Translations under genes and position numbers: made by a program | Notes under the pieces: model-generated | Told to the model about the DNA's origin: nothing | Database searches by the model: none | Seen by the model: the letters and a program-made list of their open reading frames with translations, nothing else | DNA from: Bdellovibrionales bacterium | GTDB lineage: Bacteria > Bdellovibrionota > UBA1018 > CAIMNF01 | Direction of reading: 5' to 3' | Length of the DNA stretch: 64,000 nt | NCBI GenBank assembly: GCA_947502835.1 | Contig: CANNBJ010000001.1 | Coordinates: forward strand, 186,001-250,000 | Part shown: piece by piece, positions 1-64,000 of the stretch | How positions within the stretch are numbered: position 1 is the stretch's first letter | Layout of the letters: the number at the start of each line of letters is the position of its first letter

Positions 1-2
1 CC

Positions 3-127
3 ACCATTTTTCCGAATTTCCTTTTTTAGTTCGTCTCCCTTGATTCGCGTCAGTCCGCCTTACTGTGAGTAAGGCTCCTTTGCTCATCTCGCTCGACTTT
101 CTAAAAAAGGAAATTGGGAAAAATGGT
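3..127. repeat. 27-bp inverted repeat with nested hairpin
   Basis: Bases 3-29 are the reverse complement of 101-127 with a single mismatch, so about 125 bp could fold into one long hairpin or be bounded by terminal inverted repeats. Inside lies a second small stem, GCCTTAC (58-64) against GTAAGGC (69-75). Each arm carries an A/T run, so it could work as a bidirectional terminator. It could also be a small MITE-like element, but no target-site duplication can be tested because the left flank is only two bases. The remaining sequence up to 243 holds no credible gene. Confidence 0.6.
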
Positions 128-243
128 CGTTCTCGTGCCGGTGGGAATTGAACGGGAGATCTGCGTGCAGACTGAATGTCTGCTTTGCGAGCGGGATACG
201 AACAGAAGGAGCTCTGTCAGCTATTAGTCAGGTCGAAGATCAC

Positions 244-1053
244 TCACCCTTGATCCATGATTGGACCGGTTCTTGGAGATTTTTTGTCCAAGGTTTTTTG
301 TTCTGAAAGCATTTGGTCCAAAGCCAGTCCCGCGGCTTTCAGGTTGTGCATTGAATGCTTCGAATCCTCGGTTTGAAACAAGCGGATGTCCCCGGGATTT
401 GGAAGCGGACTCTGATTTCCAATCAGGTACTGATCCACAAAACCCCGAAGCGCATTTTCTGCATTCGTTTCATCAATCCCGAGCCATTTGAGGCGGCCCT
501 CGGCATAGAGTGTGGTGAATCCGTTGACCAATGCCCAGCAATGCATCGATTTGTGATAGGGATCACCCGGCCCAACAATGCCTGCTGACTGGCAAATTTC
601 AATGACTCGTTTCAGGAGAGCATACGCCATGCCCGCAGCCTGCTCAAGTTTCGGGTGCTCGGGCGAAGGGCAAATGGGCGAGGTGAGCATCAGTTTAAAA
701 TGCTGGGGGTGTTTCAGACCCATTTTAAAATAAGACTGTGCGCAGGCTTGCAGGAGTTCTTTAGGTTGATCTTGATAAGTGAGAAATGCCTCCCACATAT
801 ATTGAAATTTGATTTCAAAGCCCTGCTGGCTGATCGCCGCTAAAAGTTCATCGCGGTCCTTGAAGTGACGATAGGGTGCTGCCTGGCTGACCCCGGCCTT
901 GAGTGCTAAGGTGCGAAGAGACAATGCCTCGAGCGGGTGCTTTTCCAAAAAGCGAATCGCCGTTTGGATCAACGTCTTTTTCAGACTTCCGTGGTGATAG
1001 GAGTCCTGATTCGATTTGGCGTGGAGTGCTTCCTGTGCCGACTTTCGCTTCAT
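244..1053 (-). CDS. TetR/AcrR-family transcriptional regulator
   Basis: A 269-residue repressor-type regulator. The N-terminal TetR helix-turn-helix lies at about residues 27-74, with the recognition segment SLRTLALKAGVSQAAPYRHF typical of the family. The C-terminal ligand domain resembles the WHG/TetR_C_33 group. The gene is divergent from the RND exporter at 1133, and the 79-bp gap contains ATGTTAACA boxes, the usual arrangement for a local repressor of an efflux system. The ATG at 1053 is preceded by GAAGG. Residues after about 215 (rich in Lys, Ser, Gln) form an extra tail of unknown role. The ligand cannot be told from sequence. I am confident of the family; control of the divergent gene is inferred. 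Confidence 0.92.
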   Translation of the reverse strand: MKRKSAQEALHAKSNQDSYHHGSLKKTLIQTAIRFLEKHPLEALSLRTLALKAGVSQAAPYRHFKDRDELLAAISQQGFEIKFQYMWEAFLTYQDQPKELLQACAQSYFKMGLKHPQHFKLMLTSPICPSPEHPKLEQAAGMAYALLKRVIEICQSAGIVGPGDPYHKSMHCWALVNGFTTLYAEGRLKWLGIDETNAENALRGFVDQYLIGNQSPLPNPGDIRLFQTEDSKHSMHNLKAAGLALDQMLSEQKTLDKKSPRTGPIMDQG

Positions 1054-1091
1054 ACCTTCGTAAGTATATCACAAAACAAATCCTCATTTAA

Positions 1092-1132
1092 ATGTTAACA
1101 ACATTTACATTTTATGTTATTAATGTTAACAT
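1092..1132. promoter_or_regulatory. Probable TetR operator pair
   Basis: ATGTTAACA at 1092-1100 and ATGTTAACAT at 1123-1132 are near-perfect palindromes 31 bp apart (about three helical turns). They sit between the divergent regulator and RND genes, and the second abuts the RND start codon. TTTACA at 1104-1109 could be a -35 element. Binding by the adjacent TetR protein is inferred from position and symmetry. Confidence 0.55.
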
Positions 1133-4100
1133 ATGGAAAACTATCTCAAATTCATCATCTCGAATCGCAAATGGGTCATGGGGCTCACTGCATTGGTAAC
1201 TCTAGGCTTGCTTGCCCAGCTTCGCTCCCTCCAGGTGATCATTGACCCCGATAGTGCGCTTCCCCAAACCCATCCCTATATTGTGACGGGCAAGACAATT
1301 GAAACTGTGTTTGGAAACAAGTTCACGGTCGTGATTGGACTCAGTCCAAAAACGGGCGATGTTTATCAGCCAGAAGTGCTTGAGAAAGTTGCCCGCATTA
1401 CGGATCGAATCATCAAGAGCCCGGCCGCGGTGAAGAGCAACGTAATGAGCCTTTCAGCGAGAAAGGCCAAGGACATCTCGGGAAACGCCGAGGGTATGAC
1501 CGTAAGACCCCTGATGGAGCAAATTCCCAATACCCAAGAGGGGCTCGCCTTACTCAAGGCCTCTGTCGAGAAAAATCCGGCCTATACTGATTTATTGGTC
1601 TCCCGGGATTCTCGCACGACGCAAATCGTGGCCGAGTTCAAAAAAATTAACGGTGGATTTCAAGCGATTACACAGGTGGTTCGGGATGCTGTTGAGCCCG
1701 AGCTTGGTGAAACCGTGGACATTCAGATTTCGGGCCTGCCGGTGTTTTTAGGACTTCTTGAAACGTTTTCCCAACGAATGGGTTTCTTGTTTCCAATTGC
1801 TCTCCTCATCATTGGGCTCATTCATTACGAGGCATTTCGAACCGTGCAGGCCTTGTTCTTGCCGCTCGTTACCGCGATGCTTGCAGTGGCATGGTCGATG
1901 GGACTTCTGGGTTTGTTGAAAGAACCATTTGATGTGTTCAACGCCTCGACACCGATTCTGATTCTGGCCATCGCGGCGGGGCATGCCGTACAGATTCTGA
2001 AGCGCTACTACGAGGAGTACAACATCCTGTATCAAAATAACAGCTCGGGGGATGCAAGAGCCCTGAGTCATGAGGCCGTTCTGAAGTCGCTCATGAAGGT
2101 GGGGCCCGTGATGATTGTCGCCTGTGTGGTTGCGGCCATTGGATTCTTTTCGCTCATGATTTTTGAAATCAAATCTATCCGCACATTCGGGATTTTCACG
2201 GGCGCCGGTGTTCTTTCGGCTCTGATCCTGGAGTTGACCTTTATCCCTGCCTTGAGAGCCATGTTGCCTCCTCCCTCGGTGAAGGAGATTCAACGCGAAC
2301 GAGAGCATGGATTTTGGGATCGGTTGACGGCCTCCTTTTTCAAGCTCGCCTCGGAAAAACGAAAGCCTGTATTTTGGGTGACCGGCATCATGATCGGCGT
2401 GTTGTCCATTGGCGGGATCTATCTCAAGGTTGAGAACAGCCAAAAGGGTTATTTTTACGGAAAAATCAGGGAGCGGATGGACGATGAAGCTCTCAACTCA
2501 AAAATGGCGGGGACCAATCCCATTTACGTATTGATTGATGGCAAGTCCGAGGATGCATTGAAGCGTCCTGAGGTACTGTCGGCAATGGAGGGGTTGCAAC
2601 GAGAACTTGAGAAGTCACCTCTTGTGGGTCGAACAGTTTCGCTTGTGGATTTCATCAAGAAAATGAATCAATCCATGAATGCCGATCAAAAAGAATACTT
2701 TAAACTTCCAACCGATCAGAATCTTATCGCACAGTATCTGCTTCTCTACTCGAATTCGGGTGAGCCAGGTGATTTTGATTCCTATGTGGACTATACCTAC
2801 CAACGCGGCGTCGTCACTGCATTCTTGAAAACCGACAGTTCGATTGCCTTGACCACCCTTGCAAAAAACGCCCAGGATTATGCCGAAAGGAACTTTCCAA
2901 AAGGTATCGATGTGCAGGTGGGTGGCGGTTCACTTGGTGGAGTCGCGCTCAACGAAATCATGATTCGGGAGAAGGTTCTCAATATTTTGCAGATCATGGG
3001 TGCTGTCTTCTTGGTCACCTCACTTGTATTTCGGTCTCTATTGGCTGGTGTATTGATTCTGGTGCCGTTGTTTGCGGCGGTGGCAGTCAATTTTGGAATC
3101 ATGGGACTTCTCGGGATTCCCCTTCAGATTGCAACTGCCTTGGTCAGTGCGATGGCGGTGGGAATCGGAGCGGATTATGGCATCTATATGAGCTACCGGA
3201 TGCGAGAGGAGTTGCGGCAAGAGCCCGATGAGGGAAAAGCCGTTGAGAAATCTTTCGCTTCTGCGGGGAAGGCTACTTTGTTTGTCTCCACTGCGGTTGC
3301 GGGCGGGTTCGGGGTACTTATGCTCTCAACCGGTTTCATGATTCACGTTTGGATGGGATTCTTGATCGCAATGGCAATGCTGGTAAGCTCGATCACTGCG
3401 CTTACCTTGTTCCCAGCGCTGATCTTTACACTCAGGCCCAAGTTTATTTTTGAAGGAAGGAAAAACAATATGAAGGATATGATGAAAAACAGCGAACAAA
3501 TTTCAATGAGTGGAATCGTAGGGGGGGCGCTGATCGCTCTTTCGGTTTCCGCATCTGTACCTGCAATGGCCGGGGACGCAAAAACTCCAGACGCGGTGGA
3601 GATTGCCAAGCGGGCATTCTTGACATCCAAAGTGGTCGATTCCACAAGTGATTCCACCTTTCGCCTGATCAATTCGAATGGGCAAGAGCGGGTACGGAAG
3701 ACCAAGGGGGCTACCCAGCTCATTGCCGGAACCACAGATAATCAGCGAATTGTGGTGTTTGAGTCACCTGCGGACGTCAAGGGGACCAAAACACTGATGG
3801 TGGAGCACTCCCAAGGGGACGATGACATTTGGATTTATTTGCCCGCGATGAAGAAAGTTCGCCGATTAGTGGCAAACAACAAAAAGGACTCATTCGTCGG
3901 AACCGACTTCTCTTATGGGGATGTTATTGGGCACCGGGTTGAGGATTGGAAGCATCAGTGGGTCAAATCCGAATCAGTGGATGGACGGGAGTGTGACGTG
4001 ATTGAGTCGGTCCCGGCAAGACCGGAAGTAGGAAACAACTCGGGGTACTCCAAGCGGATCGGATGGATTGATCGCGAGAGCGCAGTCGCGGTCAAGGGCG

Positions 4101-4312
4101 AGCTTTATGATCTTAACGGGCAACTCTTGAAGAAGATCAACGCGAGAAATATCGAGCGAGTGGATGCAAAAAATAAAAAATGGCAGCCAATGGTTCTTGA
4201 AGCCGAAAATGTTCAAACCGGTCACAAGACGATCATCGAATTCAGCAACTATAAAGCCAATGTGGGTGTGGATCGCGAACAGTTTACCGCTCGCTATCTC
4301 GAAAAAAAGTAG
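1133..4312 (+). CDS. RND/MMPL-family exporter fused to a LolA-like lipoprotein-sorting domain
   Basis: A 1059-residue protein. Residues 1-775 are an RND transporter of the MMPL/hopanoid-exporter type: one N-terminal membrane segment (about 16-33), a first periplasmic loop, a six-helix bundle around 215-380 containing GHAVQ near 284, a second loop, and a second bundle with GIGADYG at about 677-683. The same frame then runs without a stop through Met780 into a signal-peptide-like stretch ending near SVPAMA and a LolA-like domain of the outer-membrane lipoprotein-sorting family. In related loci these are normally two genes. GAAGGAAGG lies just before Met780 (3470), so internal initiation could also make the LolA part alone. 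The usual third partner, an outer-membrane barrel, follows 29 bp later. Substrate unknown, probably a lipid or lipoprotein-like envelope component. Confidence 0.9.
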   Translation: MENYLKFIISNRKWVMGLTALVTLGLLAQLRSLQVIIDPDSALPQTHPYIVTGKTIETVFGNKFTVVIGLSPKTGDVYQPEVLEKVARITDRIIKSPAAVKSNVMSLSARKAKDISGNAEGMTVRPLMEQIPNTQEGLALLKASVEKNPAYTDLLVSRDSRTTQIVAEFKKINGGFQAITQVVRDAVEPELGETVDIQISGLPVFLGLLETFSQRMGFLFPIALLIIGLIHYEAFRTVQALFLPLVTAMLAVAWSMGLLGLLKEPFDVFNASTPILILAIAAGHAVQILKRYYEEYNILYQNNSSGDARALSHEAVLKSLMKVGPVMIVACVVAAIGFFSLMIFEIKSIRTFGIFTGAGVLSALILELTFIPALRAMLPPPSVKEIQREREHGFWDRLTASFFKLASEKRKPVFWVTGIMIGVLSIGGIYLKVENSQKGYFYGKIRERMDDEALNSKMAGTNPIYVLIDGKSEDALKRPEVLSAMEGLQRELEKSPLVGRTVSLVDFIKKMNQSMNADQKEYFKLPTDQNLIAQYLLLYSNSGEPGDFDSYVDYTYQRGVVTAFLKTDSSIALTTLAKNAQDYAERNFPKGIDVQVGGGSLGGVALNEIMIREKVLNILQIMGAVFLVTSLVFRSLLAGVLILVPLFAAVAVNFGIMGLLGIPLQIATALVSAMAVGIGADYGIYMSYRMREELRQEPDEGKAVEKSFASAGKATLFVSTAVAGGFGVLMLSTGFMIHVWMGFLIAMAMLVSSITALTLFPALIFTLRPKFIFEGRKNNMKDMMKNSEQISMSGIVGGALIALSVSASVPAMAGDAKTPDAVEIAKRAFLTSKVVDSTSDSTFRLINSNGQERVRKTKGATQLIAGTTDNQRIVVFESPADVKGTKTLMVEHSQGDDDIWIYLPAMKKVRRLVANNKKDSFVGTDFSYGDVIGHRVEDWKHQWVKSESVDGRECDVIESVPARPEVGNNSGYSKRIGWIDRESAVAVKGELYDLNGQLLKKINARNIERVDAKNKKWQPMVLEAENVQTGHKTIIEFSNYKANVGVDREQFTARYLEKK

Positions 4313-4341
4313 AGTTTTTCAATCATTGATCGAGAAAGCAT

Positions 4342-5643
4342 ATGAAACATCCTCTGAAACACCTTCATTACTTGCGGGTCCCGGTCTTTTGCGCGTTTGC
4401 ACTTTGGTTGTCATCTTCCGCAATCGCACAAAATGAGTTTTCTGAGACCAGTCAAGATTCGATCTTACGAAAGCTTGGGCCTTCGGTTTCGCTGCGGTCG
4501 GGCGTCTGGAACCGGGATCGGAATTACTCAAGCGATCGGGGATTTGTTGGGTCGTCGATATGGCTCAATTTGAAACCCGAACCGATTGAGGGTGTGCAAG
4601 CCTACATGGATGCCTATGTCATCAATAACGATTTGACCCGGAGATTGAATTCAACGGTTGAGCTCAGGGAGGGCTACCTTGAGCGATCGTTCGGACAGTT
4701 GGATTTGCGAGTCGGCCGACAAGTGCTCGTTTGGGGCAGGGGCGATAAGGTCAACCCAACCGATAGTTGGACGACGAAGGACATGAAGCTCCTTGGAACT
4801 GATGACGAAGACCAACGACTCGGGGTGTTCACGGTTTCCGGAGTGTTGAATTTGGGTGATTACCGGTTGATGGGGGTATTTCAACCTGAATGGCGTAGTC
4901 CTGTGTATCCGATCCCACCCATTTCGGGGGTAGTGCTGGAATACCTGCGACCTGAACTTCCCGGCCAACAGTTTGGAATCAAGCTTGATCGTACCGGAGG
5001 CGTGGTGGATTATTCGTTCAGTTTTTCGAACGTCATTTCAAGGACGCCCAATTTGTCGGTCCTTTCGGCAGGAGGTGCCGGGGCCCGCATAGGACTCAAT
5101 TTTGAGAAAGTTCAGGTGATCGGGGCTGATTTTGCGTGGAACTTTGGTGAGTTCGGATTCCGGGGAGAGACAGCCTACACGCGCTCCGCGGATTCCTCCG
5201 GGCTTGATCCACTGAAGTTCAACTCCGAGATTTATTCGGTGCTCGGAGTGGATCGGTCGTTGTTTGAGAATTTCAATCTGAATCTTCAGATGCTTCATAA
5301 GCATGTTTTTGATTTTCAAAATGTGGGCTCGATTACAGATCCAAATTTGCGACTCCTGGCCTTCCAGCAGAACCTGATTGCAAATCAGCTCGGCACCGAT
5401 CGTTTCGGGATTTCTTTGAGACCGAGCTATAAACTATGGAATGACACGCTTGAGTTTGAGGTCGCCTACCTGCAGTGGTTTTATGAAGTGGGGGGACTGA
5501 TTCGTCCAAAAGTGACCTATGCGGTCAATGACCACCTCAAGGTGATCGCCGGCATTGAGAAGTATTTTGGATTGCAAGACAGCTTTTTTGGACGCCTCTC
5601 GGAGCTGTCTACTGGTTTTGCCGAAATACGGCTAAGCTTTTAG
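4342..5643 (+). CDS. Outer-membrane beta-barrel protein, DUF1302-like
   Basis: 433 residues with a Sec signal peptide (cleavage near SSAIA-QN, about residue 29) and alternating amphipathic strands ending in Phe (IRLSF), the usual outer-membrane insertion signal. The segment RVGRQVLVWGRGDKVNPTDS is characteristic of the DUF1302/alginate-export-like barrels that accompany RND plus LolA-like pairs. It lies 29 bp behind the RND-LolA fusion, so the two probably form an operon and one envelope pathway, with the barrel as the outer-membrane end. The transported compound is not evident. Confidence 0.85.
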   Translation: MKHPLKHLHYLRVPVFCAFALWLSSSAIAQNEFSETSQDSILRKLGPSVSLRSGVWNRDRNYSSDRGFVGSSIWLNLKPEPIEGVQAYMDAYVINNDLTRRLNSTVELREGYLERSFGQLDLRVGRQVLVWGRGDKVNPTDSWTTKDMKLLGTDDEDQRLGVFTVSGVLNLGDYRLMGVFQPEWRSPVYPIPPISGVVLEYLRPELPGQQFGIKLDRTGGVVDYSFSFSNVISRTPNLSVLSAGGAGARIGLNFEKVQVIGADFAWNFGEFGFRGETAYTRSADSSGLDPLKFNSEIYSVLGVDRSLFENFNLNLQMLHKHVFDFQNVGSITDPNLRLLAFQQNLIANQLGTDRFGISLRPSYKLWNDTLEFEVAYLQWFYEVGGLIRPKVTYAVNDHLKVIAGIEKYFGLQDSFFGRLSELSTGFAEIRLSF

Positions 5644-5733
5644 CCGGAGCAGGTTTCCTCAGGTTCCAGTTCCAAACGTTCATCGTGGCTCGCACCGGCC
5701 GTAGGCGACAGAAGATCGAACCAGGGGCCGGGG

Positions 5734-6135
5734 CTATCTCTTTTTTCGAGCCCGGTCTTTCGTACTCCCGTCGATTCTCTGCATTCTCGACTTGAAGGCA
5801 CCCAGTTTGAAGGACCTTGAGGCTCGATCCTTCAGATTCCCGTTCTCGTGAACGCGTTTTCTCCAGGCACGAAAGCGAGCAGGCTCAAGCTCCCGCCTCA
5901 TGACATCAATCACTTGGTCTTCTTTCAAGCCGAATTGAGCCTCGATCGCATCAAATGGAGTTCGATCCTCCCATGCCATGCGAATCACCCGGTCCAAATC
6001 CATGCTGCCCCGATTGCCCCGGCACCGATCGCTGCAGTATTTCACTTCTTCCCAGTTTTTTTCCCACTTCTTTCGCCACGCAAACGGGCGTTGGCAGGTG
6101 GCGCAGATTTTTGTCGGCAGGTCGGATTTCTTCAT
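5734..6135 (-). CDS. DUF2256 zinc-finger-like plus TIGR03643 domain protein
   Basis: 133 residues. Residues 9-42 form a DUF2256-type Cys4 unit (Cys11, Cys14, Cys34, Cys38) with the family signature RPFAWRKKWEKNWEEVKYC. Residues 47-97 match the TIGR03643 family (RMAWEDRTPFDAIEAQFGL followed by VMRRELEPARFRAWRKRV). The rest is a basic tail. From family knowledge, both domains often occur beside photolyase/cryptochrome genes in aquatic bacteria. No photolyase is visible here, but the next cluster encodes rhodopsin and retinal synthesis. Nucleic-acid binding is plausible from the Cys4 unit and basic tail, but unproven. Confidence 0.88.
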   Translation of the reverse strand: MKKSDLPTKICATCQRPFAWRKKWEKNWEEVKYCSDRCRGNRGSMDLDRVIRMAWEDRTPFDAIEAQFGLKEDQVIDVMRRELEPARFRAWRKRVHENGNLKDRASRSFKLGAFKSRMQRIDGSTKDRARKKR

Positions 6136-6332
6136 CGGACCCCCGTGCAGGCTAGCTTCGTTTCCATACGCGCCGAGTGTGCCAGTGCCGCCGGAAACGC
6201 GCTACTGAAACAATCGGTTTTTCAGCAGGGCCAGCCCCCGCCATTTCAGGAACCGTTTAGGCCGGGGAAAGCAGGGAGGGGCAATTGAATCTGAGAGTGA
6301 CCAAGAAGATCATTTGACATTCTGGACCTGCG

Positions 6333-6381
6333 GGGGGCAAGATCGGGGGCAACTCAAGTTTCATCCGGTAGAGTTGCCCCC
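6333..6381. promoter_or_regulatory. GGGGGCAA repeats and 11-bp hairpin in the crtE leader
   Basis: GGGGGCAA occurs at 6333-6340 and 6345-6352, and inverted (TTGCCCCC) at 6374-6381. GGGGGCAACTC (6345-6355) pairs perfectly with 6371-6381 across a 15-base loop. The stem ends just before the GAGGAG ribosome site (6384-6389). Short G-rich repeats of this kind next to an integrase-type arm-binding domain could be its arm sites. A leader hairpin affecting translation is the other simple reading. Confidence 0.5.
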
Positions 6382-6395
6382 ATGAGGAGCGGTAG

Positions 6396-7718
6396 ATGGA
6401 AAAAGGACGCGTTTTAACCGAGGCAAGGATCAAAAGTCTGAAGCCAAGCGAGAAGCCGAAGAAGGTTTTTGACAGACATGGGCTTTACCTCGAGGTTTCT
6501 CCGGGCGGAGGAAAATGGTGGCGCTTGAAGTATCGCTTTCACGGAAAGGAAAAAAGACTTTCCCTTGGCGTTTATCCCAAGGTCAAACTGAAGGAAGCAC
6601 GCGAGCAGAGAGACGAAATGAGAAACCTTCTCCGGCGGGGTTTGGATCCGAGTTTGGTCCGGCAGAAAAGCCGCAAGACCGCGAGTTCAAGCCAGGCGCT
6701 CAGCTTCGAGAGGGACTATTTTCGGGATCCAATGATCGAATTGAGTCTTCAGGGCAAAGTGGACCTCTCCTTTTTGAAACAATGGACCACACCAAAAGAA
6801 AATCCCGCTGGCTTGCTTGATCCGCTCCTTCAGCCCCTCGATGAGTTTGTTACCCGTCCGGGAAAACACATCCGTGCGAGTCTGGTTTACATCAGTTTCT
6901 CCATCTCAGCCGCGAACCGTGAACTTTCGGTTCGGGATCGAACCATCCTTCGCCACCTCGCTTCGTGGGTTGAATGGCTCCATGGCGGCTCTCTTGTGAT
7001 CGATGACATTCAGGATCGCGCTGATTCCCGCCGCGGGCGACCGGCACTTCATTCATTGATGGGACAAGCCTCAGCCATCAACGCCGCGAATTGGCTCTAT
7101 TTTTGGCCAACCCAGCGGTTCAGGGCTTTGAAGGTTCCGCAAGGTGTGGAGCTTGAATTGTACCGGATTTACCATGAAACCATGACCCTGGCCCACTTCG
7201 GACAATCCGTCGATCTTGGCTATGATCTGTGTCGTGTTTCGAGGGAGCAGGCTCATTCCATCTCCATGGCGGCCATCGGCCTGAAAACAGGCGCACTCAT
7301 GGGGATGTGCGCGGAACTGGGCGCTGTGGTTGCAGGAGCGGATTCCCGAACCCGAAAGACTTTGCTCGAGTTCGGTCGTGAGTTTGGAGCATCGTTGCAG
7401 ATGTTCAATGATGTGAAGGATTTTACCCCGGAGTCGTTTCAGGCGAGTGTGGAGTCGGGCGGGGTGATTCGACCCTCTTGGGTCTGGGCTACTGCATCGC
7501 GGATTTTGGAGGATGATGAATTCAAAACGCTTCAGGAAGGAATTGCCAGCGGTGCAGGTGAGTGTCGTCTGAGAGACCGGGTTGTGGCAGAAGCGCGAAT
7601 CGGGGCTGAGTCCCGGATGCAGGACAATCTTAAGCTTCTTGAATCGAGATTCAAGAATGATCCCGCAGTCACAAGAGTGAAGGAATTGGCCACTAAACTG
7701 ATGGAGGCATATCGTTAA
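6396..7718 (+). CDS. crtE: Integrase arm-type DNA-binding domain fused to geranylgeranyl diphosphate synthase
   Basis: A 440-residue two-part protein. Residues 5-90 match the DUF4102/Arm-DNA-bind_3 domain from the N-terminus of P4-type tyrosine integrases (LTEARIKSLKP, GLYLEVSPGGGKWWRLKYRF, LSLGVYPKVKLKEAREQRDE, GLDPS). The catalytic integrase core is absent. After a short linker, residues 115-440 are a polyprenyl synthetase with the first Asp-rich motif DDIQD at 203-207, then RRGRPALH, and a second motif NDVKD at 338-342 in which Asn replaces the first Asp. Role: condensation of IPP with allylic diphosphates to GGPP for carotenoids. ATG 6396 has GAGGAG six bases upstream. The inner Met113 lacks a good ribosome site, so the fusion is probably made as one chain. 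crtI follows after one base. Confidence 0.9.
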   Translation: MEKGRVLTEARIKSLKPSEKPKKVFDRHGLYLEVSPGGGKWWRLKYRFHGKEKRLSLGVYPKVKLKEAREQRDEMRNLLRRGLDPSLVRQKSRKTASSSQALSFERDYFRDPMIELSLQGKVDLSFLKQWTTPKENPAGLLDPLLQPLDEFVTRPGKHIRASLVYISFSISAANRELSVRDRTILRHLASWVEWLHGGSLVIDDIQDRADSRRGRPALHSLMGQASAINAANWLYFWPTQRFRALKVPQGVELELYRIYHETMTLAHFGQSVDLGYDLCRVSREQAHSISMAAIGLKTGALMGMCAELGAVVAGADSRTRKTLLEFGREFGASLQMFNDVKDFTPESFQASVESGGVIRPSWVWATASRILEDDEFKTLQEGIASGAGECRLRDRVVAEARIGAESRMQDNLKLLESRFKNDPAVTRVKELATKLMEAYR

Positions 7719-7719
7719 T

Positions 7720-9231
7720 ATGAAAAATCGAATGAAGATCGCAGTAGTGGGGAGTGGTTTTGGTGGCTTGTCCGCAGCAATCCGGTTGCAAACGGCGGGG
7801 CACGAAGTCGTTTTGCTTGAGAAAAGGGACCAACCCGGTGGAAGAGCCTACGTGTACCGGGATCAGGGTTTTGTTTTTGATGCCGGCCCGACAGTGATCA
7901 CGGCTCCGGAGTGCCTGAGGGAGCTCTTTGATGAAGCCGGAAAGCGGATGGAGGATTATGTTGAGCTGATGCCGGTAACCCCATTCTACCGGCTCTTCTG
8001 GGAGAACGGGTATTCCTTCGACTATTCCAATGATCCTGCGAGCACCGCAGAGCAAATCCGGGCAAAGTCACCCAAGGACCTTGATGGATACCTCGAGTTT
8101 CTCGAATACTCCAAGGAGGTTTTCGATGAGGGATACACCAAGCTTGCCCATGTTCCGTTTCTGGACATGAAGAGCATGGTTCGTGTGGCGCCCCAGCTCA
8201 TCCGCTTGAAAGCCCATCGTTCGATTTACAAAACCATCTCAAAGTACGTGAAAGACCCTGAGCTCAGACAAGCCTTCAGCTTCCATTCCTTGTTGGTGGG
8301 GGGGAATCCTTTCAGGACCTCTTCCATCTATACGCTGATTCACTATCTGGAACGGAAGTGGGGAGTGTTTTTTCCGCGCGGGGGTACGGGAGCACTCGTC
8401 CGTGGCCTCGTTCGTCTTTTCGAGGATTTGGGCGGTGAACTCAGGCTTTCGAGTGAGGTCGATGAGGTCCTCTCCAAGAATGGAAAGGTCACCGGGGTTC
8501 GTGTCGGGGGTGAGGTTCAAAATTTTGACTTGGTGGTTTCAAATGCTGACGTCGTTCACAGCTATTCGCATCTCCTTAGGAAAAACCAACAGGTTGAACC
8601 TTCGCGAAGAAAAGTCCTTCGCCAGTCACAAAGCATGTCTCTGTTCCTGATCTACTTTGGCACCAAGCGGCAGTATCCTTCTCTTGCTCACCACAATATT
8701 CTTTTTGGAAGATCCTACCGGAAGCTCCTCGATCAGATCTTCGGGAAGAGCAAGGACATCCCTGATGATTTCTCGCTTTATCTTCATGCGCCCACCCGAT
8801 CGGATCCCTCCATGGCTCCAGAGGGGTGCGAGTCTTTTTATGTGTTGTCCCCGGTTCCTCATTTGGGGAATCTCCCCATTGATTGGAAAAAGCATGGGCC
8901 CCTCTATGCGGAGCGGATTCTGGATTACATCGAGTCCCGGTATGCTCCGGGACTGAAAGAATCCATCGTGACCCAGAGAATCTTTACGCCTGAGGACTTC
9001 AAGAGTCAGCTCAACTCCCATCTTGGTGCCGCATTCTCCACTGAGCCTGTGCTCTGGCAAAGTGCCGCATTCCGAACCCACAACCGGGACGACCATCTGA
9101 AAGGCATGTATTTTGTCGGCGCGGGAACCCATCCCGGTGCCGGGGTCCCCGGTGTCGTCAATTCGGGCAAAGCCACTGCAAATCTCATCTTGGAGGATCT
9201 GCACACAGGCAGATTCGAGGGACGGGCCTGA
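7720..9231 (+). CDS. crtI: Phytoene desaturase (lycopene-forming)
   Basis: 503 residues. The N-terminal Rossmann motif GSGFGG (11-16) binds FAD. GFVFDAGPTVITAP is a carotenoid desaturase signature, and the C-terminal GMYFVGAGTHPGAGVPGVV is the bacterial CrtI motif. It converts phytoene to lycopene at the membrane. The start lies one base after the crtE stop and the stop touches the crtB start codon (TGAATG), so crtE-crtI-crtB are translationally linked. Length and motifs are normal for CrtI. The downstream cyclase indicates four desaturations with lycopene as product. Confidence 0.95.
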   Translation: MKNRMKIAVVGSGFGGLSAAIRLQTAGHEVVLLEKRDQPGGRAYVYRDQGFVFDAGPTVITAPECLRELFDEAGKRMEDYVELMPVTPFYRLFWENGYSFDYSNDPASTAEQIRAKSPKDLDGYLEFLEYSKEVFDEGYTKLAHVPFLDMKSMVRVAPQLIRLKAHRSIYKTISKYVKDPELRQAFSFHSLLVGGNPFRTSSIYTLIHYLERKWGVFFPRGGTGALVRGLVRLFEDLGGELRLSSEVDEVLSKNGKVTGVRVGGEVQNFDLVVSNADVVHSYSHLLRKNQQVEPSRRKVLRQSQSMSLFLIYFGTKRQYPSLAHHNILFGRSYRKLLDQIFGKSKDIPDDFSLYLHAPTRSDPSMAPEGCESFYVLSPVPHLGNLPIDWKKHGPLYAERILDYIESRYAPGLKESIVTQRIFTPEDFKSQLNSHLGAAFSTEPVLWQSAAFRTHNRDDHLKGMYFVGAGTHPGAGVPGVVNSGKATANLILEDLHTGRFEGRA

Positions 9232-10110
9232 ATGGAGTTGACTCCCGACCAGGCGATTCGCCAAGGATCCAAGAGCTTTGCTTTGGCATCCCTGTTTCTC
9301 CCTGTCGAAAACAGGACCCGTGTCAGGATCCTGTATCAGTGGTGTCGTTCGTGTGATGACCTGATTGATGAAGCCCGCGATTCGGACGATTTGAAGAGAC
9401 GGTTGGAGATGGTTCTCAAGCTTTCGCCTCCTGAATGGGTGAATCCGGTTCATGCGCGGGAATTGATCGAAGGGTTCAAGATGGACGCGGAGGGGGCTTT
9501 GTTTCGCGGATTTTCGGAACTTGAACTGTATTGTTTCAGGGTAGCCGGAGTCGTAGGGCTCATGATGTGTCCCCTGATTGGTGCCGATCCTGCAAGGGCT
9601 GATGTGGCTGCGTCCGCTCTTGGAAAAGCGATGCAATTGACCAATATCTGCCGTGACGTTCAGACGGATGCGAAGATGGGGCGAGTCTATTTGCCCTCCG
9701 ATCTGTTGTTGGATTGTCTCGGGAGATCCGCGGTGCCTGCACGAGAACTCTCCTCCGAACCGGAATTGGCGTATCCTGTGGTGAAACGACTCCTTCAGGT
9801 TGCGGATTCCTGGTACCAAATGGGTTTTGAAGGATTGCGGTTTTTACCACTCCGCTGCGCGTTTGCCATCGCGGTAGCCGGCTTGCTGTATCAGGGCATC
9901 GGGAAAACGCTTTTGAGGAATGCTGCAAACGATCCAAAAAGAGCGTTCAGAAAAAGAACCGTTGTTTCGAAATTCGAAAAAAGCATCCTTGTTTTCCGTG
10001 CGATCTTTCTTGTGATCGGGTCAAGACTCCCTGAAAAATCTCGACATCACGGGAGCATGAGCGGCAGTCAGCGCGCCAATCAGGAAGAAGAAAACCTCCC
10101 ACCTCTGTAA
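9232..10110 (+). CDS. crtB: Phytoene synthase
   Basis: 292 residues of the squalene/phytoene synthase family. The two substrate-Mg motifs are clear: CDDLID (residues 41-46) and NICRDVQTD (138-146), followed by GRVYLP. It joins two GGPP molecules to phytoene. The gene starts directly at the crtI stop. Its last 90 bases (C-terminal residues after about 264, low-complexity and polar) overlap the 3' end of the convergent crtY-blh gene, so this tail may be dispensable. Confidence 0.94.
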   Translation: MELTPDQAIRQGSKSFALASLFLPVENRTRVRILYQWCRSCDDLIDEARDSDDLKRRLEMVLKLSPPEWVNPVHARELIEGFKMDAEGALFRGFSELELYCFRVAGVVGLMMCPLIGADPARADVAASALGKAMQLTNICRDVQTDAKMGRVYLPSDLLLDCLGRSAVPARELSSEPELAYPVVKRLLQVADSWYQMGFEGLRFLPLRCAFAIAVAGLLYQGIGKTLLRNAANDPKRAFRKRTVVSKFEKSILVFRAIFLVIGSRLPEKSRHHGSMSGSQRANQEEENLPPL

Positions 10111-11994
10111 GGTTACCATCAAGGCGAATGAGCCAAGGATTGAAAGTGCGGTGAAGGGGAACGCTCTTCGAAAATACTGAGTCGAACTCCATCCGAGTCG
10201 CGATCTTTGAAACATGACAGAATCCCAGCTGTGCCAGAAAACAAAAAAGCACAGGAATCCGGGCAGAAGCGGAAGAGCTGCAAAGCTTGCAGCAAGCACG
10301 AGGGTGCTCAAAACCCCCGCGTGCCGATACCCGGAAGAGCGGGTGACATAGCGGTCAAGAGTGTGGGCCGCGAAAACTGCGAGCACTAAAAGCATGAGTG
10401 ATGCCAAGCAAGCGTCCGCAGTCGAGAGAACTTCGGCAAAACCTGTTTTCCTTAGAAGCGTGTTCAGAATCGGAGTCGATTCATTCCAATGGAAGAGGAC
10501 CCCGAAAAGGGATGCAAAAAGCCCCCAAAGCCAGGAAAAAAATCTCACGGCCAAATGATTCTTTGAATAGCGGATCGCACGATGCCATTGAGCTTCACCG
10601 AAATGATCCGCCGATTGAAGGATGAAAACCAAGAGAACGAGGAGAGGCGCGAGGATGCAAAAGAGCAAAAAGAGGAAAATCCTTCCAAGGTATGGAAGGA
10701 AGAATGCAACGCCGCGGACGGTTTTCGGAGCCATCCAATGATCGATGCTGCCGTGACCAATGCCAATCGTCATCAGCCCTGCCAAAGGAAGCAACCAAAC
10801 GGCGATGGTGCCGGTGCCTGGGAGGAGGTGGAGCAGACAAGTTGCTCCGGTGGCAAAAACAAATGGATATTGCAAGAAAAGTTGCTGAAGAAACGGACGC
10901 AAGGGGAGTGTCATGAAAATGCGAATTTCGTCCAAAAGAGACGAATCCTCATCCAGAAATGCGAAGACCCGGTTCTCTGGATTGCGAGAAAACAAACGGT
11001 AGAAAATCTCAGCCCCGAGATTGCCATTTTGCCCGAGGACCCCAAGGAGGATCTTGTCATAGACTTGAAACCGGAAGGAAAAGAGAGGATGTTTCTGCGA
11101 ATTCAAAGCGCGGCAGTTTCTTTGAAAAGAATACCCGGTGCTTGGCTTGACCCGCCCTGCGGCTCCGCCAATCGTGCGTACTCTCGAATCGAGGAAGGCG
11201 GGAGCAAATCGGGGCTCCACTTCAAGGCTCATCGGGATATCACCGGACTCCTTTCGGATCACGCGGAACGTTTCCAGCCCAAGCTTGCTTGAAAGGTAAC
11301 TCCGAAGGAGTTCCTCGCACTCGGAATCGGGAATTCTGTTTCTTGAAAAGACCGTGAATTCGGCCAATGCTGTGCGCGTGCCAAAGGGCAAAATGTAGAC
11401 AAAGCGGACTGCGCCTTCCTGTGGCACCCTGAAGTCCATGAGCACCACAGAGGTCGGATCAAAGACATCGAAATCGGTCTCAATTTCCAATCCTAGAAAA
11501 TACTGGATCATGGAGTCCCGGGGATACTGAGCCACTGAGGTTAAGATCGTATCTGACAAGACTTTTTGACCCGAATCGAGTTCAACCTGCAAGGGACGTC
11601 CTGCGAGGGATTCTTCGATCTCGGATGTGATCCGTTCGACTGAGGCACTGAAGCGTGCCAACCTCGGGTCGAGGAGCGTGTCCTGGCCCAGAAATGAAAG
11701 AATCCGGTCCCCCGGAATTCTCTCATAGACATAAGCATCAAAGCGCCGATGCAGGAGTTCACCCTTTGGTCCGACAATCCGGAAGTGCTCCCAATGATCG
11801 GTAACCAAATGGGAAAACGGGTTGCCGTGAAGATCCTTGCGTCTCCAGCTCGAGAAGGTTTTTTTGCCCAGACTCTCAGGATCAGGATCTACGAGCGCAA
11901 GCTTAAGGTTCGGGTCCTCGTGTTTCAGGATGGAGCGGGCATGGAGAAACCCTGAAAGTCCTCCGCCAATGATGAGGGTGTCAAAGCGATTCAC
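10021..11994 (-). CDS. crtY-blh: Lycopene beta-cyclase fused to beta-carotene 15,15'-dioxygenase (CrtY-Blh)
   Basis: 657 residues in one uninterrupted frame. Residues 1-340 are a CrtY-type lycopene cyclase: GGGLSG (10-15) dinucleotide motif and GGAAGRVKPSTGYSF (276-290). Residues 365-657 are a multi-pass Brp/Blh protein with the expected iron-ligand histidines: GHGSIDH (413-419), SADHFGE (461-467), FHWNES near 502, FWHSW (586-590) and a final His646. The protein would cyclise lycopene to beta-carotene and cleave that centrally to two retinals, channelling product to the rhodopsin gene upstream. The GTG start at 11994 has GGAG seven bases before it. Usually crtY and blh are separate genes. It overlaps convergent crtB by 90 bases. 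Confidence 0.92.
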   Translation of the reverse strand: MNRFDTLIIGGGLSGFLHARSILKHEDPNLKLALVDPDPESLGKKTFSSWRRKDLHGNPFSHLVTDHWEHFRIVGPKGELLHRRFDAYVYERIPGDRILSFLGQDTLLDPRLARFSASVERITSEIEESLAGRPLQVELDSGQKVLSDTILTSVAQYPRDSMIQYFLGLEIETDFDVFDPTSVVLMDFRVPQEGAVRFVYILPFGTRTALAEFTVFSRNRIPDSECEELLRSYLSSKLGLETFRVIRKESGDIPMSLEVEPRFAPAFLDSRVRTIGGAAGRVKPSTGYSFQRNCRALNSQKHPLFSFRFQVYDKILLGVLGQNGNLGAEIFYRLFSRNPENRVFAFLDEDSSLLDEIRIFMTLPLRPFLQQLFLQYPFVFATGATCLLHLLPGTGTIAVWLLPLAGLMTIGIGHGSIDHWMAPKTVRGVAFFLPYLGRIFLFLLFCILAPLLVLLVFILQSADHFGEAQWHRAIRYSKNHLAVRFFSWLWGLFASLFGVLFHWNESTPILNTLLRKTGFAEVLSTADACLASLMLLVLAVFAAHTLDRYVTRSSGYRHAGVLSTLVLAASFAALPLLPGFLCFFVFWHSWDSVMFQRSRLGWSSTQYFRRAFPFTALSILGSFALMVTLQRWEVFFFLIGALTAAHAPVMSRFFRES

Positions 11995-12015
11995 TTGGGA
12001 ACTCCGAAGCAGGAT

Positions 12016-12051
12016 ATAAAAAAAGGCCCTGCGAACGAGTCGCAGGGCCTT
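12016..12051 (-). terminator. Intrinsic terminator of the rhodopsin gene
   Basis: A perfect 12-bp stem (12023-12034 with 12040-12051, AAGGCCCTGCGA) with a five-base loop is followed on the minus strand by a run of seven T. It lies 22 bases after the rhodopsin stop and before the crtY-blh start, so most rhodopsin transcripts should end here and crtY-blh expression should depend on read-through or its own promoter. Confidence 0.9.
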
Positions 12052-12072
12052 CCTTCACGAATCTTGCGGAGA

Positions 12073-12843
12073 TTAGTTTGACTCGCTTGCAGTAACAGCG
12101 ACATTCCAAATAATCACTCCGAACCCGATCTTGTTCACAACGTCAGCGAAGTTGTAAACGATGTTGAGGGTGCCCATGCTGTCAGCAGGATTGGCGCCTG
12201 TCAGATATCCGATAAAGTATCCGATCGGATAAACCGCCCATCCGAAAACAACAATCGCTCTCATGGTCTTGTAAGCGGATTGTACTGCAGGGGGAGCCTG
12301 GGTGGTTCCCATCTTGCCTGCTTCGCCGGCATAGATTTCGTAAATCACGAAGAACCATGCAAGCATACTGAAGATGTAGGCGGGCCATACGCCCATGTAG
12401 CCCGCTTCGCCGAGGTAGCCGAAAATCAGCATCACGGTGGTGCCGAGGATCAAGCGCCAGAAAATTCCTGCGGATGCTTTTCCGATTGCTCTCAGGATCA
12501 GGTAGAATTCAGTGATCAGGAGGGGCACGGTGATCAACCAGTCGATGTAACGGTACACGGTCGGAGTGCTACCGGTTTCAACCCACACATCACGCATGTA
12601 GAAGTAATGGGTTGCGGCCACGAGGGTCACAAGACCGGACACGGTCAAAGAAGTCTTCCACTTGCCGGAAACACGCTGAATCTCCATAAAGAAGAATGCG
12701 GTTGCCGCGATCAAAGCCATCGAGATGATCCAAAATGAGATCCCTACGAAGTCGTTCTGGTTCAACATCTTGGAACTTGCAAACGCTGGCTGAGCAGCCA
12801 GACATGCTAAAGCCACTGCATTTCTTAGTCTGAAAAGAGACAT
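12073..12843 (-). CDS. Proteorhodopsin-type light-driven proton pump
   Basis: 256 residues, seven membrane helices after a cleavable signal peptide (about 1-22, AQPAFA-SS). The third-helix segment RYIDWLITVPLLITEF supplies the proton acceptor Asp101, Thr105 and donor Glu112 (DTE motif of proton-pumping proteorhodopsins). His79 pairs with the counterion, and Lys238 in FADVVNKIGF binds retinal. Leu109, at the spectral tuning site, predicts green absorption. The frame is open to 13014, but ATG 12843 is chosen because AGGAGG lies eight bases upstream and a signal peptide follows. A TATACAT box at about 12889-12895 (minus strand) may be a -10. Retinal would come from the adjacent crt/blh genes. 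Confidence 0.97.
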   Translation of the reverse strand: MSLFRLRNAVALACLAAQPAFASSKMLNQNDFVGISFWIISMALIAATAFFFMEIQRVSGKWKTSLTVSGLVTLVAATHYFYMRDVWVETGSTPTVYRYIDWLITVPLLITEFYLILRAIGKASAGIFWRLILGTTVMLIFGYLGEAGYMGVWPAYIFSMLAWFFVIYEIYAGEAGKMGTTQAPPAVQSAYKTMRAIVVFGWAVYPIGYFIGYLTGANPADSMGTLNIVYNFADVVNKIGFGVIIWNVAVTASESN

Positions 12844-13043
12844 GGTCTTAATCCTCCTGGATTGAGTTTTGCCCAAAAGGGCACTTGTTATGTATAGGAC
12901 AAGGCTACAGGCGTTTTTGACGCAAAAGCAACAAAAAACCACCACCCCGTCGATTTCACGTCGGAGGAGTGAACGCGCGAGCGGATTGCTGACTACCTGA
13001 CTGTTTTCATCCATATGCGGGATGGGGTTTGGATTGCAGATGC

Positions 13044-14411
13044 ATGAGCAGCGGACTCAAGCAAATTCCCTATCTTTTGAATCCAATTCGACGTAGTTTG
13101 TCGGCCGTTGTGAACTCCGGCTTTATTTCTGTAGTTTGGTCATCCCTCTTTTCTTTTGCTTTCGCGCTCTCCGTACAAAACGCAAACGCGGGAATCTGCG
13201 ATTCACTTCTCAAGGTCTACCATAAGGCCGAAGCGATTGAATCGACGGTCGGGAATGTACGGAAGATCCTGGGCGCCGTTTTCTTCAAGTCGGCTGACCT
13301 GAAGGCCTTCGACGCCACATTCTTTGAACTCGAACGAGTGCGGATTGCAAAATCCCAGGCTAGAACGCGACTCCTGCAAGAAGATCTGCTGGAGTGGGAC
13401 CCCCCGCGAGCAGAAGAACCGTACAATGATGTGACCCCTCCCGCACCGGGAAAACCACTTGGCCCAACCCTGGATCCTTCCTCACTGCGCTTTGAAACCA
13501 AGCTTGCCTACCTTGAAGTCGCGATCGTGAATGCCAATGGGGGAAGGGTGAGTCTTGCGAGGATGCTGGCTGAGATGCCCGCCTACCGAAAGGAGCTTTT
13601 GATTGAGGCTGTAAATGAGCTCTTCTCCGGAACTCCTCTCACGGCGAAGGCGCTGCAGTACCGGATCAGCGATCTGTATATCGATGTGCTCAAGTGGCAC
13701 TACCCGCACATCTTGGAGGGTGTCGGTGCAGAACAGGTGGAGCAGGTCCTTCGTTCTTCGTTGGAAACCCGACTTGTGGCGAGGAGTGTTTCCAGAACCC
13801 TGAGTGAGGCGGGACTCATCAACGAGTCGCCCCATGTGTTTCGGCGCTATTTCGAATCGCTTCTCAAGGGACAGGCCTTTGACGTGTTCGTGAATTCGCA
13901 AATCAATTTCGCAATCATCAAAGGGGCGCTTGACTCAAATCTGGTTCCCTACTGGGTGATTCCACCGAACATTCGGTTCAATCGATGGTTGGAAATCCCG
14001 GAAGACATGTTGAAGCGGGCGGAGAGTGAGGGGCTTGAGCCCGTGTGGAAGGACCAGATTCGACCCTACTTGATTCAGCGCTACGGCACGCGAACCAAGG
14101 TTGATCTTATTTACACGCATCTCCAGCGGTTCTGGTCGCGCGCCACCTATTACGCATTCATGGGATGGCTTGGATTTACATTGACCTGGACGATTCCCAC
14201 CGAAGTGAAAATGACGGTTCGTGCCAGCGAGATCGGCGAGCAGATCGAGTCAACGAAATCCATTCAACCCGAAAGTGAAAAAGCAATCCTTACCGAACCA
14301 GAGAAGCAGCAAAAATGGGATGAATGGGCCTCGCAACACCCCAAAGAGGCGCGGGAACCTTCCAGCCCGGAGTATCGTTTCATGCGAAAGATCATCTTCG
14401 GAACGAACTAG
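13044..14411 (+). CDS. Secreted or membrane-anchored protein of unknown function
   Basis: 455 residues from ATG 13044; the frame is open from TTG 13029. A long basic N-region is followed by a hydrophobic stretch ending ALSVQNANAG (cleavage near Ala-Gly, about residue 49), indicating export. The mature part is mostly helical and has no motif I recognise. One hydrophobic stretch (TYYAFMGWLGFTLTWTIP) lies near the C-terminus and could be a membrane anchor. It is divergent from the rhodopsin gene with about 200 bp between, and 60 bp upstream of another exported unknown, so those two may be co-transcribed. A link to rhodopsin is only positional. Confidence 0.8.
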   Translation: MSSGLKQIPYLLNPIRRSLSAVVNSGFISVVWSSLFSFAFALSVQNANAGICDSLLKVYHKAEAIESTVGNVRKILGAVFFKSADLKAFDATFFELERVRIAKSQARTRLLQEDLLEWDPPRAEEPYNDVTPPAPGKPLGPTLDPSSLRFETKLAYLEVAIVNANGGRVSLARMLAEMPAYRKELLIEAVNELFSGTPLTAKALQYRISDLYIDVLKWHYPHILEGVGAEQVEQVLRSSLETRLVARSVSRTLSEAGLINESPHVFRRYFESLLKGQAFDVFVNSQINFAIIKGALDSNLVPYWVIPPNIRFNRWLEIPEDMLKRAESEGLEPVWKDQIRPYLIQRYGTRTKVDLIYTHLQRFWSRATYYAFMGWLGFTLTWTIPTEVKMTVRASEIGEQIESTKSIQPESEKAILTEPEKQQKWDEWASQHPKEAREPSSPEYRFMRKIIFGTN

Positions 14412-14431
14412 AGTCCTCCCTTGAAAAAGAC

Positions 14432-14464
14432 ATCCTCCGTGAGCTAACCATGAAGCCGGAGGAT
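14432..14464 (+). other. Hairpin overlapping a ribosome-binding site
   Basis: ATCCTCCG (14432-14439) is fully complementary to CGGAGGAT (14457-14464), which contains the Shine-Dalgarno sequence of the gene at 14472. An 8-bp stem with a 17-base loop could hide that site. This is seen directly; regulation is inferred. Confidence 0.4.
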
Positions 14465-14471
14465 TTGATCC

Positions 14472-15086
14472 ATGAAAGGGTTTCGCTCAATTTCGTTTTT
14501 CCTGATTCTTGTTTCTTTTTTCGGCATGAGTGCGCGCGCGGACATTGCGCTAACCGAAGGCGGAAAGGCATCCGGCTACACCATCAAGGTGATTCTTGAT
14601 GGCTCGACCGCAGGTTTCCAGTTGTTTTCTGGGGATCAATACGTGAAGAACCTCGGGAACAAGAATCGATATGCGTTGACTGATTTGGAGCGATATCGCG
14701 CTTCTTTGCCAGAGCAGATCAGCTACGATCATGGCCGTCACATTGCTTTCAAGGCTGGAGGTACCATCGTCGGGATTGCTAGCGGCATTTTGGTTACCAA
14801 GATGATTGCGAACGCAAATCGTGTAACGGGCGGCGGTTTAATGTCGGGTCTTAGTGCGGCTCTCGCGGGTATGGTTGCAATTGGTCCTGCAACCATCATT
14901 GGCGGAATCGGCGGCTATTTCGGGGGTAAGGCGCTCGATCATTACTTCTTCATTTCTGCTGAAAAAAACGAGCTCCGCGCAGTTCTCCTGAGTGATGCGA
15001 TGCTGAAGAATGACCGGGTGGTTCTTGATGTTGAGAATGCACTTGAGGCGGCAGCAGAGCTTGATTCCGCGCTTTCTGCTCTTTGA
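14472..15086 (+). CDS. Exported glycine-zipper protein of unknown function
   Basis: 204 residues with a clear Sec signal peptide (cleavage near MSARA-DI, residue 23). Residues 96-156 are Gly/Ala-rich and hydrophobic (GGTIVGIASGILVTK, then GGIGGYFGGKALDHYFF), with spacing like glycine-zipper membrane segments. The end is acidic and helical. No family assignment is possible by eye. GGAGG nine bases upstream supports ATG 14472. It follows the 455-residue exported unknown by 60 bp on the same strand, suggesting a two-gene unit. Confidence 0.8.
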   Translation: MKGFRSISFFLILVSFFGMSARADIALTEGGKASGYTIKVILDGSTAGFQLFSGDQYVKNLGNKNRYALTDLERYRASLPEQISYDHGRHIAFKAGGTIVGIASGILVTKMIANANRVTGGGLMSGLSAALAGMVAIGPATIIGGIGGYFGGKALDHYFFISAEKNELRAVLLSDAMLKNDRVVLDVENALEAAAELDSALSAL

Positions 15087-15098
15087 CCCGAGCATTCC

Positions 15099-16097
15099 CT
15101 AGATTCGCCACCAAAAATCAAGATACACAAGGTAGCCATCGTTTCCGAACTTCAGGTTCGTAAAGTCACGTGCTTGAAGCGTGAAGGCGGAATGAAAGTG
15201 GTCCCAGATCCATTGATACGAAAGGAGACCCCCCAGCGTTTCTCTTTGGATGTCGATGTTTGGACCAAAAATAATCCGGTTCCACCGGTTCGTGATGTAT
15301 CCGTAGTTCACGCTGAATTCTGCGGATGTCCTTCGACCATAGAGTTCGGATTCGCCCGTGGTAACGCGCAGCTGGTTGTAGGTCAGGAACTTTGAGTTTG
15401 AAAACGTATCCCAATAGACCGAAAAGGACCCGATCAAACGGCGAGAATCAAGGTTATAGCGGGGCTCGAGCCCGAGACTGATCCTGAAATCCTCGTTTTG
15501 GATCATTTGCCATTTCAGCTGAAAATTTGCCTCTCCAAGGGCGTCCAGGACTGGCTGTGTGCTGAGTTGCAGGGACTCATTGAATCCGAATCCCACGAGT
15601 CCCAGCCCGAAGAAAAACTCGTTTTGTTCCAAGGTGGCAGCAGTCTGCCCCGTCAGTGCCCCGAGATAAACCTGGGGCTTGTATTTTGCTGAAATGTGGC
15701 GTGTCCCTCGAATCACCAGATCATGCCGGCCTTCGCTCATTTGATCCTTCGACTTGTCAAAGTCCGAGAGGTCAATCGACTCCACCACATCATCGATCCG
15801 GACCATTCCGTTGTTGGAGTGGGATCTGATCCGGGCAAGAACAAAGGGCGAGTCGGGACTTCTCGAGCTCACCTCGGCATAGCCGAGGATCTCACCCTGG
15901 ACCTGATCGCGAATCAACAAAAGGTCTCCCGGGTGGAAGGAGCCCTGAATGGTTTCCGACACGCTGACTTCGGTGGAGGAGGGAACGCCACGGATGGTGC
16001 CTTGAGCCGCATCCGAAGTTGCGGGTGAAGTGAGCATAAGCAAGAGGATGAAACAGCACACTGTTTTGAATATGCCTGAGCTTAATCCGGGAACCAT
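15099..16097 (-). CDS. Putative outer-membrane barrel protein
   Basis: 332 residues from ATG 16097, followed by a signal peptide (cleavage near SDA-AQ). The frame is open to a GTG at 16169, but that would put about 35 residues before the hydrophobic core. The first mature third (to about residue 140) resembles a small beta domain with the phrase GDLLLIRDQVQGEILGYAEV. The rest shows alternating strands typical of a transmembrane barrel and ends in an aromatic-rich strand, LVYLDFWWRI. No specific family recognised. It converges with the exported glycine-zipper gene across 12 bp. Confidence 0.75.
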   Translation of the reverse strand: MVPGLSSGIFKTVCCFILLLMLTSPATSDAAQGTIRGVPSSTEVSVSETIQGSFHPGDLLLIRDQVQGEILGYAEVSSRSPDSPFVLARIRSHSNNGMVRIDDVVESIDLSDFDKSKDQMSEGRHDLVIRGTRHISAKYKPQVYLGALTGQTAATLEQNEFFFGLGLVGFGFNESLQLSTQPVLDALGEANFQLKWQMIQNEDFRISLGLEPRYNLDSRRLIGSFSVYWDTFSNSKFLTYNQLRVTTGESELYGRRTSAEFSVNYGYITNRWNRIIFGPNIDIQRETLGGLLSYQWIWDHFHSAFTLQARDFTNLKFGNDGYLVYLDFWWRI

Positions 16098-16223
16098 TTG
16101 GGACGAAGAGTAGCCGGAACGGAGGTTGGAGACAAGGGTTGACCGTTCAATCGAGGTCAGTGTTGTCACGGAGATCGCCGAATGTTTGCTTTTTCAACCC
16201 CGGAGCCTTACGATCTTGCCGAT

Positions 16224-16299
16224 GCGGCGGTAGCTCAGTTGGTAGAGTGCGAGCTTCCCAAGCTCGAGGTCGCGGGTTCGACCCCCGTCCGCCGCTCCA
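16224..16299 (+). tRNA. tRNA-Gly (anticodon CCC)
   Basis: 76-base cloverleaf: acceptor GCGGCGG pairs with CCGCCGC, D-arm GCTCAGTTGGTAGAG, anticodon stem CGAGC/GCTCG around loop TTCCCAA (anticodon CCC, reading GGG), T-arm GCGGGTTCGACCCCCGT, discriminator U, and an encoded CCA end at 16297-16299. No integrated element is visible at its 3' end; the next gene starts 37 bases later. Confidence 0.96.
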
Positions 16300-16336
16300 A
16301 ATTTGATTCGCATTCCACCATCAGGAGTGAAGACCC

Positions 16337-17056
16337 GTGATCCATGCACAAAGAGAACTGCGGAAATACGCAAACGCCGAAAACAAAAAAATCAATGAAT
16401 GGTTCTTCAAGACCGGCCCCGGAGAGTACGGATTCGGGGACCGGTTCATCGGGGTCAAGATTCCCCAGAACCGGGAAGTCGCGCGCAAGTTTCATGATCT
16501 CGCATTCACGGACCTGAAAAAACTTCTCCAGTCACCGGTCCATGAGGACCGGATCCTTGCGCTTCTCATTCTTCGTCCGAGATTTGAAGTGGAGCGAAAG
16601 AAAGGAAATCGAAAGGAACAGGAGCGGATTTTTGAATTCTACCTCAGTCTCAAGGATCGGGTGAATAATTGGGATTTGGTCGATGTTTCAGCCCCCTACA
16701 TTCCGGGGCCCTATATTTTTGATCATCCGGGCCGAAGGAAGGAGGTGCTTGCATTGGCAAATTCCCCGTCCATGTGGGACCGGAGAATCGCGATCCTGAG
16801 CACTTTCTATTTCATTCGACAGAACCGGTTTTCTGAAACCCTTGCTCTTGCGCGCAAATATTTGAATGACCCTGAGGATCTCATGCATAAATCGACGGGA
16901 TGGATGCTACGGGAAGCGGGAAAGCGGGACATTGCGACTTTGCGCAGGTTTTTGGATCAGCATGCGCAAAGGATGCCTAGAACCATGCTTCGTTATTCCA
17001 TCGAAAGGATGGGAGCGAGGGAGAGGCTCAAGTACATGAAACGGCAGGACCGCTAA
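16337..17056 (+). CDS. DNA alkylation repair protein, AlkD family
   Basis: 239 residues of helical HEAT-like repeats. The segment NNWDLVDVSAPYI places Trp112 and Asp116 at the positions of the Trp/Asp pair used by Bacillus AlkD to remove bulky or cationic N3/N7-alkylpurines. Length is that of the family. The start is GTG 16337 with AGGAG about ten bases upstream. It follows tRNA-Gly and overlaps the convergent SGNH gene by four bases. Function in base excision repair is from family knowledge. Confidence 0.92.
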   Translation: MIHAQRELRKYANAENKKINEWFFKTGPGEYGFGDRFIGVKIPQNREVARKFHDLAFTDLKKLLQSPVHEDRILALLILRPRFEVERKKGNRKEQERIFEFYLSLKDRVNNWDLVDVSAPYIPGPYIFDHPGRRKEVLALANSPSMWDRRIAILSTFYFIRQNRFSETLALARKYLNDPEDLMHKSTGWMLREAGKRDIATLRRFLDQHAQRMPRTMLRYSIERMGARERLKYMKRQDR

Positions 17057-17838
17057 TTCCGGATTTGCCCGCAAACTTTATGGGCGAGCTCCCGTGCAGC
17101 CTCTCCGCACACATGGATGTTGTCGTTCGATGCTGCTTGAAGACAGCCGTTTGTACCGGGCACATGAACTCGTTTCAGGGTTTCATTCGAGAGAAGGAGG
17201 GGACTGCTTCCCATGAGTTCAAGTCCATCGAGCACCCTGCATCCCTCTTCAGCTTCCGCACGGATGGCGGAAAGAACCCTTTTTGTGTTGGCCAGATTCT
17301 TGGCAGGTACGTTTCTTTTGGTGGAAACTTCCATCTCGTAGGTCGGGGTGACAAGAATACAGTCGGAAGCCGAAATTCCCGCTGTTCTGATCTGTTCGAG
17401 AAGAAGTCTGTACTGCCGTCTGATTTCAGCCGGTTCAGCCGATAAAAGGTTGTCTCCGAAAAAGAGAATCAATTTCCTTGGTCTGTGTCCGGAGAGGAGA
17501 GGAGCGAGTCGTTTCATGCAAACAGGGGCCTCGGAGGCTCTCAGGATCTTGTGCGGGTGTTCAGAATCGCGGATCACCAAGTTTACCGAATCAAGGCTCT
17601 TTCGGTTCAGCCAATCGACAGGTTGGGTGCCGCCCCGGCCATAAATCGCAAAGGATGGCGAAAGCGGATGCTTTTTCAGGCAGGTTTGAAGGAAGTTTCC
17701 GAAATAAGAGGTGGCCCAGATCGCGCCTGTCTGCGAATCGCCCAAAACCAGAACGTCCACGGGTCTGTCCGGGCATTCGTTTCGAGCCTTGGCACTTGGA
17801 AACGCCAATGACCAGATCATCAAAATGAAGCCAAGCAT
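17053..17838 (-). CDS. Exported SGNH/GDSL-type hydrolase
   Basis: 261 residues from ATG 17838, chosen because GGGAGGA lies six bases upstream and a signal peptide follows (cleavage near SAKA-RN). Block I is LVLGDSQTG (Ser35 nucleophile). Block III is degenerate but visible as LILFFGDN. Block V is DNIH near the C-terminus (Asp/His). The fold is that of periplasmic esterases or acetyl-hydrolases acting on glycans, but the substrate is not evident. The frame is open to 17943 without a better start. Confidence 0.85.
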   Translation of the reverse strand: MLGFILMIWSLAFPSAKARNECPDRPVDVLVLGDSQTGAIWATSYFGNFLQTCLKKHPLSPSFAIYGRGGTQPVDWLNRKSLDSVNLVIRDSEHPHKILRASEAPVCMKRLAPLLSGHRPRKLILFFGDNLLSAEPAEIRRQYRLLLEQIRTAGISASDCILVTPTYEMEVSTKRNVPAKNLANTKRVLSAIRAEAEEGCRVLDGLELMGSSPLLLSNETLKRVHVPGTNGCLQAASNDNIHVCGEAARELAHKVCGQIRN

Positions 17839-18217
17839 GAGGGTCCTCCCGGATCGAAATGTGCCGTTTGGAAGGCAAAAGGGCAACCATGAACTTTTGG
17901 CACCGTGTTCACTAAAAGCATTGAATCCCGATTTGTGCGCCACACTTGAGCCCCACGAATGTCATTTCCGTTACAGATAAGCAAACACCGGTTTCTTTAT
18001 TGATTTGGGCGGGTTCGACGAAGACATGGGTCGAGTGTGACACCGTTTTTTGAAAACGGTGGGGGCGCTTCGCGGTGAAATTGGTTGGCAGCTGATTCTA
18101 CGGGAGTTAAACTTTTATCAATACGGGTTTATGAATTCACACTGGATTGGCATCAATTTTTCGAACAGGGAGCTTTGGTCCGAAAAAGTGTTTCATTTAA
18201 TTATAAAGGATGGATTT
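17839..18217. other. Non-coding stretch with a perfect 9-bp hairpin
   Basis: No credible gene in these 379 bases. They hold the upstream region of the minus-strand SGNH gene and, on the plus side, the AT-rich leader (about 18100-18217) of the next exported protein. CACCGTTTT (18041-18049) pairs perfectly with AAAACGGTG (18053-18061), but no T-run follows, so it is not a standard terminator. An open frame from 18050 exists but lacks a ribosome site and looks non-coding. Confidence 0.5.
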
Positions 18218-18907
18218 ATGTTTCGATATTTAACCTTGGCTCTCTTTGGCCTCGTCCCAATCCAGGCATTCGGTCAAATCCCCTGCATGTTACAGGCGAC
18301 TTCGGGGAGTAGCTTTTCCAGCGGAATTTCCGTGGGCACCTTTGCTTTGCAGCCCGTTGCAAGTGAGTCGAGTGATTCTCAGTGCAGAACCTATGGCATC
18401 CAGTGGCTCGGTTCACTTGCTGGGGTTCCGAGTGGGTGGAGTGGTGGCGCCTGTGCATCGGGTCTCCAGAACAATGCCTTGGTGAATGCATACGCGAGAG
18501 CAGGCTCCACTGGCAGTGAATATGTAGGCGTTGTCGGACATGTGGTTCGCCTGAATGCCGTCTACTCATGCCCTTCGGGATCTACTTTGAGCGGCGCCAT
18601 GTGCACTGCTCCGATCGCAGCGAGTTGTCCGAGTGGATACTGGTTGGAAGGATCCGGGTCTTCAGCCAAGTGCGTGAAGACGGTTCTCCCTGCGGGAGCT
18701 TTGCCCGGCGTAGGGGCCTGGCGTGACATTGATTCGGTGACTTATTTGGGAAGACCCGGAGTCTACAGGACGGATGATCATTATGGGGTTCGGCACTTTT
18801 CATCAGCGAATCAATCCTGTCCTTCGGGTTATTCTGTGTCCGGATCTGTGTGCCAGAAGCCTGCGACTCTAGTTACTCCGGCCAGTTGCACAGTTGTGAG
18901 AAACTGA
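18218..18907 (+). CDS. Exported cysteine-rich protein with CPSG repeats
   Basis: 229 residues from ATG 18218, which has AAAGGA nine bases upstream and opens a signal peptide (cleavage near IQAFG-QI). The mature part is rich in Ser, Gly and Cys and contains three short CPSG units: CPSGSTLSGAMC, CPSGYWLEGSGSSAKC and CPSGYSVSGSVC. Each is followed by a Pro/Ala linker. Such units suggest small disulfide-bonded modules in a surface or secreted protein. I recognise no named family. The upstream 120 bases are AT-rich compared with the neighbourhood. Confidence 0.78.
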   Translation: MFRYLTLALFGLVPIQAFGQIPCMLQATSGSSFSSGISVGTFALQPVASESSDSQCRTYGIQWLGSLAGVPSGWSGGACASGLQNNALVNAYARAGSTGSEYVGVVGHVVRLNAVYSCPSGSTLSGAMCTAPIAASCPSGYWLEGSGSSAKCVKTVLPAGALPGVGAWRDIDSVTYLGRPGVYRTDDHYGVRHFSSANQSCPSGYSVSGSVCQKPATLVTPASCTVVRN

Positions 18908-18999
18908 TCTGGTTTCCCGGAGCGGTTGTGGGATGCGTGGTCGGGTTGATGTTGATTTCTGTTGCTGCGAGCTGAATTCCGATTAAGCTCTAGGGGAGC

Positions 19000-19362
19000 A
19001 TGTTACAAGGGGTTCCACTGCTGGCAGCGTCTTTGTCCACCGTTCTGATCACCTCCGGGACTTACCATTGTCCGGGGAACCCCGACATCTGTGACCAAGA
19101 AGTTCGTGTCTTCCGATCCGGGAACCGAATCACGGGGCTTAGGGTCGAGTATGTAGGGTATTGTGGAAGCATGGGCCCCTATGATTATCCCTGCAAAGGG
19201 AGGCGTTGCAGCGATGGGAATGCCGAGTTCGTATTTCTGGAGAAGGATCGGTACCATTGGAGAAATCTTGGGCATCCCTTTGAGTGCGGGATGGTTCGAG
19301 CTGCCCCCGAAGATTGGACCCGGCCAGAGTTTTTTCTCCGAAAACAGACCAAAACATTTTGA
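19000..19362 (+). CDS. Small exported protein of unknown function
   Basis: 120 residues: a short hydrophobic N-terminus (LLAASLSTVLITSG) followed by a mature part with six cysteines (YHCPGNPDICD, GYCGSMGPYDYPCKGRRC, FECG) that could form disulfides. No family recognised. An AGGGGAG stretch ends only one base before the ATG, so the ribosome site spacing is poor. Coding is supported mainly by the signal-like start and ordered Cys pattern. The next 177 bases to the protease start hold no gene. Confidence 0.55.
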   Translation: MLQGVPLLAASLSTVLITSGTYHCPGNPDICDQEVRVFRSGNRITGLRVEYVGYCGSMGPYDYPCKGRRCSDGNAEFVFLEKDRYHWRNLGHPFECGMVRAAPEDWTRPEFFLRKQTKTF

Positions 19363-19539
19363 AAGAGTGGTCCCTCGGGAACGAACCACGCGGCAGCTCG
19401 GGAGAGCCTCAAGGGATGGAGATAAAAGTTAAATAAATACAATTTCTTGCGCGTTGTTCTTAGGGCTTTGGGTCCATTCTTCGGGGGCAGTTGAAGATTT
19501 CCATTAAACTTGTTGATCCTTCGTGTTATCACCCTGCCC

Positions 19540-21174
19540 ATGACAAAACACACCCTAATGATTCTTCCCGTTTTCTTCTGTGCCTTTCTCTTTGGTTTGA
19601 ATCCGGCCGGTGCTCACGAGCTTCCGGATCTGGCAAAGCAAATCATCTATCAGCAGATCCAAGAGGACATCTATTTTGAAGACGAGGGACTGACCCGTTC
19701 GATTCAGGATCTTCGTGACCTGAAGTTCAGTCAAACGGATGAGTCCATCATCCGGATCTCCGGCGATTCCTATTCACATTGGGATCAGAAAAAAGTGCAT
19801 TACGAGTGCGATACGGAAGTCCTCGTCCGGGGATCGATTCGCTCGGAGCGGGATGTTTCCACCAGTTGCCAGATGACCGGCGAGAACTGGCCTCATGGCA
19901 AGAAACGGCAGCGTACCGACAAACGCCATCTCTTTGTGAAGCTGAAGCCGGGCGCATCACTCCCGCGTTCAGAGAAAATCGAGAATGTGAAACCCCTGTA
20001 TGGACAGTGGGTGCTTGTGCGCACCCCGAATGCAAAGGCATTGTCCCGCGAGCTCCAGAACGCGAGTTTTGTGGAACATCTCGAGTTCAATACCTTTCAC
20101 GGGAAGGAAAAACTTCCAAAGCTTGAGCCGCTCGTGCCCCAGTTGGAGTCGCTCTCTGCGAACTCACCCTTCAATGATCCTCAGGTTTCAAAGATCTGGT
20201 CCTTTCTGGATGATTCAGGCTACGGGGTATCGGTGAACAAGACGTACTCTGCGCTCGGTTCCCAGGCGAGGGAGGACGTGATCGTGGCCGTTGTGGATAC
20301 GGGAGTGGATTATCGACACGAGGATCTGGAGCCTGTCATGTGGGTTAACCCGGGTGAGATTCCCGGGAACGGCAAGGATGACGATGGGAACGGGTACATC
20401 GATGATGTCCACGGGATCAACACCCTGGTTCGGAATTCCGATGGGCAGGCGAGCGGGAATCCCGCGGCAAGCCACGCACACGGGACCCATGTGGCGGGTA
20501 CCATTGGTGCCGCCCAGAACAACCGAATCGGGATTGCCGGGATCGCATCAAGAGCAAAAATCATGGCCATCAGAACGGTGCCGGACGATGCCGATGAGAC
20601 GGATGTCGATATTGTGGAGTCTTTCTTGTATGCCGCAAAACATGGCGCGCGTCTGATCAACTGCTCCTTCGGAAAGAAGACGAATGAGGGAGGCATGGTG
20701 GTCGCGGAGACCATCGAACATATCGCTTCAACCTACGGGACCCTTGTGGTTGCAGCCGCCGGAAACGATTCGAGCCCGTTTGCCCGCTGGGATATTGATC
20801 AGGATCCAAAGTATCCTGCATCTTTTGCTTCAGAGGGCTTGCTCGTGGTTGCTGCGACCAGCTCGAGTGGCGGGCTTGCCTCCTTCTCGAATGTCGGACG
20901 CAAGTCGGTGGACGTGGCCGCTCCCGGAGTGAATATCTTCTCCACCATTCCGAAAAACGGCTATGGAGCAATGTCCGGAACCTCGATGGCGACCCCGACC
21001 GTGGTGGGTGTGCTTGCCGAGGTGCTCGGGCGCCATCCCTCCTTGACCCCTTATGAACTGAAAAAGATCGCGATCGAATCGGTGACACCGGTAAGCTCTT
21101 TCAAGGGACTTATGGTGAGCGGCGGGCGCGCAAATCTCTATCAGGCACTCCAGGCTGCGGGAAAGTACCGTTGA
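19540..21174 (+). CDS. Secreted subtilisin-like serine protease (S8)
   Basis: 544 residues with a signal peptide (cleavage near AGA-HE), a propeptide region of about 200 residues, and a peptidase S8 domain from about residue 245. The catalytic triad is Asp253 (VVDTGVDYRHED), His314 (HAHGTHVAGT) and Ser482 (SGTSMATP), with AAAGND supplying the oxyanion Asn. ATG 19540 is preferred over TTG 19510 because the signal peptide starts there. No C-terminal sorting domain is present, so the mature enzyme is probably released or periplasmic. Confidence 0.94.
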   Translation: MTKHTLMILPVFFCAFLFGLNPAGAHELPDLAKQIIYQQIQEDIYFEDEGLTRSIQDLRDLKFSQTDESIIRISGDSYSHWDQKKVHYECDTEVLVRGSIRSERDVSTSCQMTGENWPHGKKRQRTDKRHLFVKLKPGASLPRSEKIENVKPLYGQWVLVRTPNAKALSRELQNASFVEHLEFNTFHGKEKLPKLEPLVPQLESLSANSPFNDPQVSKIWSFLDDSGYGVSVNKTYSALGSQAREDVIVAVVDTGVDYRHEDLEPVMWVNPGEIPGNGKDDDGNGYIDDVHGINTLVRNSDGQASGNPAASHAHGTHVAGTIGAAQNNRIGIAGIASRAKIMAIRTVPDDADETDVDIVESFLYAAKHGARLINCSFGKKTNEGGMVVAETIEHIASTYGTLVVAAAGNDSSPFARWDIDQDPKYPASFASEGLLVVAATSSSGGLASFSNVGRKSVDVAAPGVNIFSTIPKNGYGAMSGTSMATPTVVGVLAEVLGRHPSLTPYELKKIAIESVTPVSSFKGLMVSGGRANLYQALQAAGKYR

Positions 21175-21200
21175 TCCAACGGGTTCTGACAGGTTCTGCG

Positions 21201-21228
21201 GGCACCTGGTTTGAAAAAATCAGGTGCC
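21201..21228 (+). other. 8-bp hairpin after the protease gene
   Basis: GGCACCTG (21201-21208) and CAGGTGCC (21221-21228) form a perfect stem with an A-rich 12-base loop in the 84-bp gap between the protease and the adenosine deaminase-like gene. No T-run follows, so it may be a weak or factor-dependent terminator or an mRNA 3' stabiliser. Confidence 0.35.
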
Positions 21229-21258
21229 ATTGCGGATTGATCGGAGTAGGGTCATGCC

Positions 21259-22488
21259 ATGACCACAACTTACTCCCGGGCCTTTCTAGAGGAAATGCCG
21301 AAATCCGATCTTCATTTGCATTTGGATGGATCTCTTCGGATCCCCACGCTCATTGAGCTTGCGCGTTCGACCGGAGTGAAGCTCCCGTCATTCACGGAGG
21401 AGGGGCTTCGCGAAACGGTGTTCAAGAGTTCCTATTCCAACCTCGGAGAATACCTGAAAGGATTCCAGTACACCTGCGCTGTGCTTCGGGATCCCGGGGC
21501 GATCGAGAGAGTCGCCTACGAGCTCGCGATCGACAATCAGAATGAGAACGTGTACTACATCGAACCCCGGTTTGCGCCGCAACTGATGATGGATCCGGAC
21601 CGGGGGGTGACCTTGGAGAGCGTCCTCGAAGCCGCGAACCGCGGGCTTTTGCGGGCCAAAAACGAGCACAACGCAAAGCCCGAGGTGCGATCAGGAGACA
21701 GACCCGAATTCCACTATGGGATCGTCAGCTGTGCCATGAGAAACTTCGGACCGAAGGGGTATTCCCCGTATTACACCCGGTTCTATGAAACCATGGAATA
21801 CTCCCAGCACATGGAGATCGTTGTGGCAGCCGCTTTGCAGATGGTAAAGGCGGTGGTGAAGCTTCGGGACGAGAAGGGGATTCCCGTGGTCAGTATCGAT
21901 CTCGCGGGCCAGGAGGAGGGCTACCCTTGCTCCAAATTCCATGAGGTCTACGCCTACGCACACAAGAATTTCATGCACAAAACCGTTCATGCCGGCGAGG
22001 CATACGGAGCCGAGAGCATTTTTCAGGCAATCACGGATTGCTACGCGGATCGCATCGGACACGGATATTATCTCTTTGACGAGAACAAGGTTGTGGATCC
22101 GAGGATCAGCGACAAGAAAAAGTACATCCGTGATTTGATTTCTTTTGTGGCAGACAAGCGGACCACCATTGAAGTTTGCCTCACCTCGAATCTCCAGACG
22201 AATCCTGCGATCGGCAGTCTCCGGAATCACCATGTGAAAGACATGCTCGAGAACCGGATGTCGATGACCATTTGCACGGACAATCGCTTGGTGTCGGACA
22301 CCACAGTGACCCGCGAGTGGAGTCTGTTGACGGACACCTTTGAAGTTCCCTTGAGGCAAATCAAGGACATTGCCGCTTACGGGTTCAAGAAGAGCTTTTA
22401 CCCGGGCGCCTACATCGAAAAGAGGAATTGGGCGAAAAGTGTCATGATGCACTTTGACCGGGTGGCCCGTGCCCACGGCTTGAGTTGA
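21259..22488 (+). CDS. Adenosine deaminase-family protein
   Basis: 409 residues of the metal-dependent ADA/AMP deaminase superfamily. Zinc motif DLHLHLDGS near residue 17; substrate and catalytic motifs TVHAGE, DRIGHG and CLTSNLQT follow in order. The usual C-terminal TDDP is TDN here: the zinc-binding Asp is kept but the second Asp is Asn. About 60 residues longer than classical ADA, with an insert between about 135 and 160. It probably deaminates adenosine or a related purine in nucleoside salvage; the Asn change leaves the exact substrate open. Confidence 0.88.
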   Translation: MTTTYSRAFLEEMPKSDLHLHLDGSLRIPTLIELARSTGVKLPSFTEEGLRETVFKSSYSNLGEYLKGFQYTCAVLRDPGAIERVAYELAIDNQNENVYYIEPRFAPQLMMDPDRGVTLESVLEAANRGLLRAKNEHNAKPEVRSGDRPEFHYGIVSCAMRNFGPKGYSPYYTRFYETMEYSQHMEIVVAAALQMVKAVVKLRDEKGIPVVSIDLAGQEEGYPCSKFHEVYAYAHKNFMHKTVHAGEAYGAESIFQAITDCYADRIGHGYYLFDENKVVDPRISDKKKYIRDLISFVADKRTTIEVCLTSNLQTNPAIGSLRNHHVKDMLENRMSMTICTDNRLVSDTTVTREWSLLTDTFEVPLRQIKDIAAYGFKKSFYPGAYIEKRNWAKSVMMHFDRVARAHGLS

Positions 22489-22509
22489 GAATCCGCCTTG
22501 CGGTGGAAT

Positions 22510-23832
22510 TCAGAGCTGTCCGGTATGGCTTTTGATCCTGATTTCAAAGCAGGTCTGTGAAAGACTCCTGTTCAATCCGAGGGTCGCATTGTGTTGGGAG
22601 AGGATTCCTTTTGAGATGGAGAGTCCGAGTCCGGTTCCTTCGCCCACTTCCTTGGTGGTGAAAAACGGCTCGAACAGGCGCGATTCCACGTCCCGGGAGA
22701 CTCCGGGGCCCGAATCGAGAATCCGGATCACGACTTCCCCGGTTTCCTCGAATGCCTCGATGCGGACCCAAGGTTCCGGTCCGCTTTTTGCGGCGTCGAT
22801 CCCGTTGTTGATGAGGTTGATGATCACTTGTTCGATTTCGAGCGGGTCGCACAGCACTGATGCGGTGGTACGGTCATCGAGCTGGATTCGAGTCTGGTTT
22901 TGATGGGCCCGCGCCTCTGTGAAGGAGATGGATTCCTGGAGGATTCCGGAGACCCTGGAGAGGACCAGTTTCGGTTGATCCGAAACACGAGCGAATTTCT
23001 TGAGTCCACGCACGATTTTCGCGATTCGTTCGATTGATTTTTCAGAGGCCTTCCATTTTGCCTCGAATTTTTCCGGATCCTCGCGGTAGCGTTTCATGAG
23101 TTCCAGATTTCCGGAGATGATCGCCAAGGGATTGTTGATCTCGTGCGCCACACCCGCAGACATTTCACCGAGAGTGGCAAGCTTTGAATGAAGTAGGCTT
23201 CTGCCACGCTCTTCCTCGAGTTTCTTTTGGAGGATGATGTCTTCCGTGATGTCGACCGAGATCCCGATCAGAAGGTCTGGTTTTCCGTCCGCCTTGAATG
23301 TGGGGACCTTTACGGTTTTCAGGATCCTTTCTCCCTTTGGTGTTTGGATCAATTCCTGTTCAATGGTGATTGTTCTGCCGGTCTCAAATACCTCACGGTC
23401 TTTTTTTGTGAAGGATTCGGCCTGCTCCAGCGGGAAAAAGTCGAAGTCGCTTTTTCCAATCAGTTCCTTGTTTTTCAACCCAAGAAGCTTCTCGCCAGCG
23501 GAGTTGAAGAGAACGAACTTGAAGCCATTGTTGTAATCCTTTGCGAAAACGATGTTGGGAAGATTGTTCAGAATGGTCTCGAGGAGCTTTTTCTGGCCAT
23601 TGACCTTCTGCTCGGTTCGTTTGTTGATTAGGAGATCCTCCGCCTGCATTCTCATTCGGGCCACGAGATAGGCGCACAGTCCGAGAAACAGCGGTGCGGT
23701 GCAAATGATGCCAAAAAGAATCTCGGGATCCTTCCTTGCAAGAAACGAGAGAACCGGAAAGAAGGAACCCACGAGGGCTCCGATGAGACTCGTCCTGATC
23801 AGGATTCGTTTCCGATTCTGGTTTTCAGCCAC
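22510..23832 (-). CDS. Membrane PAS-domain sensor histidine kinase
   Basis: 440 residues: two N-terminal membrane helices (about 11-31 and 37-59) with almost no periplasmic loop, a coiled linker, a PAS domain (about 82-205), a HisKA domain with phospho-acceptor His230 (AGVAHEINNP), and an HATPase domain with N (LINNGIDAA), G1 (DSGPGV) and G2 (GTGLGL) boxes. Lack of a periplasmic domain suggests cytoplasmic or membrane-state sensing through PAS. No response regulator is adjacent. The gene start overlaps the end of the pirin gene by eight bases, so pirin and kinase are co-transcribed. Confidence 0.94.
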   Translation of the reverse strand: MAENQNRKRILIRTSLIGALVGSFFPVLSFLARKDPEILFGIICTAPLFLGLCAYLVARMRMQAEDLLINKRTEQKVNGQKKLLETILNNLPNIVFAKDYNNGFKFVLFNSAGEKLLGLKNKELIGKSDFDFFPLEQAESFTKKDREVFETGRTITIEQELIQTPKGERILKTVKVPTFKADGKPDLLIGISVDITEDIILQKKLEEERGRSLLHSKLATLGEMSAGVAHEINNPLAIISGNLELMKRYREDPEKFEAKWKASEKSIERIAKIVRGLKKFARVSDQPKLVLSRVSGILQESISFTEARAHQNQTRIQLDDRTTASVLCDPLEIEQVIINLINNGIDAAKSGPEPWVRIEAFEETGEVVIRILDSGPGVSRDVESRLFEPFFTTKEVGEGTGLGLSISKGILSQHNATLGLNRSLSQTCFEIRIKSHTGQL

Positions 23833-24697
23833 TTGAGAATGTCTTTCCGAGGGTTCCGTTTCTGAAATCCCGTATGGCCGTCCGGATCTCCTCCTCTGTG
23901 TTCATCACAAAAGGGCCATAGCCGACAATGGGCTCGTTCAAAGGCTTTCCGCCGAGAAAGAGGATTTTTGCGGCTGAATCCGACTCCAAAAAGAGTCGTG
24001 TTCCGGCCGGGTCAAGAATGCAAAGGGCTGGACCGGTGATCGTTTCGGATTTTGAGACCTTGATCGCGCCCCGCATTAGGAAAAGTGCTGCCGTGTGGTT
24101 TTCAGGGAGCTCAAGATCCACAGTGCTTTTTGCATTTAAGGTCAAGTCCCAGAGATTCGTCGGGCTGAAGGTCCGGGCTGGCCCTTTGGCATCGCCATGG
24201 GATCCGGCAATGATGCGGAGGCTCCCGGCACCATGCGGAAGCTCCACTTCGGGAATCATCCGCCTCTGGATCTCCTGGTATCCCGGGGGATCCATCTTGT
24301 GGGCCTTGGGGAGATTCACCCACAACTGGATCATCTCGAAATCCCCGCCCCGTTTTGCAAACTCGCGTCCGTGAAACTCCTCGTGCAGGATGCCTGAAGC
24401 CGCAGTCATCCATTGCACATCCCCGGGCCCGATGGTCCCTCCGGCGCCGGTCGAATCCCGATGCTCGACTTCACCCGAGTAGACGATGGTCACGGTTTCA
24501 AAGCCCCGATGCGGGTGTTCCCCGACGCCCAATCGCTTTTCTGTGGGGGGGAAATCCCGGGGACCGGCATAATCCATCAGCAGAAACGGAGAGAGGTGTT
24601 CCGCAAGATCCGTATAGGAGAAAAAGTTCCGCACCGGGAATCCGTCTCCCACCCAGTGGGAATCGACTTCGGTTCGGGCCAAAAGCACTTTTTTCAT
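23825..24697 (-). CDS. Pirin-family bicupin protein
   Basis: 290 residues. The N-terminal cupin has the pirin signature VGEHPHRGFETVTIVYSGEVEHRDS split over residues 58-83, then QWMTAASGILHEEFH, giving the metal-binding His residues and Glu. The C-terminal pirin domain follows. Bacterial pirins are metal-dependent quercetinase-like enzymes or redox-sensitive regulators; the activity here cannot be stated. It is the first gene of a two-gene unit with the PAS kinase, overlapping it by eight bases. Confidence 0.93.
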   Translation of the reverse strand: MKKVLLARTEVDSHWVGDGFPVRNFFSYTDLAEHLSPFLLMDYAGPRDFPPTEKRLGVGEHPHRGFETVTIVYSGEVEHRDSTGAGGTIGPGDVQWMTAASGILHEEFHGREFAKRGGDFEMIQLWVNLPKAHKMDPPGYQEIQRRMIPEVELPHGAGSLRIIAGSHGDAKGPARTFSPTNLWDLTLNAKSTVDLELPENHTAALFLMRGAIKVSKSETITGPALCILDPAGTRLFLESDSAAKILFLGGKPLNEPIVGYGPFVMNTEEEIRTAIRDFRNGTLGKTFSSG

Positions 24698-24793
24698 GGG
24701 CCCACAATCGCAGGTTTTTTCTCGCTTTTAAAGACCAATCTCGGAACGGAAGGCTTTCAAGAAGTTTCGTTTTGGGCTACCGTTTCCCAACGG

Positions 24794-26047
24794 ATGAGAG
24801 AGTACTTCAAAGCGCTGGTCGCTCGGTATTTTGAGTATTACCTTCTCCCGGGGGCATTGGTCCTGAGAATCGGGTTGGACGAGGGACTGGGCAATGATCT
24901 TCCGGGACTGGGGGGTACGCAGGGGGCCATTTCGCCCGATTACGTGGTCTTGGACGGGAATCTGCATGTGGTGGATGACATTCAGGGGTTCCTGGATTGG
25001 ATTCATTCTGTGTGTGGTCCGAATACCCGGATTCTGATTGCCTACTACAGCAGTCTCTGGCGCCCCGCTTTAAAGGTGGCAGATCTTCTCGGAATCCGGA
25101 AAGGGCCTTCCGCTCAGAATTGGGTGTCGCCCTCGGATGTCGAAAATTTCCTTGAGCTCAGCGACTTTGAATTGGTCAGCTCGAGCAGGCGGGTTCTGAT
25201 GCCTGTACCGATCCCCCTCCTCAGTGATTTCATCAATCGCTGGATTGCCCCGCTTCCCGTGTTCAACTGGTTTGCCCTGTTGAATCTGGCGGTCGTGAAA
25301 CCGAAATCCGTGAATCCGGGAGCGCTGCCTTCCGTCTCGGTTGTGGTCGCGGCGCGGAATGAGGCGGGAAATATGGAAGCCTTGTTTCGCCGACTTCCCA
25401 GGATGGGGGCGGCGACGGAACTCGTGGTGATTGAGGGGGGATCCACGGATTCCACATGGGCGGAACTCGAGCGGCTTTCAGGAGTGGACCATGGCTCACT
25501 ACGCGTCAAGATTGCAAAACAGGATGGGAAGGGCAAGGGGGATGCGATCCGCAAGGGGTTTGACCTTGCCACCCATGATGTGCTGATGATTCTGGATGCG
25601 GATCTGACCGTACCTCCCGAGGATCTTCCGAGATTTTACGAGGCTTTGGCCAAGGGCAGGGGGGAATTCATCAACGGCAGTCGACTGGTGTACCCCATGG
25701 AAAAAAAAGCGATGCGGTTCTTCAACATGATCGGGAACAAGTTCTTCGCCCTTGCCTTCAGTTTCCTGCTCGGCAGGAATTTCAAGGATACCCTGTGTGG
25801 AACCAAGGTCATGTCCCGGGAGCAATACCGGAGGCTTGCGATGAATCGCGGTTTCTTTGGTGAGTTTGATCCCTTCGGCGACTTTGACCTGATCTTTGGC
25901 GCCTCAAGGCTCGGGCTCAAGATGATCGAGCTTCCCGTTCACTATCGGGACCGGGTGTACGGGGAGACCAATATCAGCCGATGGAAACACGGCTGGATTC
26001 TCCTGAAAATGGTCTGGTTTGCTGCGAGAAAAATGAGGTTCATCTAA
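24794..26047 (+). CDS. Degenerate methyltransferase domain fused to family-2 glycosyltransferase
   Basis: 417 residues from ATG 24794; the open frame runs further upstream but there it is antisense to pirin. Residues 1-160 resemble a class I methyltransferase fold seen fused to such glycosyltransferases (LLPGALVLRIGLDEG in the place of the SAM loop, then VVLDGNLHVVDDIQGFL), but the glycine-rich loop is lost, so SAM binding is doubtful. Residues 175-417 are a GT2 domain with SVVVAARNEAGNM, IEGGSTDSTW, and the DXD motif LDADLTVPPEDL, close to dolichyl-phosphate-mannose-synthase-like enzymes. It precedes an FkbM methyltransferase by one base, suggesting joint work on a surface glycan or lipid-linked sugar. 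Confidence 0.87.
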   Translation: MREYFKALVARYFEYYLLPGALVLRIGLDEGLGNDLPGLGGTQGAISPDYVVLDGNLHVVDDIQGFLDWIHSVCGPNTRILIAYYSSLWRPALKVADLLGIRKGPSAQNWVSPSDVENFLELSDFELVSSSRRVLMPVPIPLLSDFINRWIAPLPVFNWFALLNLAVVKPKSVNPGALPSVSVVVAARNEAGNMEALFRRLPRMGAATELVVIEGGSTDSTWAELERLSGVDHGSLRVKIAKQDGKGKGDAIRKGFDLATHDVLMILDADLTVPPEDLPRFYEALAKGRGEFINGSRLVYPMEKKAMRFFNMIGNKFFALAFSFLLGRNFKDTLCGTKVMSREQYRRLAMNRGFFGEFDPFGDFDLIFGASRLGLKMIELPVHYRDRVYGETNISRWKHGWILLKMVWFAARKMRFI

Positions 26048-26048
26048 A

Positions 26049-26891
26049 GTGAACACCCGGACCAAGCTTGCAATTGCACGCGTCCTGTCTTTGATCACAC
26101 GGGGCGTGAGGACGATGTCAGGAAAAAAGAACACGGATGTGGCGTGCCGGCGTTCAGGACTTTGGTGGAGTCTCGACCTTGCGGAGGGGATCGATCTCTC
26201 GATTTTCCTGTTCGGTGCATTCGAGCACCGAACCGCTCGAGCCATACGGACTCGGCTTTCCTCCGGCGCATTTGTGCTGGATCTTGGTGCAAATATCGGT
26301 GCCCACACGCTTGCCATGGCCGGGCAGGTGGGCCCTGCCGGAAGAGTGATTGCGGTCGAGCCTACGGATTGGGCGTTCCAAAAGCTCACCCGGAACCTTT
26401 CCTTGAATCCGGGGCTTGCGGTCTCCGTAGTGCCCCTGCAGGTCTTCCTGACCGATACTCTTCGCGAGAGCCCTGGCTTTCTTCATTCGAGTTGGAACCT
26501 GGATGATTCCTCCGGGCATCCGGTTCATGGAGGGAAGCTTCAGGGTTTGAAACAGGCGCGGGTCATGACGGTCGATGAGATGATGGCGGAAATCGGTCCG
26601 CCGAGACTCGATTTGATCAAACTTGATGTGGACGGCTTTGAAGCCCGCATTCTCCGCGGTGCCAGTGAAACGATGAAACGCTTCCGGCCTCCCGTGATTC
26701 TTGAACTCACGCCCTATGCCCTTGAAGAGCAGGGAGATTCCCTGGAGGGTTTGCTTGAGCTTTTTTCGGGGCTTGGATACCGGTTGTTCAGTGAAAACGG
26801 AAGAAAGAGTCTTCCCATGCGGGCGGAGCAGTTGAGAGCCATCCTTCCCCCGGGGGGCGGCATCAATGCATTAGCCCTTTTCTCCCTGTGA
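26049..26891 (+). CDS. FkbM-family methyltransferase
   Basis: 280 residues from GTG 26049, one base after the glycosyltransferase stop; ATG 26115, preceded by GAGG, is an alternative start. The SAM-binding motif is VLDLGANIGAHTL. The FkbM signature LDLIKLDVDGFEARILRGA and the following PPVILELTP are clear. FkbM enzymes O-methylate sugars or polyketides. With the glycosyltransferase upstream and a GT-C protein convergent, a glycan-modifying role is likely. Its 3' end overlaps the convergent gene by 21 bases. Confidence 0.9.
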   Translation: MNTRTKLAIARVLSLITRGVRTMSGKKNTDVACRRSGLWWSLDLAEGIDLSIFLFGAFEHRTARAIRTRLSSGAFVLDLGANIGAHTLAMAGQVGPAGRVIAVEPTDWAFQKLTRNLSLNPGLAVSVVPLQVFLTDTLRESPGFLHSSWNLDDSSGHPVHGGKLQGLKQARVMTVDEMMAEIGPPRLDLIKLDVDGFEARILRGASETMKRFRPPVILELTPYALEEQGDSLEGLLELFSGLGYRLFSENGRKSLPMRAEQLRAILPPGGGINALALFSL

Positions 26892-28349
26892 GTTTCGCTC
26901 CTTCCGGATCAATTCCCTGAGTTCGTAGAACTGTTTCGGAAGGGGAACCCTGGCGGTTTCTTTTTCCATGTATTCAGTCACATTCCACGCACGGTCAAAC
27001 TTCTTCTCTTTGTAGTAGAGGCCGGCGACATAATAGAACTGCAGTGAGAGGGGAGCATCGATGAATCCCGCGTGAATGCGAGTTTGCACCAGATAGATGA
27101 ACGCATTCTCAAGGTCATGGATATGGAGGTAGGACATGGCAAGGCTGTAGTAGATCGATTCCTCAAATGGATATCGCTTGACGGCATTTGCGTAGACCTT
27201 GACTTCGCTTTTCCAGATCTGGACCTGGGCAAAGGTATGGATCCCGAGATAGGCAATCACAATCGCGGGAATCAGGGTGGCTGCATTCGGGAAGCGGTGG
27301 CGCGGGAGTTTGGAAACCAAAAACTCCACCCCGAGGGAAAAAAGCACCGCAAGCGGGATCATGCAAAGGTACAGCCGGTACTCGGCAAATGGATTCACCA
27401 TCTGGAAAAAACTGTTCGTCGGGAGATACTGGATAAAATAAAACGCAAGCAGGAACAGCGCGGTTTGATTCCTCTTCCGGCGGAACAGCAGCAGGAATGG
27501 AACCCCGATCCAGAGCAGCGCTCCGAAGCCTGCGGTGAGCATTTGGGGTTTTGTGAACCCCGGGACGCCATGAACAATACTTTGCAGGACCGGATTCAGG
27601 AAGAGGAACGGGAGATACCCCTGATAGTACGCCTGTGTGTAGATGTAATCGAATTTGGGATAAAGGGAGAATCCGGTGGAGCCCTCGTACATGGAAACCG
27701 GGTCCTTCAGAACCGCGTAAATCGGAAAATAAAGGAGGGGAATGGCAAAGAGCAGAGCCCATTTCTTCACCGGCAGGTCCCGAAAAGGTGTCTCGTGGAT
27801 CAGGACCTCATACAGAAGCAGCATCACGGGAATCAGCACGCAGGTCTCTTTTGCAAACAATGACAAAACCAGAATGAGAGAGAGCCCCGTCATCCGGCTG
27901 GTACGGTAGCGGGAATACCAATGGAGAGACAGGAGATAGAAAAACCCCTGAAAGAGACTGATCACGCCCATGGCATAGGTAACGGACTGGGTCTGAAGAG
28001 GATGAACGAGGAAGATCGCTGTGGTGAGGGTTGCCACAAAGGGCTTTGTGCCGAGGAATCTCCGGAGCCAGAGGAACAAAAGTGAGGAATTCAGGAGATG
28101 GAGCAAAAGCCCGAAAGTCTTGAAACTCACGGTGCTGTTCGGGGTGATGGTCCAGTTGAGGGCGATGGACAGGTTTTGCCAAAGGCGATTTTGGCGAAGT
28201 CCGCAGAAAACGACATCACGGATCTCAAAAATATTGTGGAGCTTATCGCGGAGAAGGATTTGCTGATAATCGTCGTAGGTGAAGACGCCGTGCAATCCGG
28301 AGAGATAGGCAATCAGGGTCAAGGTCAGGGCAAACAGGATCAGGAACAT
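26871..28349 (-). CDS. GT-C-fold membrane protein, TMTC/O-mannosyltransferase-like
   Basis: 492 residues, about ten or more membrane helices and a soluble C-terminal part of about 100 residues that looks like TPR helices (YYSLAMSYLHIHDLENAFIYL). The first luminal loop begins GVFTYDDYQQI, with the paired Asp expected in GT-C enzymes, and the segment HPLQTQSVTYAMG resembles the HP-x-x-x-ES/QS box of TMTC-type proteins. It probably transfers a lipid-linked sugar in the periplasm. It follows the barrel-like gene at 28362-29750 by 12 bp on the same strand. Confidence 0.85.
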   Translation of the reverse strand: MFLILFALTLTLIAYLSGLHGVFTYDDYQQILLRDKLHNIFEIRDVVFCGLRQNRLWQNLSIALNWTITPNSTVSFKTFGLLLHLLNSSLLFLWLRRFLGTKPFVATLTTAIFLVHPLQTQSVTYAMGVISLFQGFFYLLSLHWYSRYRTSRMTGLSLILVLSLFAKETCVLIPVMLLLYEVLIHETPFRDLPVKKWALLFAIPLLYFPIYAVLKDPVSMYEGSTGFSLYPKFDYIYTQAYYQGYLPFLFLNPVLQSIVHGVPGFTKPQMLTAGFGALLWIGVPFLLLFRRKRNQTALFLLAFYFIQYLPTNSFFQMVNPFAEYRLYLCMIPLAVLFSLGVEFLVSKLPRHRFPNAATLIPAIVIAYLGIHTFAQVQIWKSEVKVYANAVKRYPFEESIYYSLAMSYLHIHDLENAFIYLVQTRIHAGFIDAPLSLQFYYVAGLYYKEKKFDRAWNVTEYMEKETARVPLPKQFYELRELIRKERNSQGEKG

Positions 28350-28361
28350 GGGGGAATCGTA

Positions 28362-29750
28362 TCAGTTCGCCCAGCGCCGGTCCCGCTGTTTTTTGATCGT
28401 GTTTCCGAGGGAAACCGAGATGCCGACATTCATCACCATTTGTCCACCCGGCTGCCCGGTCTGGAATGCGCCCTGGAGCGGGTTGGTGGGGCCCGGGTTG
28501 GAATCCGGGGCCGGATACCAGAGCATGGGTTTTTCGGAGAAAACCCTTCTGACTCCTGCACTCACCGAAAGTGCCCGGCTTACCTGAAAAGTGGCTTGGC
28601 CGTTGAGGGACCAGGTGGAGCGATCCCTGTAGGTGAGATTTCCCTCACGGCTTGCACCGAGGGTCAGATTGAGACGGTCTTCAAAGATCACCCAGTAGTA
28701 GTAGATTCTTGCGATGACACGCCAGAATTCCTCATTCACGTTTCCAAGGTCATTGGGCCGGTAGAGTTGGAGGGAGTTGTATTCGGGGCCAATCCGGAAT
28801 GCGAGCTCCTGGTTCTCCGTCGTTCGGAAGGGAACCAGGGTCCACTCCACTCCGCTCATGGTTGAATTGAGGTTCCGGATATTTGAACCGCTGTCGGTGG
28901 AATTGCTGTTGAACACGGCAACACTCCAAGAGCCTGTATTTTTCGAGTCTGGATCGGATCCCTTCGGCTTTGTCAAAGTGTAGATCACGATGCCGCTCAG
29001 ATAGGTCTTGAAGTTTTCTGCCGTGAAGGTTCCCGCACTCCCCATGCTGAGCGACTGTTGGGCGTAGCTGAAGTTTGCGTTCACGTCCACTTTGGTCCGT
29101 GCCCGGATGTGGGCGACCTCGAGATTCGAAGACGCATTGGTGTTTCGCGTGTAGATCGCATCGTTTCCGTTCTCTGAAATCGCTCCACCGCCTTTCATGC
29201 TGATGAACCAGGGCGACTTTTCGAGTCGACTCATCCAACCCGAGGGTTCATTGGCGGGGTTGGAAACGGGAGCTGCGTAGGTCAGGATCAGCGAGTCATT
29301 CTTGATCTGTGAGTTCGTGATTTTCAAGAAAATCGAAAAGCCCTTGGATGCATTCGTTGAAAGTTGGGTCAGTCTGCTCAATCGATCCAAGGTGGTGGGC
29401 AGACTCAAGGGATAGGAGAAATTTGAGTCCTTCATGGTCTCAATGTGGGAGGTCCAGGTAAAGTGGTACCCGATCAAGCCGCCGACCAGGATTTCATCCA
29501 CGACGGCAAGCTCAAGGTCGGAGTCCTTGGGGGCGTTTTCGCGCAAAACGAAGGACTTGAAGTCCGAAAAGAAGGCATCCTTGAATTCGTTGCAGGTGAT
29601 CCCGGGGGTGTATCGAAAGGTGCAATCAATGAAGACTTTTTGTTTCTCATTCGGATTTTCCAAATCCATCGTCTGGGAAAGAGCAGGAGGAGGCGGGGGA
29701 AGAAGAAACAAAAGAATCAACCCGAGCACGGAATGAATGCGGCAAGTCAT
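28362..29750 (-). CDS. Exported, probably outer-membrane, protein of unknown function
   Basis: 462 residues with a signal peptide ending PPPPPALS-QT. The N-terminal 170 residues form a mixed domain containing the only two cysteines of the mature chain (IDCTFRYTPGITC). The C-terminal 290 residues show alternating strands of a large barrel (RIYYYWVIFEDRLNLTLGAS and similar). The chain ends RRWAN rather than with a classic aromatic residue. No family recognised. It is 12 bp upstream of the GT-C gene and probably shares its mRNA. Confidence 0.78.
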   Translation of the reverse strand: MTCRIHSVLGLILLFLLPPPPPALSQTMDLENPNEKQKVFIDCTFRYTPGITCNEFKDAFFSDFKSFVLRENAPKDSDLELAVVDEILVGGLIGYHFTWTSHIETMKDSNFSYPLSLPTTLDRLSRLTQLSTNASKGFSIFLKITNSQIKNDSLILTYAAPVSNPANEPSGWMSRLEKSPWFISMKGGGAISENGNDAIYTRNTNASSNLEVAHIRARTKVDVNANFSYAQQSLSMGSAGTFTAENFKTYLSGIVIYTLTKPKGSDPDSKNTGSWSVAVFNSNSTDSGSNIRNLNSTMSGVEWTLVPFRTTENQELAFRIGPEYNSLQLYRPNDLGNVNEEFWRVIARIYYYWVIFEDRLNLTLGASREGNLTYRDRSTWSLNGQATFQVSRALSVSAGVRRVFSEKPMLWYPAPDSNPGPTNPLQGAFQTGQPGGQMVMNVGISVSLGNTIKKQRDRRWAN

Positions 29751-29836
29751 AATGCAGAGCGAGTTTGACTAGATTGATCTTGCTTGGCAAGAGAAATCCC
29801 CCTTCTGATTCGGAGCCTGTCCTTGAAGGCCCGGGC

Positions 29837-31204
29837 TTAAAGATGCGCCCTGAGTTCTTGAATGCTCATCTTTCGATGAGGGAGGTTCTCGCTTGCAGGA
29901 CCTGCCCCGGCGTCATTCAAGCGCAAATTCGAGCCAAATGTGTACCGTTTGAACAGATTGAGGAAACTCTGCTGGTAGAAGCCTTCCATCAGTTCAATGA
30001 ATTCCTCGACGAAAATTGGCTTTAAGGCACGGGTCGCAACCATGTAGCGCATGAAGGGCTTCATTCCGCCTTTGCCACGGGTTTCCCCGTCCAAGAGACT
30101 CATAAAGCGGGCACCAAACGAGTAGGCCGCAGTGTCCGTGATCCTGGTGTAATAAGGGTGGGAGGACATGCCCGAACTTCCGCTCAGGGAGTTCGCGGTC
30201 GGGTACCCATTGTCCCTCCAGGAGGCCAGGGCCTCATCAAGCCATCCCGAGTTGCCGTTTGCAGGCATGACCCCGCGGGCAAAATAGGAATGGAACAGCT
30301 CATGCCCCACGGAGCCGAAATCGGTCATGGTTGCCCCGCAATATTCCATTCCGCCGGCTCCTGCCTGATAGACCAGGATGGAGGGATGCGGAAACGCACC
30401 GTAGTCGGACTCCAGTTCACGGAAAACAGAGGTGACCTTTTCCTTCAGGCGGTCCAGGGATGTGATCCAAGAGCCCTTGGCAGCGTACAACAAAACGGGG
30501 AGGGTTCTTCCATCGATCGATTTCACGCTGAATCGGGTTTCGTCCATGCTTCCTTCGGGAGTAGTATGGAAAAAGATGCTCGAAGCAGTGAAATGTTCCG
30601 GGAATTCGATTTGAAAGGTTTCCTGGTCAAGCCGAAGGAGAGATCCATTTGTGTAAATGGATTGGGGCTTTGAAAGACCCTTGAACCGGATCAGAAACGA
30701 CATCTTCACCTGATCAAATTCGAAATTCGCGGGCAAGTAGCGCTCCAAGAAATTGCGTTCATCAAGATCCGAGGTCCAGAACGCGCTTTTTACACCGCCA
30801 AGCTTGAAGTCAACGAGTTCCGTGAGGGGAAGTTCAATCCTGAGCTGGTGATCCCCCGCTCCGGTTTTCCGTGCCAGCACTCGAAGCGAAGTTGCGCCGT
30901 CCGGTGTCTTGATTTCCGCCGCTCCCGTGGTTGCCCCGTCGAGCATCACCCGTGTGGGTGCGGTCACGGAGTCGAACACAGGGTATCCGTCCTGATTCAT
31001 GAAAAACGCGATCTCGGCGACAGCTCCGGCGGTTTTGGAGTCAAGGTCGTAGGTGATCTCGTAGCGGGCACTGGTAAAGTCCACGAAAACGGCGGTTCCG
31101 TCTCGGTGCGGGAAGGGTTTTGGTGCGTGAGTCAGGTCGTTCTCGTTGGCAACGGACACTGCAGATGTGAAAGCAGCAAGAGCAAGAAGTACGATTGGTT
31201 TCAT
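29837..31204 (-). CDS. Secreted M1-like zinc metallopeptidase
   Basis: 455 residues with a signal peptide (cleavage near SVA-NE). A beta-rich N-terminal half precedes a gluzincin domain: HELFH at 301-305 and WLDEALASW with Glu324, an exact HEXXH-X18-E zinc motif of the M1 family. The exopeptidase signature GAMEN is GGMEY (284-288), so N-terminal amine recognition may differ from classic aminopeptidases. Shorter than typical M1 enzymes and lacking the C-terminal ARM domain. Periplasmic or secreted peptide degradation is likely. Confidence 0.88.
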   Translation of the reverse strand: MKPIVLLALAAFTSAVSVANENDLTHAPKPFPHRDGTAVFVDFTSARYEITYDLDSKTAGAVAEIAFFMNQDGYPVFDSVTAPTRVMLDGATTGAAEIKTPDGATSLRVLARKTGAGDHQLRIELPLTELVDFKLGGVKSAFWTSDLDERNFLERYLPANFEFDQVKMSFLIRFKGLSKPQSIYTNGSLLRLDQETFQIEFPEHFTASSIFFHTTPEGSMDETRFSVKSIDGRTLPVLLYAAKGSWITSLDRLKEKVTSVFRELESDYGAFPHPSILVYQAGAGGMEYCGATMTDFGSVGHELFHSYFARGVMPANGNSGWLDEALASWRDNGYPTANSLSGSSGMSSHPYYTRITDTAAYSFGARFMSLLDGETRGKGGMKPFMRYMVATRALKPIFVEEFIELMEGFYQQSFLNLFKRYTFGSNLRLNDAGAGPASENLPHRKMSIQELRAHL

Positions 31205-31355
31205 GTTTGGATCCCCCTCAAAAATGATGGTTCCATCAAACCAAAGGATCCGGGGGATGTAAAGGTGGAAGAAGAGGCATTCCCCGTGGACAGCGACCGG
31301 CGCGAAACTTGCTCATCCTCGGGAAGGAGACCGTGGCATCAAGAAGGAGGGGGAG

Positions 31356-32357
31356 ATGAGACCATTTGTCCTGGATTTGGTACTGTTTGGGGTTCTGATT
31401 ACGGGGCTCGGCCTTGTTGCGGACGCAGAGGCGGCCTTTACGATGACAAAACGGCGAATGCCGGTTCTTTCGGAACACATCGAAGTGCCCCTGGGCCGGA
31501 GAGTGCGGGTTCCAGACTCCATTGAGACGGACGGGGCCCGGACCCATCTTGCCATTTCGGCCGAAGTCCCGGGGCGAACCCGCTTTTCCTGGGAGGCCGT
31601 GGAGAGACTCCAGAGGGAATCCCTTCACCAGGCGCTCATGGATTTCAGGGTCGAGGATCTTGTGCTCGCGGCCGGGAGTTCGCCCGATGGACGTTTGTTC
31701 GATGAGGACGGCGTGGAGTTTCCAAAGACCTTTTTCGATCCGGTTTCTCCGAATCTGCGGACTCTCTCGATTTTCACATGTTTTGCCGAGCAGGTGATGA
31801 GTCGCTATTCGTTGCGGAAGGCTCTGGATTCAGGGCTCTCCTATCATCCGGAGCGGGCGCTCATGGTTTCCGACGCATTTTGTGGCGAGGAGGATCCCGG
31901 GGAGCCGGTCTTCCCGGCTGCCGGTCGACTGCGGTCATTCCTGCGACAGGTGGAGCAGGGAATCCGGAATCTCCGGAATCGGGAATGGTGGCAGGATGAG
32001 CCGGTGCGGTCGGATCCGGGACGATCCCTTTGTTCCCTGATCGCCCGGTTCCCGAAAGAAACTCCCCTGCGAATCGATTTTTTTTTGAATGAACGATTCA
32101 TCGGAACGGCGGAGGAGAAATCCGGGGGCTCTCGCCACATCAGCTACCCGTGTTCTTTTCTGGTGCCGGGGCGGAACTTGATCCGGGTGGAGGAATTCCC
32201 GAAAAACGGAACTGCCGGAAACTCCCGCATCGGGGTGGAGTTTGAGCCGCTGATTCCCGGAGCTTCGGTTCGGGGAACTCCTCAACGGGATGGATTCGAG
32301 TTCACGTTTGAGTTCGGCGATTTCGGAGGTCGATGGTTTCCATTGATGGAATTTTAA
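31356..32357 (+). CDS. Exported protein of unknown function
   Basis: 333 residues with a signal peptide (cleavage near AEA-AF) and an excellent ribosome site (GGAGGGGGAG). No recognised domain. The mature part has three cysteines (FTCFAEQ, DAFCGEE, YPCSF region) and ends in a beta-rich section with IDFFLNERFIGTAEE and RHISYPCSFLVPGRNLIRVE, which resembles a carbohydrate-binding or immunoglobulin-like fold, though I cannot name it. A 168-residue gene follows 70 bp downstream. Confidence 0.8.
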   Translation: MRPFVLDLVLFGVLITGLGLVADAEAAFTMTKRRMPVLSEHIEVPLGRRVRVPDSIETDGARTHLAISAEVPGRTRFSWEAVERLQRESLHQALMDFRVEDLVLAAGSSPDGRLFDEDGVEFPKTFFDPVSPNLRTLSIFTCFAEQVMSRYSLRKALDSGLSYHPERALMVSDAFCGEEDPGEPVFPAAGRLRSFLRQVEQGIRNLRNREWWQDEPVRSDPGRSLCSLIARFPKETPLRIDFFLNERFIGTAEEKSGGSRHISYPCSFLVPGRNLIRVEEFPKNGTAGNSRIGVEFEPLIPGASVRGTPQRDGFEFTFEFGDFGGRWFPLMEF

Positions 32358-32427
32358 TTCGATCAGCCATCAAAAAAATGTTTTTTAAATACGCTTTTCC
32401 CGCTATCACCCTTCTCAGAGGTGAAGG

Positions 32428-32934
32428 ATGGTATTGGGATTACTGTTCGCTTTGGGGTTGTTCTCTCTTCTGGCATTCGTTGCGGTTGCCCGCTACGCCA
32501 GTCGTTCCTTTGAGTCTGAAATTCAAGTTGAAAACGCGGAGGATCCTGTGGATTCCCCGGACCCGGAGTGGCGAGAGCCGGTGCGTTTGCAAACCTCGAT
32601 GGTTTCTGAGGGGGTCCCCGGTGTCAGGATGATTGGCATGCCCACCGCACGTGAACGTTTTGAGCAGCGGATCCGGATCGACCAGGAGATGCGCAATACG
32701 GAATATGAGCGAAAGGTCGCCTCCATGGACAAAGTGACCTTGCTCGATGAAATGATCCGATTCCAGGACGAGCAGATGAGAAGCCGGGAGCCTTCCCGCG
32801 AGCAATTGATCCGGGGGCGCATCCTGTTTCAAGCGCTTCTTCGTACCGCCGAGACCGATGAGCTTCGAAAACTCTCGGGGGATTACAAAACCCGCCTTGA
32901 AGACGAGTACAAGTCCAGTTATTGGGCCGGTTGA
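32428..32934 (+). CDS. Single-span membrane protein with coiled-coil region, unknown function
   Basis: 168 residues: one N-terminal hydrophobic helix (about 2-24, LGLLFALGLFSLLAFVAVA), an acidic linker, and a charged helical C-terminal half (residues 70-165) with heptad-like spacing. Likely anchored in the inner membrane. GAGGTGAAGG precedes the ATG. The last 16 bases overlap the convergent rhlE-like gene. No family recognised. Confidence 0.75.
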   Translation: MVLGLLFALGLFSLLAFVAVARYASRSFESEIQVENAEDPVDSPDPEWREPVRLQTSMVSEGVPGVRMIGMPTARERFEQRIRIDQEMRNTEYERKVASMDKVTLLDEMIRFQDEQMRSREPSREQLIRGRILFQALLRTAETDELRKLSGDYKTRLEDEYKSSYWAG

Positions 32935-34085
32935 ATCCTGGGCCGCGCGGCCTTCCCTTGCGCTTCCGTGCCCATTGCCCGCTTTTGAGAAGAGGCTCCG
33001 GGCTTTGATTTCAGAAGTTTTTCAATTTCCTTCCAAAGCGGTTTCTCTTCCGCACTGATTAGCGAAAGCGCCTCTCCCTTTCGTCCCGCACGTGCAGTTC
33101 TTCCAATGCGATGTACATAATCTTCCGCCACCTGCGGCAAGTCATAGTTGATCACATGGGCCACATGATCGATGTCGATTCCCCGAGCGGCAATGTCGGT
33201 GGCCACAAGAACCCTGGTTTTCTCGGTCCTGAAATCATCAAGCGCACGATTGCGCTGCCCCTGGGTGCGTCCGCCGTGAATCCGACCGGTGTCGACTCCG
33301 TAGCTTGCAAGATACTTCGCCAGACGATCCACTCTTCTTTGAGTTCGCCCGAAAATCAGGATGGAGCCTTGGCGGGTGTTGATTTCGTCCAGAATGGCTC
33401 CGTTCTTCTCGGTTTGGATGACGTGCTTGGTAGATTGCTGGATCGTGGGAACCGCGCTCGAGATGGCCCCGATGCTGATCCGGGCCGGGTTTTTTAGCAG
33501 TGTGTTCGCCAACTCCTGAATGTGCGCAGGGAGGGTCGCAGAAAAGAGCAATGTCTGCCTTTCTTTTGGCAGGAATCTGAAAATCTGTTTCAGTTGGGGG
33601 GCAAACCCCATGTCGAGCATCCGGTCCGCTTCATCGAGAACAAGCATGCTCAGTTTTTGCAAACTGACGGACTTCCGCTCAAGGTGATCGACGAGGCGCC
33701 CGGGGGTTGCGACAATCACATGGTATCCCTTGGAGAGTGCACGAAGCTGAGGCTGCATGGAGACCCCGCCAATCAGGCTCACGACGCGAAGGGAAGGAGC
33801 GTGAAAGCAAAGCTGCCGGAAAACATCTGTCACCTGGGTGGAGAGCTCACGGGTGGGAACAAGGATGAGCATCGTTTGATCGGGCTTTTCCAAAAGCTTG
33901 GAAAGGATCGGGATGGCAAAGGCCGCGGTTTTTCCGGAACCGGTTTGGGCGCAGGCGAGGATGTCGCGTCCTGAGAGTGCGACGGGAATGGATTGCGCCT
34001 GGATCGGAGTGGGGGTGGTGAAGTTCATGCCCGCGATGGCGCGATCGAGTGACTTCGGCAAATTCAGCTCTTGAAACGAATTCAA
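32919..34085 (-). CDS. rhlE: DEAD-box RNA helicase, RhlE-type
   Basis: 388 residues with the full motif set: Q-motif TPIQAQ (26-31), AQTGSGKT (46-53), PTRELSTQ, TPGR (127-130), DEAD (151-154), SAT (182-184), then ATDIAARGIDID and HRIGRTARAG in the second RecA-like domain. The C-terminal tail is short, basic and Gln/Ala-rich, as in RhlE. It remodels RNA in ribosome assembly or cold response. The exact subfamily (RhlE versus DbpA/SrmB) is judged by eye. Confidence 0.94.
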   Translation of the reverse strand: MNSFQELNLPKSLDRAIAGMNFTTPTPIQAQSIPVALSGRDILACAQTGSGKTAAFAIPILSKLLEKPDQTMLILVPTRELSTQVTDVFRQLCFHAPSLRVVSLIGGVSMQPQLRALSKGYHVIVATPGRLVDHLERKSVSLQKLSMLVLDEADRMLDMGFAPQLKQIFRFLPKERQTLLFSATLPAHIQELANTLLKNPARISIGAISSAVPTIQQSTKHVIQTEKNGAILDEINTRQGSILIFGRTQRRVDRLAKYLASYGVDTGRIHGGRTQGQRNRALDDFRTEKTRVLVATDIAARGIDIDHVAHVINYDLPQVAEDYVHRIGRTARAGRKGEALSLISAEEKPLWKEIEKLLKSKPGASSQKRAMGTEAQGKAARPRIQPAQ

Positions 34086-34248
34086 TGGATACCTCTAAAA
34101 TCTACGACTGCGTATTTGAGAAATTGCAAATGGGGCAGGAGTAATGGGCGTAAACTAGCATGAAATAGTCAGGAACTCAATGGGTACTTTGGAGGCTGCA
34201 GGTGGGGAGAGGATTGTGTGCGGGCGTGGCTCTAGGTAGGGTATTCCC

Positions 34249-35418
34249 ATGTTTCGAGCCACTCTTGATCATCTTGTCTGCCTTTGTCAGGGGCAATTGT
34301 CCCTTGTCAGCGAGAGCGCTGAGAAGGGGAGCGGCCCGGTCGTTCCGGCCATGGCCACCATGCCCCGTGCATCAACGCATGCCGAGGAGGACATTCTGTA
34401 TGGCACTCTCCAGTGCGTGTCCTGTAAGGAACGCTTTCCGATTCTGGAGGGGGTGGCAATCGTGGTTCCGGATGTGCGGGGATACGTCCTTCATCATGCC
34501 AAAGGCATTTCAAAATCAGTTCCTGAGGAACGGATCCCGAAGGCCTATCGCAGGGAGTATCGAGCATACTTGGAGGAGCTTCGAACTCTCGAGGAGGAGC
34601 ATATCGAGGAAGATCTTGAGTCAGAGCGCGTGAATGCGCTCTATCTCATGAACCACTATATGCCAGCGTCCGAAATGATGACGGTGGCAGCGGCAAGTCC
34701 GTTGCTCAAGGAATGGATCGAGCGGTATTGGGATCAGGGACCGATGGAGTTGGTTGCAGGTTGGATTCCGGAAAAGGCGAGCGTGCTTGAGCTCGGATGC
34801 GGAGTCGGGGGGCTCTATCAGCGGCTCTGTCGGCGGCTGAATCATCGGCTCCCGGGAATATCGCCCGTGTATCTGGGGATGGACAGTTCCTTTCACAGTG
34901 TTCTGATCGCGCGACACTTGAATTTCGGAGGCCCTTTTGCAGGACGCCTTGCTCATCCCGCGGATTTGCTGTTTGGCAATTCCTCGCGCGGATTTCCCGA
35001 AGGAATTTCGTGGAAGATGCGTGCGGGTGATGGGGCGAACACCGCGGATTTCGTGGTTGCCGAGATTGATGCCTCCCCTGCAAAAAAAGAATCTTTCGAT
35101 GTCTCGGTTTCCTTGAATGCGATCGACATGCTCGAGGACCCGGAAACCCTCGTGTACGCTCAATCGCATTCCGTGAAACCGGGGGGAGATGTCATTCAAA
35201 GTGGTCCCTACATTTGGCACGAGAGGATCTCAAAGAAACTGAGAGGCCGACTCCCGAAAGGGATTGCCGATTCAGCTTCGGCGGTGGAGTGGCTTTATTC
35301 CAAGAACGGGCTCGAGATCACGAATCGCGAGCTGCATGTGCCCTGGCTGTTTTTCAAGCACCTAAGGCAAATCGAGCTTTATTCCGTGCATGCTTTCATT
35401 GCTCGGAAAGGGGCCTGA
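34249..35418 (+). CDS. Methyltransferase with N-terminal Trm112-like domain
   Basis: 389 residues. The first 80 are Trm112p-like: DHLVCLCQGQLSLV, then LQCVSCKERFPILEGVAIV, a small zinc-ribbon-like unit often fused to methyltransferases. Residues 160-389 form a class I SAM-binding domain with motif I VLELGCGVGGLY and a later acidic loop SLNAIDMLEDPET. Substrate unknown. The 163-bp gap upstream contains no other gene. It converges on the flavoprotein gene with six bases between. Confidence 0.85.
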   Translation: MFRATLDHLVCLCQGQLSLVSESAEKGSGPVVPAMATMPRASTHAEEDILYGTLQCVSCKERFPILEGVAIVVPDVRGYVLHHAKGISKSVPEERIPKAYRREYRAYLEELRTLEEEHIEEDLESERVNALYLMNHYMPASEMMTVAAASPLLKEWIERYWDQGPMELVAGWIPEKASVLELGCGVGGLYQRLCRRLNHRLPGISPVYLGMDSSFHSVLIARHLNFGGPFAGRLAHPADLLFGNSSRGFPEGISWKMRAGDGANTADFVVAEIDASPAKKESFDVSVSLNAIDMLEDPETLVYAQSHSVKPGGDVIQSGPYIWHERISKKLRGRLPKGIADSASAVEWLYSKNGLEITNRELHVPWLFFKHLRQIELYSVHAFIARKGA

Positions 35419-35424
35419 TTCAGA

Positions 35425-36624
35425 TCAGACGACGGCACCCGCTGCTGCCCCCGATGCCCAGGCCCATTGGAAGTTGTAGCCGCCAAGCCACCCGGTCACA
35501 TCCACAACCTCCCCGATGAAGTAGAGTCCTGGTACCTTTTTTGTTTCGAGGGTTTTCGAGGACAGCTCCTGGGTATCGACACCACCCCGGGTGACCTCCG
35601 CTTTTGAGTACCCCACGGTTTCCTTTGGAATGAAGGTCCAGGCTTTGAGCACGCCACAAAAGGACTTGAGTTCCTTTTCTGAGACATCCGGAAGGGGCCT
35701 TGGATCCGGGAAGTGGAGTTCACAAAATCGTTCCGCAAGTCGAGCGGGAAGAAGCTCCGAGAGAAGATTCTTTACGATGGATTTGTTCCCGGATTTTTTT
35801 TTCTGCAGGAACCACTCGAAAACCTCAAGCCCGGGCAAGAGATCGACTTTCACCGCATCCCCCGGATACCAATGCAGCGAGGCTTGAAGTGTGGCGGGGC
35901 CGCTGAGCCCGGCATGGGTGAACAGGATCGCTTCTCGAAAGATCTTACCCCTGACCTCGATGGTGGAGTCAAAGGAAAGTCCTGCGAGTCCCTGGAAGCG
36001 GATTTCGTCCTCACGGTTCAGAACAAATCCATCAAGAGCCGCTGCACGGTCCACAAGGGAAAGCCCGAATTGCTTTGCAACCTCGTAGCCGAAGCCTGTC
36101 GCACCGATTTTCGGAATCGACAGTCCGCCCGTTGCGACCACCAGGGATTCACATTCAAATTCGCCCGAGCTGGTGAACACCTTGAACCTGAGGGGTGCGC
36201 GTTCAGGCGAAAGAGGCTCGATCAGATTCACACGGGTCTCGAGTCGGAATTCCGCATTTGCACTTTTGCATTCATCCATCAAAAGGTCGACGATCTGCTG
36301 GGCGCTGCCGTCACAAAACTGCTGGCCGAGTTTTTTTTCGTGATATGCGATTCCGTGGTCATTGACGAGATCGATGAAGTCCTGCGGTGTGAAGCGGGCA
36401 AGCGCGGATTTGGCAAAATGCGGATTGTTGGAAACGTATTGGTTCGGAGATGCCCCGAGGTTGGTGAAGTTGCATCGCCCGCCACCCGAGATCAGGATCT
36501 TTCCGCCGACTTTCCTCGCGTGATCCAGAAGGATGACCTTTCGACCGCGTTTTCCGGCCTGGATCGCGCACATCATTCCTGCGCCGCCGGCACCAAGAAT
36601 CAAGACCTCCGTTTGGGTGGACAT
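35425..36624 (-). CDS. HI0933/BaiN-type FAD-dependent oxidoreductase
   Basis: 399 residues from ATG 36624, chosen because the Rossmann motif LILGAGGAGMM lies at the correct distance; the open frame further upstream overlaps udk. GGGRCNFTN and VVATGGLSIPKIGATGFGY are hallmarks of the HI0933 family, and the C-terminal YFIGEVVDVTGWLGGYNFQW is its FAD-proximal signature. Family members are flavoproteins of uncertain substrate. It is the last gene of the mmsA-urc-upp-udk operon, 19 bp after udk. Confidence 0.92.
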   Translation of the reverse strand: MSTQTEVLILGAGGAGMMCAIQAGKRGRKVILLDHARKVGGKILISGGGRCNFTNLGASPNQYVSNNPHFAKSALARFTPQDFIDLVNDHGIAYHEKKLGQQFCDGSAQQIVDLLMDECKSANAEFRLETRVNLIEPLSPERAPLRFKVFTSSGEFECESLVVATGGLSIPKIGATGFGYEVAKQFGLSLVDRAAALDGFVLNREDEIRFQGLAGLSFDSTIEVRGKIFREAILFTHAGLSGPATLQASLHWYPGDAVKVDLLPGLEVFEWFLQKKKSGNKSIVKNLLSELLPARLAERFCELHFPDPRPLPDVSEKELKSFCGVLKAWTFIPKETVGYSKAEVTRGGVDTQELSSKTLETKKVPGLYFIGEVVDVTGWLGGYNFQWAWASGAAAGAVV

Positions 36625-36643
36625 GGTGTGAATGTTCCTTTCC

Positions 36644-37285
36644 TCAAGCAAGTCTCGAGCGGCACAGCTCGAGGGTTTCGGCGAGAATGTCTTCTGTTTG
36701 GCCCAGATCCCGAACCACGGTGTGGGCGTGGATGCTTGTGGGATCCACAAATTCATCATGCATGGGTTTAACCTGTTTCAAGAACTGGTTTCGAACCCCC
36801 TCCGGTGTCCTTCCGCGTTCTTCCACATCCCGCCTGAGGCGTCGTTCGAATCGGAGTGCTTCGGGGGTATCAAAGAAGATCATGCGGTCGAACTGGGATC
36901 GCACGGGTTCCGGATGAAAAATCAAGATTCCATCGACAATGATGATCGGAGTCGGTTCGGCGTTGATGGTCTCGTTTGACCGGGTGTGGGTCACGAAATC
37001 ATAGATCGGGATCCTCGTGGGACGGCCGGTCTTCAATTCCGAGAGGCATCGAGCAAGCAACGGAAAGTCCAGGCTGTCGGGATGATCGAAGTTCACCGAG
37101 CCTCCATCGTGGTCAAAGCTATGGGACTGATCAATGTAGAAATTGTCCTGATAAATGAGCGTGGCAATCCCTGCTCCGAGTCGATCCTGGAGCGCGCGTG
37201 CAAAGTAGGTCTTTCCGGATCCCGATCCGCCGGCAATTCCAAGAATATATGGGTTATTTCGTCTGGTAGAGTCTGTCACCTGCAT
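36644..37285 (-). CDS. udk: Uridine kinase
   Basis: 213 residues from ATG 37285. P-loop GGSGSGKT at about 19-26, then YQDNFYIDQS and VNFDHPDSLDF, the substrate loops of uridine/cytidine kinases, and IIIVDGILIF. It phosphorylates uridine to UMP with ATP or GTP. The start overlaps the end of upp by 32 bases, so the two are translationally coupled. In this operon it would feed UMP, the entry compound of the URC route. Confidence 0.93.
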   Translation of the reverse strand: MQVTDSTRRNNPYILGIAGGSGSGKTYFARALQDRLGAGIATLIYQDNFYIDQSHSFDHDGGSVNFDHPDSLDFPLLARCLSELKTGRPTRIPIYDFVTHTRSNETINAEPTPIIIVDGILIFHPEPVRSQFDRMIFFDTPEALRFERRLRRDVEERGRTPEGVRNQFLKQVKPMHDEFVDPTSIHAHTVVRDLGQTEDILAETLELCRSRLA

Positions 37286-37880
37286 CTCCCAGACCGGGGA
37301 TGAGGTACCCCTGCTCATTCATTTGTTTCTCGACGTGAAGGGCATACACTTCCGCATCGGGGTGGAAGTGATTCAAGCGCTCGATCGCCTCTTCACTGAT
37401 CAGGATCGAAAGAATCCGGATCTTGCCCACCCGATAGCTTTTCAGGCGATCAATGGCCGCGATCATCGTGTCTGCCGTGGCAATGAGAGGATCACAAAGC
37501 AGGATTTCGCGATTTTGGATTTCTTGGGGAAGTTTGAAATAGTACTCGACGGTATTGTGGATGAACTTGTCCCGATAAATCCCGATGAATCCTGCAGATG
37601 CGATCGGAATCATGTCAAGGACCGCATCGAGCATCCCGTTTCCTGCACGGAGAATGGCAACTGCAACCGGTGCCTTCAGGATCCGGCTCACTTCGGTCCT
37701 GGCAAGCGGAGTCTCGATCGGTACCGACTCGAGTTCCGTCCAATCCCGCATGGCCTCATAGGCAAGGAGCTTTGAGATCTCGCGCGTCAGATCCCGGAAC
37801 TCTTGGGAGCGCGTATTCTTGTCACGAAGATAGCCAAGCTTGTGTTTCAGCAGGGGGTGATCAATGACCTTGATGCTCAT
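37254..37880 (-). CDS. upp: Uracil phosphoribosyltransferase (URC6-like)
   Basis: 208 residues aligned by eye along the full length of Upp: AILRAGNGMLDAVLDMIP, IGIYRD, and the C-terminal uracil-binding GYLIPGLGDAGDRLYQTK. The PRPP loop is DPLIATADTM rather than the usual DPMLATGGS, so the Gly-Gly pair is replaced. It converts uracil and PRPP to UMP. AAGGAAA precedes ATG 37880. It lies 30 bp after urc4 and overlaps udk, matching the URC pathway in which uracil is first made into UMP. Confidence 0.93.
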   Translation of the reverse strand: MSIKVIDHPLLKHKLGYLRDKNTRSQEFRDLTREISKLLAYEAMRDWTELESVPIETPLARTEVSRILKAPVAVAILRAGNGMLDAVLDMIPIASAGFIGIYRDKFIHNTVEYYFKLPQEIQNREILLCDPLIATADTMIAAIDRLKSYRVGKIRILSILISEEAIERLNHFHPDAEVYALHVEKQMNEQGYLIPGLGDAGDRLYQTK

Positions 37881-37910
37881 GGGTGTTTTCCTTTATCAGG
37901 GGTTGACTCT

Positions 37911-39071
37911 TTAAAAGACCGTTCCGTCGCTCTCGATGCGGATCGGGGGCTCGGTGGAGTTGCGTTTTAGTTTCGCGATCTTTCTCCCAGCCCACCAGGT
38001 ACCGCCTTCGAGCACCTTTGCAAGGGGAAACTCCTCGGGGGTTCGTCCGAGTTTCTTGCGGACATCACTCCCGATCAGGTCAAGAAGCGCAATGGTGAGG
38101 CCCCTCCATTCCAGGATCAGATCGGAGGAGGGCGGGTGAGCTGCTTCTCCCGCGGCTGGATTTTGAAACGTGATGAGTCCGCTGTCGATCATGAGTCCGC
38201 CGTTCCGGTACTCTGCAAGCCCCGTCAGTTCCGAGACTCCATGGATCTCAATGCCCGCCTCCATGAGGGGCTCAAGCAAGGAATAGGTCATCCACTGCGA
38301 GAGTTTGTGGAAGCCGATCAGTCCGAATCGTGAATGGTTCCAAATATCCCCGAGATTCACCCCTTCAAACTCGATTCTTCCGGGCCAGATCGGGCCAAGT
38401 GCTTGAAGAACCGTCTTCAGGACATCTTTCGCCGCAATCCGTTTTCCGTGGGATTCGATGAGGAAGTCCACCAGATTGCCGACGCGCCCGTGTTTGAAGT
38501 ACTTCTTGTTTTCCAAAACCCTTCCGAGTTGATTGAGAAGCGTGGTGCGGCCTTCGATTCCGATCAAAGGGTTTCCGGCCGAAACCTGGAACGCCGACTC
38601 GATGTCGGAGCGCGTGATTCTTTGAAGTCCATCGGCCGTGGATTGGAGCTTGCCTGTATTGAAAAAGTGAAAACTCGCGACCCCGAGTCCTTCGGAACGC
38701 GAAAAGGTCTGGCCTGTTTCAGACTCATGGTACTTCCAGCCCGCACCTGCGCCCGCATCCAGCAACACGGAGGGAATGACGAGGTCAAATTGAATCCGTG
38801 CCATTTCAATCGCATCGACCGTGGCATTTTTGTTTTTCAGCCAGCTCAGTCGATCCACCCCGCCGACCCGGAAATGCCCCCAGCGGGAATGAAAGGGGAT
38901 CTTGAGGTCAGGATAGTTCTCGCGGATCACTTCGAGCACGAAGTCGACGGTTTCGGGCAGGCGTTCCGGGTGAAACTGAAAGGAGGTCTCGCCCCGAAGA
39001 GTGGCCTCGAGAACTTTCTCGGCCCCTTCTCGAACAAATTCAGGTGACAGATAGTGGTCGAGCTTACTCAA
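37911..39071 (-). CDS. urc4: DUF1688 protein, uracil catabolism factor Urc4
   Basis: 386 residues matching DUF1688 end to end: FHSRWGHFRVGGVDRL, LDAGAGAGWKY, GLGVASFHFF, NPLIGIEGRTTLLNQLG, GVNLGDIW, and the late HKLSQWMTYSLLEP. Members are essential for the URC route of uracil degradation in the yeast Lachancea kluyveri, where Urc4 acts on the ring-opened product made after Urc1. The exact reaction is not established. It overlaps urc1 by eight bases and precedes upp by 30, which strongly supports the pathway call. Confidence 0.93.
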   Translation of the reverse strand: MSKLDHYLSPEFVREGAEKVLEATLRGETSFQFHPERLPETVDFVLEVIRENYPDLKIPFHSRWGHFRVGGVDRLSWLKNKNATVDAIEMARIQFDLVIPSVLLDAGAGAGWKYHESETGQTFSRSEGLGVASFHFFNTGKLQSTADGLQRITRSDIESAFQVSAGNPLIGIEGRTTLLNQLGRVLENKKYFKHGRVGNLVDFLIESHGKRIAAKDVLKTVLQALGPIWPGRIEFEGVNLGDIWNHSRFGLIGFHKLSQWMTYSLLEPLMEAGIEIHGVSELTGLAEYRNGGLMIDSGLITFQNPAAGEAAHPPSSDLILEWRGLTIALLDLIGSDVRKKLGRTPEEFPLAKVLEGGTWWAGRKIAKLKRNSTEPPIRIESDGTVF

Positions 39072-40317
39072 TGTTCCGTCCCTTCACCTTTTTCAGGTCC
39101 TCGACGGTTTTCTTTGGTTCGGTTGAAAAATATCCCGCCGCTTTTTTCGCTTCCATCTCGACGGATGCATCGGCAGGAATCAGTTCATCCGGGATGGAAA
39201 TCCTGTTGGTCACGCGGATGCCGCTCCCCACGATGGCATTGTATTTCATGTTGCTCATGGAGTGGAGGTTGTCGATTTTCCGGATCCCGAACAGGTGCAA
39301 GCAGTCTGGCATGAATTCCTGAAACCTCGCGTCCTCCACTCCCGCAACACACTCTGTTCGCTTGAAGTAGGTGGCCGCCGTATCACCGCCCTCCTGGCGC
39401 TTTCGGGCGTTATACACGAGGAACTTCGTCACTTCCCCGAGCGCCCGGCCTTCCTTGCGGTAGTAGGCGATGATCCCGACGCCTTTCCGCTGAGCGGTCC
39501 GTGCGGCATCTTCGATTCCGTACATCAGGTAGGGGCGGCAGGTGCAGATGTCGGATCCGAACACATCCGACCCGTTGCACTCGTCATGCACGCGACAGGT
39601 GAGTTCCACCGTTTCGTTTGCAAGGTCTTCGGGATTCCCGAAAATGTATACGGTCGTCGATCCGATGGGGGGAAGCCATACCTTGAGGTCAGGCCTTGTG
39701 ATCAGCTCAGGACACATCCCTCCCGACTCGTTGAAAAGGGTACGACGCAAAACTCCCTCATCGACATTCAAGCGCTTGGCCATTCCCGGCAGGTACCAAA
39801 CAGGTTCGATGGCGACTTTGGTGACCTTGATGTCGTAATTTTCCTTGATGATCTGGCCATCCGGTTTCAATCGCCCGGCTTTGATGGCGTCATGGATCTC
39901 GGGAATTTGCAAATGAGCCTGTGTCACTGCAATCGAAGGACGAATGTCATAGCCCCGATCAAAAAACGGTTTGAAATGAAGGGCAGGGTCGAGTCCCCAA
40001 GGGTCGAGGGTGACGATCTTTGTTGGATCATACCAGGATTCGTAGGGTCCGATCTTGACCGGGCTCTCCGTGTTGTGGAGATCCGGCCTGTGGGTTTGCG
40101 GAAACTTTCCCGAGGCAATGGAGAGCGCGCGGTAGACCGTGTAGCTCCCGGAATGGGTTCCGATCGCATTCCTTGCCCGCGGGTCCGTTTGCGAGGCCAC
40201 AACCGGGCCGCGCTTCGCAGGATCGCGGTCGCCCCAGGAAAGCGAAGGCGACTCTGGATACTTCAGGTTTGAATGGGTTGCGAGGATCACATGGCTTGAT
40301 CGTTCGAGTTTGTTCAT
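39064..40317 (-). CDS. urc1: GTP cyclohydrolase II-like protein Urc1
   Basis: 417 residues from ATG 40317. The C-terminal half is a GTP cyclohydrolase II (RibA) fold: CRVHDECNGSDVFGSDICTC contains the three zinc cysteines in the family spacing, and YYRKEGRALGEVTKFLVYN replaces the riboflavin-enzyme QEGRGIGL box. The long N-terminal extension (about 190 residues, with SHVILATHSN and GSYTVYRALSIASG) is typical of Urc1-type proteins rather than RibA. In the URC route it is proposed to open the uracil ring of a UMP-derived compound. Riboflavin synthesis genes are absent nearby, while urc4 overlaps by eight bases. Confidence 0.9.
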   Translation of the reverse strand: MNKLERSSHVILATHSNLKYPESPSLSWGDRDPAKRGPVVASQTDPRARNAIGTHSGSYTVYRALSIASGKFPQTHRPDLHNTESPVKIGPYESWYDPTKIVTLDPWGLDPALHFKPFFDRGYDIRPSIAVTQAHLQIPEIHDAIKAGRLKPDGQIIKENYDIKVTKVAIEPVWYLPGMAKRLNVDEGVLRRTLFNESGGMCPELITRPDLKVWLPPIGSTTVYIFGNPEDLANETVELTCRVHDECNGSDVFGSDICTCRPYLMYGIEDAARTAQRKGVGIIAYYRKEGRALGEVTKFLVYNARKRQEGGDTAATYFKRTECVAGVEDARFQEFMPDCLHLFGIRKIDNLHSMSNMKYNAIVGSGIRVTNRISIPDELIPADASVEMEAKKAAGYFSTEPKKTVEDLKKVKGRNIE

Positions 40318-40340
40318 GGTTACATTCCTTGCCTTTGGTC

Positions 40341-41816
40341 TCAGGACATCCAGTTTGAGTCCGATTGGACTTCCCACTTTGTCGTGATTTTCTTCACATC
40401 ACTCCAGAAATCAAGCGAATGGACACCGGTAATGTCGCCGTGTCCGAACTTTGAAGCCCGCACTCCGCCAAACGAAAAAGGCTCACGGGGCACAGGGACA
40501 CCCACGTTTACGCCCACCATTCCTGCCTTCGCCTCGCGGGTTACCCGATCGGCCAGTGCGCCGCTTGAGGTGAAAACGCTGCAGGCGTTGCCATAGGCTG
40601 ATGTTGCCTGGATTGCGAGTGCTTCGCTCAGATCCTTGCAGCGAATGATGCTGAGTACCGGGCCAAACAGTTCGGTCGTGTGCGCATCCGAGCCGGGCTT
40701 CACATGATCAAGGATTGTGGGTCCGATCCAGTTGCCGGATTGCATTTCGGCAGGAGCCGGGGTCTTTCTGCCATCGAGAATGACCTTGGCCCCCTCTCTT
40801 TCAGCCCGATCGATTGAGGAGCGCAGGAATTCCACTTGGGCTTTTGTGATGATGGCACCCATGTCGTCCCCGAGTTTCAGTGAGTGGGCGCGGGCCTTGA
40901 TTCGTTCGATGTGGGCATCAACATTTCCAACGGCGAGCAAGACGGAAGCTGCCATGCACCTTTGTCCTGCGCACCCCGTGAACGAATCCGAGATCCCGAT
41001 TCCGGAAAGTTCCGGATTGGCATCAGGAAGAAGAATGATGTGGTTCTTTGCGCCGCCCAGGGCAAGTACCCGTTTTCCAAGGCGAGTGCCGCGTTCGTAG
41101 ACAATGCGTGCCACTTTTGTGGAGCCCACAAACCCGATTGCCTGAATGATCGGATGATCGATCAGCGTCTCGACCGTTTTTGATCCACCGGGGAGCACCG
41201 TGAGCACCCCGGGCGGGAGTCCTGCATCGATGAGCGCATTCGCGATTCGAACGGAGGTAAGGGGTGTTTTGTCCGAGGGCTTCCAGACATAGGCATTTCC
41301 GAGTGCGATGGTGATTGGAATGGTCCACATCGGAACCATTGCCGGGAAGTTGAAGGGCGTGATGTTCAGGACCACCCCCAAAGGCTCCCGACGATATTCG
41401 CAGGTGACGCCGCGTGAAACCTCGAGCTTTCCATTCAGGTCCAGGTTCTGAATCGAAATCGCGAATTCAAGCACCTCGAGGCCCTTCAGGAGTCCGGCTT
41501 TTCCCTCTTCGAATGTTTTTCCGGATTCGCACGATTTCAGGTGCGAAATTTCATCAAGATCCCGGATCAGGATGTTGCGGAAGTTGAAGAGGATCTTTGA
41601 GCGCTCCTTGATCGGAAGTCTGGCCCATTCTTTCTGGGCGCTTGCCGCTGCCACGAGGGCTGTTTCGATCTGGGCTGAAGAGGGTTCTGAGGATTGACCG
41701 ATCAGGGATCCGTTGTACGGTGAGTGAATGGGGGTCTGTCCTGACTCGCCCATGACCCATTGGCCTGCAATCAAGCAATTTGCTTGAACTTGTGTCTTTG
41801 GAAGATTGGCTCTCAT
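40341..41816 (-). CDS. mmsA: Methylmalonate/malonate-semialdehyde dehydrogenase (CoA-acylating)
   Basis: 491 residues of the aldehyde dehydrogenase superfamily, MmsA group: NITPFNFPAMVPMWTIP, IQAIGFVGSTKVARIVYE, ALGGAKNHIILLPDA, and the active-site segment GCAGQRCMA with the catalytic Cys. Family enzymes make acetyl- or propionyl-CoA from malonate or methylmalonate semialdehyde with NAD and CoA. First gene of the operon, 23 bp before urc1. In the URC setting it would consume the three-carbon semialdehyde left after urea release, an inference from context. Generic aldehyde dehydrogenase is the alternative. Confidence 0.9.
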   Translation of the reverse strand: MRANLPKTQVQANCLIAGQWVMGESGQTPIHSPYNGSLIGQSSEPSSAQIETALVAAASAQKEWARLPIKERSKILFNFRNILIRDLDEISHLKSCESGKTFEEGKAGLLKGLEVLEFAISIQNLDLNGKLEVSRGVTCEYRREPLGVVLNITPFNFPAMVPMWTIPITIALGNAYVWKPSDKTPLTSVRIANALIDAGLPPGVLTVLPGGSKTVETLIDHPIIQAIGFVGSTKVARIVYERGTRLGKRVLALGGAKNHIILLPDANPELSGIGISDSFTGCAGQRCMAASVLLAVGNVDAHIERIKARAHSLKLGDDMGAIITKAQVEFLRSSIDRAEREGAKVILDGRKTPAPAEMQSGNWIGPTILDHVKPGSDAHTTELFGPVLSIIRCKDLSEALAIQATSAYGNACSVFTSSGALADRVTREAKAGMVGVNVGVPVPREPFSFGGVRASKFGHGDITGVHSLDFWSDVKKITTKWEVQSDSNWMS

Positions 41817-41880
41817 AGGGGGACCACTCTATCCGATCACAAGGGTTTTCGCCAATATTTGAATCCGCTCCGGGGGTGCC

Positions 41881-42636
41881 TCAACTGCGCATTGCAGCTT
41901 TGATGAATTTCAGGATGTAGGCATAGGTTGAAAACAGGCTCCACAGGAGACCCTCGCGGCCGTTCATGAAGTTCATCTGCAAAATGTAGAATTGAATGAA
42001 TTTCGCTGGAAAAAGAGCAGCACGAAAAAATGCCGCGGGAGTCGAGGTTCTTGTGCGCAGGGATTCGGCGGCGAGAGAAGTGTAGCGGTTCATCTTTCTG
42101 AAATACCCGGGAAGATCTGGATAGCTGTAGTGAAGGATGTGATGTTTTGTTATGGTTTCCAGCGGTTTTTGGATGACCACTTTTTCATGAACCGAGGCGC
42201 GGTCGAAGTCGCCGGCCGAGCGTTTGAAGATCCGGAGAACCCGCACCCTGCTTTCGCGTCCGTACCGGAAGATCCGGCCGAGGAAGACCAGTCTTGAGCG
42301 GATCCAGATCGAATTCAGTTCGGGAGTTTGGGTGAGAAGTGTGATCTCCGCAGCGAGTTCCGGTGTCACCCATTCATCCGCGTCAAGGTTGAACACCCAG
42401 TCGTTTTTGGCAAGGCTTGCCGCGTACGACTTTTGGGCTCCGAACTGATCGAAGGAACGATCCGCCACCACACACCCGAGGGAGCGTGCGTACTCTGCGG
42501 AACCATCCGTGCTGCCGCTGTCGACCACGATGATCTCGTCACAGAAGGAAAGGGAGGGCAGCGAGCGCTCAAGGTTCTTTCGCTCATTCAATACGATCAT
42601 GATCGCACTGACGTTTACGGGGGTTGCTGGCTTCAC
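41881..42636 (-). CDS. Family-2 glycosyltransferase (WaaE-like)
   Basis: 251 residues. N-terminal GT2 domain with SAIMIVLNERKNLER, IIVVDSGSTDGS and the DXD-like LDADEW (about 82-87). The C-terminal part has the WaaE/KdtX-like HEKVVI segment and a hydrophobic end. Such enzymes add a hexose to the lipopolysaccharide inner core, so this is probably a core or related glycan transferase in the cytoplasmic membrane. It stands alone between mmsA and a small exported protein. Confidence 0.9.
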   Translation of the reverse strand: MKPATPVNVSAIMIVLNERKNLERSLPSLSFCDEIIVVDSGSTDGSAEYARSLGCVVADRSFDQFGAQKSYAASLAKNDWVFNLDADEWVTPELAAEITLLTQTPELNSIWIRSRLVFLGRIFRYGRESRVRVLRIFKRSAGDFDRASVHEKVVIQKPLETITKHHILHYSYPDLPGYFRKMNRYTSLAAESLRTRTSTPAAFFRAALFPAKFIQFYILQMNFMNGREGLLWSLFSTYAYILKFIKAAMRS

Positions 42637-42712
42637 GGGTTTGAGCCTAACGGAGGCCTAGGTGTGCGGTCAACACGTTCCCGGGGGCGAGGAGTCCGGG
42701 GCCGTAGGGGCC

Positions 42713-43087
42713 TCAGTAGGAATCGGGATCGGAATGGACCCGCTTCTTCTTTTTATGTTTCTTCTTTTGCTTCTTTTTCGCCTTGGCTTTTGCTTTTGAT
42801 TTGGCCTTCTGTTTCGAATCGAGGGAGGCGAGCTTTCGTTGGACCTTCATCTGCCCTTTTTCGATTTTCGCGAGTTGCCCTTTGATTTTCTGGCACCTTC
42901 CGAGTTGAACCTCGGCCTTCTCGGGATAGCCGAGCCCGGAGAGACGTTTCACCTCGGATTGGCATTTCTTCAGGTCCGACCGAAGACTCTTGCTCCGGTT
43001 CGGCAACGACTTGGCCTCTCCCCAGATCGGCACCAGCAATCCAAGCATCAAGACCATCAGGGTTTTCCATCGCATCGGACTCTTCAT
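42713..43087 (-). CDS. Small exported protein with poly-lysine tail
   Basis: 124 residues from ATG 43087 (GGAGAAG upstream). Signal peptide with cleavage near GEA-KS. The mature part has two cysteines and ends in a strongly basic tail of about 25 residues made almost only of Lys, Ala and Ser, before RVHSDPDSY. Such tails bind nucleic acid, acidic glycans or lipopolysaccharide non-specifically. No family known to me. Confidence 0.72.
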   Translation of the reverse strand: MKSPMRWKTLMVLMLGLLVPIWGEAKSLPNRSKSLRSDLKKCQSEVKRLSGLGYPEKAEVQLGRCQKIKGQLAKIEKGQMKVQRKLASLDSKQKAKSKAKAKAKKKQKKKHKKKKRVHSDPDSY

Positions 43088-43157
43088 GTTACTTCTCCTA
43101 TTACGTTCCAGATTCAATTGTGTTCTTTCGCTGTTTGATCGCTTCGGCCTGAATTCC

Positions 43158-43820
43158 TCAGGCGACTCCTTTTTTGCTTCGAAGCACGCTCTCTGCAAGC
43201 CACTCCTCAAGACGTGCCAGCTGGACGGGGTCGGTTTCTGTGAATTGAACCCGTCGCGGATCCTTCGGGTCCGCGAGAACCTTGCAGGATACTTGTACGT
43301 TTTCCCGAAGATCGGGATGGCTGATGAAAATGGTGCATTTTTGGGAGATGAAGGCCAGGGGAACCGGACGCTTCAATTTCATCCCGCCCATGGACACGTC
43401 TTCCGTGGTGTTGCGGTAACTGTGGGCCCCCGTGATCAAGACAACCCGGAACTCGGTGGAAAAGCGGGGTGTGGCACGCCGGTCCTTGTCGCTGTACCTG
43501 CGATCCTCGTGGGGAACCCGGCGATCTTCCACGGGCTTGGCAACCGGGCCCGTAGGAAGAGGAGGAGGCGAAGCCCTCGGCGGGGCGTGTTCAGGTTGAT
43601 TCGAGCCAAGAATGGCGGGGGCTGCTGCATGGGGTGGCGGCCCGATTCTGGACTCGGAGGGGGGGGCTGCGTATTTCACGGCCTCCTCCTTCAGAAACCA
43701 CTCTTCGTGGTGTTTCAGGATGCTTTGGAGGCATTCCGCTGAATGGGCATCATGGACGATGATGGATTCAGTTGGATTGCTTTGGTTGATAAAGGTCCAG
43801 GACCGGCCTGATGTTTTCAT
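43158..43820 (-). CDS. PilZ-domain protein
   Basis: 220 residues. The C-terminal half is a PilZ domain, RRATPRFSTEFRV followed by TEDVSMGGMKL, giving the RxxxR and (D/N)xSxxG-type c-di-GMP-binding motifs. The N-terminal 65 residues form a small domain also seen before PilZ in predatory and gliding bacteria. A Pro-rich linker separates the two. It is probably a c-di-GMP receptor. The upstream 167 bp is AT-rich and should hold its promoter; it also separates it from the Glt-like operon. Confidence 0.88.
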   Translation of the reverse strand: MKTSGRSWTFINQSNPTESIIVHDAHSAECLQSILKHHEEWFLKEEAVKYAAPPSESRIGPPPHAAAPAILGSNQPEHAPPRASPPPLPTGPVAKPVEDRRVPHEDRRYSDKDRRATPRFSTEFRVVLITGAHSYRNTTEDVSMGGMKLKRPVPLAFISQKCTIFISHPDLRENVQVSCKVLADPKDPRRVQFTETDPVQLARLEEWLAESVLRSKKGVA

Positions 43821-43987
43821 ATCTAGAATCAGTTTACCGGAAACATTACCCGATTGAAATAGTCAAAAAATGATTTTGATTGTAAAACTACGTTAATACT
43901 TGTTGTAAAATCAAGCATTTGAATGAAATCAATGAAGCAAAAAAAAACGACGAGGAAGATTTTATAAACTAAATAAGTTTAAAAAAA

Positions 43988-45784
43988 TCAGGTGCGCTTT
44001 CCCTGGAATACGAAAGGATAGATGACCGTGGTGGGTAATCCATTGGGAGACTTTGGAAAATTCATTCCCTGGATGACTTCGAGCACGCACGTCTTCAGAT
44101 TCGCCGATTCGAGGGTCGCCTTGTAAATCTGGGCACTGATCACGCTCCCTGTGGGGGTGATCTGCCATTTGTAGACCACGCGGCCTTGAAGGTTCGGACT
44201 TGAAATCAACCCGCGCTCATAACACGTGCGAATCTGCGATCGGTAGGAGTTGATGATTCTTCTGACGGTCTCACGATCAAGTCCTCCACCCGCCACAGAG
44301 AAGTCCCCTCCCTCGGTGGATCCGAGTGAGGATGCACCCTTGGAGGCGGTGCCCGTGAATCCTCCCGGCTCCCCTGAGCCATTGGTGTCCGTCCCGAGGC
44401 TCAAACCGGATTGAGCTCCTGATCTTGCGATCAGCCCTGTCGAATTTGGATTCGGCTTGGAGATTCCCGAAAGAGTGGTGGATGCGGAACTCAAGCTTTG
44501 CTCAGCAGGCTGCTTTGAGTTGGATCCGCCTGTTTTTCCACTTCCGAGAACCCCGGACGGGGGAGTCTTCAGAACAATCTGAGGGTTGTCACTTCCGGTT
44601 GCGGCCTCCCTGACGACCGCCTCGTTCATGAGTTGATCAGCTCTGATGCCCGGGCCCTTTTTTGCCGCTTTCGAGAGGGCACCAAGAATTCCGACTTGAT
44701 TCACATTCTTCACAGGAGCTTCTGAGTTCAATCCGGCTTTCGGGGCGGCCTCCGGTGCTTTGACAACCTTCGCCTGCACGGCTTTGCTCGGCGCACTCGG
44801 CTTGGGCGTTTTCACGATGGGATCGGGTTTTTTTGCGGGAGGAGCCTTTGGAGCGGTCTTTTGAACTTCCTTTGTGGGCTCCTCGACGGGGACAGGCTCC
44901 TTTTTCACCTCCGGGAGCGGTACCGGCACGGGTGTGGGCTTGGCAGGAGTCTCAACCCTGGCAACCCGGGGGAGTTCAGGTTCCTTCTCCACTTCGGCAG
45001 GGATCAGATTCGAGCGCACGATCAGGAGGAGCAGAAGGACAAGAAGCAGGATGCCGATGGTAAGGCGCTTGAGCAGCTTGTTCCCCCAAAAATCCCGTGG
45101 AATCGGGGGGGCAACGACTTCCTCAACAAAGCGGATGTAAAAATCCCTCCCGTTCCACTTCACCTGGAGAAAGTCGGCAGGTCGAAGGGGAAGGATCTCG
45201 TTGGCTGTGATCTTCCTTCCGGAAAGAATCAGCTCGGCGCCCGGCATCTCCGAGAGAAGAATGTTGATGATGTTTTCCGTCTTCAGTTTCGGGTGCTCAA
45301 TCCGGAAGCTCTTGAATTCACGGCTCAGCGATTCGACCTTCTGGTTCTTCTTCTCGATCGGGAAATGCCGGATCTCCTCGATTGCTCCCGAATCAGTCCT
45401 GACTTGCACGAATTCAATCAGATCCGGATCGGAGAAGGAACGCTTGCCGAGGTTTTCAACAATTTGCCCTCCGATCATCTCGCTGGATTCGAGAACGCTG
45501 TCGATCACACGGAATGAAAGATCCCCGATCGTGATCGGTGTTTTCCCGAGAACCACGCCTTCTGCGTTTTCCTCGGACGCCGAAACATCCACAATCGACC
45601 AATTTCCCTTGGAAGAATCGAACACACCGCTTCCGAGCCATTCCACGATGAAGTGCACCGCCTTGATTCCGGGTGCGCGCAAAACCACGTCGCAGGTCGG
45701 CGATCTGCCAATGATCAAGAGGGGTTTGGTGAGTTGGGTTGTTGCAATTTCCAGTGTGTTGCGCGACAGAGTCAGGATTTTCAT
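43988..45784 (-). CDS. FHA-TM-AgmX/PglI (TonB-like) protein, GltG-like
   Basis: 598 residues. N-terminal forkhead-associated domain (GRSPTCDVV at 26-34), a cytoplasmic middle part, one membrane helix (about 240-260, IGILLLVLLLLLIV), a Pro/Lys/Ala-rich periplasmic linker, a Gly/Ser-rich stretch, and a C-terminal AgmX/PglI-type domain (TCYERGL, GRVVYKWQITPTGSV). This layout is that of inner-membrane GltG/GltJ-type proteins of the Myxococcus gliding machine, which link the TolQR-like motor to outer parts. It is the last gene of the operon, 18 bp after the small secreted protein. Confidence 0.87.
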   Translation of the reverse strand: MKILTLSRNTLEIATTQLTKPLLIIGRSPTCDVVLRAPGIKAVHFIVEWLGSGVFDSSKGNWSIVDVSASEENAEGVVLGKTPITIGDLSFRVIDSVLESSEMIGGQIVENLGKRSFSDPDLIEFVQVRTDSGAIEEIRHFPIEKKNQKVESLSREFKSFRIEHPKLKTENIINILLSEMPGAELILSGRKITANEILPLRPADFLQVKWNGRDFYIRFVEEVVAPPIPRDFWGNKLLKRLTIGILLLVLLLLLIVRSNLIPAEVEKEPELPRVARVETPAKPTPVPVPLPEVKKEPVPVEEPTKEVQKTAPKAPPAKKPDPIVKTPKPSAPSKAVQAKVVKAPEAAPKAGLNSEAPVKNVNQVGILGALSKAAKKGPGIRADQLMNEAVVREAATGSDNPQIVLKTPPSGVLGSGKTGGSNSKQPAEQSLSSASTTLSGISKPNPNSTGLIARSGAQSGLSLGTDTNGSGEPGGFTGTASKGASSLGSTEGGDFSVAGGGLDRETVRRIINSYRSQIRTCYERGLISSPNLQGRVVYKWQITPTGSVISAQIYKATLESANLKTCVLEVIQGMNFPKSPNGLPTTVIYPFVFQGKRT

Positions 45785-45802
45785 ACTCTCGTTTCCTCTT
45801 CT

Positions 45803-46069
45803 TTATTTTACGATCTTTGGTGACGACAGCCTTGGCCTTCTGCTGCGATCGCTCGAGTGGAAGTCGTTGAAATTCTTCCGGTCATACAAAACAGCCCCGA
45901 GGTCGGTGGTATCCGAGTCAAGCTGAAGAAACAGTTCGGGAGCCTTTTTCTCTCCTTCGATCACATCCGCCTCAAAGTCCATCACCTCGTTCTTTGGTGC
46001 GGAGATGGCGTTGAAGGGGAATCCAAGGGAGCAAAACAATAGAACGAGGAAGAGAGATGCGGAATTCAT
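45803..46069 (-). CDS. Small exported protein of the Glt-like operon
   Basis: 88 residues with a signal peptide (cleavage near AISA-PK). The mature part has the segment MDFEADVIEGEKKAPELFLQ, which I associate with short proteins next to gliding-type TolQ/ExbD clusters, and a basic Arg-rich end. It overlaps the 1034-residue TPR gene by four bases (ATGA). Function unknown; the position implies a periplasmic accessory of the machine. Confidence 0.82.
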   Translation of the reverse strand: MNSASLFLVLLFCSLGFPFNAISAPKNEVMDFEADVIEGEKKAPELFLQLDSDTTDLGAVLYDRKNFNDFHSSDRSRRPRLSSPKIVK

Positions 46070-49000
46070 TGGTTCTCCTTCAAATCGGCTTTCACCATTT
46101 TTCTCCAGGCATCAATGACTGGCTTTTGCGAGCTTTTCTCCAATTCATCCAAAACATAGACCTTCAAGGCGGCGTTCGGGTTCAGGTACAAAAGAATTCC
46201 CGCTCGGATGAAAAAGAAGTCCCCATCCTCCTTCACAAGGGTGGGTCGATAATAGTCGAGCAAACCGAGGGCCCCGAGTTGATTGCCGGATTCAATTTGC
46301 TTGTGCACCACCTCCAACTTCTGTCGATACACATTGGGCCAGGGCCAATCACTCATGTCGGGAGAAGGAAGCACCCGAGCCTCAAGAGCGGCGGATGTTT
46401 TGCCCATTTCCTCTTGAATGCCCTTCACAAGCGTTTCGAACTCTTTCGACTGTTGCAGGAATCCATCCGCAGCGGACTTCAGTCCGGTTTGATATTCTTT
46501 GACCTGCTCGGGGGTCAGCTCCTTGGGAATCGGGGAACTCAGGATGAAGTCGGCGACCTGGGATTCCAGTTGTCGTGCGCGATCGAGGACCCTCAATCGG
46601 ATTTCCTGGGGCTTTCCCTTGATTGTTTTCAGGATCTGGCCGCGGATCGACTGAACGCTTTCGATGTTGGTCTGCATGACCTTGGCCTGTTTTTCCGTGG
46701 AAAGCTTTTCCAAGGCCGGAAACTTCACAGCGTTCATCTGGGTCTCTATGGCAAGCGGGGAGTCCTGGATCTTTTCGGAGAAGGGATAGTCTTTCCCGAG
46801 AAGTTGCTCAAGCTCGGGGGTTCGAACCAGTTGGCGACGATCGTTCGCAATCCGGATCGCCAGCCCCGCAATGGTCCTTTCGGAGTCGGTGAGGATTTTC
46901 CGGTTGGTCTGGGCGTACCCGATGACGGTTTGTGGACTCGAAAGAGCGAACAAACCGAGGAAATACTCTCTTTCCGAGGGCTTCAGAGCGGAGATGTCCT
47001 GATTGGTGAAATTTCCCCCTTGGAAAACCTTGGAGAGGAACTTGCGCTGCTGCCATTCATGGGACGGGCGCGCCTCCTGAATGGTTTTGGCAAAAGAGGA
47101 GGCAAGTTCGTAATTCGCGCCATCCACCAGGGTGGTCCAAAGCTCGACCCGGATCGGCTCATAGACAGGGAGTTGGGATTCTTCCTTGGAGAGCTTTTCG
47201 AGGCCCTCGGCAACCTCGGCGTAGAGCTTCTCGGAAATGAGGTACCGGAAGAAATCCACACGGGCAATGCTGACTTTACCAAGGTCCCGGCAGTAGCCGA
47301 TGAATGTATTGAGGTAGGAGCGATACTGTTCAAGGTCCTTTTTGGATTTTGCCTTCATGGCAAGCTGAAGTGCGGACTCCCGATGGAGTTCGATGACTTT
47401 AGACCCGGAGGAGATGTAAGTTTCGCCGCGTTTGTCACCCAGGACCGACTCAAACTCGTTGAGTTTGAACCTTGCGTATTGAAGACGGTAGAAGTGGTCC
47501 TCGGAGGGAGCCCGGTTCATGATCTCCATCAAAATCGGGAGCGCGTTTTTCTCACGATTCAGATCCATCTCATTCTGCGTGTAGAGTTCGGCTGCGGAAA
47601 CCCACTGCTTGGAATCGGGATATTTTTTGAGGAAATCAGGGAGTCGCTTTGATTTCTTTTCCACCCATTTCTTGGATTCCGGACCCTTTCCGGATTGCTT
47701 GATGAAAATCTCGATTGCGGCAATCTGATCCAGGTACGCTCGCTCCCCGAGGTGGGAGAGTTTCTTGTCCTGATCCGCAATGATGATGTCAGACACCTGG
47801 TCCACACAGGACCAATCCTTCACCTCGAGACACACATCGGTCCAAAGTGCGATGATTGAAGGATGATTCTTCTTTTTGTTGAAATACCGATGATAAAATG
47901 AAAACTGGGTCTTCAGCGCAGAGGCAAGATCCGCTTGAGTCAATGCTTCGTTCAACTTGACCCGGCCTGCAAACGAGTCGATGTATGACTTCATGATGGA
48001 CTGGGTCTCGTTTTCGATCTCGGCTTCGAATTTCGGGAACACGGTAAGGAAACTCTTCGGGTTCAATTTCCCGAGTCCGTCCCATACCCGCTTGAATGCC
48101 TCCATGTGTGCCCTGGAGGCGTAGATCTTCCGTTGGACCCTGAGATTCGCGATCAGATAGTCCAAACGTTTCTCGGGGTTTTTTTCAAGGGTCAGCAATC
48201 GTTCCACAATGATCCCGTGCTGGGCAGCCAGACCGGAGGCCTCAAGATTGGGCCGGACCTCGGCAAGGAAATTCGCTCTCTCTGAAGGAATGATCAGATC
48301 CATTTCCGCATGCTTGATGGAACCCATCACGTCCGGTTGGTGGGTCACGAGATAGGCGAGGTCCCGCATTGCATCTTTCCCGACGCCGGAGCGCGAGTTG
48401 GATCGTGCAACCCGGGCAAGGTATTGTTCGGCAAGACTGATTTTTTCAAGATTGATCATGCACCAACCGAGCTTGTAATAGGCCAATTCCTGCCACTCAG
48501 GGGTCATCTTGGAATAATAGGTTTGATAATAGGTGGCGGCGTCCTGGAATTTTCCGCGCTCGAAAAGGTCCTCCGCAATCAGAAGACCGATTCTTCCCGC
48601 ACGGTCCTTCGGTGGGTTCAGCTTGAGAACCTCATAAAAGGAGGCCATTGCCTCGGGTGTCTGGTCGAGATAGAGGTAGGCACTGCCCTTCATGTCGTAG
48701 GCCTTCCACGTTTCCTCTTTGGTCTTGACCGGCGATTTCAGAACCTCGTCCGCATCCTTGATCGCTGCATTCAGGTAGCGTTTGATCTCGTCACTCAAGG
48801 TGTTGGACTTTGACATCAGCAGGATCTGCTTTGCATACAGATTCAGGGCTGCAGCGTGATTGGTCAGCATCTGGTTCCTGCTCGGTCCCGGAGGGAGCTT
48901 GCGAAGCAGCAACGAGAGACTTGAGATGGTCTGAGCCGACTGTTTGAGAGCTTCGGAGTCGAGCCGGCGTTCATCAATGATCGACTTTGAGCGGTTCTGA

Positions 49001-49170
49001 TTCTTGTTCTTGAACTGGCTTTCTTTCGGTGTGGGAGTCGGGGTCGGGGTGCTTCCCGCGTCCTTGCCAACGAGGAAATCCGCCTTCATTGATTTTTGGG
49101 CGTCCGCGAAGGCCTGATCCCCGAGTAGTCCCAGCATGAATCCCATGCAGATTACTTTTCTTTGTTGCAC
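46066..49170 (-). CDS. Large periplasmic TPR protein, Glt-like
   Basis: 1034 residues with a signal peptide (cleavage near AFA-DA), a short TPTPTPTPK spacer, and then almost entirely helical repeats, including TPR units around residues 165-260 (AYLYLDQTPEAMASFYEVL; YYKLGWCMINLEKISLAEQY). No membrane anchor after the signal. It resembles the large TPR proteins (GltD/GltI type) that connect inner- and outer-membrane parts of the gliding complex. It overlaps the preceding TPR gene by 19 bases and the next small gene by four. Confidence 0.86.
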   Translation of the reverse strand: MQQRKVICMGFMLGLLGDQAFADAQKSMKADFLVGKDAGSTPTPTPTPKESQFKNKNQNRSKSIIDERRLDSEALKQSAQTISSLSLLLRKLPPGPSRNQMLTNHAAALNLYAKQILLMSKSNTLSDEIKRYLNAAIKDADEVLKSPVKTKEETWKAYDMKGSAYLYLDQTPEAMASFYEVLKLNPPKDRAGRIGLLIAEDLFERGKFQDAATYYQTYYSKMTPEWQELAYYKLGWCMINLEKISLAEQYLARVARSNSRSGVGKDAMRDLAYLVTHQPDVMGSIKHAEMDLIIPSERANFLAEVRPNLEASGLAAQHGIIVERLLTLEKNPEKRLDYLIANLRVQRKIYASRAHMEAFKRVWDGLGKLNPKSFLTVFPKFEAEIENETQSIMKSYIDSFAGRVKLNEALTQADLASALKTQFSFYHRYFNKKKNHPSIIALWTDVCLEVKDWSCVDQVSDIIIADQDKKLSHLGERAYLDQIAAIEIFIKQSGKGPESKKWVEKKSKRLPDFLKKYPDSKQWVSAAELYTQNEMDLNREKNALPILMEIMNRAPSEDHFYRLQYARFKLNEFESVLGDKRGETYISSGSKVIELHRESALQLAMKAKSKKDLEQYRSYLNTFIGYCRDLGKVSIARVDFFRYLISEKLYAEVAEGLEKLSKEESQLPVYEPIRVELWTTLVDGANYELASSFAKTIQEARPSHEWQQRKFLSKVFQGGNFTNQDISALKPSEREYFLGLFALSSPQTVIGYAQTNRKILTDSERTIAGLAIRIANDRRQLVRTPELEQLLGKDYPFSEKIQDSPLAIETQMNAVKFPALEKLSTEKQAKVMQTNIESVQSIRGQILKTIKGKPQEIRLRVLDRARQLESQVADFILSSPIPKELTPEQVKEYQTGLKSAADGFLQQSKEFETLVKGIQEEMGKTSAALEARVLPSPDMSDWPWPNVYRQKLEVVHKQIESGNQLGALGLLDYYRPTLVKEDGDFFFIRAGILLYLNPNAALKVYVLDELEKSSQKPVIDAWRKMVKADLKENQ

Positions 49171-50333
49171 AGGCTTTCTCCAATCAGAACATGTTTCCCG
49201 ATCTCATCCAGCCATTCCTCGCTTGAGTCTGCGGGCCAGACCTCCAAATCCATCTTGAGAAGGTCATCGCGGCTTTTCAGGGATTCAACCGGCTTCAATA
49301 CTGCCGAGGTGTCGCTCACCTTGGCAAGATGCGCGTAGGCAAGAATCGTCTTGAGGTCCGAGAGAATCACCGGTTTTTGTTTCTCATAGACTCGGCTGAG
49401 TGCTTCAACGATCTCTTTTTGTTCATTCAAGCGATCCGCAGGGGGGACAATGGCGTTCAGGTCGGTGGGCTTTGGTTTTTGCTGCGAAAGACTCCAGAGC
49501 AAGGCAGTGGTGATGTCCTTGCCAACCCAATCCTTGATCGTTCCCTTGGAGAGTTTTTCCTCGTAAGCCCTCATTTCGGCATTCACCTGATTCAGGTCAT
49601 CCTCCCGGCAAAGCCGTTTGAAGAGGTAGCTTTGGATCAAATAGGACTCGGTCGGCAAATAAGTGGAGAAATAGCCGGATCTTTGAGATGCGATCGCACC
49701 GAGTGCAATGTCGACACGGCCGGCTTTGAATGCCGCCCACATCTTCTCGAAAAGAACCTGGCGGATGTGTGGATACGCGGTGTTGATCCACTGGTAGACT
49801 TCCATGGATTCATCAAAGCGCTTCGCCCCGTAGAGGGCCCGCCCCATGGTGTGGAAAACGTAGGGGAGAATGATTCTCGCATCAGGACGGGAGCGGAGCA
49901 TGCCCTTCAACTTTTTTGCAACAGTTTGCGCTTCTGCAAAGGCCTCTTCATACTTGCCTGCAAGCATCAGGGTATCGGCCTTTTCCAATTGAAGATCGAT
50001 CTCGTTTTTCCCGGAAGAGTTCCGAGCATTCCAAAACGAGATCAGATCATAGCCGACCCGGTCGGAGTTTTGAGAGATCAGGTTTTTGATCTCAAACCAC
50101 TCGGAATGGCTCATTTTCTGCCCGTATGCCTTCCTCACGAAGACCCGGAATCCGAGAAAGTCCTTTGCGAAGATCAGTTTTTTCGCCTGGAGGGAGAGTT
50201 TCGGACGGGGCGCGGACTTGCCCGCGGGTTTTTGCGCCGGTGCTTTCGCCTTGGGACTTGCTGCCTGTGCGGAGGGCGACTGAAAAGCTGTGAGTGTCAC
50301 GAGCATGCCGATAGCCAGGCCTTTTTGAATCAT
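49152..50333 (-). CDS. Periplasmic TPR protein, GltE/AglT-like
   Basis: 393 residues with a signal peptide (cleavage near AQA-AS), an Ala/Lys/Pro-rich segment (to about residue 45), then helical repeats such as ADTLMLAGKYEEAFAEAQTV and MGRALYGAKRFDESMEVYQW. Overlaps exbD-2 by four bases and the large TPR gene by 19. The assignment to the GltE/AglT role is by gene order and domain type, not by close sequence recognition. Confidence 0.85.
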   Translation of the reverse strand: MIQKGLAIGMLVTLTAFQSPSAQAASPKAKAPAQKPAGKSAPRPKLSLQAKKLIFAKDFLGFRVFVRKAYGQKMSHSEWFEIKNLISQNSDRVGYDLISFWNARNSSGKNEIDLQLEKADTLMLAGKYEEAFAEAQTVAKKLKGMLRSRPDARIILPYVFHTMGRALYGAKRFDESMEVYQWINTAYPHIRQVLFEKMWAAFKAGRVDIALGAIASQRSGYFSTYLPTESYLIQSYLFKRLCREDDLNQVNAEMRAYEEKLSKGTIKDWVGKDITTALLWSLSQQKPKPTDLNAIVPPADRLNEQKEIVEALSRVYEKQKPVILSDLKTILAYAHLAKVSDTSAVLKPVESLKSRDDLLKMDLEVWPADSSEEWLDEIGKHVLIGESLCNKEK

Positions 50334-50812
50334 TTCTTGACCCCTTCACCCTGGGCAACAAAAAGAATGGAGTTGAAACCCATGGTCCTGAACGTTGCCA
50401 CCACATCGTAGACATCCTGGTAGGGAGTGTTTTGATCAGCGACGAGGTTCAACGGCAATACGCTTGCCTTGGACTCCTTCTGGCGCTTGGTGTATTCGTC
50501 GAAATCCGGCTTCAGGCGTGCAATGGTCGCGTCCCGTGAGGCGCCACGGAACGCATCAAGCGGGAGCGGTGCATTTGCCATGCTGAACACCACTTCATTT
50601 TTGAGGATTGCGACTCGCGGGCCCGCTTCGATTCCTTCCTTGCTTTGGCTCTTCGGGATCTTCATTCCCTCGGGGATTACAATGTCCGTTGCCCCGAAAA
50701 CCCCTCCGAGGATCAAAAAGATCACGATCATCGAGAAGACATCGATCATCGCAGTCAATTGAAGTTCAACAGGGCCTTTTTTTGGTTTTTTTGGAAGGAA
50801 TTCTGTGCTCAT
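50330..50812 (-). CDS. ExbD/TolR-family motor protein (second copy)
   Basis: 160 residues: short cytoplasmic N-terminus, one membrane helix with the proton-path Asp24 (LTAMIDVFSMIVIFL), and a periplasmic ExbD domain ending in VVATFRTMGFNSILFVAQ. With the first ExbD and the TolQ-like protein it should form a proton-driven stator like AglRQS. It overlaps both neighbours by four bases (ATGA). Confidence 0.92.
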   Translation of the reverse strand: MSTEFLPKKPKKGPVELQLTAMIDVFSMIVIFLILGGVFGATDIVIPEGMKIPKSQSKEGIEAGPRVAILKNEVVFSMANAPLPLDAFRGASRDATIARLKPDFDEYTKRQKESKASVLPLNLVADQNTPYQDVYDVVATFRTMGFNSILFVAQGEGVKK

Positions 50813-51291
50813 GGTTGATCCGCCTCGTGATAGGAAACGAGAACGATGTCCGGAAGATGCTCCCGGGCGCCGTCCATGACTGAAATCAGGGACTGATAAG
50901 GCAAGGTTCGCTCAAGAGACACTTGAAGCGTTTTCTCCTCGGGATACCGCTTTGAGAAAATCCCGACCTGCTTCCGGACTACATCGAGGAGGGTTCTCCC
51001 GTCCGCCGCGTCCTGGCTTTGTCCCGGATTCTGGCCGCCCCAGGAGAGGGTTGCGAGAAACTTGCCGTTTCCCTGACCCCTCAGGAGCAGTTTTGGATTC
51101 ATCGGTTGGGTTGCGTTTTTGCCGGTCGCAACCACCGAAGCGGCAGGAGGAAGGGTGAGCTTCGTGTACTCCATGAACGTAGTCGACATCAGAAGAAAGA
51201 AGATCACGGTCGTGAGCATGTCGAGGATCGGGACAATGTTCAGGTCCTGGACGTGCTTCTTCTTTTTCGTGTGAAGAATTTGCTCGATCAT
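50809..51291 (-). CDS. ExbD/TolR-family motor protein (first copy)
   Basis: 160 residues: cytoplasmic Lys-rich start (HTKKKKHVQDLNIVPILD), membrane helix with Asp24, and a periplasmic domain ending SLISVMDGAREHLPDIVLVS. Starts in a TAATG overlap with the TolQ-like gene. Two different ExbD proteins with one TolQ match the AglS/AglQ-AglR arrangement, where the two ExbD chains form a heterodimer. Confidence 0.92.
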   Translation of the reverse strand: MIEQILHTKKKKHVQDLNIVPILDMLTTVIFFLLMSTTFMEYTKLTLPPAASVVATGKNATQPMNPKLLLRGQGNGKFLATLSWGGQNPGQSQDAADGRTLLDVVRKQVGIFSKRYPEEKTLQVSLERTLPYQSLISVMDGAREHLPDIVLVSYHEADQP

Positions 51292-51938
51292 TACTTGTTG
51301 ACCCGTTCGGATTGTTCAATCCAGGTGATCACTTTCAATCCTGTATCCTGCGCATCGCCCACAATCGACTCTCCCTTGGAAACGCAGAGTGTGTGAATCA
51401 CCATGGCCGCGATCCCGACACAGAGTCCGGCGGCCGTTGCATACATGGCCTCTGAAATCCCAAGTCCCAGGAGCCGCGCCTTTTCAGCAGGGTCCGCATT
51501 GGCAATGGAGGCGAAGGTCTTGATCAGACCACTGATGGTTCCGAGAAGCCCAAGAAGCGTTGCCACGTTTGCGATGAGGGCCAGGTAGCCCACGCGAGTC
51601 TCGCACTTGTGGCTGACTTCCAGAACCGCGCCGCCAAGCGCCGATTTCATTGCCTCACGACCGTTTTCCACGGCGACGAGGCCCGACTTGATTACGCTCA
51701 TTTCAGGGGAGTTCGGGCGCTTGTCACAGATTTGGATTGCATCGGTGTAGCGCTTGTCCAGGATCAGGCTGCGAATGGTCACTACGGAGCCCTTCACATT
51801 GTAGGACATTCCCCAAAAAAGAACCACCAGGCGCTCAACACCGATGATCACCAAAACCGCACCTGCTGCAAAAATCAAATATGCCGCAAAGCCACCATGT
51901 TCCATCAGGACCTGTAATGCTGAAATCAAAGCCGTCAT
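51291..51938 (-). CDS. TolQ/ExbB/MotA-family proton channel protein, AglR-like
   Basis: 215 residues with three membrane helices (about 15-37, 119-142 and 160-185) and the MotA/TolQ/ExbB signature in VATLLGLLGTISGLIKTFAS and ISEAMYATAAGLCVGI, which includes the pore Thr/Ala residues. Inner-membrane stator ring protein that surrounds the ExbD pair. Second gene of the operon, 24 bp after the barrel gene. Confidence 0.94.
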   Translation of the reverse strand: MTALISALQVLMEHGGFAAYLIFAAGAVLVIIGVERLVVLFWGMSYNVKGSVVTIRSLILDKRYTDAIQICDKRPNSPEMSVIKSGLVAVENGREAMKSALGGAVLEVSHKCETRVGYLALIANVATLLGLLGTISGLIKTFASIANADPAEKARLLGLGISEAMYATAAGLCVGIAAMVIHTLCVSKGESIVGDAQDTGLKVITWIEQSERVNK

Positions 51939-51962
51939 CGTTTCCTCCTTATGACAAACGCG

Positions 51963-52697
51963 TTATAGATAAAAATTCATCCCCAATTCCGAAAGCAAGG
52001 TTCCACGGAAAGATTTTTCGTTCTGAATCACGCTCTGAATGTATCCGTAGTCGATGCAGAATCTCAAACCCATGTATTTTCCGATGAAAAACGTCTTTCC
52101 GAGCCCGAGCTTGAATCCTAATCCTGTGGTCGAGTCATACTGGATTTGGGATGCTCCCACTTTCAGGAATGTGTCACTGCGGATGATTGTATTCATTCCG
52201 AGACTGTCTTTTCCATAAAGAGGAGCCCAGAGAACCTCAAGACCAAATTGATACTTGGGGCGCGCAGCAGTGAGATTCAGGGGACCGTCAACCGACTGGA
52301 AAGAGTTCACGACACCGACAATCGGTCGCGCATTTACGATATAGAAAGGGGAAAACTGGGCATACACCTCAAGGAAATCACTGATGGCATAGCCCGGGTT
52401 TACGCTCATGGAATAGTTCGTATAAGGGCCGTCCGAAAAGTCGAGCGTGGCATAGGTTGAAACCAGAAATCTGTTGCGCTTTCTCATGGCCCTTCGTTGC
52501 ACGACACCCATGTCACGGAAGACGTTTGAGATCTCATCGTCGGAACCGATCCGGACAGTGGAATCCAGAGGCGTTTTTTCAGAGGAAGCGGGAGAGCTTG
52601 CTGCCGGAGCTCCCTGAGGTTGCGGCGCGTCTTCCGCACGCGCAAGGTGCGTGAAGTGCAGAGCCAATACAGCGGAAAACAAAGCAAACTTGCTCAT
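51963..52697 (-). CDS. Outer-membrane beta-barrel protein of the Glt-like operon
   Basis: 244 residues with a signal peptide (cleavage near ARA-ED), an Ala/Pro/Ser-rich linker, a conserved-looking segment VRIGSDDEISNVFRDMGVVQRRAMRKRNRF, and about eight predicted barrel strands ending GMNFYL. It resembles the outer-membrane barrel family encoded next to gliding-type TolQ genes in Myxococcus and Bdellovibrio. First gene of the operon and probably the outer-membrane end of the machine. A 120-bp gap upstream should hold the promoter. Confidence 0.83.
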   Translation of the reverse strand: MSKFALFSAVLALHFTHLARAEDAPQPQGAPAASSPASSEKTPLDSTVRIGSDDEISNVFRDMGVVQRRAMRKRNRFLVSTYATLDFSDGPYTNYSMSVNPGYAISDFLEVYAQFSPFYIVNARPIVGVVNSFQSVDGPLNLTAARPKYQFGLEVLWAPLYGKDSLGMNTIIRSDTFLKVGASQIQYDSTTGLGFKLGLGKTFFIGKYMGLRFCIDYGYIQSVIQNEKSFRGTLLSELGMNFYL

Positions 52698-52817
52698 TCT
52701 CTCTCCTTGAGAAGCCGGTGGTAAAGCCCTTAATGTTTTTAGTGTATTCGAGCGTTTCGGAGATGCAAGTCAAAATCCTTGCGGCCACGAGAAATTACAA
52801 AGTGAAACAGTCGGGAT

Positions 52818-53345
52818 TTAGCGGCGGGATTTCGGTTTTTTTTCTTTGAGGATGTGAAGCTCCGGGTACCCGTAGGTTTCATCCTTTTTTCGTGTGAAGC
52901 GAAGACCCTCGTATTCCGCAATCGAGAGTTCAAGGGTGGTGTAGATGATCGCTTCGCCCATCAGATGACCTCCCAGGGTGGTCCCGTCGGGCAAGGAGAC
53001 TGCCGCGTGAAGATGCATGGATTCTGAGTCGAGCATTCCATTCAGGGCAATGACTTCGAAATGTCCCTCCCGCGTTTCCGGAGAGGGTTGATTTGCAAAG
53101 CGGAGCGTGACTTTTTTCAGGCTTCCCACGGCGCTCACGATGCTGGCGGCCCGGATTTGATTTTCCTTCGCCCATGCAGTCAGTTCGGCGAGGAGATTTT
53201 GTCCGGGTGCGAGTCGCACCAGATGCGCTTTGATTCGGGAAGTTTGCCAGTCCATGGTTCGATGAGTCTCCGCTTGGTTCGGGGAGGGTGCCGCAAACAC
53301 TGTTGTCGTCCAGAAGATCGCAGGAATCCAAAAAAGAAAGCCCAT
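52818..53345 (-). CDS. PPC/DUF296-domain protein with signal peptide
   Basis: 175 residues. Residues 35-160 are a PPC (plant and prokaryote conserved, DUF296) domain with the metal-site signature HLHAAVSLPDGTTLGGHLMG. Before it lies a convincing Sec signal peptide (LFWIPAIFWTTTVFA-AP). PPC proteins are normally cytoplasmic and in plants form part of AT-hook DNA-binding proteins, so export is unusual. An internal Met31 (53255) would give a cytoplasmic form, but it has no ribosome site, and neither does 53345. It starts nine bases after selU and may be co-transcribed with selD-selU. Confidence 0.85.
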   Translation of the reverse strand: MGFLFWIPAIFWTTTVFAAPSPNQAETHRTMDWQTSRIKAHLVRLAPGQNLLAELTAWAKENQIRAASIVSAVGSLKKVTLRFANQPSPETREGHFEVIALNGMLDSESMHLHAAVSLPDGTTLGGHLMGEAIIYTTLELSIAEYEGLRFTRKKDETYGYPELHILKEKKPKSRR

Positions 53346-53354
53346 TTCGGATGA

Positions 53355-54404
53355 TTAGGGCATCAGAAGTTTGGAGGCAAGCTCATTTCCGTCCCCCCGA
53401 TGGAGAATCCGGTCCTTGGAGCGTTCAAGTCCCCGTTCATAGAGCGGGTCATAGTAGTGCAAAAGCAATTCACGGATCCAGGGTGAGTGGGTTTCGGGAC
53501 GATCAAACTCCCCGGAGCCAAATGCGGTATGGATCATGGATTCAATTGAGGCGTGTTTCATGCCTCCCAGTTTCTTTCGGATTCTCCGCAGGTTCTCCAC
53601 AAAGAAATCGCGGACCTGCTCCTTTGGCTCGCCTCGGGTGACCAACCGGGCTTCAACGTATTCCCGGGCAAGATTCAGGATCCGTTCCTCAAGTCCGACC
53701 TCGAGCAAAAAAACAGGTGCCTGCTTCATCCTGAGAAACAGGGCCTCCGGAACCAGAAGGGAGCCGATCATCACGGATTCATCCTCCAGCAGGATCGGGG
53801 AGCCGGTGGACTTCTTCAGGAGTTCAACGGCAAGTGCGTTTTCAAAGGTTACCTGCGAGGGCTGGGGGCCCATGGCGCCGAAGCTGGAGCCCCGATGGCA
53901 GGCAAGTGCCTCAAGGTCGATGGCCGGAATCGGGGATTGCGTGAGAAAGGCGGTTTTTCCAGATCCAGTCTTGCCCCCGACCAGAAAAAAAGTGGTGCGT
54001 TGCGAGACCTCGGAGAGACGCAGGAGCAGGTGGTTTCGAAGCGCTTTGTAGCCTCCCTCGATTCTCGGAACTTCGCATCCCGAGTCCTTGAGCCATTGGA
54101 CTGCAATTCCTGATCGCAGTCCCCCCCGGAAACAATAGAGATGCGCTGACGGGTTTGAATCGAAAAAGGAGCGCCATGCGCGAATCCGTTTCTCTTTCGT
54201 TTCCCCGTGAACCAGTTGATGGCCCAATTGGATTGCAGAGTCTGCGCCCTTTTCGCGATAACAGGTGCCCACGAGCTTTCGCTCCCCGTCGTCAAGGATG
54301 GGAAGATTCCTCGACCCGGGAAAATGTCCCGCCTCGAATTCCACCGGTGCCCTGACGTCGATCAAGGGAATGTCATGAGTGAAAATCCAATCGAAGTCAT
54401 TCAT
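53355..54404 (-). CDS. selU: tRNA 2-selenouridine synthase
   Basis: 349 residues from ATG 54404. N-terminal rhodanese domain with active Cys91 (LYCFRGGLRSG) and C-terminal P-loop domain GGKTGSGKT (143-151). The enzyme replaces sulfur by selenium in the wobble 2-thiouridine of certain tRNAs, through a geranyl intermediate, using selenophosphate. It overlaps selD by eight bases, so supply and use of selenophosphate are coupled. No selA, selB or tRNA-Sec is seen in this window. Confidence 0.95.
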   Translation of the reverse strand: MNDFDWIFTHDIPLIDVRAPVEFEAGHFPGSRNLPILDDGERKLVGTCYREKGADSAIQLGHQLVHGETKEKRIRAWRSFFDSNPSAHLYCFRGGLRSGIAVQWLKDSGCEVPRIEGGYKALRNHLLLRLSEVSQRTTFFLVGGKTGSGKTAFLTQSPIPAIDLEALACHRGSSFGAMGPQPSQVTFENALAVELLKKSTGSPILLEDESVMIGSLLVPEALFLRMKQAPVFLLEVGLEERILNLAREYVEARLVTRGEPKEQVRDFFVENLRRIRKKLGGMKHASIESMIHTAFGSGEFDRPETHSPWIRELLLHYYDPLYERGLERSKDRILHRGDGNELASKLLMP

Positions 54405-55443
54405 GGAGTTCGATGTCGTGGGGCTGTTTCCCGGTGACCTCGCCAATGATTTCGGCTTTGGTGAATCGGGTTCTCAATTTCCGGAGAATCTGTTTCGACT
54501 GATCCGGTGATACCGACAGCAGAAGCCCCCCGCTGGTTTGAGGATCAAAAAAGCACAGAAGGGATTCCTTGGAGGGCTGCCCCAGAACCTTGATGTGATG
54601 TTCGACATAGGTTCGATTCGAGACGTGGGCTCGTGTGAGATTTCCGGCTTTCAACGATGGAATGGTCCGGTCAAACAGGGGGATCGAGCGGAGGTTCAGG
54701 CGAAGAGTGACCCCGGACGCGCGTGCCAGTTGATGGCAATGTCCGGAAACTCCGAATCCTGTGATGTCGGTTGCGGCATGAATGCATCCGAGATCCTCCG
54801 GGGCGAGGAGATCGTCAAGGCGATTGAGGGTGCTCATGGAGCGGATCGCCTCGTCAATCTCGGATTCCGTGGTTTCCCCGTTTTTCAAGCCGGCGCACAG
54901 GGTTCCGGTCCCGATGGGCTTGGTCAAGATCAAGTGGTCCCCGGGACGGGCCCCGGAGTTGCTCCAGATTGCATCCGGATGGACGATGCCGGTCACAGAG
55001 AGTCCGAACTTCAATGTGTCGTCCTCAATGGAGTGCCCGCCGAGAAGGGAGCACCCGGCCTCGCGGACTTTGAGCAACGCTCCTTCCATGATTTCCCCGA
55101 TGACAGAGGGCTCAAGGACGGAGAGGGGAAATGCAAGAATCGCGAGCGCCGTTTTTGGAACTCCTCCCATTGCATACACATCACTCAATGCATTTGTTGC
55201 CGCGACCTGGCCAAACAGGTGGGGTGTGTCGAGCACCGGGGTGAAGAAGTCGAGGGTTTGAACCAGTGCCATCTCTTTATGGATCCGATAGATGCCGGCA
55301 TCATCGAAGGATTTTCCGTCGATCAGGACGGCCGGATCACTCGAGGAAAAATCGATGCGCCCCAAGACTTCCCGGAGTGTTGCGGCGGGAAGCTTGGCGG
55401 CACATCCGCCCTTTTGAACGGTCTGGGTCAGTTTGATACTCAT
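54397..55443 (-). CDS. selD: Selenide, water dikinase (selenophosphate synthase)
   Basis: 348 residues. The N-terminal loop KGGCAAKLP holds Cys14 and Lys17, matching the catalytic Cys/Lys of SelD. TLDFFTPVLDTPHLFGQVAATNALSDVYAMGG spans the ATP/Mg site in residues 64-95, and GGHSIED and ATDITGFGVSGH follow. Makes selenophosphate from selenide and ATP. Cys rather than selenocysteine is encoded. AGGAG six bases before ATG 55443. First gene of the selD-selU unit. Confidence 0.96.
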   Translation of the reverse strand: MSIKLTQTVQKGGCAAKLPAATLREVLGRIDFSSSDPAVLIDGKSFDDAGIYRIHKEMALVQTLDFFTPVLDTPHLFGQVAATNALSDVYAMGGVPKTALAILAFPLSVLEPSVIGEIMEGALLKVREAGCSLLGGHSIEDDTLKFGLSVTGIVHPDAIWSNSGARPGDHLILTKPIGTGTLCAGLKNGETTESEIDEAIRSMSTLNRLDDLLAPEDLGCIHAATDITGFGVSGHCHQLARASGVTLRLNLRSIPLFDRTIPSLKAGNLTRAHVSNRTYVEHHIKVLGQPSKESLLCFFDPQTSGGLLLSVSPDQSKQILRKLRTRFTKAEIIGEVTGKQPHDIELHE

Positions 55444-55546
55444 GCGGTGCTCCTGTGGGTACGAATCCTACCAGAAAAAAATGAAAAAAGATTGGAATCC
55501 GGTTTTTAGCATGGACCTTGCAAAAAGGCCTTTTGGAGGGTTTCAC

Positions 55547-55951
55547 GTGAAGATCACTCGAATGAAGAAAGCAGGTACATGGTCACTGCAAATCATATTG
55601 GCCATGGTGTTTTTATCGGTGGGCATGGCCAAAATCTCGGGGGTGCAAAGTTCCATCGAAATGTTCCGGGAAATCGGATGGGGACAGTGGTTGCGGGTTT
55701 TCGTCGGAATTCTGGAGGTTTCCGCCTCCGTTCTCCTGCTGTTCGGGCCCTATGCAACTCTGGGAGCGGGGCTCTTGTTGATTTCCATGGCGGGAGCCGT
55801 GATGGCCCACCTTTGGCTGATCGGGGGGAGCATTGTCCCGGCGCTGGTCTTGGGAATTGTGGCGGGCCTTGTGATGTTCATGAGACAGCGGATCCGCCTG
55901 GATGAGGAGCGGGAGGCCCTCCGGGAGTCGAGGACCCGAAAATCGGCCTAG
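55547..55951 (+). CDS. DoxX-family membrane protein
   Basis: 134 residues from GTG 55547, which has GGAGGG six bases upstream; ATG 55562 is an alternative. Four membrane helices with the DoxX pattern: QIILAMVFLSVGMAKISG, FREIGWGQWLRVFVGILEV, then two more. A charged C-terminal tail. DoxX proteins are small quinone-related or redox membrane proteins of mostly unknown role. Divergent from selD and followed by the receiver-PilZ gene 46 bp later. Confidence 0.87.
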   Translation: MKITRMKKAGTWSLQIILAMVFLSVGMAKISGVQSSIEMFREIGWGQWLRVFVGILEVSASVLLLFGPYATLGAGLLLISMAGAVMAHLWLIGGSIVPALVLGIVAGLVMFMRQRIRLDEEREALRESRTRKSA

Positions 55952-55997
55952 GGCTTTTTGGACCGCCTGTTGTAGAGTCGGGGGCAAGGCGGATTTT

Positions 55998-56714
55998 ATG
56001 AAGGTTCTCGAGAAGAAAAAGATTCTGGTAGTGGATGATGAGCCGATGCTTCGGGAAATCCTCCGGGATGTGCTCGAGTACGAAGGCGCGGTCGTTCAAG
56101 AGGCGGAAAACGGAAGAGTCGCATTCGAATCCTACAGAAAAGAGGGGTATCATGCGATCATCTCGGATATCCGGATGCCCGGGGGAGATGGACTCGAATT
56201 GCTGGAGAGTCTCAGGCGCCTTGATTGTGTCACTCCAGTGGTGATGCTGATCACTGGATTTTCGGATCTCTCCCACGACGCGGCCTACAACCTAGGTGCC
56301 GATGCGGTTCTTTCCAAGCCATTTGACGTCTACGACCTGCTCTCGCGGCTCTCCTTCCTTCTCACGGACGTCGATTCGCGATGGGGCGCGCGTCCGGAAG
56401 GCGCCGGGAATCCGGCGCAGAGAGTGATTGGCTCCTGTGTGCAATCAGTGGGCAGGGGTGGAATGTTCGTGCCCGGCTTCATTTCGGCAACAACCGGTGA
56501 AGGGGTTGAGTTCTCCGTGGATTGCCCGAAGCTCGGCGGCGTGTTGGAAGGCACGGGAGTGGTCAGGTGGGTGAGGAGAGCCGCATCTTCCAAATTGCAG
56601 GACGGCAGTGGCGTGGAGTTCAGGTACCTCGAGCCTCAATCCTTGGAAAGGGTGCTTGAGTGGAACCGGAAATTTCCGACCTGTGCATTCATTCCCGACC
56701 GAAATCCAGAGTGA
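55998..56714 (+). CDS. Response regulator with receiver and PilZ domains
   Basis: 238 residues from ATG 55998. Receiver domain 7-122 with acidic pair Asp13/Asp14, phospho-acceptor Asp57 (SDIRMPGGDG), Thr86 and Lys107 (SKPFD). C-terminal part (140-230) is a PilZ-like domain (GGMFVPGF; VEFSVDCP; GVEFRYL), lacking a clear RxxxR motif, so c-di-GMP binding is doubtful. Probably the partner of the GAF kinase, whose gene converges with and overlaps this one by 26 bases. Confidence 0.9.
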   Translation: MKVLEKKKILVVDDEPMLREILRDVLEYEGAVVQEAENGRVAFESYRKEGYHAIISDIRMPGGDGLELLESLRRLDCVTPVVMLITGFSDLSHDAAYNLGADAVLSKPFDVYDLLSRLSFLLTDVDSRWGARPEGAGNPAQRVIGSCVQSVGRGGMFVPGFISATTGEGVEFSVDCPKLGGVLEGTGVVRWVRRAASSKLQDGSGVEFRYLEPQSLERVLEWNRKFPTCAFIPDRNPE

Positions 56715-57930
56715 ATCGACTGGATCCTTTTCCCGGCACCATGTGAAGCCTTGCCCGATTGGATTCCGCCAGAGTGCTCGAAATGCTGAGTCCAAGACCG
56801 GTGCCCTTGCCGGGATCCTTCGTCGTGAAAAAGGGTTGAAAGATTTTTGTTTGAAGGTCCTCGGGCACACCGGGGCCGGAGTCCTCCACAAGAATGGAGA
56901 GAATCCCGTTCCGTCTTGAGAGCGATATCCCGATCCATTTCCCGTCGGGAAGACCGCTCACAGCATCCCGCGCATTCTGGATCAGATTCACGAGAATTTG
57001 GGAAATCTGGCTTGGCCTGCACTCGACCAGTGTGGCCTCCGCGGGCAGGCTCAGTCTGAGTTCGATGTTTTGGGCCTTCAGCCCCTCCTTGCACAGTTCC
57101 AGTGAATCCCGGACGATCACGCAGAGGTCATGCGGCTGAAGCGAGTCGAGCTGACCGTCCCGTGAGAACGTTTGAAGGCCCTTGATGATTCCGCTGATTC
57201 GATCAATGCACTTTGAAATTCCCTCAAGGGAATGAAGGAGTTTCTCCTTGCCGGATTCATCCGCAGGACGATGGAGAAGAGAGGAGATTCGATTGACGTA
57301 TCCCGCGATGATCGCAAGGGGATTGTTGATTTCATGCGCGATCCCTCCTGCCATTTCACCAAGGGCTGACATCTTCGATTGATGCAGGAGCATGATTTTT
57401 TGACCTTCGATCAGGGCAAGCGCTTCGGTGAGCTGACGGTTCTTCCGCTTCAGTTCGAGTTGGGTGATGACCATGGATGCAAGAGTGCTGAGAGCCCTCT
57501 TCTTTTCCTCAGGGAAGGCTTTCGGGGAGGAGTCGATCACGCAAAGGGTGCCGATGGCTTCTCCTGTTTCCGTTCTGAGTTGTGCTCCTGCATAAAACCG
57601 GATCCGGGGATCTCCGGTGACGAGGGGATTGTCCGAGAACCTAGTATCCCGAAGGGCGTCTTCGACCACGAACACATCCCGCTCGAGGATCGCATGACCA
57701 CAAAACGAGACATCGCGATGGGTTTCGGCTGCGAGGAGGCCGACCTTGGACTTGAACCACTGACGATCACGGTCCACGAGGCTGATCAGCGCGATCGGGG
57801 TGCCGCAGATGGCGGAGGCGAGTTCGGTCAAGGCATCGAACTCGGGTTCGGGCGAGGTTTCCAGCACATCGTAATTGCGGAGCGCCAAGAGCCGGGCTTC
57901 TTCGTTCTTCGGGAGAGGAGGTGCTTTCAT
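56689..57930 (-). CDS. GAF-domain sensor histidine kinase
   Basis: 413 residues, no membrane segment. GAF domain (about 20-160) with the phrase QWFKSKVGLLAAETHRDVSFCGHAI, typical of soluble GAF kinases; HisKA with His199 (GGIAHEINNP); HATPase with NLIQNARDAV, DSGPGVPEDL and GTGLGLSI. A cytoplasmic sensor, ligand unknown. It converges with the receiver-PilZ gene and is the obvious kinase for it, although pairing by position is an inference. Confidence 0.94.
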   Translation of the reverse strand: MKAPPLPKNEEARLLALRNYDVLETSPEPEFDALTELASAICGTPIALISLVDRDRQWFKSKVGLLAAETHRDVSFCGHAILERDVFVVEDALRDTRFSDNPLVTGDPRIRFYAGAQLRTETGEAIGTLCVIDSSPKAFPEEKKRALSTLASMVITQLELKRKNRQLTEALALIEGQKIMLLHQSKMSALGEMAGGIAHEINNPLAIIAGYVNRISSLLHRPADESGKEKLLHSLEGISKCIDRISGIIKGLQTFSRDGQLDSLQPHDLCVIVRDSLELCKEGLKAQNIELRLSLPAEATLVECRPSQISQILVNLIQNARDAVSGLPDGKWIGISLSRRNGILSILVEDSGPGVPEDLQTKIFQPFFTTKDPGKGTGLGLSISSTLAESNRARLHMVPGKGSSRFTLDFGRE

Positions 57931-57978
57931 GATTTGGTTGAATAGCCCACCTGAGCCGGAATGAGAAGCGGATCATCG

Positions 57979-58007
57979 TCTGTACACCTGTTTACGGGCT
58001 GTACAGA
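57979..58007. promoter_or_regulatory. TCTGTACA inverted repeat, possible operator
   Basis: TCTGTACA (57979-57986) and TGTACAGA (58000-58007) are exact inverted copies 21 bp apart, centre to centre, in the gap between the divergent GAF kinase and lytic transglycosylase genes. The two-turn spacing suits a dimeric regulator; a hairpin is the alternative. Confidence 0.4.
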
Positions 58008-58097
58008 TGCCCGCGCTCCCCGAGGAGGAGTGCATCGGGAATCGCACGTGAATTCCGAGGGATTTTTTGGCTCGTTCCTTGTAAGGATGGTCCCGAC

Positions 58098-58832
58098 ATG
58101 ATTCAGCGTTGGCTTCGTACACAACTCTTTTGCTTGATCCTGTGTTCCATTCCGGTTGAGCATTCCTTTGCCATCCCCTCGAGGAATTCCCTCGACGAGC
58201 CCCGGTTGAATCATGCCCGGGAATTGCTCGGCAAAACCTATAAAAAGAAAGTGACACGAAGAAAGACGGCCATCCTTTCGCGGGAGGTTGAAGTGTCGGA
58301 TTTCGTCATGGAGACAACCCGTGTCTTCCTTCAAAAAAAGAACCGCGGAATGAGTGAGAAGATCGGATACGCGATCCTGAACGCCGCTGAGGAGTTTTCG
58401 CTCGATCCCGTGTTTCTCATGGCGGTGATCCAGAATGAGAGCAGCTTCAACCCGTCGATGCGCGGTCTTGCCGGGGAAATCGGGCTCATGCAGATTCTTC
58501 CTCGAACCGCGAAGTGGATCTCGGAGCTTTATTCCATCGAGTACCGCAACGAGGGGAGTCTTCTTGATCCCGCAAAGAACATCTGGATCGGGGCTGCACT
58601 TCTGCACAAGCTCAGGGACCAGTTTGATTCGGAAGGAAGACTGTACGTTTCAGCCTACAACATCGGTCCGAGAAAGCTCCGGATGATGATGGCGATGAAC
58701 AAGAATCCGAAGCTGTATGTGTTGGCCGTGATGAAGCGTTACCTTGCGCTTTATCAGGGATTCAAGGCCGAGGGGGATCTGAAAATGTTGGGCCAAAAAG
58801 CGAGATCCAACGTTCTCGAGCTTACGAATTAA
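58098..58832 (+). CDS. Exported lytic transglycosylase (SLT domain)
   Basis: 244 residues with a signal peptide (cleavage near SFA-IP). SLT domain (about 88-225): catalytic Glu114 in QNESSFNP, EIGLMQILP at 127-135, and the late AYNIGP motif. It cleaves peptidoglycan glycan strands to anhydromuropeptides. The basic segment KTYKKKVTRRK before the domain may bind the wall. AAGGA precedes the ATG. Confidence 0.94.
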   Translation: MIQRWLRTQLFCLILCSIPVEHSFAIPSRNSLDEPRLNHARELLGKTYKKKVTRRKTAILSREVEVSDFVMETTRVFLQKKNRGMSEKIGYAILNAAEEFSLDPVFLMAVIQNESSFNPSMRGLAGEIGLMQILPRTAKWISELYSIEYRNEGSLLDPAKNIWIGAALLHKLRDQFDSEGRLYVSAYNIGPRKLRMMMAMNKNPKLYVLAVMKRYLALYQGFKAEGDLKMLGQKARSNVLELTN

Positions 58833-58843
58833 GATTTTGCGAA

Positions 58844-59968
58844 TCAAGAACTCATTCGCACCATTTCAAGTTGGGTGATTTCACCATCGGTGCCCAGTCG
58901 AAGAGGGGGACCCCAGTATCCTGTCCCGTGGCTCACGTAGATCTGAAGGTCCCGGAGCCGATCGAGTCCTCCCGAATGCAGATGAACTCCGTGAATCACC
59001 CAAGTCCAAGGGAAGAACTGTCCCCCATGGGTGTGCCCCGAGAGTTGGAGATGGTAGGGAAGGAGAGCCGCCTCTTTCGCAATTTTTGGCTGATGTGCAA
59101 GCAGGATCCGCAGGGATGCGGTTGGATCAGGCTGTGGAATGACGGGCGGCTCTCCTTGGAAATGCGGAGCGGCTGGATCGGTGACCCCTCCCAGGAAGAT
59201 CTTCTTTTCGGAGATCTCCACCGAAATGCCCTCGTTCAGGAGAACTCTGATTCCCATTCCCCGAATGGCTGAAACGGATTGTTCGATGTTCCAGTAGCAT
59301 TCGTGATTTCCGATCACGAAATACACCCCGTGAGGGGCGTTCAGGCGGGAGAGCTCTTTCAATTCGCGCCCAAGGGATGCGGTCGAGCCGTCAATGATGT
59401 CGCCCGTGAGAACGATCAGATCGGGCGAGAGGCCGAGTGTTCGGTCGATGATGCGGCGGATTTCGGGGAGATCGGGGCCCGTTCCGAGATGCAAGTCGCT
59501 CAGTTGGACAATCCGAAGTCCTTCGAGTTCAGGCGGGAGCTCCGGAATCTCGATCTTGATGCTCGGTGTGGTGATTCTGAATCGTGCATTCAGAAAGCCC
59601 CAGATCAAACAAACCAATGTCAGAAGAAGAATGAGGATGACTCCGGCAGGGGAAACCAATGCCCCCCGGGGCACCCCTGCCCAAGAAAGCAGGAGCCCGC
59701 CCAAGTCTCTCAGCGCCGTGAAGGTGAAAAGGAAACTGATGACTCCCATTCCGGCGAATGCAAATTTCTGGAGGGGGCGCTCAAAGCGGAGATGCTCCTC
59801 GGGGCCACTCCGGAAAAACACGAAAAAGAGCCAAATCTGCCCGAGGAACAGAATCAACAACGATCCGGATCCGAGAGCAAACAGGATCGGGTGACTCCCG
59901 AGAAAAATCCAAAAAAGGGAAACCGTAAGGTAAGTGTAAATCGCACCAAGCAGAAGAATCGGGATCAT
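58844..59968 (-). CDS. Membrane metallophosphoesterase, YkuE-like
   Basis: 374 residues: about four N-terminal membrane helices (to about 127), then a calcineurin-like phosphoesterase domain with DLHLG (158-162), GDIIDG (189-194), GNHE (220-223) and GHTHGG (311-316). The two-metal site is complete. YkuE-like enzymes act on phosphate esters at the cell surface, for example UDP-sugar or lipid derivatives; the substrate here is open. Converges with the transglycosylase across 11 bp. Confidence 0.93.
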   Translation of the reverse strand: MIPILLLGAIYTYLTVSLFWIFLGSHPILFALGSGSLLILFLGQIWLFFVFFRSGPEEHLRFERPLQKFAFAGMGVISFLFTFTALRDLGGLLLSWAGVPRGALVSPAGVILILLLTLVCLIWGFLNARFRITTPSIKIEIPELPPELEGLRIVQLSDLHLGTGPDLPEIRRIIDRTLGLSPDLIVLTGDIIDGSTASLGRELKELSRLNAPHGVYFVIGNHECYWNIEQSVSAIRGMGIRVLLNEGISVEISEKKIFLGGVTDPAAPHFQGEPPVIPQPDPTASLRILLAHQPKIAKEAALLPYHLQLSGHTHGGQFFPWTWVIHGVHLHSGGLDRLRDLQIYVSHGTGYWGPPLRLGTDGEITQLEMVRMSS

Positions 59969-60052
59969 GGGGGAATCCTACCACAGAGATCCTGAACCGG
60001 AGGTCCCTTGATTGGTTTGACCGCATCCGGGGGAAGCGTTAGTGTGGGCTTC

Positions 60053-60694
60053 ATGAATCGTACCGAACTCGGATCCGCACTGGAATGGCGTTATGCCACA
60101 AAAAAATTCGATCCCGCAAAAGTCATTTCTCCCGAGGACTGGAGCGTTCTGGAGGAGTCACTCCGTTTGTCTCCGTCGTCGTACGGGCTTCAGCCCTGGC
60201 GCTTTCATGTGGTTCAGAATTCGCAAATCCGGCAACAGCTGAAAGTTGCCTCGTGGAATCAAAGCCAGGTAACGGACGCCTCTCATTATGTGGTGATCGC
60301 ATATCAGGAGTCCGTGGGGGAGGCTGATATCCGGAAATTCATGGAGACTACCGCGATGATCCGCGGTGTGGATGTGGGGAGCCTCGAGCGATACCGTATG
60401 TTGATCGAGGGGGATTTGCTTACTGGCATGCGCTCAAAGGAGATTTCCACTTGGTCGCAGAGGCAGACGTATATCGCGATGGGGTTTGTCATGCTTGCAG
60501 CGGCACTTCTCAAGATTGATTCTTGTCCCATGGAGGGAATCGAGGCTGATGAGTATGACCGGATTCTCGGATTGAAAGGGACTGGCTTTAAGACCGTGGC
60601 GGGTGTTGCTCTTGGCTATCGGCACGCAGAGGACAAATACGCGCTTTCCAAAAAGGTGCGCTACCCTGCAAGCGAGATCATTCGTTACTTGTAG
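60053..60694 (+). CDS. NAD(P)H-dependent nitroreductase-family flavoprotein
   Basis: 213 residues from ATG 60053. NfsB/nitroreductase fold with the FMN-binding start ALEWRYATKKFDP and SPSSYGLQPWRF, and the C-terminal ALGYRHAEDKY...KVRYP. FMN-dependent reduction of nitro compounds or quinones is expected. The 3' end overlaps the convergent exonuclease gene by 17 bases. Confidence 0.92.
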   Translation: MNRTELGSALEWRYATKKFDPAKVISPEDWSVLEESLRLSPSSYGLQPWRFHVVQNSQIRQQLKVASWNQSQVTDASHYVVIAYQESVGEADIRKFMETTAMIRGVDVGSLERYRMLIEGDLLTGMRSKEISTWSQRQTYIAMGFVMLAAALLKIDSCPMEGIEADEYDRILGLKGTGFKTVAGVALGYRHAEDKYALSKKVRYPASEIIRYL

Positions 60695-61340
60695 GAAGCT
60701 CGGGAGAAAGGCCAAGGAGTGCGCGCAAACGGGCGGCACTCTTTTCCGAGTTCAGCTCTGAAACGGGGCTATTCATGCGCACGGGTTTGTCAGAATGACC
60801 CGCATTGGAGAGTTTCTTCGTCTCCCAGGGTTTCTTGCCGGTTTCGACGTGGATATAGATCATGGCAGAGGCCCGGGCGTCGCTCAGTGCTTCGTGGTGA
60901 TTGAGCGGAATTCCAAGGGTGCTGCTCACGTTTGCCAGATTCGCAGGCTTGATGCCGAGTTTGTAGCGCGAAAGCTTCACCGTACATTCCGTTTTGAGCT
61001 TTGGTACCTTGATTCCGTAATGGGCGGCACTCGCCCGCAGAACCCGATCATCAAATCCGACATTGTGTGCGACCAGCAATTTCGACTTCTTGAGCCAGGG
61101 TTCAATTGATTCCCGATACACGAGGTCGAAGGTCGGGGAGTCTTTTACGTCCTTGTAGCGAATGCCATGGATGTGGGTGAAGAAAAACGCCTCGGTTGGA
61201 GTCTTGATCAGCCTGACTTCCTCGTGAATGATTCCATTCTCTTCGAGAACCACGATCCCGACGGAACACGCGGAATTCGGAGCAGGGTTTGCCGTTTCGA
61301 AATCGATGACCAGCGAGTAGGGCTTCTTGACCGCAGGCAC
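60678..61340 (-). CDS. DnaQ-like 3'-5' exonuclease
   Basis: 220 residues. DEDDh exonuclease motifs: Exo I VIDFETA, Exo II AHNVGFDDRVL, Exo III HHEALSDARA with the catalytic His and Asp. The motif order and length resemble stand-alone DNA polymerase III epsilon-like or small RNase T-type nucleases. Follows bipA by 12 bp on the same strand. C-terminal 45 residues are a polar tail. Confidence 0.92.
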   Translation of the reverse strand: MPAVKKPYSLVIDFETANPAPNSACSVGIVVLEENGIIHEEVRLIKTPTEAFFFTHIHGIRYKDVKDSPTFDLVYRESIEPWLKKSKLLVAHNVGFDDRVLRASAAHYGIKVPKLKTECTVKLSRYKLGIKPANLANVSSTLGIPLNHHEALSDARASAMIYIHVETGKKPWETKKLSNAGHSDKPVRMNSPVSELNSEKSAARLRALLGLSPELPTSNE

Positions 61341-61352
61341 CCGATATCCTCC

Positions 61353-63239
61353 TCAGGTGATCCGTTCGCTTCGCTTCACGGACCGGAGATTTCCTGCGAG
61401 GACCTTTTTGCGCATCCGGATGTTCTTCGGAGTCACTTCGATCCACTCGTCTTCATCAATCCATTCAAGACAGCGTTCGAGGGACATGTCCCGGATCCCG
61501 GCCAATCGCACGAGGAATTCGGCACCCGCAGAACGGATGTTCGTGAGTTTCTTTTCTTTGCACGGGTTCACGTTCATGTCGTTGTCCTTGGCGTTCTCGC
61601 CAATGATCATTCCTTCATACACCTTGATTCCCGGTCCGATGAAAAGCATTCCGCGCTCTTCAAGTGAGAGGAGAGCGTATTCGACCGAATCGCCCAAGCG
61701 ATCCGAAATCAGCGCCCCGTTTCCGCGGTGCGGGATTTCTCCGCGGTGTGGTTGGTATTCGGTGAGGTAGGAACTGAAGAGTCCATCTCCGCGAGTTGCG
61801 GTGAGGTAGCGGGAGCGGATTCCGAGCAATCCCCTGGAGGGAATGTCGAATTCGAGGCGCACACGCTGCCGGCCGATGCCTTCCATATGTGGAAGTGCTT
61901 CGTACTTCACGAGCGTCCCTTTTCGTTCCTGGAAAATCCGGGTCACATCGGAGGCATGTTCTTCGGGAAGATCGAGCACTGCCCGTTCGTTTGGTTCCAT
62001 GCGCTCGCCATTCGTACCCTCGCGATAAAGAACGAGCGGCTTCCCGACCATGAACTCGAAGCCCTCACGGCGCATTTGTTCGATGAGAATCGCGAATTGC
62101 AATTCGCCACGGCCGAGTACCCGGAATTGGTCTGAGGTTTCCGCCTCTTCGAAGCGAAGGGCGACGTTGTGGCGCACTTCCTTCAGCAGGCGCTCGCGGA
62201 GCTTCCGCGATTGAATCGCTTCGCCCTCTTGGCCTGAAAGTGGAGATGTATTTACGGAGAAGAGCATTGCAAGGGTCGGCTTCTCGACAATGATGCGTGG
62301 AAGTGGCGCCATTTCGGGATTTGCACTTACAGTGTCACCGATTTCGACGCCCTCGTTTCCGGCGATCACGGCGATGTCACCCGCCTGCACTTCCGGGACT
62401 TCTTGTTGTTTCAGTCCTACGTAGGTGAAGACCTGGGTGACAGTGAAGTTCTGGTTTAGGGGGGACCCATCCGGATTGACACCCTGGCGAACCATTTTGG
62501 TGTTCTTCTTCACGGATCCGCTGATGACGCGGCCAATGGCGAGACGACCTACGAACTCGGAATAGGAAAGGTTGGACACGAGAAGCTGAAAGTTTGCGTT
62601 CTCAGAGATTTTTGGAGCAGGTACGCAATCAAGAATGAGATCAAAGAGTGGCTTCAGGGATCCGGTTTTTTCTTTTTTCAGATAGGCCGGGATTTCATCG
62701 AAGTTGGTCGTGCACCAGCCCTGTCGGGCGGCAGCATACACGATCGGGAAATCAGCTTGCTCTTCGCTTGCTCCGAGCTCCAGGAACAAATCGAAGGTCG
62801 CGTTCACCACTTCCTGGATGCGCTTTCCGTCGGAACACTCGGGCCGATCCACCTTGTTGATGACCAGAATGATCTTGTGCCCTTTTGAGAGTGCCTTCTG
62901 AAGCACGAAACGGGTCTGGGGAAGAGGTCCTTCTGCCGCGTCCACGAGAAGCAGGGCTCCATCCACCATGCCCATGATCCGCTCAACTTCTCCGCCGAAG
63001 TCCGCGTGGCCGGGGGTATCGACGATGTTTACTTTGGTGTCACCGACCATGACAGAGGTGTTCTTCGAGAGAATCGTGATCCCGCGCTCTTTTTCGAGGT
63101 CGCCTGAGTCCATGACCCGCTCTTCAACTGCTTGGTGCTGCTGAAAGGTGCCGGATTGGCGCAGAAGGTGGTCAACGAGAGTCGTTTTTCCATGGTCGAC
63201 GTGGGCAATGATGCAAACATTTCGAAGATTTAAGCTCAT
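61353..63239 (-). CDS. bipA: Translational GTPase BipA/TypA
   Basis: 628 residues. GTP-binding motifs AHVDHGKTT (G1), GITI (G2), DTPGHADF (G3), NKVD (G4). Domain order matches EF-G-type factors, with the BipA-specific C-terminal domain ([36 protein letters not shown]). A ribosome-associated GTPase in 50S assembly and stress or cold growth. Divergent from rpmB; forms an operon with the exonuclease. Confidence 0.97.
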
Positions 63240-63266
63240 AATGGGGCCTGATTCCGGGAGGAGTAA

Positions 63267-63297
63267 TTGATTTTAAGGGTTGCGTTTTCGGTACAAT
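63267..63297 (+). promoter_or_regulatory. Possible rpmB promoter
   Basis: TTGATT (63267-63272) and TACAAT (63292-63297) resemble sigma-70 boxes but with a long 19-bp spacer. They lie 61 bp before the rpmB start in the divergent gap with bipA. The match is suggestive only. Confidence 0.3.
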
Positions 63298-63357
63298 ACA
63301 GGTAAATCCCTAATTTCTGAACCAAAACTTTAGGAAAGTTCGAAGAAGGAAATAGTC

Positions 63358-63672
63358 ATGGCACGCGTATGTGATCTCACCGGCACCAAGCCGTTCAGCG
63401 GAAACAAAGTTTCTCACTCCAACATCAAGACCCGCACCAAGTGGTTGCCGAACCTGAAGGACAAGCGCTACACAGTGCCTGAGCTTTCCCGCACTGTGAC
63501 CCTGAAGCTTTCCACTCGTGCGATCCGCACCATCGACAAGCTCGGCGGAATTTCACAGGCCATCATGAAGGCGAAAGCAGACAAGATGAGCGATCGCGCA
63601 CTCAAGCTTCGCAACGAAATCAAAAAGGCCCGGACTGAGATTTCGACTGGCAAGAAGAAGATTGCACTCTGA
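63358..63672 (+). CDS. rpmB: 50S ribosomal protein L28
   Basis: 104 residues. Starts MARVCDLTG with the L28 core NKVSHSNIKTRTKWLPNL and LSTRAIRTIDKLGG. The C-terminal 35 residues are a helical, basic extension beyond the usual 78-residue protein, as in the longer L28 forms of some Deltaproteobacteria. AAGGA upstream and a strong terminator after the gene. Confidence 0.95.
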   Translation: MARVCDLTGTKPFSGNKVSHSNIKTRTKWLPNLKDKRYTVPELSRTVTLKLSTRAIRTIDKLGGISQAIMKAKADKMSDRALKLRNEIKKARTEISTGKKKIAL

Positions 63673-63702
63673 TTTGACGAAAATTAAAATCGACAAGTTT
63701 TC

Positions 63703-63739
63703 GAGGTGAGTGGGGAAACCCGCTCACCTCTTTGTTTTT
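63703..63739 (+). terminator. Intrinsic terminator of rpmB
   Basis: GAGGTGAGTGGG pairs with CCCGCTCACCTC (one G-T pair) in a 12-bp stem with a short loop, followed by TTTGTTTTT. Thirty bases after the rpmB stop. Confidence 0.9.
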
Positions 63740-63772
63740 ACGGTCTATGATTGGATTTCAGGAGAGCGGGTC

Positions 63773-64000
63773 ATGAGCAGTGGTTGGAAAATTCTGGAAG
63801 CGCATGCCAATGATCATGCATTCCTCGTGGATGCACAAATCAAGATGGCTCTCGAGACCGAGGGCCTGAAACTCGATGAGAACACGGTAGCGCTCGGCGT
63901 GGGAGCGGTGCTGTTGGATTCGACCAAGGGTCGCTACTTTGTTGTCAAAAATGATTCAGGAGTGAGGATTGCCTGCACTCTGACGATTCCGGAGTGGAGT
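63773..64000 (+). CDS. GNAT-family N-acetyltransferase, N-terminal part
   Basis: The first 76 codons are present, cut by the window end. ATG 63773 has AGGAG about eight bases upstream. The start GWKILEAHANDHAFLVDAQIKMA, spread over residues 4-26, and the late YFVVKNDSGVRIACTLTIPEWS pattern resemble the beta-sheet core of GNAT enzymes, where a substrate-side strand precedes the acetyl-CoA loop. The acetyl-CoA motif would lie beyond the edge, so the family is likely but not proven. Confidence 0.7.
   Translation, partial: MSSGWKILEAHANDHAFLVDAQIKMALETEGLKLDENTVALGVGAVLLDSTKGRYFVVKNDSGVRIACTLTIPEWS

Follow-up and report, generated by a model that had tools for sequence, protein, structure and literature searches.

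A P4-type integrase leader and arm domain joined to a putative GGPP synthase in a Bdellovibrionota carotenoid-rhodopsin cluster: a candidate self-repressing enzyme

Control of an integrase by its own product is documented for several P4-type elements. Both P4 Int and the PAI I536 integrase IntI repress the promoter from which they are expressed (PMC7286903), and IntS of KplE1, which binds in the vicinity of the -10 box, represses its gene, intS, about 5-15 fold (PMC2951348). Among metabolic enzymes, PutA carries an N-terminal DNA-binding domain with which it represses its own operon, and a DNA-binding domain grafted onto a PutA lacking one was functional (PMC5293562). Few enzymes are known to repress their own operon by means of a fused DNA-binding domain, and their origins are seldom visible. 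At the locus described here the parts can be traced, and an integrase promoter, its operators and its DNA-binding domain appear to have been moved together into a metabolic operon. Enzymes that carry a DNA-binding domain of their own are already known as a kind; the version derived from an integrase, with its captured promoter, is new as far as our searches reach.

The window, i.e. the whole stretch of 64,000 nucleotides that we analysed (G000:C1:186001-250000), comes from a Bdellovibrionales genome and contains a single frame of 440 amino acids, with 0 internal stops, in which an integrase arm domain precedes CrtE (Table 1). A first-pass annotation made from the sequence had described a DUF4102-type domain in one frame with a polyprenyl synthetase holding DDIQD and NDVKD, and the Pfam search bears this out: PF13356 (Arm-DNA-bind_3) matches with E 6e-26 and 90.8 bits (cut-off 27), and PF00348 (polyprenyl_synt) matches residues 144-346 with E 1.5e-35 and 123 bits, both far above cut-off, with the two motifs at residues 203-207 and 338-342 and no frameshift between the domains. 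The loss of the integrase catalytic core, likewise claimed, is also seen, as the 440-aa protein has no Pfam match to PF00589 or the core-binding and catalytic domain (R-H-R-Y). In NCBIfam an integrase model covers residues 4-104 and the remainder is matched by isoprenyl diphosphate synthase models, every score lying below the strict model cut-offs. Solved relatives of the N-terminus are the arm domains 3jtz/3rmp and 3ju0, and those of the C-terminus are prenyl synthases, which are also the best PDB matches of the AlphaFold2 model of the fusion. In this model (seven-sequence alignment; mean pLDDT 75.5) the arm and CrtE parts form separate folded units, with low confidence at residues 89-121 and 131-140, and the arm domain is predicted to sit on a flexible linker as a fold of its own.

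The fusion is confirmed as real in this assembly. That an integrase end and crtE were brought together by assembly or binning is very improbable: the genome is of the uncultured type, and the place can be hard to assemble, as in G009, the relative of the same genus whose crt cluster is nearest, the contig ends at crtE residue 236 and is uninformative on the fusion; however, the gene is interior to a 635,876-bp contig and not at its edge (8-contig genome, 98% complete, 2.73 Mb), the two parts share strand and frame and meet no more than 24 nt from the CrtE start, and the arm segment is host-like in composition. Nor is there a source for such a fragment, since PF13356 is matched once in the entire 2.73-Mb genome, by the fusion gene itself. 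Matches to PF00589 on the same contig are at a distance of at least about 109 kb, and the rest are on other contigs.

Table 1. Features of the fusion locus, in window positions; residues follow the numbering of the fusion protein.
Feature	Position	Strand	Basis
-35 element TTGACA, putative integrase promoter	6314..6319	+	most related integrase leaders, and the int promoter annotated for phage P4, have it at the same place with a spacing of 17-18 bp
Arm-type site 1, GGGGGCAA	6333..6340	+	corresponds in alignment to the 'attP arm sequence repeat' of P4 and to related leaders
-10 element CAAGAT, overlaps arm site 1	6338..6343	+	18-bp spacer from TTGACA; 3/6 consensus match, weak
Arm-type site 2, GGGGGCAA, 12 bp after site 1	6345..6352	+	leader alignment
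11-bp perfect inverted repeat from sites 2 and 3, 15-nt loop	6345..6381	.	unique in genome
Arm-type site 3, inverted GGGGGCAA, adjoins old integrase start codon	6374..6381	-	leader alignment
Remnant of integrase start: ATG at conserved place, now out of frame; 11-codon ORF MRSGRWKKDAF	6382..6417	+	leader alignment; weak ribosome site
Shine-Dalgarno GAGGAG of fusion	6384..6389	+	anti-SD pairing score
Fusion gene: integrase arm domain and CrtE (GGPP synthase by family and motifs)	6396..7718	+	translation, Pfam
Arm DNA-binding domain PF13356, residues 7-91	6414..6668	+	Pfam; integrase homology extends to residue 105 (6710)
Codon of Arg54, identity tracks arm-site base	6555..6557	+	column-by-column comparison
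Junction between integrase homology and old CrtE Met113	6711..6731	+	seven codons
CrtE part, residues 113-440, polyprenyl synthetase	6732..7718	+	DDIQD 7002-7016, NDVKD 7407-7421
crtI, phytoene desaturase, next operon gene	7720..9231	+	Pfam, NCBIfam
crtB, phytoene synthase	9232..10110	+	Pfam, NCBIfam

The junction can be placed closely. CrtE orthologs of Bdellovibrionota align from about residue 112-118, with Met113 the counterpart of their start region, and the integrase homology (ending ...SFE) stops about seven to eight codons upstream; the ancestral pieces are therefore seven codons apart, and the old untranslated leader of crtE is nearly all gone. The CrtE part has the first DDxxD motif and the PF00348 fold. 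In the second Asp-rich motif, Asn stands first in most of the compared orthologs as well and the last Asp is lost in some, and a more distant ortholog (L037) reads DDLTA there. Judging from its family, these motifs and the neighbouring crtI and crtB, the CrtE part probably makes GGPP (C20).

Coupling of the downstream crtI, as noted previously, agrees with a gap of 1 nt between the crtE stop and the crtI start, and crtB comes directly after crtI. Beyond crtB, the opposite strand encodes a lycopene cyclase-Blh fusion and then a proteorhodopsin. The former joins CrtY (lycopene cyclase) and Blh (beta-carotene 15,15'-dioxygenase) in one 657-aa frame (10021-11994, minus strand) and has near-full-length homologues in G009 (63%) and in Oligoflexales MAGs (L033-L036, about 45%). 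Its 3' end overlaps that of crtB by 90 bp (10021-10110), with a similar overlap in G009 (L048, about 17054-17077). The proteorhodopsin gene (12073-13014, minus strand) encodes DWLITVPLLITE, which on inspection reads as a D-T-E proton-pump motif of the green-absorbing kind; it is in line with crtY-blh in the window, whereas the rhodopsin gene of G009 is divergent from crtY-blh. Two further composite frames lie on the other side of the fusion gene: at 5734-6135 (minus strand) DUF2256 and DUF2805 share one frame, the match being interrupted by a stop codon in some same-genus genomes, and at 1133-4312 (plus strand) the frame of an RND/MMPL-type transporter runs on, by eye, into a LolA-like (outer-membrane lipoprotein-sorting) domain.

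The layout appears to be confined to this genome. None of the other genomes of the same class (58) or phylum (369) has the fusion, none of the CrtE orthologs examined in Bdellovibrionota crt-rhodopsin clusters has an arm domain, and a protein with both domains was found neither in the GTDB contig scan nor in the plasmid records or literature searched, although absence there is not proof. The first-pass annotation, which knew of no described protein of this layout, is in line with these searches. With the arm domain as query, the matches listed in a phage search were integrases or unannotated. Arm-only frames in two genomes (G122, G126) were considered as further fusions and rejected, as one runs off a contig end and the other is a 158-aa truncated integrase.

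The leader of the operon is organized like that of an integrase gene. A direct pair of arm sites at 12 bp is followed 35 bp on by an inverted third site by the start codon, and the same geometry is found in phage P4 and about 35 related integrases; same-phylum integrases (L105-L110) share the arrangement, as does the closest integrase found (L051), with whose leader blastn aligns 6333-6384 at 75%. In the P4 records, annotated arm repeats and the annotated int promoter fall at matching places (the P4 -10 being CATAAT), and the order of -35 element, 18-bp spacer and -10 element inside site 1 is the P4 layout. The exact arm pair at 12-bp spacing occurs in the crt leader and nowhere else in the genome. 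Derivation of the leader (6314-6395) and the arm domain from one integrase gene is well supported by these alignments, and the captured integrase promoter probably drives crtEIB. It should be noted that the promoter was assigned by alignment to P4 and its relatives, and that a sigma-70 scan of the leader called none because the -10 element matches the consensus in just three of six places. Other readings of the leader were rejected: an Rfam search around it at a permissive threshold gave matches at chance level only, and so no known riboswitch; the stability of the 11-bp hairpin is unremarkable given its composition (z -1.4), and two arm sites in opposite orientation account for it; and a fourth, partial repeat (GGGGCAATTGAA, 6278-6289) falls outside the conserved geometry and was left as chance. 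Upstream of the fusion we found neither a tRNA nor a tmRNA that could serve as attachment site (6000-6800 gave no tRNA match, and the nearest tRNA lies at 16224) and saw no second set of arm sites, so that the history of the locus is incomplete.

Translation signals have been rearranged relative to the ancestral integrase. Its ATG (6382) persists out of frame with the arm domain, and a new GAGGAG with the ATG at 6396 serves the fusion. Anti-SD pairing of this GAGGAG scores -8.3 kcal/mol (background 2.5% point -8.4); at Met113 the value is -4.1, where the background has a median of -3.0. The fusion start, earlier called the only good ribosome site, is indeed the best placed, but it is not strictly the sole one, as in-frame TTG codons also score at residue 44 (-9.5, at a long spacing of 12 nt) and residue 87 (-5.7).

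A link between the arm domain and its sites emerged from comparison of related loci. Each leader's three sites carry C or T as the fifth base, almost always in step. We compared 37 distinct proteins (loci L116-L183, L105-L110 and L067), in a set widened by a scan of viral contigs with the arm alignment, with the fusion included and duplicates and the broken gene L181 left out. All 22 proteins with C sites (GGGGCA), the fusion among them, have Arg54, and all 15 with GGGGTA or mixed sites have Leu54 (14) or Gln54 (1). Column 54 ranks first of all arm-domain columns in tracking the site base, and when a tree is made with columns 54 and 31 omitted, parsimony requires at least six switches of site type, with residue 54 switching along, including within the neighbouring pairs L116/L123 and L140/L148. 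The second peptide pattern of the scan favoured Arg or Leu at position 54, which narrows the other residues seen but cannot create the pairing. Two candidate exceptions were resolved, L181 being a broken gene and L175 having mixed sites. Residue 54 against the fifth base thus looks like a recognition rule for the P4-type integrase family (Arg with GGGGCA, Leu with GGGGTA), which is testable and could be useful for predicting att sites and integrase regulation. With Arg54 and three GGGGGCAA (C) sites the fusion has a matched set, and at the level of sequence its arm domain agrees with the putative operators at its own promoter. Residue 31 (Tyr or Phe) partly tracks the site base as well. L116 and L123 adjoin the same kind of tRNA-Met gene and have a common sequence after the arm domain, with different arm domains and correspondingly different sites, which suggests that the leader is exchanged together with the arm domain in recombination.

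The arm domain itself is well preserved. Of the residues that do not vary among 16 integrases the fusion keeps 17 of 17, and of the near-invariant ones 14 of 16, a retention equal to that of the integrases themselves in a leave-one-out comparison, and its arm segment has a GC3 of 0.60 (window mean 0.63) and a codon usage that is somewhat atypical yet within range. An old, decayed relic is excluded by the invariant residues and the host-like composition; a young relic is compatible with both. Such a relic would result if a fairly recent deletion had left crtEIB downstream of the promoter and ribosome site of the integrase, with the arm domain as a passenger that carries the start codon and with the sites and residues surviving through the short time elapsed. 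We regard this as somewhat short of an even chance and rank it nearly as likely as self-repression. Genes commonly acquire expression signals by exchanging their starts; the fusion is confined to one genome among those of its class and phylum, and the short linker near the old CrtE start is as a chance deletion would give. On the other hand, the branch leading to the arm domain is long, at 0.65 substitutions per site counted from the node it has in common with the nearest sampled integrase, and yet no invariant position has been lost, although the change may predate the fusion, and the start region has been rebuilt with translation of the arm domain still kept. The first-pass annotation had weighed self-regulation against a relic supplying the start signal; the preserved integrase promoter, the three arm sites and the matching residue 54 strengthen the former, and both readings stand.

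On balance, and by a little better than an even chance, we consider capture of an integrase leader, with the chimera acting as a GGPP synthase that represses its own operon, to be the best explanation. A P4-type integrase gene would have been truncated and joined in frame to crtE by a rearrangement, with crtE-crtI-crtB taking over the integrase leader (promoter, three arm-type sites and start region) and the N-terminal arm domain. The product would be a GGPP synthase with a tethered site-specific DNA-binding domain, in which the DNA-binding parts of the integrase loop are kept and the recombinase is swapped for the synthase. Prenyl synthases of CrtE's family are usually dimers, so that two arm domains would be presented to a pair of sites. 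As the protein accumulates, these domains, two per enzyme dimer, may occupy the three sites, which would take in part of the -10 element, the transcription start predicted near 6349-6352 and the stretch leading up to the ribosome site; transcription would thereby fall. This would place negative feedback on the supply of carotenoid, and hence of retinal, in a pathway that has CrtE as its first enzyme and feeds a light-driven proton pump. That the fusion represses crtEIB is proposed by analogy with the self-repression of P4-type integrases, and several points call for caution: the kept sites and residues, known from a single genome, are equally expected of a young fusion; with the fusion in one genome only, selection after the fusion event is not measurable; an isolated arm domain without the integrase core may bind too weakly; the -10 element (CAAGAT) is weak; and the second Asp-rich motif of the putative synthase begins with Asn, though most of the compared orthologs share this.

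Alternatively, the arm domain could tether the GGPP synthase to DNA or act in trans on integrase-type sites, e.g. those of incoming P4-type elements. The recognition residue is kept, and the domain should bind any GGGGGCAA set; however, the genome has no other exact arm pair, an enzyme of a biosynthetic operon would be an odd carrier for such a role, and we give this use little credence. Returning to self-repression, we put forward, tentatively and with some doubt, that an integrase arm domain, promoter and operators were taken whole as a feedback module for a carotenoid-retinal-rhodopsin photoheterotrophy operon, yielding an autorepressor GGPP synthase that could change its binding to DNA with the dimer state or with prenyl substrates.

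Three known systems bear comparison with this locus. Other Bdellovibrionota CrtEs share the DDIQD motif and the crtE-I-B order and are 41-61% identical to fusion residues 113-440 over the aligned parts; they start near Met113 and, among those examined, have no arm domain, whereas the fusion adds one. The P4-type integrases (P4 Int, IntS of KplE1, IntI of PAI I536, HPI and HAI7) share PF13356 with the fusion, at up to 60% identity, as well as arm sites that overlap the promoter -10 element and an inverted site at the start codon; unlike them, the fusion is without a core-binding and catalytic domain and without an adjacent tRNA or tmRNA attachment site, and its arm domain heads a biosynthetic enzyme. 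In proposed logic the closest parallel is trifunctional PutA, in which enzyme and autogenous repressor are likewise one chain with the DNA-binding domain at the N-terminus, BirA being a second example of an enzyme and autogenous repressor in one chain. The DNA-binding domain at the present locus is an integrase arm domain and not of the RHH or HTH type; it is attached to an enzyme of isoprenoid biosynthesis, and regulation by it is proposed.
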